Source: a virus
Virus record (IMG/VR): IMGVR_UViG_3300030012_001759
Coordinates: 1-34,441 of that record
DNA: 34,441 bases
Reading direction: 5' to 3' (one strand)
In this document: positions 1 through 34,441 of the stretch, one piece after another
Numbering within the stretch: the stretch's first letter is position 1
How the letters are laid out: the number at the start of each line of letters is the position of its first letter
Program-made: the position numbers and the translations under genes
The notes under the pieces: model-generated
Database searches by the model: none
Told to the model about the DNA's origin: nothing
Seen by the model: only the letters and a program-made list of their open reading frames with translations

Positions 1-99
1 AAGCTAATTTACCCCTTTTAGGGTGCTTGTATATACGTCCTCTTACATTCTTTGACTGACCTATATATATAAGCTCGTCATTGGCATCGTACATTGCAT
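1..99. repeat. Terminal direct repeat, left copy (circular-contig overlap)
   Basis: Bases 1-99 are identical to 34343-34441. An exact 99-base overlap that cuts a coding sequence in mid-frame is what an assembler leaves when it closes a circle, so the two copies are most likely one locus. The gene reads through the joint without a frame break, which supports circularity. A real short terminal redundancy is possible but less likely. Confidence 0.9.
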
Positions 100-154
100 A
101 AATTCCAGGTATTGGCTTGATTTTTTCAACTCTGGTATATTTTTTCCATCTCAT
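1..154 (-). CDS. GIY-YIG nuclease, N-terminal part (gene split by window ends)
   Basis: This is the 5' part of the gene that continues at 34342 down to 34059 on the circle. The start ATG (152-154) overlaps the TGA stop of the upstream gene as ATGA. The joined protein has 145 aa. Residues 17-19 are GIY and 30-32 are YIG, followed by R38/R40 and H44, the standard order of a GIY-YIG nuclease core. The rest is described at the right-hand entry. Read from the window alone, the right-hand part would be given a false internal start 20 residues too late. Confidence 0.85.
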   Translation of the reverse strand, partial: MRWKKYTRVEKIKPIPGIYAMYDANDELIYIGQSKNVRGRIYKHPKRGKLA

Positions 155-504
155 TTTCCCCAGACTCCCTCATCTACGAGCTGTGCAATGATTCCATATA
201 CACTTGTATCCTGAAATGCATCAATGTAGGTCTCATTCTTTACTGCGTTCTTACCATCATTCTTAAATAAGATGGTCATCAATCTGTTCGCTTTGTCATT
301 CATACGAATCACCAATGCCTTTAAACTCATTCTTCGATCTTCTTGAACCCTCATATTGCCGCCGAGACTTATATTCGAGCTACCATAGTCGTGTTGTTTT
401 CGACAAAATGTCTCGTATTGTGCTTCCATTATTTCTTTGTACCTCTTCGTCATGTTTGGGTACTTTTTCTCCATCTTAGCGATATAGTTTTCTTGCACCA
501 TCAT
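151..504 (-). CDS. DUF1599-like (nucleotide modification associated domain 1) protein
   Basis: 117 aa. The segment around residues 25-75 (a Tyr-x-Glu-x-x-x aromatic stretch, then K-Q-H-D-Y-G, then a basic helix with R-M-N-D-K-A-N-R-L) and the C-terminal helix D-T-x-V-Y-G-I-I-A-Q-L resemble the all-alpha DUF1599/Nmad1 family, which is linked to phage base modification; this is family recall, not a search. An AAAGGAG Shine-Dalgarno lies 6 nt before the first of two adjacent ATG codons. The gene is coupled by ATGA to the GIY-YIG nuclease downstream and overlaps the 48-aa basic gene upstream. It may act with the cytosine methyltransferase at 30 kb, but that is inference. Confidence 0.65.
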   Translation of the reverse strand: MMVQENYIAKMEKKYPNMTKRYKEIMEAQYETFCRKQHDYGSSNISLGGNMRVQEDRRMSLKALVIRMNDKANRLMTILFKNDGKNAVKNETYIDAFQDTSVYGIIAQLVDEGVWGK

Positions 505-622
505 TCACTCCTTTCTTTTTCTGTTTGCGTTGTATTTGCTTTGCAGTTCTCCCATTAGCATTTAACTGCTTGTTCAAAAGTATTCTTTTGCGCTTACGTT
601 CTTTAGCCTTCTTGTTTGGCAT
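476..622 (-). CDS. Small basic protein (48 aa), unknown
   Basis: Unrecognised. An ATG at 622 opens a 48-codon frame rich in Lys, Arg and Gln and without a hydrophobic segment. Its end overlaps the next gene by 29 bp and its start lies inside the end of the previous one, the same packing as the surrounding operon. The ribosome site is weak (AGAAAGAGAG). The composition suggests an RNA- or DNA-binding peptide. It fills the gap between two better-supported genes, which is the main argument for it. Confidence 0.45.
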   Translation of the reverse strand: MPNKKAKERKRKRILLNKQLNANGRTAKQIQRKQKKKGVNDGARKLYR

Positions 623-767
623 TCTGCTCTCTTTCTAATTTATAATCCTTAAAACCTATGAAATGCCACCATCCATTACCACCTTTCTTAAAGAACTCCT
701 TTTTTTCCTTTATGTATAATGGATCAGAAAGACCTTTATATTTCCAATGTCTTTTAACTTTAGCCAT
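603..767 (-). CDS. Small protein (54 aa), unknown
   Basis: Unrecognised. The 54-codon frame starts at ATG 767 behind the ribosome site CGAAAGG, a site form used again before several rightward genes. It is rich in Lys and aromatic residues, with a G-N-G-W-W-H-F cluster near residues 30-36, and ends in a charged helix. It overlaps the next small gene by 20 bp. A good ribosome site plus tight packing make it a probable gene. Confidence 0.5.
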   Translation of the reverse strand: MAKVKRHWKYKGLSDPLYIKEKKEFFKKGGNGWWHFIGFKDYKLEREQNAKQEG

Positions 768-812
768 GTTTTACCTTTCGTATGTGAATGTTTTTGGCAA
801 CAACTCGTATTA

Positions 813-908
813 TTATAATACCCTTGTTAAAAAATTAATTATTAAAACGCCAATCCCAATAATTACACTTTTTTTAAATGCTGTTGCCAAATCTTTTTTA
901 CAGGACAC
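813..908 (-). CDS. Possible single-pass membrane peptide (31 aa)
   Basis: A GTG-started frame inside the end of the cysteine-rich gene gives 31 residues: a short Lys-rich head, then a hydrophobic stretch of about 15 residues (I-I-G-I-G-V-L-I-I) ending in TAATAA. No convincing ribosome site is visible, so expression would depend on coupling to the upstream gene. Weakly supported. Confidence 0.25.
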   Translation of the reverse strand: MSCKKDLATAFKKSVIIGIGVLIINFLTRVL

Positions 909-1021
909 CTAGTCATGTATTTAATTCTGTTCTCACCTGTTTGAAAGCCACAGACAAAATTGCCTTTATGTTTAGCTCCAAATGCACAGGTCTTATTTAT
1001 CAGCGGACAATAGCCGAACAT
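863..1021 (-). CDS. Four-cysteine mini-protein (52 aa), possible Zn-binding
   Basis: ATG 1021 lies inside the end of the resolvase gene in another frame, preceded by GAAAGA. The frame gives 52 aa with Cys at 5, 12, 24 and 39 and several aromatic and basic residues, which suggests a small metal-bound or disulfide fold. It covers most of what would otherwise be a 225-bp gap. Family unknown. Confidence 0.5.
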   Translation of the reverse strand: MFGYCPLINKTCAFGAKHKGNFVCGFQTGENRIKYMTRCPVKKIWQQHLKKV

Positions 1022-1292
1022 ATTCTTTCATAGGGATCACCGCAAAGCTTTCACGATGATCCCCTCTGAACATCACTACATCACAGCTTCCAAGCTCAAG
1101 CCACTTCGGAATGGCTTTCCTGCGCTTGGCTTGGATTTTAATACCATCAGCAATCAAGTCAACATCAGGTTCTACACCCATCGAGCGACCATCACTACCC
1201 CACGCTCTCTGACACTCGAATCCCTCGTCAGTCAGTTGTTCTAATAGTTCTCTCTCGTAGGCGTAACCCTTGCGACTGCTCTTTGATGGCAT
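993..1292 (-). CDS. Holliday junction resolvase-like PD-(D/E)XK nuclease
   Basis: 99 aa. An N-terminal basic stretch leads to a helix carrying Glu13, then P-D-V-D-L (42-46) and the strand I-K-I-Q-A-K (51-56), the E/D...D...(E/Q)xK arrangement of Hjc-type resolvases and related phage nucleases, with Gln54 in the usual Glu position. It would cut branched DNA in recombination or before packaging. The ribosome site AGGAG lies 8 nt before the ATG. It follows the single-strand binding protein gene and belongs to the early replication/recombination operon. Confidence 0.7.
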   Translation of the reverse strand: MPSKSSRKGYAYERELLEQLTDEGFECQRAWGSDGRSMGVEPDVDLIADGIKIQAKRRKAIPKWLELGSCDVVMFRGDHRESFAVIPMKEYVRLLSADK

Positions 1293-1431
1293 TATCTAAC
1301 TCCTGTTGTAGTTTTTGTATTATGTGTTTCGGTTCGTTCTTGAGCTTAGAAAGGTAAATCTTCTTGCTCAGTATCCGAATCCGATTCTGCGGTGAATCCA
1401 TCGACTGGTACAAACCCTGTTGTTCTGCCAC
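1228..1431 (-). CDS. Possible small helical protein bridging SSB and resolvase genes
   Basis: An open frame of up to 67 codons overlaps the end of the SSB gene and the start of the resolvase gene. The last 50 residues are Lys/Gln/Glu-rich and likely helical. No ribosome site stands out for either the GTG at 1431 or the ATG at 1401. The only reasons to keep it are the open frame and the 53-bp gap it fills. Confidence 0.25.
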   Translation of the reverse strand: MAEQQGLYQSMDSPQNRIRILSKKIYLSKLKNEPKHIIQKLQQELDNAIKEQSQGLRLRERTIRTTD

Positions 1432-1855
1432 CTGATTTTACGATCTGACATCCTGAAAGCCATAGGCTCATAGAATTATCTCTATCGTTTAATCTAGGTG
1501 CAATCATTAACTTAACAATATCGCCACCAAAAGGTGTATCGTCTGTTTCCTTTGCTCCTGCATCAACGCAAGGAAAACTTGTTTTTGGGTTTTCACCTGC
1601 GGTGTATGTCTTGGATTTTACTTTCAAAATATCGGTTCCATCTTCAGTCTTTGTCTGTCCATTTATCTTTTTAGCACCTGACGACTTTTTCCAAGCATCC
1701 ATCTCTTTCTTTAATTCAGGAGTAATTACTACGCTAATGTTATGGTCTCCTGGAGTACCAAAAAACACATCAGGTTTATGTAAATGCGACCATTTTACCT
1801 CTAGCTCATTCGTTACAAATGTCTTAGGTAACGTGGTCTCTTTTTTAGTTGCCAT
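1346..1855 (-). CDS. Single-stranded DNA-binding protein (gp2.5/DUF2815-like)
   Basis: 169 aa from ATG 1855, which has the strong site AAAGGAG 7 nt upstream; the longer frame from 1933 has no such site. The body has mixed beta-rich segments (an F-F-G-T-P-G-D-H-N-I-S-V-V-I strand pair near residues 29-42 and a G-x-D-I-V-K-L-M-I-A-P strand). The C-terminus is an acidic tail ending E-Q-E-D-L-P-F, the D/E-rich, Phe-terminated tip typical of SSB proteins and T7 gp2.5, which recruits partner enzymes. It lies upstream of the resolvase in the early operon. Confidence 0.75.
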   Translation of the reverse strand: MATKKETTLPKTFVTNELEVKWSHLHKPDVFFGTPGDHNISVVITPELKKEMDAWKKSSGAKKINGQTKTEDGTDILKVKSKTYTAGENPKTSFPCVDAGAKETDDTPFGGDIVKLMIAPRLNDRDNSMSLWLSGCQIVKSGGRTTGFVPVDGFTAESDSDTEQEDLPF

Positions 1856-1866
1856 ACGTTTCTCCT

Positions 1867-1965
1867 TTAGCAATTGGTTATAACTAATAGTAGAGCTAAT
1901 ACTACTATTAGTATGGTTTCTACGTTTTTCCAAGACTCAAACACAATAAAATGTGCTAGGTCCAT
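1867..1965 (-). CDS. Possible single-pass membrane peptide (32 aa)
   Basis: ATG 1965 opens a 32-codon frame with an amphipathic head and a strongly hydrophobic tail (I-L-I-V-V-L-A-L-L-L-V-I). Its TAA stop overlaps the Shine-Dalgarno of the SSB gene, so translation could be coupled. The ribosome site before it is poor. The 11-bp inverted repeat at 1883-1912 lies inside this frame, so the region may instead be a structured leader. Confidence 0.35.
   Translation of the reverse strand: MDLAHFIVFESWKNVETILIVVLALLLVITNC
1883..1912. promoter_or_regulatory. 11-bp inverted repeat upstream of SSB gene
   Basis: ACTAATAGTAG at 1883-1893 and CTACTATTAGT at 1902-1912 are perfect complements around an 8-nt loop. 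There is no U-run after it on the minus strand, so it is not a classical terminator. It could be an operator or an mRNA hairpin just upstream of the SSB ribosome site. Confidence 0.45.
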
Positions 1966-1972
1966 AAGAAAA

Positions 1973-2188
1973 TTAATCAACGAAGTTTTCATAGCCTCTC
2001 CTCTCAGCTTTTTTCATGATTTCCTCAAATAAAAATATATCTGAGCCTTCATCTGTGTCAACAATATGAAGTTGATCTTTCTTTTTAACTGTGTAATTAA
2101 TCCCTTTTTTGTCTAACACTCTTAAGATGTATTCTAACATAGACATCTTTTCATCTTTAGACTCAAATTTTATGATACCCTTACTCAT
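1973..2188 (-). CDS. Unknown early protein (71 aa)
   Basis: Unrecognised. 71 aa, mixed charge: an N-terminal strand (G-I-I-K-F-E), a helix (M-L-E-Y-I-L-R-V-L), a K-K-K-D-Q-L strand and an acidic turn before a C-terminal helix, consistent with a small alpha/beta fold. Its ATG overlaps the TGA of a possible 26-codon leader frame as ATGA and has no good ribosome site of its own, so coupling to that leader would explain its translation. Second or third gene of the early leftward operon. Confidence 0.55.
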   Translation of the reverse strand: MSKGIIKFESKDEKMSMLEYILRVLDKKGINYTVKKKDQLHIVDTDEGSDIFLFEEIMKKAERRGYENFVD

Positions 2189-2265
2189 GGCGTGTGGGGA
2201 GCTAATCGGTTTTCAACTAAGGGAGAGTTGTAGGTTTTATAACGAAAGGGTGAATAGCTCCCCAT
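2185..2265 (-). CDS. Possible 26-aa leader peptide
   Basis: ATG 2265 opens a 26-codon frame ending in TGA that overlaps the next ATG (ATGA). The peptide is unremarkable (Ser, Tyr, Pro-rich). It is bracketed by the two arms of the 2195-2264 inverted repeat, so its translation could open or close that structure. No clear ribosome site. Weakly supported. Confidence 0.25.
   Translation of the reverse strand: MGSYSPFRYKTYNSPLVENRLAPHTP
2195..2264. promoter_or_regulatory. Long-loop 10-bp inverted repeat after XRE gene
   Basis: TGGGGAGCTA at 2195-2204 and TAGCTCCCCA at 2255-2264 are perfect complements separated by 50 nt. In the leftward mRNA they would close a loop containing the possible leader peptide and would bury the start region of the 71-aa gene. 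Alternatively the two sites could bind one regulator. Confidence 0.4.
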
Positions 2266-2272
2266 ATTTAGA

Positions 2273-2467
2273 CTATACATTATACAAACTTTCAGGTTCT
2301 TCGCCAAGTACATTTGCAATATCGATTCGTGTTTGGCTATCCATAGTTCTTTGACCCTTAAGCATCATATGCACTAAACTATGGCTTTTATTTAATTTTC
2401 GAGCCAACCATCTTTGGCTGCGCTCTTCGTCTTTTAGTTTTTGTTTTATTCTCTCTAAATGGTTCAA
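2273..2467 (-). CDS. XRE/Cro-type helix-turn-helix regulator
   Basis: 64 aa from TTG 2467. This start has the site AAAGGA 6 nt upstream, and the longer frame to 2506 would begin upstream of the predicted promoter -10 box. Residues about 15-55 form a Cro/C1-type HTH: R-W-L-A-R-K-L-N-K-S then H-S-L-V-H-M-M-L-K-G-Q-R, followed by a helix with T-R-I-D-I-A-N-V-L. It is the first gene of the early leftward operon and diverges from the integrase, so it probably represses both promoters (Cro- or C2-like role, inferred). No second, CI-sized repressor is visible in the genome. Confidence 0.75.
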   Translation of the reverse strand: MNHLERIKQKLKDEERSQRWLARKLNKSHSLVHMMLKGQRTMDSQTRIDIANVLGEEPESLYNV

Positions 2468-2489
2468 AACAAGTCCTTTCCTTTTGCTA

Positions 2490-2543
2490 AGTATACAAAA
2501 TGTCAAATATTACTTGCAACCAATTTGTTTACAATCATATATT
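2490..2543. promoter_or_regulatory. Divergent promoter region with a shared palindromic -35
   Basis: TTGCAA at 2514-2519 is its own reverse complement. Rightward it is followed after 18 bp by TATATT (2538-2543) toward the integrase. Leftward it is followed after 18 bp by TATACT (2490-2495 on the minus strand) toward the XRE gene. Both spacings suit a sigma-70-type promoter. TTTGTTTACA (2524-2533) lies between, and is also found in two other intergenic regions. Predicted from sequence only. Confidence 0.5.
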
Positions 2544-2566
2544 AAAACAAACAATGGAGAGTTTTT

Positions 2567-3568
2567 ATGTCTAAAATTATAAAATTACAAAACGACAAGT
2601 ATCGCATAACTTATCAAGATCCTGACCTGGGAAAACAGGTAAAGCGTGTAATTACTGGAAAGTCTAGAGCTAAAAGTTATTTTAATCGTGTCAATAGCAT
2701 TATAGATGCAAACAAACTGCAAATTGAAATACCTCGTAAGTTCAACAATAATTATACTTTAGAAGAACTTAAAGATGAGTTTCTTACGTTTATCAAAAAG
2801 AATAGAAGCGAACATACATATAAAAGGTATTGCACTTCTTTAAATAATCTTATAAAATGTTTTTCTAGTAGTATTAAAGTTGAAAGTATAAACATTGAAT
2901 TATATAAGGATAAAAACAACCATCGTAAAGCGAATGGAGTTAATGGTGATCTTAGGGCAATAAAAAGTGCATTCTCTTGGGCTATCAGTCGCAAAAAAAT
3001 ACAATCTGAGCCTGTAATATCTTATTATAAAATTGCTAAGAAGAAAATCAATGTATTATCTGACGATGATATCAAGACTCTAATTAATACAGCCACAGGG
3101 GATACAAAGAATCTTGTACGATTTTATCTATTAACGGGCGCAAGGATATCTGAACCGCTACAAAAAAACTTTACATGGAACGATGTAGATTTTATGAACA
3201 ATCGCATATCTATGACACGCAAAGGCAACAGAAAGTCTTGGGTTAGCGTATCGCAATCTGTCATGGATATATTGTATAATTGGATGGACAGAGAATCACC
3301 GATACCCTACACCGATTCATACGTTAGAAACAGGTTTGAATCTTTAAGAGATGAGACTGGTATACAGTTTACTGCACACGATTTAAGAAAGGCTTCAGGG
3401 GCAATATTGTTACGCCAAGGGGCTTCAATATTTCATGTGTCCAAGTTTTTGGACCACACAAGCGTTGATATAACTGTAAAGTATTATGTTGATCTTCTAA
3501 ATGAAGAAAAGCGTGAATTGTATGAGTCTGTAGCTACGCACTTAAGCTCTATCGTTAGTGAAGTTTAG
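2567..3568 (+). CDS. int: Tyrosine recombinase / phage integrase
   Basis: 333 aa, a normal length for the family. The N-terminal arm-type and core-binding region covers about 1-160; the catalytic domain follows with R193 (L-L-T-G-A-R-I-S-E), K219 or K223 in the beta-hairpin, H271-x-x-R274 (H-D-L-R-K), H297 and the nucleophile Y306 (or the adjacent Y307). The full R-K-H-R-H-Y set is present, so it should be active. The site GGAGAG lies 6 nt before the ATG. It is one of few rightward genes, diverges from the XRE regulator, and its 3' end overlaps by 27 bp the convergent last gene of the late operon. No att core or tRNA fragment was recognised beside it. Confidence 0.92.
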   Translation: MSKIIKLQNDKYRITYQDPDLGKQVKRVITGKSRAKSYFNRVNSIIDANKLQIEIPRKFNNNYTLEELKDEFLTFIKKNRSEHTYKRYCTSLNNLIKCFSSSIKVESINIELYKDKNNHRKANGVNGDLRAIKSAFSWAISRKKIQSEPVISYYKIAKKKINVLSDDDIKTLINTATGDTKNLVRFYLLTGARISEPLQKNFTWNDVDFMNNRISMTRKGNRKSWVSVSQSVMDILYNWMDRESPIPYTDSYVRNRFESLRDETGIQFTAHDLRKASGAILLRQGASIFHVSKFLDHTSVDITVKYYVDLLNEEKRELYESVATHLSSIVSEV

Positions 3569-4510
3569 CTGTATATCGTACAGCCCTGATGCGACCTCGG
3601 TAGCAACAAAAGGATTGTTCGATGAGAACGCATATCGATATTCACTATCGTCTTCAATAAGTATACGTTGGTCTTTGCCTTTATCTATAATATTTCTAAT
3701 AGAATCTTTGACAGTCTCACTGGCTAGACTAAATTGATATTGATAGAATTCTTCATCGTCATTCTCTTTGTTTGCATATTCAAACCCACTGTAGCTTTCA
3801 AGTACGCTTGTCCTGGGCTTTGCACCAGTCTTTAATCCTACCTCAAAGTTTCTTGGTAGCTCATAACGCTCACCCATAAAGATTTCACTAAGCTCTACAT
3901 CAAAGCTACCTGATAATTGCAGTAGAACAATATCTGTAGTAACAGGGCTAGAACCAAAGTCTATGATTGTCCACCCTGATGACGATATTGTACTTTCCTT
4001 TACAAGACCCAAGCTGTCATTTGGATTGTCTGCGGTTAAGAATACATTGCCATTGCTAGTAAGAAATGTTTTACTTGCAGATGTCAAGAATATAACGTTT
4101 TTGTCAGTAGCGAATACTTTTACAGTTGCAGCAGTATTGACAGTAGGAGCATGAAATGCAATGAAATCGAATGTAGATGTATCAGTAAATTCGTAGCGAA
4201 GTCCAATATCAGTACCTGCATCCGCAGTTTTAAAGAGTTTATTGTTTGATGTATAAAAGGTTTCATTTGCTGAAGTCTCAAATGTCTTTAAGCTTGTAAA
4301 GTCTGTTTGCAGTGTATTCCTGTAATCATATAGAACGCTTGGTGTCTTTGTAGTATAATCGGATTGAAATGACGAGGTAGCAATACTACCAAATTTTCGC
4401 ACTTCTAAAGAAAATAACGAGGTATTATCACCGAAGTCTATTGATGCCGAAGAATTGATAAACCCTTCTGTGGGTGCATTCAGACCGATCGTGTCTGTAT
4501 ATAGAATCAT
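3542..4510 (-). CDS. Tail protein, paralogue of the 6858-7610 gene
   Basis: 322 aa, last gene of the late operon; its ATG overlaps the stop of the adhesin gene (TATGA). Ser/Thr-rich, beta-predicted, without cysteines. Its C-terminal ~115 residues align by eye with the 250-aa protein on the other side of the adhesin: both have an aromatic/Pro segment after a G-E/K residue, then a G-x-E-Y-A-N-K signature with acidic or basic residues after it, then a helix (E-T-V/D-K) and a final strand. The middle holds internal near-repeats of F-x-T-S/T-x-x-N-x-x-F-x-T. Probably part of the tail tip or fibre attachment. The reading end overlaps the integrase 3' end. Confidence 0.6.
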   Translation of the reverse strand: MILYTDTIGLNAPTEGFINSSASIDFGDNTSLFSLEVRKFGSIATSSFQSDYTTKTPSVLYDYRNTLQTDFTSLKTFETSANETFYTSNNKLFKTADAGTDIGLRYEFTDTSTFDFIAFHAPTVNTAATVKVFATDKNVIFLTSASKTFLTSNGNVFLTADNPNDSLGLVKESTISSSGWTIIDFGSSPVTTDIVLLQLSGSFDVELSEIFMGERYELPRNFEVGLKTGAKPRTSVLESYSGFEYANKENDDEEFYQYQFSLASETVKDSIRNIIDKGKDQRILIEDDSEYRYAFSSNNPFVATEVASGLYDIQLNFTNDRA

Positions 4511-6858
4511 ATTTGTCGCATAATGAACGTACCGCTAGAACCTGCTGTTCCATTAGTGCCTCCAGAAGAAGTCCCACCTGCGCCACCAGTCACATCTACA
4601 AAACTTGATGAGACATTTGTTGTTGATACGATAACAACAGCACCGCCATTACCACCTCCACCGCCACCACCATCTCCATCTGCACCAGACCCTGTAAATC
4701 CATTGCCACCTGTGCCACCTTTAGCTTCAAACTTTGCACCGCTATTCAATGTTATTGTTTTTGCGCCAATGACAACGAAGCCACCTCCGCCTCCGCCTCC
4801 GCCACCACCATGACCATCAGCAGCTTTACCTCCGCCACCGCCTCCGCCTCCTCCTCCGCAAGAAGGTCTAATAGTTTTTGGTGTATCATCAACTCCATAT
4901 AAATCACGCATAGTAAACAGTACGCTTGGATCGGTATGTGCAAAATTAGTCTTCTTCACAGTTGCACCACCTGCAGTACCACCACTACCTGCGGATGTGC
5001 CACCTGCTAAAGTTTGTCCTGCACCACCTGCTGAACCATTATTAGAATTTATACAAGGATCAGCACTAACCCCAGTTCCACCATTAAAATCACTGCTTCC
5101 ACCAAGACCTCCATTACCTCCACCTCGCAAAGTTCCTTCTGATGCACCTGAGCCTCTAGATCCACCATCTTCAGAACCACCATTACCACCATTTCCACCA
5201 TTGTTTACAATTTTACCGCTAGATTGCATTGTAAGTGTGCCAGATACAAATATGCGATGTCCGCCTGTGTTTATAGTAGCTCCAACATCTAAGTTCGTGT
5301 AATATTTATCTTCTGTTAGGGTTATGTTACCAGATACAGTTGCAGAGCCATCTGAGCCATCACCAAATAACCCTACAAATAAAAGATCTTGTAAATCATT
5401 ACCACCAAGAGTTATGTGTGTTGCATTAATTGTGCTAGTGTCAATTTGTGTAGCTGTTATTGTGCTTGAGGCAATTTTAGATGCTGTGATTGTTCCTGCA
5501 GCAATTTCAGATGCAGTTATAGTTCCAGTAGCAATTTCAGAAGCTGTTATAGTATCGGCAGCAATAACTGCTGCAGTAATAGAGTTCAAAGCAATTTTAT
5601 CAGCACCATCAATAGTGTTTGTAGCAATCTTATCGTTGTTGATAGTTAAATTTGATATATTTGCAGATGTTATTGTCAAATTAGCAATTTTACCTGCAGT
5701 GATTTCAAGATCTCCAATCTTACCTGCTGTTATAGCACCATCTGCTATCTTACCAGTTGTTACTGCTGAAGATGCTATTTTACCACTTGTTACCGCTGAT
5801 GTTCCAATCTTACCTGCAGTGATAGCTGCATTTGCTATTTGAGTTGCAGTGATGGTAGATGAAGTTATGTTTGTAGCTGTAATAGTACCTGAACCAATAT
5901 TTGAACCACTGATAGTTGCAGAAGCAATCTTTGTACCAGTGATAGTTGCATCAGTTATGTTTGTTGCTGTGATTGTACCCGCCCCAATATTAGAACCTGT
6001 AATTGTTGCAGAAGCAATCTTGCCTCCAGTAATTGTAGCATTTGTTATATTGGAAGCAGTTATTGTCCCACTGCCTATGTTAGAACCTGTAATTGTAGCA
6101 GAAGCTATTTTGCTTCCTGTGATGGTAGCGTTAGTGATATTTGAAGCGGTAATTGTTCCTGATGCTATATTAGATCCTGATACTGTGGCTGATGCAATAT
6201 CGGTTCCTGTTATTGTAGCGTTTTGAATATCGCTTGATGTGATTACGACATTTGCGATACTTGAATAATCTATCGTTTTATTTGTCAAAGTTTGCGTTGA
6301 GCTAATATCAACAATATCGCCAGTCGAAGTACCACCTACAGTTTTACCTGTTAGTTGATTTATTTCAGATGTACTAGCGGTTAATCCATCAAGTATATTT
6401 AGTTCTGTGACTGATAGTGTAGCTCCATCGAGTATGTTTAATTCCGTAGCGGTAGACGTTACACCATCTAATATATTAAGCTCTGCAGTAGTAGATGTAA
6501 CTCCGTCTAATATGTTAAGCTCTGCAGTAGTAGATGTAACTCCGTCTAATATGTTAAGCTCGGCTGTCGTGCTTGTGACCCCATCGAGTATATTAAGCTC
6601 GGCATTTGTGCTAGTTACTCCTGTTAGTATATTTAGCTCTGCAGCACTTGAGGTAATAACGACTCCACCCTGGAGTAACGATGTTCCTGACTTTGCTCCT
6701 ACATTTGCTCCGCTGATTTCTAACGCTGTTGTGGTGCCATCTCCATCAAATACTACACGATTTGTGGATGCGTGTACACCATCTGTGTCCCCTACGTGAA
6801 GAAGTTGTGTATAACCTGCACTGATCGAAGTATCGGTAAGTGATGTATTCGCTGCCAT
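4507..6858 (-). CDS. Repeat-rich tail fibre / adhesin with polyglycine C-terminal domain
   Basis: 783 aa in four zones. Residues 1-70: attachment head. Residues 72-170: seven 12-13-residue repeats built on A-E-L-N-I-L-D-G-V-T-S-T. Residues about 204-483: some 28 near-perfect decapeptides of the form x-x-I-T-x-x-x-I-A-x, probably a regular beta fibre. After a folded segment (484-550), residues about 552-783 are Gly-rich, including two runs of ten glycines, with hydrophobic strands between (F-V-V-I-G-A-K-T-I). Interspersed polyglycine is a hallmark of T-even-type gp38 adhesins, in which polyglycine II helices carry receptor-binding loops (known for that family; the link here is inference). Lies between two related tail proteins. 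Confidence 0.8.
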   Translation of the reverse strand: MAANTSLTDTSISAGYTQLLHVGDTDGVHASTNRVVFDGDGTTTALEISGANVGAKSGTSLLQGGVVITSSAAELNILTGVTSTNAELNILDGVTSTTAELNILDGVTSTTAELNILDGVTSTTAELNILDGVTSTATELNILDGATLSVTELNILDGLTASTSEINQLTGKTVGGTSTGDIVDISSTQTLTNKTIDYSSIANVVITSSDIQNATITGTDIASATVSGSNIASGTITASNITNATITGSKIASATITGSNIGSGTITASNITNATITGGKIASATITGSNIGAGTITATNITDATITGTKIASATISGSNIGSGTITATNITSSTITATQIANAAITAGKIGTSAVTSGKIASSAVTTGKIADGAITAGKIGDLEITAGKIANLTITSANISNLTINNDKIATNTIDGADKIALNSITAAVIAADTITASEIATGTITASEIAAGTITASKIASSTITATQIDTSTINATHITLGGNDLQDLLFVGLFGDGSDGSATVSGNITLTEDKYYTNLDVGATINTGGHRIFVSGTLTMQSSGKIVNNGGNGGNGGSEDGGSRGSGASEGTLRGGGNGGLGGSSDFNGGTGVSADPCINSNNGSAGGAGQTLAGGTSAGSGGTAGGATVKKTNFAHTDPSVLFTMRDLYGVDDTPKTIRPSCGGGGGGGGGGKAADGHGGGGGGGGGGFVVIGAKTITLNSGAKFEAKGGTGGNGFTGSGADGDGGGGGGGNGGAVVIVSTTNVSSSFVDVTGGAGGTSSGGTNGTAGSSGTFIMRQI

Positions 6859-7610
6859 TACGCTAACTGCTCTATCATTTTAACGTTCATATTATAAGCC
6901 TGATATGCAACCTCAGTAAACTCAAAGCTACCCTTCAAAGCCCTTACCCAATAGTAGCTACTATCGTCATAGTACAGGAACTTTAGGAAGTTTGTACTGA
7001 TTGCATCTCGCATTGATTCAAAATTTGTTTTATCTGTTTCTGATAAGTTGCTAAAAGATATCTCCCACATACGCTTACCATCGTGTCTTTTATTTGCGTA
7101 CTCGTTACCACCAAAAGATTCTACGACATCAACACCGAACTGTTTAGATTCTTTACTATTTAAATTTGGATTGAATGGGAATGTCAAGGTTTTTCCTAAT
7201 ATAACTTCAGATAGATTTGTAACTTCAGCGACAGTTGCAACCAAGAACCAATTATCGTTACTTGCTTCTGTGATATCTAAGATATTCCAACCTGCACTAA
7301 GTGATGCATCGTTACCTGCAGTCGAACCAAGACTTGTTGCAGTACCACCATCAGGAAATATATCAAGTCTTCCTGCACTTGTACCTGTAAAATACAATGC
7401 AACTGTATCTATAGTTTGCGCAGAAGAAAATCCAAAGCGTATTGCATCATCTACATTGTACGATGTTATAGCGTTAGATATGTTCTGATCATTTGCAAAT
7501 ATCTCGTTGGTCATTGATGTTGACACACTAAAAGTACTTCCTGATACTGTACCATCGGTTAGGGTTGCGCTATGTGTTCCTGCTGAATCGTATATGAATT
7601 TCTTTGCCAT
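6858..7610 (-). CDS. Tail protein (distal-tail-like), paralogue of 3542-4510
   Basis: 250 aa. N-terminal ~140 residues are beta-rich and Ser/Thr-rich (possible galactose-binding-like fold); the C-terminal ~100 residues carry G-N-E-Y-A-N-K-R and a final antiparallel pair, matching the end of the 322-aa protein downstream. It sits directly after the tail hub gene, where distal tail or tip proteins are encoded in siphophages. Start and stop share single bases with neighbours (TAATG with the adhesin; its ATG at 7610 touches the hub stop). Confidence 0.6.
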   Translation of the reverse strand: MAKKFIYDSAGTHSATLTDGTVSGSTFSVSTSMTNEIFANDQNISNAITSYNVDDAIRFGFSSAQTIDTVALYFTGTSAGRLDIFPDGGTATSLGSTAGNDASLSAGWNILDITEASNDNWFLVATVAEVTNLSEVILGKTLTFPFNPNLNSKESKQFGVDVVESFGGNEYANKRHDGKRMWEISFSNLSETDKTNFESMRDAISTNFLKFLYYDDSSYYWVRALKGSFEFTEVAYQAYNMNVKMIEQLA

Positions 7611-9847
7611 TATGAGACCTGTGTTAATTCCATTGAAACTTGATTTATTTTTCTCGATACTTTAGTTATCATAAAAAATTGTGAGCTAATTGCAGTTCCA
7701 AAAAGCTTTATATCACTAGGGACGTTTGATATTTGCACTATGTCTCCAATCTCAGCTTTTAAATACTCAGGTTTCAATGTGTTTAAGTTTATAATATTTT
7801 TACGCTCTTGGTGTATGTCTTCGTATAAATCTAATATTGTAGACGGAATCGATTTAGCATTAGCCAAACTTGTTCCTTCAACATTAAAACGAATCTTATT
7901 AGCATCCACAATCATATTTGTTTCATTGTTCATATTAAAATCAGCTTTAGTACTAGACGATGTTTGTACATTTAACCTATTTTTACTCGTAGAATAATCA
8001 TGATCAAACTCAACCCTTATATTTGTCTTTACTTGATTTAAAGGTGTCTTAGAAATATTGCTTAACTGAACCTCATTAAAGTCAATTGTAAAATCAGCAG
8101 AAGTATAAGAAGCTTTAAGTTTTAAGTTTTTGATAGTTGCCTTACCTTGACTATCAAAGAAAAAATAAAGACAGAATTGTTTACATATATCATCAATTAA
8201 ATCCATCGCACTAATAAATTCATACTGACTAAAAGCTGCTTTATATGTTGTGGTAGCACTATAAATACTATCAAAATTTGAGGTATTGATATTTGTGTCA
8301 GTTAGACCTAATTCTGTTCTTAAAATATTCTCAATAACAAATACAGGGTGTTCGATTAAATCGCTTGTTGTAAAGCTATGCGATCTGCTACTCGTCATTG
8401 CTGCAGTGAACTTTCTGCCTTTTCCTGATATGTATATTGTTTGGACTTGGTCAAACACATCGACTCTTCTTGCAATTTTTTGAGTCTCAAAATTACCTTT
8501 ATCTCCACTATAATAAGGGTCTTCTCTAAAAAATACTTCTTCAGTGTACACTGTCTTATTAACAGTATCATCAGCATCATATTCAATCTGTATCCAAGCT
8601 TGGTCTACGTTTATATCAGCATCACCACCTGTTAGCTCAACAAACATTTGTAGCTTAGATTCTAAGTCCCATCCAGATTCTTGCGTTGCAGTATACCCAC
8701 CTGATATATCCACGCCATCAGAACCAATACCGCCTAACAAAACTCTAGTTCCATTACCAACAGCTTGATCCTGTGAACTAACCTCTGTATCATCAACTTT
8801 GTAATTAATATCCACACTATCAGAACCTGAAACATTCTTACCAATGACGAATGCTTTTACAGGGTTGGTTATCATGGTTCCTAGGTTTGGTACCTTTGGA
8901 ACTCCAAAAACAAAAAGCTCTTGATTCCCTACGTTTGCATTTTTCTCAAGAGTGGTTTCTACAAATTTATCTTTTGTATAGCTACTATTTGTAGCACTAT
9001 CCATTATAAGACCCATCATCGCATAAGCTCTTGTGCCTGAAAAACTTATCTTTGCATCAGATGCTGATACTGTAACATTGCTTGGATTCAATGCACTATA
9101 TACACCATCCTTTCCAAAGTATACTGTAACATTATTCAAGGTGTGCAATGCTTCTGTATCTGCTTTAGCGATAATTTTATTTGTGCCTGTATCATATGAA
9201 TTAACAACAATAGCAGGAACTTTTGATCTGGTAGCCCATCGTTCTATCCCATCGCTATTATTAAAAGATGTTTCATCGTAATCTGTTGTATGTGAATGAT
9301 CTCCAAATAACATTGGTATTGGCTTGTTAAAGTTTTCTTCAGGTGCGTAGTGAAAGTCATTAGCAGTATCGTCTTCTCTGATGACTGTTCTTGGTAAGGT
9401 GGTATCTATGCCCTTAGAAAAATCATTTAGCTTTATATTGATTGTTTTATGGTCGTAATCAAAGTTGCCACTAATAACACCAACACCAATTAATTGCTTT
9501 GACACAGAGCCATCACTAGGTATAACGTACAGCTCCCACTTTCTATTATCGTATGCATTCGTACCTATTAAGTCAGAGAATCTTTTTTTATCTTCTAAGA
9601 AATCTGTGTTAGCAATTTTAACTGTAAGAAGATTGGTTCTTCCATTGAATCCAAAGAAGCTTAGACTTTGAGAATAGTCACCTAAAGATACGATTGCTCC
9701 GAAGTAGATATCGCTCCCATCGGTGTAATCAATAGTAGAAAATCCTGTAAAATTGGTCTCATTGCCATAATACAGCCTAAGTAAGAATATGGCATTTGTT
9801 GAATCTTTACTTAGTTTGTTTACAAGGTCTGTGCTAAAACTAAGCAA
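7610..9847 (-). CDS. Tail hub / tail-tip protein
   Basis: 745 aa, directly downstream of the tape measure gene, with which it overlaps by 8 bp. This is the place of the tail hub (gp27/Tal/J-like) in siphophages. The N-terminal 150 residues look like a beta-barrel domain with repeated Y-F/Y-G and strand motifs; a middle insertion (about 230-470) is Gly/Ser/Asp-rich; the C-terminal half has helix F-I-S-A-M-D-L-I-D-D-I-C and further strands as in hub domains. No peptidase or lysozyme motif was recognised. Assignment rests on position and fold-like pattern. Confidence 0.6.
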   Translation of the reverse strand: MLSFSTDLVNKLSKDSTNAIFLLRLYYGNETNFTGFSTIDYTDGSDIYFGAIVSLGDYSQSLSFFGFNGRTNLLTVKIANTDFLEDKKRFSDLIGTNAYDNRKWELYVIPSDGSVSKQLIGVGVISGNFDYDHKTINIKLNDFSKGIDTTLPRTVIREDDTANDFHYAPEENFNKPIPMLFGDHSHTTDYDETSFNNSDGIERWATRSKVPAIVVNSYDTGTNKIIAKADTEALHTLNNVTVYFGKDGVYSALNPSNVTVSASDAKISFSGTRAYAMMGLIMDSATNSSYTKDKFVETTLEKNANVGNQELFVFGVPKVPNLGTMITNPVKAFVIGKNVSGSDSVDINYKVDDTEVSSQDQAVGNGTRVLLGGIGSDGVDISGGYTATQESGWDLESKLQMFVELTGGDADINVDQAWIQIEYDADDTVNKTVYTEEVFFREDPYYSGDKGNFETQKIARRVDVFDQVQTIYISGKGRKFTAAMTSSRSHSFTTSDLIEHPVFVIENILRTELGLTDTNINTSNFDSIYSATTTYKAAFSQYEFISAMDLIDDICKQFCLYFFFDSQGKATIKNLKLKASYTSADFTIDFNEVQLSNISKTPLNQVKTNIRVEFDHDYSTSKNRLNVQTSSSTKADFNMNNETNMIVDANKIRFNVEGTSLANAKSIPSTILDLYEDIHQERKNIINLNTLKPEYLKAEIGDIVQISNVPSDIKLFGTAISSQFFMITKVSRKINQVSMELTQVS

Positions 9848-11759
9848 TACTTACACCTTCAGTAGATAGCGCAGGAAGTAATGTGTTTCTCACATAACCC
9901 TCATCAACGATACCGCCATTAATGCTTACGTTTATCACATTAGCTGCTTGTCCTGTCTCATTCATACTTGCAAGATTATTTAAACCTATAGATTGCACTG
10001 CGCTACGTTGCATTACAAACTCACCTGCTTGAGCCATAATTGGTACATTGTCCTGACCAGATATCAGTCCACCTGTAGCAAATTTTTGCACACCACTATC
10101 AGTAATAAGTCCACCTGTATGACCAAAAGCAAAGTCTAAAAACTTTGTTCCTTTTCCAAATGCTCCACCAGTAAAAAAATTTAGTAAAGCAAACGTGGCA
10201 GCTTGTGCCATTACTTCCGCAGCCATTGCTTTTAGCGCACTAACAAATGCATCTCTCATGTTTTGTGCATTCAATATTGCAGTAGCCATATTACTACTTA
10301 TACCCTGAACGCCTTGTAAAATTGCTTTTTGAGAGCTATCTAAAAAGTCTAAAGAGTTGCTGTTTTTTATGACTTGAGCATCTTGCTCAACAAGCTCCAT
10401 ATTTAACGCACTTACTTCTTGATGTGTAAATTTTATTGACTCTTTTAAGCCTTCATATGCAAGTACTGTATCAGCAAACATTACAGGGTCAGGTAATTCA
10501 AAGTCAGGTAAGAGACTAACATCTTGAAGTTCTTCATCTTGAACTTGTAAAAGTTTTCTTAGTTCTACTAATTTTTCTAAATCAGGAACTAATTTAGAAA
10601 GAGCATCTGTACCTTTAGCTCTTTCTATTAACTTGCTCATCTTATCTATAGCAGGATCAATAACGTCAGCTAATTCTTTAAAATTTTTTGTAGATTGTAT
10701 AAATTCTACATTGCTTAATTTTGTAGTAGTCCCCATAACTCTGATAGTATTTGAGGTTCTCTTAAAATTATCTTGTATTCCAAGCAAGTCGCTTCTTAAT
10801 ATTTTAATGTTACCTGCTAGATCTGCTATTGCTTGGTCTTCTTCAATTATATCCTGCTTAAGCTCATCAACTTCGATTTTCTCAGTCGCTTTAGCTAGGC
10901 TTTCATTATTAAGCCCAAGAGCTTTTATTCTTGCAGATAGTGCTTCAACTGGATTATTTACAAGCGTTAAATTTTGTGCCATCTCACTTGCTCTTTTTCC
11001 AATAGCAGCAACAACTTTATCCATCTGGAAAAAATCTTTAAGAGCATCTCCAGTAGCAACAGAAAGTCTTGTTATTGAGTCTCTCATATTTGAAGTAGCA
11101 CCTTCAAAGGTTTTTGAAAGTCTATCTGTGCTACCTGCTATTCCAACAACAGGATCTTTCATAGCGGATATTAAAGCTTCTCTAAATTCAGGTAGCGTTA
11201 CTTTTGACAAGTCTTCTATACCTTGAGAGCTTTTTATAATATTAAGTATTCCACGCTCTCTAAGAATGTCCGCAGCTCCTGCGCCACCTGCAAAGGCTCT
11301 ACCAAATGAATTAGCAGCTTCTACTGCAGTTGTGCCCATAAATGCAGCTAGGTCTGTAATTGGCTTAATTAATGCATTTGCATCAGCACCAAAAGCTTTT
11401 AATTGCGCACCTGCATTTACTACATCTTCAAGACTAAAAGGAGTGGTTGCTGCAACTTCATTAAAATTCGCAAAAGCTTTTTCAGCATTTTCTACAGAAC
11501 CTGTTAAGCCAACTAGTCTTGTTTTTATAGACTCAAATCTTGTAGAAGCACTTATAAGCTTTGCGATTGAAGTTGTTACCGCTCCAAATGCAAAGCTCAC
11601 CAATAGCAAATTATTTCTTAATGCTCCGACAGATCGCCTTAAGCCAGATGTACTAACTCTTAATCCACCAATTTTTTTATTGGTATTATCAATACCTGCA
11701 TTAGCTCTTCCTGCTTGGTATTTAAAATGTAATATCAGTTCATTTCTATCAACTGCCAT
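9840..11759 (-). CDS. Tape measure protein
   Basis: 639 aa. Residues about 70-200 carry the tape-measure domain: S-T-R-F-E-S-I-K-T-R-L, then F-A-N-F-N-E-V-A-A-T-T-P-F-S-L-E-D-V-V, then A-A-D-I-L-R-E-R-G-I. A hydrophobic segment is at 48-68 and long helical stretches follow (240-480). The C-terminus is Gly/Ala-rich with two G-G-L-I motifs. At roughly 1.5 angstrom per residue the tail would be about 95 nm long (family rule of thumb). Its ATG lies inside the end of the tail chaperone frameshift product, as is usual. Confidence 0.85.
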   Translation of the reverse strand: MAVDRNELILHFKYQAGRANAGIDNTNKKIGGLRVSTSGLRRSVGALRNNLLLVSFAFGAVTTSIAKLISASTRFESIKTRLVGLTGSVENAEKAFANFNEVAATTPFSLEDVVNAGAQLKAFGADANALIKPITDLAAFMGTTAVEAANSFGRAFAGGAGAADILRERGILNIIKSSQGIEDLSKVTLPEFREALISAMKDPVVGIAGSTDRLSKTFEGATSNMRDSITRLSVATGDALKDFFQMDKVVAAIGKRASEMAQNLTLVNNPVEALSARIKALGLNNESLAKATEKIEVDELKQDIIEEDQAIADLAGNIKILRSDLLGIQDNFKRTSNTIRVMGTTTKLSNVEFIQSTKNFKELADVIDPAIDKMSKLIERAKGTDALSKLVPDLEKLVELRKLLQVQDEELQDVSLLPDFELPDPVMFADTVLAYEGLKESIKFTHQEVSALNMELVEQDAQVIKNSNSLDFLDSSQKAILQGVQGISSNMATAILNAQNMRDAFVSALKAMAAEVMAQAATFALLNFFTGGAFGKGTKFLDFAFGHTGGLITDSGVQKFATGGLISGQDNVPIMAQAGEFVMQRSAVQSIGLNNLASMNETGQAANVINVSINGGIVDEGYVRNTLLPALSTEGVSIA

Positions 11760-12162
11760 TGTTCTTTTCCTTCATGCGTTTGTCACAAGCGGTTAGTTCT
11801 TCATCTATAATCGAATAGACTACGAGACGATTCATGTCTGCCTCATCTATGCATTTAGCAGGTGGAATATTAAACTTCTTGATGTAAGCGTATTCTTGTA
11901 TATCGAACTCAACCTCCTGATCCTTAAAGAACAATGGATTAGCAAAGTGAGGTATATTGTAATACAGGTTCTGTCCTGGAGTGAACTTACGCTTTTCGTC
12001 TTCAGACACAACACGATATACCTCTTCCCAAATCTCAGAAGAAGTATATGTAATCGGCTTGTTTAAGGTTGGCGAGTGTGCTGTGTATTCGCCTATGGTA
12101 GGTAGAAGGGATTCGTTAAAACCAAAATAGCTGTACCAAGTATTAATTCGGTAGGCTAACTC
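11749..12162 (-). CDS. Tail assembly chaperone, -1 frameshift extension (T part of G-T)
   Basis: The -1 frame is open without a stop from the slippery site down to 11749. It adds 137 residues to the first 86 of the upstream chaperone, giving a 223-aa fusion. An independent start (GTG 12009) would yield 86 aa but has no good ribosome site and leaves 51 conserved-looking upstream codons unused. The extension is aromatic and acidic, with F-T-P-G-Q-N near its middle and two cysteines. Location just before the tape measure gene and the overlap with it match the lambda G/GT arrangement, in which the extended form binds the tape measure and recruits tail tube subunits. Confidence 0.75.
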   Translation of the reverse strand, partial: ELAYRINTWYSYFGFNESLLPTIGEYTAHSPTLNKPITYTSSEIWEEVYRVVSEDEKRKFTPGQNLYYNIPHFANPLFFKDQEVEFDIQEYAYIKKFNIPPAKCIDEADMNRLVVYSIIDEELTACDKRMKEKNNGS

Positions 12163-12168
12163 TTTTTT
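12134..12168 (-). promoter_or_regulatory. Programmed -1 ribosomal frameshift site
   Basis: The heptamer A AAA AAG (12168-12162, minus strand) is in the correct frame of the chaperone gene two codons before its TAG, and is the same heptamer as in E. coli dnaX. After an 8-nt spacer, 12153-12134 can form a stem-loop: TACC(G)AA pairing with TTGGTA around a 7-nt loop. Heptamer, spacer and stem together are the standard layout. Confidence 0.8.
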
Positions 12169-12419
12169 TTAGAGACACCTTTATATTCTTGGTAGATCGC
12201 AGCGAGTATATCATCTGTTTCTTCATCTTTAAACTTACCAAGAGCTTCTTCAGGATTTTTAAACGCTTTGTTCATAACCCAGTCAAGAAGCTCATAGTAG
12301 GCATCGGTATCGAGCTTATTATCCCAATACACTTTAATCTCTTTGCGGTGAAGCTCACGCCTATCTTTAAAATTAATAGGCTCTACTTCAAATTCACCTT
12401 TTTTGGTTTTTACAATCAC
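12156..12419 (-). CDS. Tail assembly chaperone (G-like)
   Basis: 87 aa, GTG start sharing one base with the TAG of the major tail protein (TAGTG). Short, charged, alpha/beta protein starting with a strand pair (V-K-T-K-K-G-E-F-E-V) and a helix with D-A-Y-Y-E-L-L-D-W. It ends in a Lys-rich tail encoded by an A8 run, which is the frameshift site. Position between major tail protein and tape measure, small size, and the frameshift identify it as the unextended chaperone. Confidence 0.75.
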   Translation of the reverse strand: MIVKTKKGEFEVEPINFKDRRELHRKEIKVYWDNKLDTDAYYELLDWVMNKAFKNPEEALGKFKDEETDDILAAIYQEYKGVSKKKS

Positions 12420-13657
12420 TAGGTAATTATTCTTATCATATCACCTGAACTAGGAGCAAGAACCTTCATACTAACATCCAACATCATCGCTGCAGCCTCA
12501 TTGAAAGCTACTGATGTTATCTTACAGTTACTTGCTTGTACACCAAATGTGGTAGCGCTTGTAAATGTTGCGTTATTAGAAAGCTCTGTTGCAACTGTAG
12601 TTCCCTGCAAGAGAGAGTCGTGCATATCTGCTGTATTGTCATCGTACTTCACAGTAGCATCAATCGTAACGCCAAGTTCAGGAATCGATCTTGCGATTGC
12701 CTGTGGATCAGCATCACTGCCTTGGTACCCTAAGTATTCAGATGGATTTTCCATGTTTATTGACAGAGATTGTAATACACTGTCCGCTTTATTCGCAACA
12801 GTTTTCTTAGTATTCATTGTGGTAAGGTAGTAGTAAGTAGTACCATAATCTCTCGTAGATGGTCTAGCTTGACCAACACTAGGTTTATAGCCTGATTTAA
12901 AGGTACCACTTATCTTTACTCTACCATTCTCAGTACCCATATCTCCATTAATTGTTAATGATGTTAGAGTAACTCCTGCCATAACTATCGAATGGTCATT
13001 ACCTGCTTCAGGAGAAAAAATTGCAACTGACAATGTTTTATGAATATCACTTGTTGCATTATGTTCTAATTCATTAGGAGTGTATGAGCTTATCAAGTCA
13101 TATGCATTGACAAGTGGGTTTGATGAGAGCTGTTCTTTGTCAACAGCAAACATATGCTCTAAAAGCAATGGTAGAACTGTAGAATCTGCTGTGCCTGAGA
13201 AGCTGACCTCATGCTGTACAGCTTTTTGACTTGTATATGCATCGCTAAGTTTGGCAACCCTAGCATCGCTAGATCTTACATCAAATACTTGAGTAGGGTT
13301 AAATGATGGCATTTCAATCGAATCAATGTTAATCAGTTGATAACAGGTAGCTATTGTGACATTTGAAGTATTTACTTCAGAAGTAAATGTTTCACCTGCG
13401 CAAGTCAATGTCCCTGCCGCAGCAGTTGTCACTAAATATGTTCCATCGTTACTATTACTACCACTTACTGTGATATACATATCCACACCAAATCCGCTAG
13501 TTAGAAAATTTGCAGAGCCATCAACTATAGTAGCTCCTCCATCAGCAAACGTAAGGTCATCTGCTGTCATGGTGGCTTTACCTGCTCCGATTTTACCCTC
13601 AGAACTAAAGCCTAATTTAAATTGTTTTGGGCTTAACGCCTGTCCATCGAGAGCCAT
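12419..13657 (-). CDS. Major tail (tube) protein
   Basis: 412 aa. Ser/Thr/Ala-rich beta protein located between the tail terminator region and the tail chaperones. The body has repeated strand signatures (V-S-F-S-G-T-A-D-S-T, V-K-I-S-G-T-F-K-S-G, L-T-S-L-T-I-N-G-D) expected of tube proteins. Residues about 30-110 look like an inserted domain with S-G-S-N-S-N-D-G-T-Y-L-V, a motif often found in decoration-type insertions of phage structural proteins. It is longer than lambda V (246 aa), consistent with an added surface domain. Confidence 0.75.
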   Translation of the reverse strand: MALDGQALSPKQFKLGFSSEGKIGAGKATMTADDLTFADGGATIVDGSANFLTSGFGVDMYITVSGSNSNDGTYLVTTAAAGTLTCAGETFTSEVNTSNVTIATCYQLINIDSIEMPSFNPTQVFDVRSSDARVAKLSDAYTSQKAVQHEVSFSGTADSTVLPLLLEHMFAVDKEQLSSNPLVNAYDLISSYTPNELEHNATSDIHKTLSVAIFSPEAGNDHSIVMAGVTLTSLTINGDMGTENGRVKISGTFKSGYKPSVGQARPSTRDYGTTYYYLTTMNTKKTVANKADSVLQSLSINMENPSEYLGYQGSDADPQAIARSIPELGVTIDATVKYDDNTADMHDSLLQGTTVATELSNNATFTSATTFGVQASNCKITSVAFNEAAAMMLDVSMKVLAPSSGDMIRIIT

Positions 13658-13659
13658 AA

Positions 13660-13842
13660 TTATTTACCTTTCTCTTTCTTAACTTTTTTAGGTTCTTTAA
13701 ATTTTTCTACATATTCCTTACCTGCTTCAGGTATAGAATCTATATCGACTACCGCACCTGCATTTAAATTATTCCAATCATTTATAGAAAATCCCATAAA
13801 TGAACTATGGTTCGGTATTGGTTTTATTGCTTTTACTTTCAT
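13660..13842 (-). CDS. Small unknown protein (60 aa) before major tail protein
   Basis: Unrecognised. Starts at ATG 13842, which overlaps the TGA of the tail terminator gene (ATGA); the longer frame to 13866 ignores this. 60 aa: K-V-K-A-I-K-P-I-P, then a G-F-S-I-N-D-W motif and D-I-D-S-I-P, ending in a very Lys-rich tail. The short N-terminal strand-turn pattern resembles small head-tail joining or DUF-type beta proteins, but no family is assigned. Confidence 0.6.
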   Translation of the reverse strand: MKVKAIKPIPNHSSFMGFSINDWNNLNAGAVVDIDSIPEAGKEYVEKFKEPKKVKKEKGK

Positions 13843-14285
13843 GATAATACTTCCTCTACTACACACGCAAAGGTTACATCTATGATTTTATATTCAGGCA
13901 AATCTTCGTTATCTACCTGATAGTCAATACTGGTAATGCGACCATCGTGCCATTTATAAGTTGAACTTGGAGTGTAATCCGAGTTGTTTGCAATTAATCT
14001 TTTAAGTCTTTCAATAGTCTTCGTGACTGGGTCAAGCTCTGTATGCTTCCTGTGATCTCCTGCTGATTTACGAAACAATCTGATTAGCACAGTGAACTCT
14101 CTGACATCGCTAGAAACTCTTTGCTCTAACAACTCATCTGTCTGTGGTTGGAAAACAAAGAACGTATTTCCCCTAGCAATAACATCTAAGTCATAAAAAA
14201 CAGGGATATCCGTAAACTCATCACCAACAATCTTATCTAGCGAATCAAGAACGTTCTCTTTGATCGTATTGGTGTACGATATCAT
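13839..14285 (-). CDS. Tail terminator / head-tail completion protein
   Basis: 148 aa, alpha/beta: N-terminal helix (N-V-L-D-S-L-D-K-I-V), a F-F-V-F-Q-P strand, a V-L-I-R-L-F strand, a charged helix (T-I-E-R-L-K-R-L-I) and a final strand. Size, order (connector, this gene, small protein, major tail protein) and pattern fit the lambda U / gp17-like tail terminator. ATGA overlaps join it to both neighbours. Assignment is by position and pattern. Confidence 0.55.
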   Translation of the reverse strand: MISYTNTIKENVLDSLDKIVGDEFTDIPVFYDLDVIARGNTFFVFQPQTDELLEQRVSSDVREFTVLIRLFRKSAGDHRKHTELDPVTKTIERLKRLIANNSDYTPSSTYKWHDGRITSIDYQVDNEDLPEYKIIDVTFACVVEEVLS

Positions 14286-15256
14286 CTAACGACTTGACCG
14301 CTCTTCACTGTACCAGTCTCGTTGGTATGTCCACCCATTACAGTGATACCCCATTCATCATCAGCAACATACACACCTTCGCTAAACCTGATAGAAAGCC
14401 CATAGGCAGCAGGTTGAAACACGCCTGTAACTACTTCATTCTCTACGGTCCTAGTCCTTCGCAGTCCAGTGTCATCAGCAACGAATACATCGTACTTTAC
14501 AGACGATGAAGTACCTGCGGTAAATGTACCGCCTGTAGAAATGACCACACGAATGTCATCGAACCTGGTCATTGGATGCGTAACGTTGGTAACATCTATA
14601 ATGCCACCTGTAGTAGAGCCATTTAGGGAAATCTGTCTGACCACACCTTGGTTCTTTTCAGCAGATGTATCCGAGTCTAGTACGAACTCACCACGCTTTA
14701 CTTTATCAAGCAGTCCTGTGCCTTCATCGTTCATTGCCATCGCTTCTACCTCACGACCTCTTTCTGGGTCATAAGGCATAATGAGCTGTGCGCAGGTGAG
14801 TATGGCGTTTGACCTAATAATTACATAAGGATAGTTTCTACCACTAGCACCTTGTGCGTTTGCATTGTTTACCCTTAAGATAGGTTTGCCGACATAACTG
14901 CGAACCATATCGGCTGTCTCTTTGACTGTCTTTGTCTTTAAATCGTCCCAGTCTGTACCTGCTTCCATAACAAGATCGGATACATCAGATGATGAATAAA
15001 TATATACAACGTCAGTTGAAGAATCGTATGTCCATTCTCCGTCTACGTTTAAATCGCTTACTCCTGATTGTTCGTTGCCTAAGTCTTCTCCACTTCTAAA
15101 CAATACATCTATATATCCACAGTCATGGCTTTTGTATATATTAGTTGCGTGTGATACCCAGTTACTGACCAAGAACTTTTGATCGTACTTATTGATATCA
15201 GGAATTATTGCCTGTAGGTCCCCCTGCGTATTGCAGTATGCTTCAAAATATGTCAT
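14282..15256 (-). CDS. Probable head-tail connector/adaptor with C-terminal beta domain
   Basis: 324 aa. The N-terminal ~130 residues carry short helices with aromatic caps and a W-D-D-L-K-T-K-T-V-K-E-T-A-D-M-V-R-S helix, resembling small head-completion (gp6/DUF1320-like) adaptors. The C-terminal ~150 residues are a beta-rich Gly/Thr domain (D-V-T-N-V-T-H-P-M-T, G-I-T-V-M-G-G-H), probably an added surface domain. Much longer than classical adaptors. Its ATG overlaps the preceding stop. Function inferred from position between lysis genes and tail terminator. Confidence 0.45.
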   Translation of the reverse strand: MTYFEAYCNTQGDLQAIIPDINKYDQKFLVSNWVSHATNIYKSHDCGYIDVLFRSGEDLGNEQSGVSDLNVDGEWTYDSSTDVVYIYSSSDVSDLVMEAGTDWDDLKTKTVKETADMVRSYVGKPILRVNNANAQGASGRNYPYVIIRSNAILTCAQLIMPYDPERGREVEAMAMNDEGTGLLDKVKRGEFVLDSDTSAEKNQGVVRQISLNGSTTGGIIDVTNVTHPMTRFDDIRVVISTGGTFTAGTSSSVKYDVFVADDTGLRRTRTVENEVVTGVFQPAAYGLSIRFSEGVYVADDEWGITVMGGHTNETGTVKSGQVVR

Positions 15257-15477
15257 GCTTCTCCCATGTTCGGTGATTCTATTGTATTGACATCTTCAAA
15301 AACCAAATCAATCTCAGGAATATCAAGGTTGTCAATAATAAGACAAAGCATTGCGAGTTTATCGGCATCTTCATTAGTGAGTTTGCCTAAAAGATTTACC
15401 ATTGATAAATCATCGTTAAGTTTCTTTATTGTTCTCGCATCTTGAAAGAACATCTTCAATCTTCTTGCTAAATCCAT
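15253..15477 (-). CDS. Unknown small helical protein (74 aa)
   Basis: Unrecognised. 74 aa, acidic, predicted mostly helical: a basic head (D-L-A-R-R-L-K-M-F-F) and then D-A-D-K-L-A-M-L-C-L-I-I-D-N-L. An AAAGGAT site precedes the ATG and the stop overlaps the connector start (ATGA), so it may serve head or neck assembly. Confidence 0.55.
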   Translation of the reverse strand: MDLARRLKMFFQDARTIKKLNDDLSMVNLLGKLTNEDADKLAMLCLIIDNLDIPEIDLVFEDVNTIESPNMGEA

Positions 15478-15490
15478 TACTTATTATCCT

Positions 15491-15949
15491 TTAGTCTACA
15501 CCTACAGCACGTTTCCACCATCCAAAGTAAAACCTTTCTTGTGATTTATCTTTGAATACAATCTCAGAATAAAAAAGCGTTCTAAATGCCTTAAATCGCT
15601 CTTTATTTACTCTTTTCGATTCTCTTATCGTGTTTCTACCAATCTTTCCATCTACAGCTATTTTTGAGCCTCTGGTAGAGTTTACTGCTTTTTGTAGTAT
15701 TTTTACTGCGTTTCCCTGCCCATGATTAACAACAGAGTCAAAATAATCGTCTCTTAACTCATCAGGCAACTTTTCTACCTTAGATGGATTCCAATAATCT
15801 TTTCTGTATATCTCTAGTGCTTGGTCTAAGGTCAGGTTCTTTATATCCAACTGCGGATATGAGCGTTTAGAGATTCCGTACTTGGTCTCTCCACCCCTAT
15901 CTGTAGGGTCATCTACATATCCGCCTTCTCGCTTAAGAACATGAGGCAC
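15491..15949 (-). CDS. Endolysin: GH108-type N-acetylmuramidase with peptidoglycan-binding segment
   Basis: 152 aa from GTG 15949. It begins with L-K-R-E-G-G-Y-V-D-D-P-x-D-R-G-G-E-T-x-Y-G-I-S, the catalytic signature of glycoside hydrolase family 108; Glu8 is the expected catalytic acid. The C-terminal half (V-D-G-K-I-G-x-x-T, then a helix with two W and aromatic residues) matches the PG_binding_3 part. The family usually has about ten more residues before this motif, and the frame is open upstream through K-K-V-T-F-A-Q-I-V to an ATC at 15976 that sits 6 nt after GGGGGA; the true start may be non-canonical. It degrades the cell wall at lysis. Confidence 0.85.
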   Translation of the reverse strand: MPHVLKREGGYVDDPTDRGGETKYGISKRSYPQLDIKNLTLDQALEIYRKDYWNPSKVEKLPDELRDDYFDSVVNHGQGNAVKILQKAVNSTRGSKIAVDGKIGRNTIRESKRVNKERFKAFRTLFYSEIVFKDKSQERFYFGWWKRAVGVD

Positions 15950-15963
15950 AATCTGTGCAAATG

Positions 15964-16143
15964 TTACTTTTTTGATAGGACATCCCCCATCACATTTTCA
16001 AATACACCATAGATAGCTTCTAAGATTTTCTCTTCAGTGTCTTCGTTTATAATTGGAATATTGATGTTCTTATTAAGTTCATCAATGATTTTCTCTTTGT
16101 TTTTACCATTGAAAAGATATTCCATTATCATTTTCTGTATCAT
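15964..16143 (-). CDS. Small unknown protein (59 aa) in lysis cassette
   Basis: Unrecognised. ATG 16143 overlaps the TGA of the upstream membrane protein (ATGA), and the frame ends just inside the start region of the endolysin. 59 aa, helical, Lys/Glu/Ile/Asn-rich, with no membrane segment. Tight packing on both sides makes it a real gene; a lysis-regulatory role would be guesswork. Confidence 0.6.
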   Translation of the reverse strand: MIQKMIMEYLFNGKNKEKIIDELNKNINIPIINEDTEEKILEAIYGVFENVMGDVLSKK

Positions 16144-16364
16144 ACGAACCTCATTATTAGATTGATTGTTATTGGGATTGCGAACAGACCAAGCATTCCA
16201 ATGGTCTTTACTCGCACTAATGTTGATTCATGGTCTGCAACCTTACCATTTAGTTTATCCAAATGATTATCAATCGCTTTTAACCTATGAAATATTTCTT
16301 CTTGCCTGGTATCAACCTTAACCAAAAGGTTCATCATTTCATCTCTGTACTCAGCCACCTTCAC
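16140..16364 (-). CDS. XhlA-like membrane protein (holin-associated)
   Basis: 74 aa: a coiled-coil N-terminal half (M-N-L-L-V-K-V-D-T-R-Q-E-E-I then L-K-A-I-D-N-H-L-D-K-L) and one C-terminal membrane helix (I-G-M-L-G-L-F-A-I-P-I-T-I-N-L-I). This order is that of XhlA/hemolysin XhlA-type proteins that cooperate with holins. It overlaps neighbours by ATGA and sits between a holin-like gene and the endolysin. Confidence 0.55.
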   Translation of the reverse strand: MKVAEYRDEMMNLLVKVDTRQEEIFHRLKAIDNHLDKLNGKVADHESTLVRVKTIGMLGLFAIPITINLIMRFV

Positions 16365-16630
16365 TTCTTAGCCCTTCTGCTCTGTTTTGATCCTCTTCCA
16401 TTACCCATCTTAGCTTCAATATAATTTAATTGGTCAGTAACCTCATCATTAAGATCCTGAAACTTATCGGTCATAACATTCTTAGCATCAATAAGTTTTA
16501 CTATAATGTTATGTAGGTCATCAATTTTTTTATTTAATTCATTGGTCATCCATTTGAATGTCATCCAAAGGATACCTGCAGCTAATCCTGCAAACCCAAT
16601 TTCTGTCCAATTCTCCATTCCCATTACCAT
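16361..16630 (-). CDS. Holin-like membrane protein (N-terminal TM plus coiled coil)
   Basis: 89 aa: one membrane helix near residues 10-27 (I-G-F-A-G-L-A-A-G-I-L-W-M-T-F) followed by a long charged coiled coil and a basic tail ending R-R-A-K-K. This is the layout of BhlA/UviB-type holins. Three ATG codons are close together (16630, 16624, 16618); the last gives the most family-like start M-E-N-W. Located next to the XhlA-like gene and endolysin. Confidence 0.5.
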   Translation of the reverse strand: MVMGMENWTEIGFAGLAAGILWMTFKWMTNELNKKIDDLHNIIVKLIDAKNVMTDKFQDLNDEVTDQLNYIEAKMGNGRGSKQSRRAKK

Positions 16631-16893
16631 TTAACCTTATCTGCCCAGTAGGCTGCTGACATTCTTCCTTTTGCAATATTTCTAGCGTGACGAGCCTTAA
16701 AAGATTTTCGTCTTGCTTTCTGCATTTTTGTCTTTGGTTTTTTACCTGCGCCTGAAACTCCTTGTTGTCCAAAACGTATAAGTTTTACCTTGCTTCCAAC
16801 CTTGGCTAACACCGCATGGCTTTTCTTTGGATGTCCTTTGGTTCTCTTAGGTTTGTTGTAGCCTGAGAACCTTTCACCTCTGTATGTAATCAC
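16624..16893 (-). CDS. Small highly basic protein (89 aa), conserved-looking
   Basis: GTG start that overlaps the upstream TGA (GTGA). 89 aa with about one third Lys/Arg; the end R-K-S-F-K-A-R-H-A-R-N then Y-W-A-D-K-V-K-W looks like a family I remember from marine phages (possibly DUF6321), which I cannot verify. Function unknown; the composition suggests nucleic-acid or cell-wall contact. First-read of a run of five adjacent basic mini-proteins. Confidence 0.6.
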   Translation of the reverse strand: MITYRGERFSGYNKPKRTKGHPKKSHAVLAKVGSKVKLIRFGQQGVSGAGKKPKTKMQKARRKSFKARHARNIAKGRMSAAYWADKVKW

Positions 16894-17069
16894 TTACCCA
16901 CCATTCTCTTTGCTATGTTATGAGACTGTTTAAATGTTTTTCCTTTACGCATCATTGTTGCCATTTTAGAAAGATGTCTTTTTGTGTGATGTTCTTTGTG
17001 TGATTGCATTTGAGATTTTTGTCTACTTGTCAACCCCTTTAGATTTATACCTTTTAAATTCTTAGCCAT
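16890..17069 (-). CDS. Small Lys/His-rich basic protein (59 aa)
   Basis: ATG 17069 overlaps the TAA of the gene before it (TAATG), and its TGA overlaps the next GTG start. 59 aa, no acidic residue except one Glu, with S-H-K-E-H-H-T-K-R-H and a G-K-T-F-K-Q-S-H-N-I-A motif toward the end. Predicted helical. I recall similar peptides in other marine phages but know no function. Confidence 0.6.
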   Translation of the reverse strand: MAKNLKGINLKGLTSRQKSQMQSHKEHHTKRHLSKMATMMRKGKTFKQSHNIAKRMVGK

Positions 17070-17245
17070 TATTTAGACCTTCTTTTAAATAGGCTCTTAG
17101 GGATACGCTTACCTGCCTTATATAGCTTAGAAACCTTTTTAATCGCACTAGCACGACCAGATCTTTTACGACCCCTAAGTCCGCTTAAATATTTTTTAGG
17201 CAAACCTGACTTTTTATCTTTTGGTACTCTTCTTCTTTTTGGCAC
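17069..17245 (-). CDS. Small Lys/Arg-rich protein (58 aa), DUF5872-like
   Basis: GTG 17245 has the strong site AAGGAG 5 nt upstream. 58 aa: P-K-R-R-R-V-P-K-D, then G-L-P-K-K-Y-L-S-G-L, then a basic helix and K-R-I-P-K-S-L-F-K-R-R. The pattern resembles DUF5872 proteins of phages and giant viruses (recall only). Overlaps its upstream neighbour by 32 bp and shares TAATG with the next. Confidence 0.6.
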   Translation of the reverse strand: MPKRRRVPKDKKSGLPKKYLSGLRGRKRSGRASAIKKVSKLYKAGKRIPKSLFKRRSK

Positions 17246-17477
17246 GTTTTCTCCTTAAATCTGTATCATGCTTTCTACTACCCCTTAGAAAAGAGTTTAC
17301 TCTTCCCATCGCCCAAGAAGCCATTGTCGTTTTTGGTCTTGATCCTGCGGAAAGAAAAGCCCCTTGACCTCTTCTGTAGACTTTTACTAAAGTACCATAT
17401 GCAACACCCTTAGACTTCGCTTTCCTTCTTAGATTTGACTGAACTGATGCACTTAATGGTTTTCTTTTAATAGCCAT
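17214..17477 (-). CDS. Small basic protein (87 aa), DUF5824-like
   Basis: 87 aa. The segment G-V-A-Y-G-T-L-V-K-V-Y-R-R-G then S-R-P-K-T-T-M-A-S-W-A-M-G-R-V-N-S-F and D-T-D-L looks like the DUF5824 domain found in phages and large DNA viruses (by memory). The tail is almost pure Lys/Arg. Its biochemical role is not known. Member of the basic mini-gene cluster. Confidence 0.65.
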   Translation of the reverse strand: MAIKRKPLSASVQSNLRRKAKSKGVAYGTLVKVYRRGQGAFLSAGSRPKTTMASWAMGRVNSFLRGSRKHDTDLRRKRAKKKKSTKR

Positions 17478-17562
17478 ACCTTTTCTTCTTTTTTTTATTC
17501 ATTTTTTTACGTTTTTTTGGTCTTCCTATCTTACTTCCGTAAGTTCCTTTTCCTTTAGGCAT
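17467..17562 (-). CDS. Tiny basic peptide (31 aa)
   Basis: ATG 17562 to TAA 17467: starts P-K-G-K-G-T-Y-G-S-K-I-G-R-P and ends in a Lys-rich tail with Y-G-Y. The G-K-G-T-Y-G-S-K-x-G-R-P opening is one I have seen often as a stand-alone tiny phage protein. It overlaps both neighbours by about 10 bp. Confidence 0.6.
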   Translation of the reverse strand: MPKGKGTYGSKIGRPKKRKKMNKKKKKRYGY

Positions 17563-17893
17563 TCCATGGTCTCCCAGTTGCTTTTGTTGGTGTTTCTTGT
17601 TCTGCGATTTGTGCATCTAAACCTGCTTCAATTTCTGCTAGTTTATCTGCACCTATTTTAGCTTCTACCCATCCTTGTACATCTTCTTCTGTGATGTCGG
17701 CATAAGCTGTAAAGTTTTCAGAGTCTGGAGCATCTAATCCTACTGTACCAATGCTTGATGCAGAGAAAGTTTTAGCTTCATCGCCTTCGCCTACTGTTTT
17801 ATTTTTAACAAACGAATAGTGAACTACCTTACAAACATCGGACAATTCATCTTCGTTTAACACTCTGTCGATGGTGTTAATCCTTGTTATCAT
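17555..17893 (-). CDS. Conserved-looking phage protein (112 aa), unknown
   Basis: 112 aa, acidic, unlike the basic genes beside it. Features: V-V-H-Y-S-F-V-K-N-K, then S-A-S-S-I-G-T-V-G-L-D-A-P, then F-T-A-Y-A-D-I-T-E-E-D-V-Q-G-W-V and a terminal G-R-P-W. This layout is familiar from cyanophage and pelagiphage hypothetical proteins placed near tail fibres. No function can be given. Confidence 0.6.
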   Translation of the reverse strand: MITRINTIDRVLNEDELSDVCKVVHYSFVKNKTVGEGDEAKTFSASSIGTVGLDAPDSENFTAYADITEEDVQGWVEAKIGADKLAEIEAGLDAQIAEQETPTKATGRPWNA

Positions 17894-18101
17894 CTTTTAA
17901 TCCTTTACTTAGCGCATCGATGAACGCCTGTCTGCCAAACTGAAGTTGCTGTAGGTTAAACGATGCAGTTTCAATTTTCCTATTTAAGTCTGCAATATGA
18001 GATACCATTACTTTTTGGTTATCATCCATTGAATCAATCTCATATTCTTTTCCATCAAGATTTAAAACTGGCTTGTTTTCTTTATTTTGTTTTTTTGCCA
18101 T
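17877..18101 (-). CDS. Small protein (74 aa), DUF6447-like
   Basis: 74 aa: basic head, then L-N-L-D-G-K-E-Y-E-I-D-S-M, then a long helix with I-A-D-L-N-R-K-I and a Gln/Leu stretch. The L-x-x-D-G-K-E-Y-x-x-D-S-L/M start followed by a helix resembles DUF6447 of marine phages (recall). It overlaps the next gene by 17 bp. Function unknown. Confidence 0.6.
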   Translation of the reverse strand: MAKKQNKENKPVLNLDGKEYEIDSMDDNQKVMVSHIADLNRKIETASFNLQQLQFGRQAFIDALSKGLKDDNKD

Positions 18102-18110
18102 TTTATTTCC

Positions 18111-18374
18111 TTATCTTTTTTTTAATCCTAATTTTTCCATTAGGCTTTTGTTTTCTTCTTCTAGTTTCTGTATATGCTGTGTTTCCATTCCTTCAATACT
18201 TGCATTCAATACAGTCACTTTATCTTCTAAATCTTTAATTCTTCTTTCCTGTTCTGCAAACTTCATTTGTGCTTGATACCAGCTTCCAGTAACAACCGCA
18301 ACTGCCACCATTGCTTTGATAAGAAAAGCCACAGAAATGTGAATCTGAGCATCTTCGCTAATTGCCTTGCTCAT
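18111..18374 (-). CDS. Membrane-anchored coiled-coil protein A (87 aa)
   Basis: One membrane helix at about residues 13-32 (V-A-F-L-I-K-A-M-V-A-V-A-V-V-T-G), then a charged coiled coil with heptad pattern (R-R-I-K-D-L-E-D-K-V-T-V-L). The next gene upstream encodes the same architecture and a similar start (K-x-I-x-x-D-x-x-I-x-I-S), so the pair looks like an old tandem duplication. Possible role in lysis (holin or inner spanin-like) or as virion-associated coil. Confidence 0.55.
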   Translation of the reverse strand: MSKAISEDAQIHISVAFLIKAMVAVAVVTGSWYQAQMKFAEQERRIKDLEDKVTVLNASIEGMETQHIQKLEEENKSLMEKLGLKKR

Positions 18375-18642
18375 TACGCAATCTCTGTACTTCTTCTTCT
18401 AAAACTCTAATCTTTTCATTTTGTCTTATATCAGCAGGAATCTCAGCATTTTGACTTTCTTTAGCATCTTCTTCAATAGCTTCTATATGCTCTTCATTTA
18501 TTCTTACTTGATATTCAAGAAAAGATATACGACCATTTAACTCGCCATATCCCCAGACCATTGCACCAATTACTGCTACTGCTTGAAAAAGCATAGGGAG
18601 GCTTATGTTTAAACTTGAATCTTGTCCTATAGGTTTAGTCAT
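18358..18642 (-). CDS. Membrane-anchored coiled-coil protein B (94 aa)
   Basis: Paralogue-like partner of the preceding entry: start T-K-P-I-G-Q-D-S-S-L-N-I-S, one membrane helix at about 16-32 (L-F-Q-A-V-A-V-I-G-A-M-V-W-G), then a coiled coil to the end. Its ATG overlaps the TGA of the 12-codon cysteine peptide. The 3' end overlaps the start of protein A by 17 bp. Confidence 0.55.
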   Translation of the reverse strand: MTKPIGQDSSLNISLPMLFQAVAVIGAMVWGYGELNGRISFLEYQVRINEEHIEAIEEDAKESQNAEIPADIRQNEKIRVLEEEVQRLRNEQGN

Positions 18643-18677
18643 TTTTTACACCCACAACAACAACAGCAATCTTTCAT
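18639..18677 (-). CDS. 12-residue cysteine peptide MKDCCCCCGCKK
   Basis: ATG at 18677 overlaps the TGA of the upstream gene (ATGA) and its own TGA overlaps the ATG of the downstream gene (ATGA). Thus the 12-codon frame exactly spans the space between two genes by the coupling device used through the whole operon. Six of twelve residues are Cys, encoded by five TGT and one TGC. It could be a metal-binding or redox micro-peptide, or a coupling device that hands ribosomes from one gene to the next. GAAAGAAAAG just before it could serve as ribosome site. Confidence 0.5.
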   Translation of the reverse strand: MKDCCCCCGCKK

Positions 18678-18958
18678 TCTTTTCTTTCCTTAGGTTTAGG
18701 TTTAGGTTTTGGGTTTACATGAATGGTTTTCACATAAACTGGCTTAGTTATATTGGTATCCCAGTATCTGTAATCACTTGTATTCCAATCAAAAGCATAG
18801 GTATTTGGCATATAGCGATATTTAAAAGCAGAGGTATTGTACACTTTTACGATCCTACTGCTATCGGTATAAGTTATTGTTTGATAGGGAACTGGCTCAC
18901 CTAAGTCTGAACTTCCCACTACTAAGCCTATTGCTAATCCTAACAACAATTCAATCAT
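18674..18958 (-). CDS. Secreted or membrane-anchored protein (94 aa) with Pro-Lys tail
   Basis: Short hydrophobic start (I-E-L-L-L-G-L-A-I-G-L-V-V-G) that can act as signal or anchor, then a Tyr/Thr/Asn-rich external part and a tail N-P-K-P-K-P-K-P-K. No lipobox cysteine. Located in the membrane-protein block before the lysis genes. The Pro-Lys tail resembles periplasm-spanning linkers such as those of spanins or TonB, but no partner is certain. Confidence 0.5.
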   Translation of the reverse strand: MIELLLGLAIGLVVGSSDLGEPVPYQTITYTDSSRIVKVYNTSAFKYRYMPNTYAFDWNTSDYRYWDTNITKPVYVKTIHVNPKPKPKPKERKE

Positions 18959-19169
18959 TGTACAATCCCAAGCTATCTGCTGTCCAAATTACTTTTTTCA
19001 TTAAGCTATCTAATTCAAACATTTCTTGAACTAATTCTTCGTGTGTTTTACCAATATAAATATCTTGACAACTTAATATGCTAAACATAAATGCTATTGC
19101 AAAACCAAGTATTACCATAGCGTTTAGTATCTTACTTGCATCTGCCCATTGATTTAATCTTTTACGCAT
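18951..19169 (-). CDS. Small membrane or lipoprotein (72 aa), possible spanin component
   Basis: Basic head (R-K-R-L), a hydrophobic segment at about 15-33, and I-L-S-C at 31-34, a near-lipobox, followed by a 38-residue charged helix. If cleaved before Cys34 it would be a short outer-membrane lipoprotein of the o-spanin kind; if not, a type II membrane protein. Overlaps both neighbours by 8 bp. Confidence 0.5.
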   Translation of the reverse strand: MRKRLNQWADASKILNAMVILGFAIAFMFSILSCQDIYIGKTHEELVQEMFELDSLMKKVIWTADSLGLYND

Positions 19170-21672
19170 TTTCTAACTCTTCTATCCTTGCTGTTAATGC
19201 ATCAATCTTATCATCTGCTTCTTGTAAAGCCTTTACAAGTAATGGTGTAATTTTTCCATAATCTATATTCTGTGGCTTTATTTCACCATCTTCCATAGCA
19301 TCTTTTTCACCAATTACAGCCTCAGGAATATGTTCTGCTAATTCGTGTGCAAAAAATCCATCCATAATTTGGTCAGGCGCACTAATAAAATTAAACCTAT
19401 ATGGCTTTAATCTATTTAATCTTTCTAATCCATCAGGAATGATAACTTCATTTTCTTTTAATCTGTAGTCAGATGAAGTTCCATATGCTGTTGTATTAGC
19501 ACTTGCATCTGAAAAAATAGCTCCACAATTATGATTATTACCATCTCTAAATAACATTTGGTCAACTGTTCCTGAACTTGGGCCAACAGATATTAATATT
19601 CCCTTAGTTGATGAACTTGCAAGACCATTTACAATTAAATTATAAGAATTATCTGCGTAATTTGTTTCTATCTGACCTGAAGACTTAAATGTAGTTGATT
19701 GTGTTCCATTAGTATATATTCTTAAATCACCACCACTACCACTTGAAGCTATGCCTGTTTGCCCAGAGCCAAGAGCAGTACCTTGAAATTCTATACCTTG
19801 TTGTGAGACTATTACACCATCAGATGCAATACGCATCCTTTCATTAAATCCACCTGTTTGGAATGTTATTATACCATCAGACTCTGGACTTGAGAGATAT
19901 AATTGTCTCGAACCTCCTTCAAATGCAATATGCGCTCTTTTTGTAACATCTGAATCTGTAAATGAAATAGTAGGTTGTGCATTTTTTATAGATAAACCTT
20001 TTGAAGCAGAGCCAAAAGAAGTTAGTGCAGTTGAAGGTGAAGTGTCGCCAATACCTACGTCTCCACCATTAACAATAGTAAGTCTTTCTACACCACCTCC
20101 ATCCAAAAATCTAAATCTATCTGTGGTTCCTCCGTAACCAATAGTAAATCCATTAGAATTGTTACCAATTAACATAGAAGAAAAAGAACTTGTATCATTT
20201 CCATTAGTAGCATCTCTTTTTATTTGCATCATTCTGTTAGCACCAGCATAAGGGGAAGCTCCATCAGTAACGTAAAGTTTATCAGTATCAACAGCAGAAG
20301 TATGCCCAATGCCCACGTTGCCAGAGCTGTTTATTGTAAACCTTGTTGAAGATTGTGCATCATCTACTATGAAGAATGAGTTGTTAGATGTGCCAAGATA
20401 ATATCTACCAGTACCACTTCCAGTTCTTTCAAGATATAATTGGTCTGTACTTGAAGCTACTGAAACGTGCAATCCACTCACATCATTTTGTGGACTTGTT
20501 GTGCCAATACCTACGTTGCCACCAGCAGGATTTAAAACTAAGTTATAAAAATTGTTTAGTCCACCTGAATCAGTTGCTTGTATAAATGGATTTGAACCAT
20601 TCATGCCAAAATCTATAACTCCAGTAGTTTGTGAACTTGATAACCGTAGCACCCCATTAGTTTGTGTAGTTCCTGAAGTAGCAACTGCACCACTTGAAGC
20701 ATTTTTAATTTCCCCCCTAACTGCAGGACTTGTTGTACCAATACCTGCGTTGCCAGAGCTGTTTATACGCATTTTTTCAGTTCCTGATGTAAAGAAACGC
20801 ATAGCATCACTTGAATGAGTATATGCCACTATACCTCTATATGCTTCATCTCCAGAAGTACCATCTGCAAAATGAATACTGCCACTAGAATCTGAATTAG
20901 AAAAAATAGTTAAGCCTGTATTATCTCCACTTGCACCACTACCTATAACTAAATTATTACCTGAATCATTCATACTGCTTGGAGTAGCATTATCAATACC
21001 TACTTTATTTTCTGAAGCATCCACAAACAGCGTGTTAGAATCAAAGTTCACATCACCACTAACAGTTAATCCTGTAAGAGTACCCACTGAAGTAATAGCA
21101 GATTGAGCTGCTCCAGTTACAGTAGCTGCGGTACCACTTACATTACCTGTAACATTGCCTACAAGATTTCCTGTAACATTGCCTACAAGATTTCCTGTAA
21201 TATTGCCACTTGCACTTATTGTAGTAAACGCACCTGTACTTGCAGATTCGCTACCAATCGCAGTACCATCGATTTCACCGCTTGATGCAAATATAGCTAT
21301 CGGATCAGCATCAGTACCAAGTTGGTCGATGTAACCGATGCCATTGACGTACAGGTCTTTCCATTGTTTACTGGCAGAGCCGAGGTCAAACGTATTGTCT
21401 GTGTTGGGTATAATATTAGAATTTACATCAGCGTTTATCGTGATGTTATCGGAATCGCCATCACCAATCGTGGTGTCACCTGTGAGATTTATCGTTGCAG
21501 CTTGTAGCTGTCCTGTAAGCGTTACGTTACGAAATCCAGATATGTCTTTGTTGGCATCAACGACAATACCCTTACTAGCGGTGACTGTTCCTGCGATTAC
21601 TGCGGTATCTTTGACTCTACTAACAGCAGAATCTATTTCTGCTCCAGTATGTGATGAATTAAAATTTGCCAA
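19162..21672 (-). CDS. Tail fibre/spike with C-terminal S74 intramolecular chaperone
   Basis: 836 aa from TTG 21672, which has AGGAG 8 nt upstream. N-terminal ~25 residues form the attachment helix; residues about 155-182 contain N-x-T-G-N-L/V repeats; from about 220 on, motifs of the form V-G-I-G-x-T-S-P recur (five copies), as in many marine phage fibres. The last ~103 residues are the endosialidase chaperone (peptidase S74): S734-D-Y-R-L-K-E-N, then R-L-N-R-L-K-P-Y-R-F, then G-F-F-A-H-E-L, and a coiled-coil end. The Ser before D-Y-R-L-K-E-N is the expected self-cleavage residue after trimer folding. Receptor contact is likely in the middle. Confidence 0.85.
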   Translation of the reverse strand: MANFNSSHTGAEIDSAVSRVKDTAVIAGTVTASKGIVVDANKDISGFRNVTLTGQLQAATINLTGDTTIGDGDSDNITINADVNSNIIPNTDNTFDLGSASKQWKDLYVNGIGYIDQLGTDADPIAIFASSGEIDGTAIGSESASTGAFTTISASGNITGNLVGNVTGNLVGNVTGNVSGTAATVTGAAQSAITSVGTLTGLTVSGDVNFDSNTLFVDASENKVGIDNATPSSMNDSGNNLVIGSGASGDNTGLTIFSNSDSSGSIHFADGTSGDEAYRGIVAYTHSSDAMRFFTSGTEKMRINSSGNAGIGTTSPAVRGEIKNASSGAVATSGTTQTNGVLRLSSSQTTGVIDFGMNGSNPFIQATDSGGLNNFYNLVLNPAGGNVGIGTTSPQNDVSGLHVSVASSTDQLYLERTGSGTGRYYLGTSNNSFFIVDDAQSSTRFTINSSGNVGIGHTSAVDTDKLYVTDGASPYAGANRMMQIKRDATNGNDTSSFSSMLIGNNSNGFTIGYGGTTDRFRFLDGGGVERLTIVNGGDVGIGDTSPSTALTSFGSASKGLSIKNAQPTISFTDSDVTKRAHIAFEGGSRQLYLSSPESDGIITFQTGGFNERMRIASDGVIVSQQGIEFQGTALGSGQTGIASSGSGGDLRIYTNGTQSTTFKSSGQIETNYADNSYNLIVNGLASSSTKGILISVGPSSGTVDQMLFRDGNNHNCGAIFSDASANTTAYGTSSDYRLKENEVIIPDGLERLNRLKPYRFNFISAPDQIMDGFFAHELAEHIPEAVIGEKDAMEDGEIKPQNIDYGKITPLLVKALQEADDKIDALTARIEELENA

Positions 21673-21685
21673 TGAAAACTCCTAA

Positions 21686-21705
21686 TTGGTATTCATTTAT
21701 ACCAA
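21686..21705. promoter_or_regulatory. Hairpin upstream of S74 fibre ribosome site
   Basis: TTGGTAT (21686-21692) and ATACCAA (21699-21705) form a 7-bp stem with a 6-nt loop. In the leftward mRNA it lies between the Zn-ribbon gene stop and the AGGAG of the fibre gene. No U-run follows, so it is more likely an mRNA stability or spacing element than a terminator. Confidence 0.4.
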
Positions 21706-21711
21706 GCTAGG

Positions 21712-21933
21712 TTACACCTTCTTTCCTGCAACCATATCTCTATTATCTTTGGCTATTTTAGCATCATTCGTTGGATACCCAGAACCTTTGTAGATAACTC
21801 CAGGAAAGGCAGTAATTACTTTGTTAATTTCTTCGTTGCACTTTGGACAGGTATCAGGCTCGTCATCGCCTAATAAAATAAGCTCGTCAAATATATAATC
21901 ACAAGCTTTACACTTATAACTAAATGTAGGCAT
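21712..21933 (-). CDS. FmdB-like zinc ribbon protein
   Basis: 73 aa. P-T-F-S-Y-K-C-K-A-C at the start and C-P-K-C near residue 29 give C8-x2-C11...C29-x2-C32, the zinc ribbon of the FmdB family; the later F-P-G-V-I-Y-K-G-S-G segment is also typical of it. Biochemical role unknown in phages. It sits between capsid and fibre genes in the late operon; its ribosome site ACGAGGG lies within the hairpin set described at 21937-21978. Confidence 0.7.
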   Translation of the reverse strand: MPTFSYKCKACDYIFDELILLGDDEPDTCPKCNEEINKVITAFPGVIYKGSGYPTNDAKIAKDNRDMVAGKKV

Positions 21934-21936
21934 AAT

Positions 21937-21978
21937 CCCTCGTTTGTAGCACGAGGGCGATGCTAAGACCGCCCTCGT
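21937..21978. promoter_or_regulatory. Two mutually exclusive hairpins between capsid and Zn-ribbon genes
   Basis: In the leftward mRNA, ACGAGGGCG (21978-21970) can pair with CGCCCTCGT (21959-21951) as a 9-bp stem. The same CGCCCTCGT can instead pair by 7 bp with ACGAGGG (21943-21937), which is the ribosome site of the Zn-ribbon gene. The stronger upstream hairpin frees the site; the other buries it. It may also trim or stabilise the capsid mRNA 3' end. Confidence 0.5.
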
Positions 21979-21990
21979 ATTTAATCACTG

Positions 21991-23062
21991 TTACGGATTT
22001 CTGAATTCGTAAATACGACCTTCAAAAGTTGTAACCGCTCCATATAGAACATCCGAGACCACTTTAGTTCCCAAATCCTCTACTGAGTAGTCTGACTGTA
22101 CTCTTGGCTCAAGCTGTCTAGCAAAGTTCACACTTGATGGGTGAACGATGTATCCAACTTCAACTCCTGTGGTTCCACTAGCACCCATGACAGTACTGGT
22201 GAATACTGGCATTCCGTAAAGTCTACCAATGTTTCCAGTAGCTGCAGGTGCGCCATCGCCATACTTAGAAGCATCTACGAAATCATCGATGCCTAGTAAA
22301 GCAGTGTACAATGCAGGTGAAACAACCAAGTTGCACTCATCAACAGGTACGTCATTCTCCATAAGAGTTTTCATTCCTGCTCTAAGTTCAGCAGCTGTTA
22401 TAACATTGTCATTACCAAGACTAGCTCCATTTGTGGTAGCAGCCTCAATTTTGCTCTCTATGAAAGCATCCATTGTTTTTGCTAGAGAATAACCCATTGT
22501 GCTTACTTCTTTGTCAAGCAAACCTGGGTTAGCCTGTACTGAAGCAATATCTTCAATAAGTTTTGCAACGTAACGATGCTGATCAATCGTAAGCTGTGCT
22601 TCACCATGAGTATCAGCAGAGAAAGTTACTGCACTTCCTGCGGACTTTGCAGCATCTGAACTCTCTGAAAGTTTGGGTATGTGAAATGTGTCACCTCGAC
22701 CTTTCACTAACTCTGAGTAACTTGAATCAACAAGCTGTTCAAAGACGAGCTTACGCTCTAAGTAGTTTTTGACTCCGTCTGACCAAATTTCAGGAATGAA
22801 GTTTGCCAACTTCTGTTATCGTAAAGGCTTTTTATCCTCTACTTCTTTAGGTTTCCCTAAAGTTCGGCATATCTTTTCAGCTATTGCTGTTGCGGACTCG
22901 TGGAAGCGTTATATCTTTTCAGCTTCTATGCTCTGCCCCTGACTAATCTTTGATTAGCCTTCGGTTCGGATTCCCTTATCTTTTGACTTAGGGTTCCCGC
23001 TTAATTCCGCAATTTTATACCGCCACAAAACCTCTAGCGGTAGTCGTTGTAATATTAGCCAT
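21991..23062 (-). CDS. Major capsid protein, split by a group I intron: join(complement 23036..23062, 21991..22806)
   Basis: Exon 1 starts at ATG 23062 with AGGAG 8 nt upstream and encodes M-A-N-I-T-T-T-T-A. Exon 2 resumes at 22806 with A-N-F-I-P-E-I-W. The spliced protein has 280 aa. Exon 2 has the HK97-fold pattern of phage coat proteins: F-I-P-E-I-W-S-D-G then a long N-arm, a helix with Y-S-L-A-K-T-M-D-A-F-I-E, L-V-V-S-P-A-L-Y and a G-R-L-Y-G-M-P-V-F strand. Read without the intron, exon 2 can only start at a TTG (22809) that has no ribosome site and lies one codon after an in-frame TAA (TAA-CAG-AAG-TTG region), whereas exon 1 alone would end at a UAA after 15 codons. It follows the scaffold gene directly. 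Confidence 0.85.
22807..23035 (-). ncRNA. ORF-less group I intron (229 nt, IA-like) in the major capsid gene
   Basis: Numbering from intron base 1 (23035). P1: exon ACCGCU pairs with 12-17 GGCGGU, with the required U-G wobble at the 5' splice site. P3: 24-30 UUGCGGA with 140-146 UCCGCAA. P4: 37-40 CGGG with 66-69 UCCG, flanked by AA on both sides. P5: 43-46 with 60-63. P6a: 77-84 with 88-95. P7: 105-109 GCAUA with 165-169 UAUGC. P7.1: 110-114 GAAGC with 129-133 GCUUC, an insertion usual in subgroup IA. P8: 147-150 with 155-158. P9: 174-180 with 185-191 closed by GAAA. P9.1: 194-200 with 209-215. P10: 7-11 UUUGU with exon 2 GCAAA. The last base is G. All in the order known for the family, so self-splicing is very likely. 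Confidence 0.9.
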
Positions 23063-23066
23063 TTAA

Positions 23067-23594
23067 TTAGCTCCTATATCTATCAAGAATCGAACTCCAC
23101 TTCTTTTTACGTTCTTCAGGTGTCATTTCCGTAAATGGACTTTTACCTGTAGAAGGCATTTGACCTGGAGCAGATTCGTTTGTTACGACATTCTTTTTAA
23201 CACTTGACCGATTAACGAACTTGCGAAGTTTGTCCGTAGACAAGTCATCTGCAAATTCACGATCCTCTTCAGTAAGCTGACCCAAAAGATCTTGACGAAT
23301 GGACTCTTGTAATTTTTGTCCTTCTTCCGCCATGGCTGATAATTGTTTGTTTTCGTCCTCGTATTTCTCTGCAAGTTCCTTCCACTGCTCTTGCTCTTTG
23401 AGCTTCGTCTCTTCAATGGACTTGAGTTTATTTTCGAGTTCTTTCGCTTTTATTTCAGCTTCCTGCGCACGAGAGCGATATTTCTTCGACTCTTGAATTA
23501 GCTTACCGACTTCGTGCTGTTCATCAGTATGCTCTCGTGGTTGTTCTACCACTACTTCTTCTTGTTCGTTCTGAACAGTTTCTTGATCACTCAT
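23067..23594 (-). CDS. Capsid scaffolding protein
   Basis: 175 aa, very charged and Gln/Glu/Lys-rich with a long predicted coiled coil (about residues 25-110), followed by a helix-turn region (L-T-E-E-D-R-E-F-A-D-D-L) and a basic C-terminus (E-E-R-K-K-K-W-S-S-I-L-D-R-Y-R). This pattern and the position directly before the capsid gene identify a scaffold protein; the basic end would bind the inside of the capsid shell. Confidence 0.8.
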   Translation of the reverse strand: MSDQETVQNEQEEVVVEQPREHTDEQHEVGKLIQESKKYRSRAQEAEIKAKELENKLKSIEETKLKEQEQWKELAEKYEDENKQLSAMAEEGQKLQESIRQDLLGQLTEEDREFADDLSTDKLRKFVNRSSVKKNVVTNESAPGQMPSTGKSPFTEMTPEERKKKWSSILDRYRS

Positions 23595-24091
23595 AGAAAC
23601 TCCTTTTTTACTGCTTTTTTTAAATGTCCACGTATGCGCTTTGCATAAGCTTTGACGTACTCTTTCTTTAACTTAGGGTGGACTACATCATCTTCTACTT
23701 GATCACCCACGATAGCTCTGACTGGTAAACCTGATGGTGCTTTAATCTTTCCTGAATGTTGTAATGCTTTAGTGCCTTCTCTAGACATTCCTGTTGTCAT
23801 CTTTATTGTATTTTTATTTACAAATTTTACATTTTTAAAATAACTAGAATTCAAAAATTGTCCAGTTAAGAACATATCAGGTTTACCACTAATATTTTGC
23901 TGACCCCTAGATGCTATTCCTTGCATCTTTCTTTTTTTATACCCCTTTGATAATGGCTGAAATCTTTCTCCATGAACATCATTGCCTTTGCTAAACTCTC
24001 TCTTGAGACCTTTTTGTAGTTTTCTAGCCTGTCTACTATGAAAACCTTTTGGCACGTTTACAGATCTCTTAAGAGCGGTTTCTAGTTTCAT
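23591..24091 (-). CDS. Virion morphogenesis / tail completion-like protein
   Basis: 166 aa, strongly basic. It contains G-E-R-F-Q-P-L-S-K-G-Y-K-K-R-K and later M-F-L-T-G-Q-F-L-N-S-S-Y-F, like the G-x-x-W/F-x-P-L...Y...K...L-x-x-T/S-G-x-L-x-x-S signature of the Mu gpG / P2 gpS tail-completion family. Its place between the MuF-like gene and the scaffold is usual for Mu-type morphogenesis proteins. Overlaps MuF by 23 bp and the scaffold start by 4 bp. Confidence 0.5.
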   Translation of the reverse strand: MKLETALKRSVNVPKGFHSRQARKLQKGLKREFSKGNDVHGERFQPLSKGYKKRKMQGIASRGQQNISGKPDMFLTGQFLNSSYFKNVKFVNKNTIKMTTGMSREGTKALQHSGKIKAPSGLPVRAIVGDQVEDDVVHPKLKKEYVKAYAKRIRGHLKKAVKKEFL

Positions 24092-24836
24092 AGTATTGCT
24101 GTATTGTTAATGGTTTCTTTTTAAATTTATCTGTGAGCTTTTGTGCCTTATTTTGAATACCCTTGTCTACCGACACCGCTTCCCATGACCCTCTGCAGTT
24201 GATACCACCACCATCTACCAAGGCTCCAGGAAAACGCCTCTCCACTTCCTCTGCTGTCATAGACCCTGCAGCTAACATTGCTTTGCATACAGGTCTAGTC
24301 TTATCATCCAAAGGATTGACGTATACCAATCTGGTGTTCGGTGCAGTCTGTAGCATGGATGCGGTGATTGCTCGTGAAAACGTAGCCATTGTCGTAGATA
24401 TGTATTTTTCGGTAGCACTAGGCAGAAGCGAGATATTACGCTTGACGAGGGATTTAATTTCAGGTAATTTCAAACCTCTGCCTATGCCACTAGCGACAGT
24501 GTAGCGAATTTCATCACCTAATGAGACCACATAATTTGTTATAGAGCTGTTGAACATATTGCGAAGTGCCAAAACCTCTGCTTGTGTCATTTGACCAAAC
24601 AAAGCTTTGCCTTGAAAAATTGCATCAATACCTGCCATGTAGCGATTGATAGCACCTTGCATTCTTAGGTCTTGTAGGATATAGTCTGCTATCGATAAGA
24701 CACCTAGAGCTGCTAATATTTGGTCATAAGACAGACCATCATCTTGAAGCTCTTGCGCTTCTTGTGAGAATTGGTCTATGGCTTGTTCTAAGTCTGACTG
24801 AAAATCAGCTACGACACCATTAATGATATCATCCAT
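24069..24836 (-). CDS. MuF-like minor capsid protein
   Basis: 255 aa. After a helical N-terminal half, the MuF domain is seen as V-Y-V-N-P-L-D-D-K-T-R-P-V-C (171-184), then E-E-V-E-R-R-F-P-G and G-G-G-I-N-C-R-G-S-W (209-218). Cys184 and Cys214 are the conserved pair. These proteins are ejected or line the portal interior and lie directly after the portal gene, as here (8-bp overlap). Confidence 0.8.
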   Translation of the reverse strand: MDDIINGVVADFQSDLEQAIDQFSQEAQELQDDGLSYDQILAALGVLSIADYILQDLRMQGAINRYMAGIDAIFQGKALFGQMTQAEVLALRNMFNSSITNYVVSLGDEIRYTVASGIGRGLKLPEIKSLVKRNISLLPSATEKYISTTMATFSRAITASMLQTAPNTRLVYVNPLDDKTRPVCKAMLAAGSMTAEEVERRFPGALVDGGGINCRGSWEAVSVDKGIQNKAQKLTDKFKKKPLTIQQYYETRNRS

Positions 24837-26160
24837 TATTTAGCAGTCGTGTGACTAATGCACTCCCTTGACTCATCGCTTCTTCCGACCTGCGAATCTT
24901 TTCTTCAGCCATTTCAGGTGTAAGATCTGGGTCTTTAGACATCAGATAGTTTGCTTTAGTATCTAAGCCATTCTTCCATAGCCAATCATAATACATCATT
25001 TCATCTTTAGGACTAAGTGGATAAGTGGGTTCGGTAAAATCTACAGTATAATCACCAGGTATACTCTTGCCTGTCTTTACCTCAATAATACGCTTGTCAA
25101 TCTCAAAACGTTGCTTTTCCCATGGTCTCCAAGTGTCTTCAATCGCACCCACTCGTTCTTCAACGTTCTCAAGCTCTTGTATTCTAAGTGCTTCACCTGA
25201 TGGTGCGTTGCCATGCGAGTCAGCCCATTTGATACGAAGGTGATTATTGTTAAGTGTTGCTGCTACCATGAACTTCACCGATTCGATGATTTCGGATAGT
25301 TTTCCTTCAGGTGCAGTCACACCAAAGTTGGAACCTTCAGGTAGATATAGTACCTTATCGACACCAATCTCAATACGAGATGCATCATCAACACCTGTGA
25401 TGAATTTGATACCGATGGCTCCAAAACGAATAGCCAACGCTAGTTCTGTCATAGCTACACTGACCGACAAGTCTGCTTTAACCACATCTTCGGCTCCGTT
25501 GGTAAACCAGTCTCTAACGACTGAACCACGATGGCAGAATGTAACAGGTAACAGTCCGTAAGGATTCTCGTCATTTTCATTATAGTGAATGACTTCTCCG
25601 TCACCTTTTATTCCAAAGTGTTTGGCAGGTAAGCCTTCACGCTCTTCTGTCCAAACCACGAATTCTTCTTCTTCTATTCTTGAGTCTCCCTGATTTTGCA
25701 AAGCGTATATCACGCCAAATGGCTTTTGCTCACCCTTCATGAACATAGGCTCAAAGAATGGAAGCATATCATACTGAACCTTTTGTAACGCTTCGTTCCA
25801 TTTTGATTTAAATGCCATTGTGCCTAATAAAAATGTTAAGGCTTCTAAGTTTCTGCGTTTGGAGTTTAGGTCTGATAAGTCAACCATGTTCATGTACGCA
25901 TCCGAAGCATTCATCTTGGGAGGTCGCTTGTATGCCATTGATCTGGCTTTCGCTACTCTGCGTGTAAGGTTCTGTTGGAACATCGGAACTTGTCTCAATG
26001 TATCGTTACCAAAGAACTTACCGATGTAATGTTCCATATTGATTCCCTCGTAGAAATCAAGGAACATCTCTCGCTCTTGCGTACGCTCTGTCTCTACGAC
26101 TGCCAAGTGATCTGAAAGTGCATCGATCACTGCTGTTTTGGATAAACTATCTATAATCAC
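24829..26160 (-). CDS. Portal protein (SPP1 gp6-like)
   Basis: 443 aa, normal for small portals. N-terminal alpha-rich clip/wing segments (R-E-M-F-L-D-F-Y-E-G-I-N), M-F-Q-Q-N-L-T-R-R-V-A-K-A-R-S, a strand region with V-W-T-E-E-R-E, then Y-G-L-L-P-V-T-F-C-H-R-G, and the central helix with A-M-T-E-L-A-L-A-I-R. The N-P-Y-G-x-x-P-V pattern is characteristic of phage portals. Coupled by ATGA to the terminase gene upstream and followed by MuF. Confidence 0.85.
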   Translation of the reverse strand: MIIDSLSKTAVIDALSDHLAVVETERTQEREMFLDFYEGINMEHYIGKFFGNDTLRQVPMFQQNLTRRVAKARSMAYKRPPKMNASDAYMNMVDLSDLNSKRRNLEALTFLLGTMAFKSKWNEALQKVQYDMLPFFEPMFMKGEQKPFGVIYALQNQGDSRIEEEEFVVWTEEREGLPAKHFGIKGDGEVIHYNENDENPYGLLPVTFCHRGSVVRDWFTNGAEDVVKADLSVSVAMTELALAIRFGAIGIKFITGVDDASRIEIGVDKVLYLPEGSNFGVTAPEGKLSEIIESVKFMVAATLNNNHLRIKWADSHGNAPSGEALRIQELENVEERVGAIEDTWRPWEKQRFEIDKRIIEVKTGKSIPGDYTVDFTEPTYPLSPKDEMMYYDWLWKNGLDTKANYLMSKDPDLTPEMAEEKIRRSEEAMSQGSALVTRLLNNG

Positions 26161-27422
26161 CAGTCTATTACTCCTGCCTGTTTCTGTTTAATACCGAATA
26201 GGTTTACGAACATATATCTCATTTGGTCACAAAAGTGGTCATATCGACCATCTTTAAGTGGCTCTTCTTTTAATCTTTGGTCTGCCTTCTTCTCTGGATA
26301 TCTATAATTTTCAGTGCTTTCTATCGCTCCCTTACAGTTAGATGCGAAGAATATATGTGGTTCTCCATTCGCATCCTCAAACCACGATCTGACCAAGGAT
26401 ACACCATTCGGTATATTGCGTGATATCCTATCGGTCTTATAACGAACTCTCATGCCATGCTGACGAAATATCTCTATATCTCCGATACCTGACTGCGCTT
26501 GAGTACCTGCACCTGCAGGATCTCCGTAGTACGTTAGGACTGGATATTGTTTTGCTTTAATCATTCGTGCGAGTTCTTCAGTTCTTATGTTCTCTTCAAA
26601 ACAAATTTCATCGATAACGTAGACCCTAGGCTTTTCGTAGTTGAAGTCGACTTGATACCACCCCACTGAGGGCATACGATAGCCGAAGTCGATTGAGCAG
26701 TATGTGGGTAAGGAACTGTTATACTGTATGTCGTCTCTGACATGGATATCTCGTTGTAAGTCGTATACTTTTCCACTAAACGTTGTAAATGCAGCCATAT
26801 ACTCTTGAGCAAATGTTTCATACGTCAATTCCTTCTTTAGTTGTTCAACGTCATCCTTAAAATATGGCGAATCGGTTGACGGATGTTGCCACGATTGCCA
26901 ATCGGTGTAATTCTTGTCCTCTCCTCTAGCCCACAAATCGTGCAGCCAATTAAATCCTCGAGGAGTACTCGTGAATAACGCCCAACCCTCTCTATCGGAC
27001 AACGTTGGTCTCAAGTATTGTTCCCAAGTAATCTTTTTGATACTGGCAGCCTCATCAATGACCATATAGTCCAAACCTTCTCCTACTAGGGAGTCCAGGT
27101 TGTCTGCCGAGCGTATCGCTATCTCCGATTCCAGTCCACCAATCTTAGCGTAGTACAATTGTCCTGATATTTCTTTCTTTGCTACGATAGGAAGCCTGAG
27201 TTTCATCATAATGGCTTCTTTGACAAGTCTAGCGATCTTATCGCACATATCGTAGTTCGGTGCTACTATCCAACCCCTAGTTTTGGGCGATAGTAGATAT
27301 GGCAGTATCTCCATAGCTGCACCAAAAGATTTACCTGAACGTCTCCCTTGTATGTTTACACGAAAACGAGCGTTTGAATTATGTACTGCTAGTTGATTGC
27401 TAGTAGGTTCATACCCTACCAA
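26157..27422 (-). CDS. terL: Terminase large subunit
   Basis: 421 aa. ATPase domain: Walker A G-R-R-S-G-K-S (26-32), Walker B M-V-I-D-E-A (120-125), coupling motif F-T-S-T-P-R-G (150-156). Nuclease domain (RNase H fold): S-I-D-F-G (243-247), Y-G-D-P-A-G (299-304) and a C-terminal D near D-G-R-Y-D-H. All catalytic positions are present. It drives DNA into the prohead through the portal encoded next. It overlaps terS by 14 bp. Confidence 0.93.
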   Translation of the reverse strand: MVGYEPTSNQLAVHNSNARFRVNIQGRRSGKSFGAAMEILPYLLSPKTRGWIVAPNYDMCDKIARLVKEAIMMKLRLPIVAKKEISGQLYYAKIGGLESEIAIRSADNLDSLVGEGLDYMVIDEAASIKKITWEQYLRPTLSDREGWALFTSTPRGFNWLHDLWARGEDKNYTDWQSWQHPSTDSPYFKDDVEQLKKELTYETFAQEYMAAFTTFSGKVYDLQRDIHVRDDIQYNSSLPTYCSIDFGYRMPSVGWYQVDFNYEKPRVYVIDEICFEENIRTEELARMIKAKQYPVLTYYGDPAGAGTQAQSGIGDIEIFRQHGMRVRYKTDRISRNIPNGVSLVRSWFEDANGEPHIFFASNCKGAIESTENYRYPEKKADQRLKEEPLKDGRYDHFCDQMRYMFVNLFGIKQKQAGVIDW

Positions 27423-27825
27423 CTTCCAGAGCTTTTTTCGGTTGAGTATCTTGATTGCTCGTTACCTCTTCGTATGCTTTTTCTATAGGGCTTTCCTCGT
27501 ATCCGCATTCACGCAAGACTGCTTCCATGTTGCCGAACATTTCTACCTCGTTCTTCTCAGATTGTCCGAGGTATTGCTTTCCGAGGAATATCAATAGTGC
27601 GGTGTTGCCATTCTCAGCGTGTTTCCATTGGAGTTGGCGAAGTTTTATCTTCATCTGTTCCTTGCCTACCTGCAGTTCATCCCTAAACTTGTTGCGAATC
27701 GTTGATTCATCTACAGCGAAGAATCGTGCTATTTCTGTAATACTACAACCCATCGTAGATAGCATTTGTACCTTGTCTGGGTCTATGTTTTTGGCTTTGT
27801 AGCCTGTCTTTTTTCTACTCATCAA
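27409..27825 (-). CDS. terS: Terminase small subunit
   Basis: 138 aa. HTH at about residues 21-47 (M-L-S-T-M-G-C-S-I-T-E-I-A-R-F-F-A-V-D-E then S-T-I-R-N-K-F), followed by a helix pair with L-R-Q-L-Q-W-K-H-A and G-N-T-A-L-L-I-F-L-G-K-Q-Y-L-G, the oligomerisation motif common in terS proteins. It recognises the packaging site. The start overlaps the end of the upstream regulator by 11 bp. Confidence 0.8.
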   Translation of the reverse strand: MMSRKKTGYKAKNIDPDKVQMLSTMGCSITEIARFFAVDESTIRNKFRDELQVGKEQMKIKLRQLQWKHAENGNTALLIFLGKQYLGQSEKNEVEMFGNMEAVLRECGYEESPIEKAYEEVTSNQDTQPKKALEVGRV

Positions 27826-28144
27826 TAATATCCATAAAGGCTACATCCTGGAACAGTCCATTACACTTAGAGAGGCAACGTCTCCAGTAGGTCTTTGCTG
27901 ATGATACGCTAACACCTATTTGGGATGCGATAAGTGGAAACGAATGATTGCGCAGTCTCATCAGAAACACTTCCTTTTCTCTGCTAGAAAACATATCGTA
28001 TGCCTTGTGTGCTGCAAGTTGAAAGTTTCTGAGTTCAGGCTCAATGAGACCTGATCGAAACGCTTTCATCTTGTCGCTGTACTCCGATGCGAGTTCCATT
28101 GCTTCGTTTAGCGATTCTACCGAGTCTTCTGATATCCAATCCAT
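27815..28144 (-). CDS. Sigma-70 region 4 / LuxR-like HTH regulator (late activator candidate)
   Basis: 109 aa. Residues 52-90 read F-S-S-R-E-K-E-V-F then H-S-F-P-L-I-A-S-Q-I-G-V-S-V-S-S-A-K-T-Y, the pattern of a sigma-70 region 4-type HTH; the front half is acidic and helical. It is the first gene of the late operon, directly before terS, a place where ArpU/sigma-like late transcription regulators are found, though it may also assist packaging. The palindrome CTTTTGT-TT-ACAAAAG (28153-28168) overlaps its ribosome site AAAGGA. Confidence 0.65.
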   Translation of the reverse strand: MDWISEDSVESLNEAMELASEYSDKMKAFRSGLIEPELRNFQLAAHKAYDMFSSREKEVFLMRLRNHSFPLIASQIGVSVSSAKTYWRRCLSKCNGLFQDVAFMDIIDE

Positions 28145-28448
28145 GTGTGTTCCTTTTGTTTACAAAAGTTGGGAAAATTTTTACAGGCGAGTAGAGGCCA
28201 GTAGAAAGGCTGCCCTTGGTATGGCACCCCCTACCCCTGGTTTATGTATAGTAAATTTATGTATAATTATATTAAAAAAGAATATATTATTCTTTTGTTT
28301 ATTCTCTAAAATGCACGCTGCGATTCTATAACTTTCTTTTTATAGATTCCGTTTGATTTCTGTTTGTTTGTTTACAGATTAAAAAATTTTGCTTTTTATG
28401 CTATTTGTGTGTAAATTGTCAACAATGAAACGAAAGGAAACCATTAAA
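28145..28448. promoter_or_regulatory. Divergent intergenic region between late operon and GP88 operon
   Basis: Very AT-rich after base 28,250, with no convincing ORF. Holds a palindrome CTTTTGT-TT-ACAAAAG (28153-28168); a 21-bp near-palindrome AAAAGAATA-TAT-TATTCTTTT (28276-28296); TCTATAA/TTATAGA (28325-28346); and TTTGTTTACA at 28155 and 28367. Leftward, TATAAT can be read at about 28262-28272 on the minus strand as a -10, without a clear -35. The frame of the GP88-like gene extends upstream to 28389 but that start has no ribosome site. The late promoter should lie here. Confidence 0.5.
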
Positions 28449-29051
28449 ATGAATCTATTAACACAAAATAATAAAATAAGAAAAACAGCTAAACATTTCA
28501 ATGTAAAGCTATTTAATTTTTCAATACCGGCCTATAAATCAAAATCAGGTTTTACAACTTGTCCGAGTGCAGATATTTGTATAAAATTTTGCTATGCTCA
28601 AAAAGGTATGTACAAATTTTCTAGCAAATGGAGCGAATTGAAATTACAAGCTACTTTCAAGGATGATTTTGTTGCAGCGATAAGTAAAGATATAAAAGAT
28701 AAAAAAGCGGAATTTGTTAGAGTACACGATTCAGGCGACTATTACTCGAAAGAATATCTTTTAAAATGGTTTGAAATTGCTAAACAAAATCCGAACGTTA
28801 AATTTTATTCATACACTAATGAGGTAAATATGATTAAAAATTTAAAATCAATTCCAATAAATTTCGATTTTATATTTTCTGACAGTGGAAAGGAAAGAGA
28901 ATTTATAAATAAAAAAACGGATAGACACACTAAAATCTTTGGAAGTTTAAAAGCCCTTAAAAAAGCAAACTATAAAGACAGTTCAGAGTTTGATTTATAT
29001 GCTACTAGATGGTTTAATAAATCAAACAATGTGGGCTTAATTATTCATTAA
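28449..29051 (+). CDS. GP88-like protein (mycobacteriophage gene product 88 family)
   Basis: 200 aa from ATG 28449, preceded by CGAAAGGA; the frame from 28389 adds 20 residues without a ribosome site. Cys38-x5-Cys44-x3-Cys48 in T-C-P-S-A-D-I-C-I-K-F-C-Y-A, then R-V-H-D-S-G-D-Y-Y-S (91-100) and K-F-Y-S-Y-T (118-123), the markers of the GP88 family as I know it. The three cysteines hint at a metal centre; the activity is not established. First gene of the rightward accessory operon; the hammerhead ribozyme starts 2 nt after its stop. Confidence 0.7.
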   Translation: MNLLTQNNKIRKTAKHFNVKLFNFSIPAYKSKSGFTTCPSADICIKFCYAQKGMYKFSSKWSELKLQATFKDDFVAAISKDIKDKKAEFVRVHDSGDYYSKEYLLKWFEIAKQNPNVKFYSYTNEVNMIKNLKSIPINFDFIFSDSGKEREFINKKTDRHTKIFGSLKALKKANYKDSSEFDLYATRWFNKSNNVGLIIH

Positions 29052-29053
29052 AT

Positions 29054-29112
29054 CCTAACTGATGAGTTCGAAAGAACGAAACAACCTCAAAATATTTTGG
29101 GGTTGTCTTAGG
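29054..29112 (+). ncRNA. Type I hammerhead ribozyme
   Basis: Stem I: CCUAA (29054-29058) with UUAGG (29108-29112), open-ended. Core CUGAUGA (29059-29065). Stem II: GUUC-GAAA-GAAC (29066-29077). Core GAA (29078-29080). Stem III: A-C-A-A-C-C-U-C from 29081 pairs with G-G-G-G-U-U-G-U ending at 29106 and continues as an A/U stem closed by a short loop. Cleavage triplet GUC, with C17 at 29107; the break would lie between 29107 and 29108. Every invariant core base is present, so cleavage is expected. It lies in the 3' leader between the GP88-like gene and a 30-aa membrane peptide gene. Confidence 0.9.
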
Positions 29113-29133
29113 TTAAAACGAAAGGAATCTAAA

Positions 29134-29226
29134 ATGAATAAAAAAGAATTTATAAAAGAGTTTTTGGGCTTTTGCTTTTTATGTTTTCTAGGATATGTTT
29201 TGCTAATTATGGCTTTTTTATTTTAA
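29134..29226 (+). CDS. Small membrane peptide (30 aa)
   Basis: ATG 29134 has the site ACGAAAGGA upstream. A Lys/Glu head (N-K-K-E-F-I-K-E-F) is followed by one membrane helix rich in Phe, Leu and two Cys. The ribosome site lies on the 3' product of hammerhead cleavage, so this peptide would be made from an RNA with a 5'-hydroxyl end. Function unknown; overexpression toxicity or membrane signalling cannot be judged. Confidence 0.5.
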   Translation: MNKKEFIKEFLGFCFLCFLGYVLLIMAFLF

Positions 29227-29390
29227 TAATATTTTAAGCAGGGTAATTTTTATTTTTAATAATATTTTACGCAGGGTAATTTTTATTTTTAATAATATTT
29301 TACGCAGGGTAATTTTTATTTTTAATAATATTTTACGCAAGGTAGCAAAAGATCTTAATAATGAGCTACGCAGGGTAATTTTTAAATTCT
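29225..29390 (+). repeat. 33-bp AT-rich tandem repeats, about 5 units
   Basis: Units begin with AATAATATTTTA at 29225, 29258, 29291 and 29324 and with AATAATGAGCTA at 29357; period 33 bp. Units 1-3 differ at one base; units 4 and 5 have diverged. Each contains A-C-G-C-A-G-G-G-T-A-A then a T-rich run, which matches the functional leader ACGAAAGGGTAATTTTATG of the next gene except that ATT stands where ATG would be. The array is non-coding (stops in the sense frames). Confidence 0.85.
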
Positions 29391-29579
29391 AATAATAATA
29401 ACGAAAGGGTAATTTTATGATAATAACAACTTGTAATGAATGCAGTAGAATTGTTGACCATTCAAAAGATGAGCGTATGTTTTATATGTACGAAATTGTT
29501 GATGATGAAGAATTTTGTATTGATTGCTATGAAGAGATATTTATCAATATTGATTCTAATAATAATAACGAAAGGGTAA
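29386..29579 (+). repeat. 27-bp duplicated gene-boundary leader
   Basis: A 27-bp word starting ATTCTAATAATAATAACG and ending in AAAGGGTAA occurs exactly at 29386-29412 and 29553-29579; both copies supply the ribosome site of the following gene. The second copy also encodes the C-terminus (S-N-N-N-N-E-R-V-K) of the preceding gene. A degenerate third copy is at the methyltransferase end (about 31128-31152). Confidence 0.8.
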
Positions 29580-29584
29580 AATAA
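29417..29584 (+). CDS. Zinc-ribbon-like mini-protein (55 aa)
   Basis: ATG 29417 follows the site CGAAAGGG. 55 aa with C6-x2-C9 and C34-x2-C37 (T-C-N-E-C ... F-C-I-D-C-Y-E-E), a good small zinc-binding pattern, with acidic residues between. The C-terminal ten residues come from the duplicated leader. Its TAA overlaps the next ATG (TAATG). Function unknown. Confidence 0.65.
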   Translation: MIITTCNECSRIVDHSKDERMFYMYEIVDDEEFCIDCYEEIFINIDSNNNNERVK

Positions 29585-29769
29585 TGGGTAAACAACTAAA
29601 CAAAGTATCAAAGAAAGATTGCCTTGATGCGATTGAATATCTATTCACACATGGTTATACTCTAGAAATGACTAGGGATAAAAGGCATTATACTGAGATC
29701 TTACTTAAAAAAGTAGCGAATGATTATAATATTAAACTTGAAGGTATAGATGATGAGGTGGAACTATGA
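29584..29769 (+). CDS. Unknown small protein (61 aa)
   Basis: Unrecognised. 61 aa, mostly helical with K-K-D-C-L-D-A-I-E-Y-L and R-H-Y-T-E-I-L-L-K-K, acidic end. Ribosome site CGAAAGGG lies 8 nt upstream in the duplicated leader. Overlaps the next gene by 4 bp (ATGA). Confidence 0.55.
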   Translation: MGKQLNKVSKKDCLDAIEYLFTHGYTLEMTRDKRHYTEILLKKVANDYNIKLEGIDDEVEL

Positions 29770-30008
29770 GTAAAATATTTAATCACAATGGTGTTAAAAT
29801 CGATATAAGAGGTGAAAATTCTTTATATGTAGATATCAAGGGTCAAACTATTTATATAGATACAAGTATATCTAATGAGCTAATTGTTACTTCTTGGAAC
29901 AATTGTAAAGAAAGTAAATCAGACTTTACAGCAGATTGGGATATTATTCAAAAGCTAGATGAAGATAAACTCGTACTTTATACAGAGCTAGAAAGTGAGG
30001 TGAAGTGA
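29766..30008 (+). CDS. Unknown small protein (80 aa)
   Basis: Unrecognised. 80 aa, beta-rich start (N-H-N-G-V-K-I-D-I-R-G-E-N, then Y-V-D-I-K-G-Q-T-I-Y-I-D) and acidic C-terminus. No cysteine cluster except one Cys. GAGGTG upstream overlaps the end of the previous gene. It precedes the methyltransferase, whose start overlaps its stop. Confidence 0.55.
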   Translation: MSKIFNHNGVKIDIRGENSLYVDIKGQTIYIDTSISNELIVTSWNNCKESKSDFTADWDIIQKLDEDKLVLYTELESEVK

Positions 30009-31141
30009 TGGCTAATAATACACCCCTCAGGGTATTTTCTATGTTCACAGGAATTGGTGGGTTCGAAGTCGGACTCATTAATTCTAATCTTGCGTATAAA
30101 ATGGTAGGTTTTAGCGAGGTAGATAAATACGCGATCCAAATCTATAACAAACATTTTAAAGGAATAAAAAATTATGGAGATGCAACAGCAATCAATGAAA
30201 CTGAATTACCAAACTTCGACTTACTCGTTGGAGGATTTCCTTGTCAAGCTTTCAGCATGGCAGGAAAAAGAAAAGGATTCAACGACACAAGAGGTACGCT
30301 CTTTTTTGATATCGCAAGGATTCTCTCCGAGAAAAAACCCAAATATTTTATACTCGAAAACGTTAAAGGTCTACTTTCTCATGACAAGGGAAGAACTTTA
30401 CAGACAATCTTTGGGGTTCTCTCCGACTTGGGGTATGAGTATCAATGGGAAATACTTAATAGTAAGAACTTCGGAGTCCCACAGAATAGGGAACGAGTGT
30501 ATATTGTCGGACATCTTAGAGGAACAAGTAGACCCAAAATATTTCCTATCGGAGAAAGCAAAGAAATATCTGATACGAGCAGAGAATCGAAAAGGTCAGA
30601 AAGTAGCCAAGTATCATCAACGATAACGAGTAATTATAAGCGTGGTGTTCATGCGATGGGTGAACAATATATTATAGAGAATAAATTAAAACAAATAGGC
30701 AATATAGACACTAAGGGTCATAATTCTATTTGGGGAAGGGTATATGATACGCAAGGGATAGCTGCAACAATAAATGCGCATGGTAGAGGGCTTGGTGCTA
30801 AGACAGGATTGTACCAAGTCCAAGTGCGAGAGGCAACGAAAAAGGGTTACGCAGTTGCTGAAGAAGGTGATTCTATTAATCTATCTGTTCCTAACTCTAA
30901 TACTAGGCGTGGAAGGGTAGGTAAGAAAATCGCTCAAACTATCGACACAGGTATGCAACAACACACACTTCAGGACTCTCAGATCCGTAGGCTTACCCCA
31001 AGGGAATGCGAACGACTCCAAGGATTTCCTGACGATTGGACGGAAGGAATCTCAGATACTCAACGCTATAAATGTTTAGGAAATGCAGTTACGACCAATG
31101 TAGTTACTGCGATAATCAATAGGCTTTATTCTAATAATTAA
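30008..31141 (+). CDS. DNA cytosine-C5 methyltransferase
   Basis: 377 aa from ATG 30008 (GAGG 7 nt upstream); an in-frame GTG at 30005 is an alternative. Motif I F-S-M-F-T-G-I-G-G-F-E, motif IV G-G-F-P-C79-Q with the catalytic Cys, motif VI E-N-V, motif VIII Q-N-R-E-R-V-Y-I-V-G, motif IX R-E-C-E-R-L-Q-G-F-P, motif X G-N-A-V. The set is complete; the region 190-300 is the target recognition domain. No cognate restriction enzyme is seen, so it is an orphan enzyme that may protect phage DNA or alter expression. Its end overlaps by 4 bp the convergent gene at 31138. Confidence 0.92.
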   Translation: MANNTPLRVFSMFTGIGGFEVGLINSNLAYKMVGFSEVDKYAIQIYNKHFKGIKNYGDATAINETELPNFDLLVGGFPCQAFSMAGKRKGFNDTRGTLFFDIARILSEKKPKYFILENVKGLLSHDKGRTLQTIFGVLSDLGYEYQWEILNSKNFGVPQNRERVYIVGHLRGTSRPKIFPIGESKEISDTSRESKRSESSQVSSTITSNYKRGVHAMGEQYIIENKLKQIGNIDTKGHNSIWGRVYDTQGIAATINAHGRGLGAKTGLYQVQVREATKKGYAVAEEGDSINLSVPNSNTRRGRVGKKIAQTIDTGMQQHTLQDSQIRRLTPRECERLQGFPDDWTEGISDTQRYKCLGNAVTTNVVTAIINRLYSNN

Positions 31142-31476
31142 AACGAGAGGGTATCTTCCTCAATACCTGGAAATTTCTTCCGAAGTCTATTTCTGGCTGC
31201 AAGCTTATCCCTGTTGTAATTATATTTACCCTTAAAACACTTGGTCATTTCATCGACTTCCGTAACAGGATGCCATGTAATCGCTAGTTTACAATGGACT
31301 ACATCCTGTTCATTTTGGTAAGCATATGGACATTTCCCTGAATCTGCATGTTTGCATGGGCTATCCTCTTTAATAATATGGAACTCAGGGTCTATAATAT
31401 TATGGAACGAAGGGTCAATTAGCTCTTCAAAGGTTTTTTCGGTTTTCTCTTTATTTTCCACTTTGTCTACACACAC
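31138..31476 (-). CDS. Unknown Cys/His-containing protein (112 aa)
   Basis: Unrecognised. Acidic Lys/Glu-rich start, repeated D-P-S/E-F-H-x-I-I segments, then C41-K-H, C49-P-Y-A-Y, H-C62-K-L and K-C80-F, a spaced Cys/His set that could bind zinc or an Fe-S cluster. The C-terminus is basic. Last gene of the early leftward operon, after the repeat array; convergent with the methyltransferase. Confidence 0.55.
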   Translation of the reverse strand: MCVDKVENKEKTEKTFEELIDPSFHNIIDPEFHIIKEDSPCKHADSGKCPYAYQNEQDVVHCKLAITWHPVTEVDEMTKCFKGKYNYNRDKLAARNRLRKKFPGIEEDTLSF

Positions 31477-31480
31477 ACAG

Positions 31481-31553
31481 TGTCGTATCTGTCGTAAACT
31501 ACTAAAAAATGTCGTTCGTGTCGTAAAGTACGACAGTTACGACAGTTACGACA
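31481..31553. repeat. Array of TGTCGTA words in both orientations (candidate origin or operator)
   Basis: TGTCGTA at 31481, 31490 and 31519 and TGTCGTT at 31510, then the inverse TACGACA at 31529, 31538 and 31547. Spacing is 9 bp within each group, and TGTCGTA-aag-TACGACA forms an inverted repeat at 31519-31535. The array sits between the helicase gene and the 112-aa gene, beside primase and exonuclease. Iterons of this kind bind an initiator or a repressor; which one is not decided by sequence. Confidence 0.75.
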
Positions 31554-31562
31554 TAGGGTGTG

Positions 31563-32669
31563 TTACGATTCATCTTTGATAATTTCTAGGTCTGTTTTCT
31601 TAAATAAGCCCTGTTTTTCCTTCTTGATCAACCCTGCTGTAAGCAAATCAGCAATCCATCGATCTCCTGTCCTGCGTGTCAAATTGAACTGATTTTCGAC
31701 CACATTTAGAAATCTCGATGTATCAAATCTGTCATCCATTTCATCCAAAGCCTCTTTATATTGACCCAATTTGTTTACAGGCATAAAGTGAACCGAAGGA
31801 TTCTCAACGATACCTTTCTTCGTAAACAAATGCGTATCATTCGACCATTGCAGCAGAAAATGATGGTGCGATGCATTGCTAATCCTACTCTTCACAATGC
31901 GCATCAATCGATACTCCGTATTTACCGAGCTTCTGCCAAGCAATATCCCAAACTCAATCCAATTCTGCAGACTACTCGCACCCTGCATACGCTCTAGGCT
32001 CAACTCGGTCTCACCCATGCTTTTATTAAAGTGAGCCACAAGTATCAGCGATATGTCATTCGCAGTCACCACATTATCAATCCTACGCAACAACTTCTTG
32101 ATCTCATCGTTTCTCGATAGATTTACATTCGTACTCGCATATAGATTGTCCACTATCAGCAACTGCGGTTTGACTTTCTCTACTGTGTTTCCTATTTTTT
32201 CCCACACATCATCGAATGTCTCATTATCGAACACATTGATGTGTAAATTCTGGAGTCCTTCTTGCGTTACATGGAGATTCGATATGATTTTCTGTATCCT
32301 GCGATTGACCTCGTCGTTCGATATCTCCAGGTTCACATACAATACACTATAATCTTTCTTTATCGCATGACCCATGAACTCTCCAATACCACACGCTATC
32401 CGTACAGCCATCTCCATTACAAAGTAACTCTTATTAGCACCTGTCATACCACCGATCACTGTCTTCACACCTTTAGCAACTAGGTCCTCTACTATCCAGT
32501 TTACAGGTTTTGGTGTTATTTTTAGTAGGTCCGCAGCAGTGGTAACCTCAAATGATTTCTTGCCCTGACTAAGTATATCGTCAATGCGTACACCATTCTC
32601 TGCATGATCGGTAATATCTTGCCCAATTTCTGACCCATTAGGGTGTACGACTGTCTTCACTCTACCCAT
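31563..32669 (-). CDS. RepA/DnaB-type hexameric helicase ATPase (AAA_25-like)
   Basis: 368 aa. RecA-like core from about residue 55: N-W-I-V-E-D-L-V-A-K-G, then the P-loop G-M-T-G-A-N-K-S (74-81), Y-V-N-L-E-I-S (111-117), Walker B L-L-I-V-D-N-L (170-176), and V-A-H-F-N-K-S. The C-terminal ~60 residues carry a winged-helix-like part (W-I-A-D-L-L-T-A-G-L-I-K-K-E). The P-loop has Asn where the last Gly is expected. It would unwind DNA next to the primase, with which it overlaps by 8 bp. Confidence 0.75.
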   Translation of the reverse strand: MGRVKTVVHPNGSEIGQDITDHAENGVRIDDILSQGKKSFEVTTAADLLKITPKPVNWIVEDLVAKGVKTVIGGMTGANKSYFVMEMAVRIACGIGEFMGHAIKKDYSVLYVNLEISNDEVNRRIQKIISNLHVTQEGLQNLHINVFDNETFDDVWEKIGNTVEKVKPQLLIVDNLYASTNVNLSRNDEIKKLLRRIDNVVTANDISLILVAHFNKSMGETELSLERMQGASSLQNWIEFGILLGRSSVNTEYRLMRIVKSRISNASHHHFLLQWSNDTHLFTKKGIVENPSVHFMPVNKLGQYKEALDEMDDRFDTSRFLNVVENQFNLTRRTGDRWIADLLTAGLIKKEKQGLFKKTDLEIIKDES

Positions 32670-33408
32670 GGCTCAATTGCTCCACGATACTGAGCGAACC
32701 ATTGACTCCTGCCTCATCATTATCATACATCACACGAATCTCCTCAAACTTGCGTAATACATCGATATACTGAACAGGAATCTTACTCATACACCCTGCG
32801 GTCAAACATATTGCCTGATGTCCTTGCGAAATACTTGTAATCACATCCTTTTCTCCCTCTACGATTAATAATGGCTTACGAAGGTCGTACTTACCAAACA
32901 TATACATCGGATAGATTGTATTCCCATTGTGTCCTTTAATTCCATGTTTTTTGTGCCATTTAATATTAACCAATCTACCTTTTATATCATGAATACCAAA
33001 TACCAAACATTGTTTTTTCACATCAAATCCCACTAAACAACTGCTGACCACATCTTTTTTCCACCCATATTTCTTCTCAGCCCCTGCCATAAACTTGGTT
33101 AGAAAATAATCTTGGTACGCAAACATCAAGGTAGCCCACGACTCATCGACAAGTTTAAATTTCTCGACCGCATCGAACCTTGGCTTCGGAGCATACACCT
33201 TCTTCGTGTCTTCTATACCCATTTTTTCCTTGAATGCTCTAATACCACCCTGACCACATCCACTTCTGCAGATCCACGCACCTTTCTCCACATTGAATCC
33301 AAACGAAGGCTTGGTGTCCTCATGAAAAGGACATTTCGCAATATATTCGTTACCATGAGATTGTTTAATACCATCCAGGTATTGACTAAAAAAATTAAGA
33401 TAATCCAC
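32662..33408 (-). CDS. DNA primase (CHC2 zinc finger plus TOPRIM)
   Basis: 248 aa. Zinc finger: C26-P-F-H29 and C47...C51 (A-K-C-P-F-H-E-D-T-K-P-S and W-I-C-R-S-G-C). TOPRIM: L-I-V-E-G-E-K-D-V (181-189, E184) and M-Y-D-N-D-E-A-G (227-234; D229, D231). Small like the primase half of T7 gp4 rather than full DnaG; a helicase-interacting C-terminus is missing and the ATPase is a separate gene. Makes primers for phage replication. Confidence 0.88.
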   Translation of the reverse strand: MDYLNFFSQYLDGIKQSHGNEYIAKCPFHEDTKPSFGFNVEKGAWICRSGCGQGGIRAFKEKMGIEDTKKVYAPKPRFDAVEKFKLVDESWATLMFAYQDYFLTKFMAGAEKKYGWKKDVVSSCLVGFDVKKQCLVFGIHDIKGRLVNIKWHKKHGIKGHNGNTIYPMYMFGKYDLRKPLLIVEGEKDVITSISQGHQAICLTAGCMSKIPVQYIDVLRKFEEIRVMYDNDEAGVNGSLSIVEQLSHG

Positions 33409-33424
33409 TCTCCCTCCTAATATT

Positions 33425-34072
33425 TTAAGGTTTTAGCTTATCAAGCTCCAAACAGCACTTAAATACCTTCCATCCCCAGTCTAGCTGTTTGCGACTAATG
33501 TTATGATGCGTGAACGCACCTGTATTCTTATCGAGCCTTAATACATACCCATATTCAATCTTAGCCTTTGGTTGCATCCTTTCGTACATATGGCAGTATG
33601 CACCAAGCTGTATAATATGGTCATCGTACAGGAATTTGCTCGTTTTTATGTCTCCAATAACTACCTCACCACCGATTTTTGCAACTTGGTCGGCTGTACC
33701 GCCTACTTCTAGCTCTTCATCGACCAAAACTAGCTCTGTGCCGATAAATTTTGGCTTGTATGCCTTTCTCCACTGCTTAAAAGCCTCAAATCCATTGTTT
33801 GCCTTCTCAATTTGCTCGGCAGAATAGCTTGAGGTCTTTGGAACTTCGTTCTTTATGTCGCATTCCACGAGATAATGGGTCAAAGTTCCAATATTTGCAG
33901 CCTCTTTCAGCACCAATTCAGGGTCGTAACCTGATAATGCTTGTCTTCTAGCCCATCCTATCAATACTTGCTTGTTCCAACCAAGATTATTACCCAAAAT
34001 CGTGGTAACTGACCGACATTTCTTGCCTTTTTTTGTTACATAACTGCCACCATGCGCTTTAGTCCTCGCCAT
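33425..34072 (-). CDS. RecB-like PD-(D/E)XK exonuclease
   Basis: 215 aa. G-T-L-T-H66 (motif with His), G-G-T-A-D128-Q, the catalytic strand V-I-G-D141-I-K143-T-S, and Q155-L-G-A-Y, matching the H...D...D-x-K...Q-x-x-x-Y set of Cas4/RecB-type nucleases. Probably trims DNA ends in recombination together with the SSB and the resolvase. Overlaps the GIY-YIG gene by 14 bp. Confidence 0.8.
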   Translation of the reverse strand: MARTKAHGGSYVTKKGKKCRSVTTILGNNLGWNKQVLIGWARRQALSGYDPELVLKEAANIGTLTHYLVECDIKNEVPKTSSYSAEQIEKANNGFEAFKQWRKAYKPKFIGTELVLVDEELEVGGTADQVAKIGGEVVIGDIKTSKFLYDDHIIQLGAYCHMYERMQPKAKIEYGYVLRLDKNTGAFTHHNISRKQLDWGWKVFKCCLELDKLKP

Positions 34073-34441
34073 TTTCGTACTCCTTTACAAATTCTAGTTC
34101 TTGTTTTAAGTTTTCACGCATTACCAAGTAACACGCATCCGACATACTGCATTGATGCATCGTAGCATAGACTCGTAATGCTCTAACAAGATCTTCTCTA
34201 AGGCTCAGTCTCATCTTAACAGTCTCTTGATTGGTAATCTTGTTATATAACTGTTTATTTAGCTTTGGCTTTAGCCTTTGAATCAGGCGAATTTCGAGCT
34301 TTGTTCGCTCATCTATGGTATCAGTTGCCCTTACCTTTAAATAAGCTAATTTACCCCTTTTAGGGTGCTTGTATATACGTCCTCTTACATTCTTTGACTG
34401 ACCTATATATATAAGCTCGTCATTGGCATCGTACATTGCAT
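34059..34441 (-). CDS. GIY-YIG nuclease with C-terminal ribbon-helix-helix segment (right-hand part)
   Basis: Joined with 1-154 this gives 145 aa. GIY (17-19), YIG (30-32), R38/R40, H44, catalytic E68 in L-E-I-R-L-I-Q-R-L, and K-P-K-L-N80, a complete nuclease core. From about 95 the protein has M-R-L-S-L-R-E-D-L-V-R-A-L-R-V, which looks like a ribbon-helix-helix DNA-binding segment. Small stand-alone GIY-YIG proteins of phages are homing or host-DNA-degrading nucleases or repair factors. Position in the early operon and ATGA coupling suggest an early function. Bases 34343-34441 repeat 1-99. Confidence 0.85.
   Translation of the reverse strand, partial: AMYDANDELIYIGQSKNVRGRIYKHPKRGKLAYLKVRATDTIDERTKLEIRLIQRLKPKLNKQLYNKITNQETVKMRLSLREDLVRALRVYATMHQCSMSDACYLVMRENLKQELEFVKEYENGED
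34343..34441. repeat. Terminal direct repeat, right copy
   Basis: Identical to bases 1-99; see the left copy. The length of 99 equals a common assembler word size, which supports an artefact of circle closure rather than a biological repeat. Confidence 0.9.

Follow-up and report, generated by a model that had tools for sequence, protein, structure and literature searches.

How is a major capsid protein to be made from a gene that is interrupted by 229 nt only nine codons past its start? That question is raised by IMG/VR virus record IMGVR_UViG_3300030012_001759, the full 34,441 nucleotides of which are here termed the window, and in which the capsid gene lies on the minus strand, with its ATG at 23062. 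The answer argued for, and held with very high confidence, is that the insert removes itself from the capsid pre-mRNA as a group I intron, which would give rise to a normal, 280-residue capsid protein. Splicing in vivo as well as movement of the intron, that is, are things which we infer from sequence.

The gene itself is readily described. A Shine-Dalgarno sequence, AGGAG (23071-23075), is found 8 nt before the capsid ATG, as judged from sequence, and is followed by exon 1 (23036-23062), i.e., the ATG plus eight codons, encoding MANITTTTA. Between codons 9 and 10 there then is the 229-nt insert (22807-23035), within which no ORFs are found, just as had been claimed, and which is assigned as a group I intron based on Rfam family RF00028, empty sites, covariation, and a family model, R1, all considered below. 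Exon 2 (21991-22806) opens with GCAAACTTCATTCCTGAAATTTGG directly past the intron's end at 22807 and continues as a 271-codon frame, plus stop, to 21991, thereby supplying the remainder of the major capsid protein. Its product is a profile match to the phrog_267 major head protein (E 1e-43) and is matched as well by the Pfam families Phage_capsid_4 and Phage_capsid_2. Unspliced, the frame of exon 1 would last for just 15 codons, being closed by an in-frame TAA (23017-23015) that is situated between P1 and the catalytic core. With splicing, the coding sequence is 843 nt, with a predicted exon junction of ACTACCGCT|GCAAACTTC and a predicted N-terminal peptide of ANITTTTAANFIPEIW, versus a predicted MANFIPEIW were the protein instead made from a TTG.

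That TTG, at 22809, is relevant to a different reading, which is that the intron is dead or splices poorly, with capsid protein made from unspliced RNA starting either there or at another internal start. This we view as very improbable. The TTG lacks a well-placed ribosome site, a GAAG instead abutting it, while exon 1 possesses the AGGAG and ATG just described; the earlier note's contention that a usual coat-protein start exists only with splicing thus stands. In addition, an NTG at the intron's end is a feature of the lineage to which this intron belongs, with CTG, ATG, and TTG all occurring, and it is present even where it is unusable as a start, i.e., with introns found inside of codons or near a gene's 3' end. 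The catalytic P7 and P3 helices, furthermore, are intact and under compensatory selection.

Self-removal by the insert, to return to the preferred reading, is also what relatives lacking it would suggest. Among viral contigs encoding relatives of this capsid protein (numbered here with the prefix L), MANITTTTA|ANFIPEIWSDG is unbroken in L003 through L009 and in L019, which are 89-97% identical in protein to exon 2 and whose empty alleles possess the same length and frame at the junction. The joined product predicted for the window is identical to theirs across that junction. The exact empty site is thereby established, and claims of exact intron boundaries, of a 229-nt length, of the placement of parts on the minus strand, and of a capsid frame that is restored upon splicing are all borne out. 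By contrast, the intron is at the window's own site in L017 and in L002, a contig nearly identical to the window, while in L011, L030, L053, L075, and L034 an intron is found one codon further on, and in L013 eight codons further on. Presence versus absence of the intron among relatives thus is clearly polymorphic. Model R1 has no match in the full contigs of three intronless relatives, L008, L014, and L019. Intronless L005 nevertheless retains the full seven-base P1 target, TACCGCT, around position 3001, a site that is either an ancestral target or the result of intron loss.

What, though, of the insert as an RNA? Following the minus strand in its 5' to 3' direction, the exon strand of P1 (TACCGCT, 23036-23042) pairs with the internal guide GGCGGTA (23018-23024), which is the P1 3' strand and consists of intron bases 12-18, forming seven pairs that close with a U-G at the splice site. 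Intron bases 11-7 (23025-23029) pair in turn with the start of exon 2, GCAAA (22802-22806), resulting in a P10 of five contiguous pairs which adjoin P1. Next is the P3 5' strand (23006-23011), partnered with 22891-22896 and displaying two-sided changes in three of six pairs; then P4 with its enclosed P5 (22967-22999), for which P4 proper, 22997-22999 with 22967-22969, is invariant while P5 covaries; and then P6 with its P6a hairpin (22938-22964), with P6a being 22952-22959 with 22941-22948 and two-sided changes seen in five of its eight pairs. The P7 5' strand, with a bulged A (22927-22933), is partnered with 22866-22871; across 40 sequences all of its cells are paired, with two-sided changes in two pairs. 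Subsequent to that are the P7.1 hairpin (22903-22926), with two-sided changes at every pair, and, all of them covarying, the P3 3' strand (22891-22896), the P8 hairpin (22878-22889), the P7 3' strand (22866-22871), and the P9 hairpin (22845-22862), with helix 10 being poorer as two types of P9 misalign by one base. The P9.1 hairpin (22821-22842) changes on both sides in seven of seven pairs. At the end is the terminal G (22807), the only G-ended 3' splice site which provides both the reading frame of relatives and P10.

With this fold written onto the window sequence, P3 through P8 are in group I order, with P3 and P7 crossing, and the anatomy of the element is thus established. The contiguity of P1 with P10, the U-G at the 5' site, and the terminal G were found just as had been claimed, and all of the parts described in the earlier note's helix inventory are in place as well. 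A small correction is that the interval between the P7 5' strand and the P3 3' strand holds a single hairpin, P7.1, and that a separate P2 was not found in the window intron. P7.1 so placed, often accompanied by P7.2, is a feature of subgroup IA; no P7.2 was seen in this intron. By each structural feature tested, the insert is a group I intron.

A strong fold close to a start codon could alternatively be that of a regulatory element of the capsid mRNA, a leader RNA or an attenuator, rather than that of an intron, and the fold here is indeed strong, 5 standard deviations below that of shuffles (z -5). This alternative appears to be even less probable than a dead intron. The exact group I order, crossing of P3 and P7, U-G, and terminal G all argue against it, as too does occurrence of the same element in other capsid genes, both deep inside and toward the 3' end, and without removal of the insert the capsid frame would meet a stop once 15 codons had been read.

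As for the Rfam covariance check which had been suggested, the group I intron passes it only beneath Rfam's gathering threshold. In a 321-base search, RF00028 covers the element over the full model, with 24.6 bits (E 2e-4), more than chance would give but short of the gathering score of 50, a number that is a database curation cut-off rather than a structural definition. A scan of the whole window at that gathering score listed nothing, and at this same threshold none were found in the loci of 15 relatives. It was because Rfam at the gathering threshold came up empty that a family covariance model was built. Related introns were gathered from IMG/VR by core pattern, yielding 69 stretches, 52 of them distinct, of which 40 were aligned.

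In those 40 homologous introns, given the group I fold as taken from the window, 93.1% of cells are paired versus 75.1% in shuffles, and cells displaying double changes number 386 versus 115. The covariation score is 0.469, versus 0.159 with shuffling and no more than 0.108 with partners slid. P3, P5, P6a, P7, P7.1, P8, P9, and P9.1 all vary on both strands, with the P7 pair past the bulge, for example, going from G-C to A-U in 12 of the 40, while P4 and P6 are invariant and hence uninformative. Covariation that is far above both controls, the shuffled and the slid, is thus established across these homologues, and supports the identity as a group I intron that had been proposed.

For 15 introns with clear sites, guides fit their own exons far better than swapped guides do. 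P1 is 98% paired with its own exon versus 68% with swapped guides, P10 is 84% versus 51% paired, and in none of 5000 permutations did swapped guides match own-exon pairing. Sites were in part picked for their high pairing, however, which inflates this statistic and makes it supportive rather than independent, though the sites of its capsid members were fixed independently by homologous proteins. In a group of five sites, synonymous exon changes are also mirrored in the guide: TGCCGCT with GGCGGCA, CGCTGCT with GGCAGCG, and AGCTGCT with GGCAGCT. P1 and P10 thus would seem, supportively, to track exon sequence at the site of insertion. Where introns possess an extra P2-like hairpin, junctions were set by hand and verified by the joined protein, and the L065 intron has its 5' site at GATTTGCT, in phase 2.

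In phrog_267-type capsid genes, with exons joined by hand, 23 introns are found at eight positions: TTTTA|ANF, TTTTAA|NF, FIPE-I/L|W, DL|LSQYAKAM, GTK-V|VADVIYG, TKVVA|DMIYG, HLA|TSVVADV, and IR-V|QSEYSVD. All 23 join into an open capsid frame, and all 23 are 211-250 nt in length and lack ORFs. All 23 possess as well a stop in the exon 1 frame ahead of the core; for the two remaining frames the counts are 16 and 15 of 23 (Fisher 9e-4, though from related sequences that are not independent). Such an early stop would likely keep ribosomes off of the ribozyme core.

Taken together, these observations are consistent with the following steps. The capsid pre-mRNA would be transcribed together with its 229-nt insert. 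Guanosine then would attack at the U-G 5' site, as fixed by the P1 that exon 1 forms with the internal guide, and the newly released 3' end of exon 1 would attack, in turn, just past G22807, with exon 2 held by P10. Codon 9 would thereby become joined to codon 10, with the 280-residue protein translated from the start which follows the AGGAG. Over longer time frames, the lineage presumably entered capsid genes many times, and the intron would pass between related phages along with short flanks.

The breadth of that longer-term spread can be appreciated using R1, the covariance model of the 40 introns, with the window intron included in its training set. Within the window R1 has a single match, of 227 bits (23016-22814), and no further intron of the family was found there. 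Outside of it, R1 scores 104.5 bits in terL of Lactobacillus phage JCL1032, which is annotated as a two-piece CDS, and around terL of Staphylococcus phage VB-SauS-SA2 it scores 111 bits; another four matches fall within the bajarodcaudo virus 1 capsid region. The lineage is found too in three other capsid families, phrog_422 (L037, L074), phrog_1328 (L039), and phrog_9953 (L081), and from one pattern search capsid genes host 29 of the 52 distinct introns, with representatives tested and the remainder assigned by evident similarity. Recurrence at other sites is thus established. Additional host genes are major tail, topoisomerase II, dUTPase, and terminase-type, this last assignment resting on sequence reading plus weak matches. 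In bacterial and archaeal genome contigs the lineage is rare, with four stretches found in one scan.

Individual contigs can hold more than one of these introns. L039 has three within approximately 1 kb of a single phrog_1328 major capsid gene (1119-2131), and in a FastTree tree of the core those three are spread over three different branches; in the same tree, introns at the window's site are placed beside those found one codon further on, with moderate support. L031 has two, at 1786-2027 and 2491-2687, the second being in a capsid gene and the first scoring 49.3 bits with Rfam, just below gathering. The window intron, as judged from sequence, is a gene-less member of a compact, widespread lineage of phage group I introns that is recurrent in capsid genes. 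A lone intron is of an already known kind, and what is new is the recurrent, ORF-less capsid lineage residing below the Rfam gathering threshold. A search of mostly openly available literature turned up no account of the lineage from these phages' capsid genes.

By what means might such an intron move? One suggestion had been that a GIY-YIG gene elsewhere in the genome provides a homing nuclease in trans, and such a gene is indeed present, spanning the ends of the record on the minus strand (34059-34441 joined to 1-109). In some lineage relatives residing in other genes, moreover, a GIY-YIG gene is found just upstream of the core (L042). Counter to this suggestion, however, homologues that are 60% identical to the window's gene are found in the contigs of two relatives, L008 and L019, whose capsid genes are intronless, nor is the window's copy adjacent to the capsid gene. 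Since it is retained in intronless relatives, the gene may have another role or target, or not be tied to the capsid intron, and that it moves this intron is now considered improbable.

The ends which that gene spans are themselves an exact 99-bp direct repeat (1-99 and 34343-34441), and the record, while treated as linear, probably is a complete circular, or circularly permuted, genome of 34,342 bp. Encoded at 2567-3568 and 30005-31141 are, respectively, a tyrosine integrase and a C5-type DNA methyltransferase, so the phage is probably temperate. On the minus strand at 4507-6858 there is encoded a protein of 783 aa that looks like a tail fibre, having TAELNILDGVTST repeats, long repeats of an ITATNI/ITGSNI-like type, and an end rich in glycine.

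Nuclease-like frames finish just ahead of the guide in lineage introns found in other genes (L042, L028, L036, and L032), and may be read as placed in the P1 loop. By Pfam, that of L042 is GIY-YIG and that of L036 is HNH, while that of L032 had no Pfam match above cut-off. The lineage thus has had nucleases, with the phrog_267 capsid branch apparently lacking them.

Flanking sequences also bear on movement. Relative to L003, its nearest intronless relative, differences in the window are crowded beside the insertion (7 of 37 versus 60 of 1676 positions, p 4e-4), in a zone, however, that was chosen after inspecting the data and in which P1 and P10 pairing needs partly force differences; versus most other relatives the same test is weak or not significant. 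Relative to L017, which shares the intron, 26 of 26 flanking bases are identical (-15 to +11), as is about 96-97% of the intron, versus differences at 15% of positions further out. The pattern fits transfer along with short flanks, with exon pairing constraints contributing.

A route to new sites is possible, if doubtful, via guide-directed reverse splicing into capsid mRNA followed by reverse transcription and recombination, with ordinary phage recombination acting later; ectopic insertion has been proposed to occur by reverse splicing where 4-6 bases match (PMC3984707). Sister introns one codon apart have guides matched to a common CCGCT-like motif (TACCGCT|GCA in the window, TGCCGCT|AAT in L011), eight sites are occupied by ORF-less introns in one capsid family, and intronless L005 has all seven P1 bases. 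Nucleases that later disappeared could also produce this pattern, though, as could loss of the intron by L005. Somewhat less probable still is the fuller notion of a nuclease-free lineage specialised on capsid genes that spreads to new sites nearby by such reverse splicing into capsid mRNA, an abundant late message, with high expression being why capsid genes are targeted.

An intron in so highly expressed a structural gene had been described as unusual, which is overstated given precedents in phage LittleE and crAss-like phages, as well as the same lineage in many other capsid genes. With mycobacteriophage LittleE, RT-PCR together with protein N-terminal sequencing demonstrated that the major capsid gene is spliced (PMC3706429). 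Like the window's, this intron interrupts a major capsid gene and is probably of group I, with a U before, a G at its end, and intronless relatives, but it is 819 bp, has a homing-nuclease frame, and its type was left open by its authors (PMC3706429). The intron of mycobacteriophage BAKA, for which splicing was seen by RT-PCR, is similarly short (265 bp), free of a nuclease gene, and found in a virion gene, though a minor tail gene (PMC3706429). The terL intron of Lactobacillus phage JCL1032 (EU409559) is matched by the same family model and differs in its host gene, a terminase. In crAss-like Delta and Zeta phages, capsid genes are split by group I introns, with several per gene in Zeta (PMC7886860), and so too is the capsid gene of bajarodcaudo virus 1 (PQ006092); these nonetheless are much larger gut phages, with introns that were recognised by, or are beside, endonuclease genes. 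Staphylococcus phage Twort and T4 (td, nrdB, nrdD) have phage group I introns as well, with R1 finding a weak partial match in the former (17.8 bits) and nothing in the latter.

The lineage is unseen at the Rfam gathering threshold, and capsid genes that carry it come to be annotated from a false start or with lost ends. The empty alleles, the gene holding three introns, and the two sister sites separated by one codon meanwhile make for a natural series that is suited to study of nuclease-free intron movement. Lastly, while a 2025 study described as still mysterious the preference that group I introns of phages show for genes of nucleotide and DNA metabolism (PMC12350094), here, in contrast to that preference, is one lineage that is found mostly in capsid genes.
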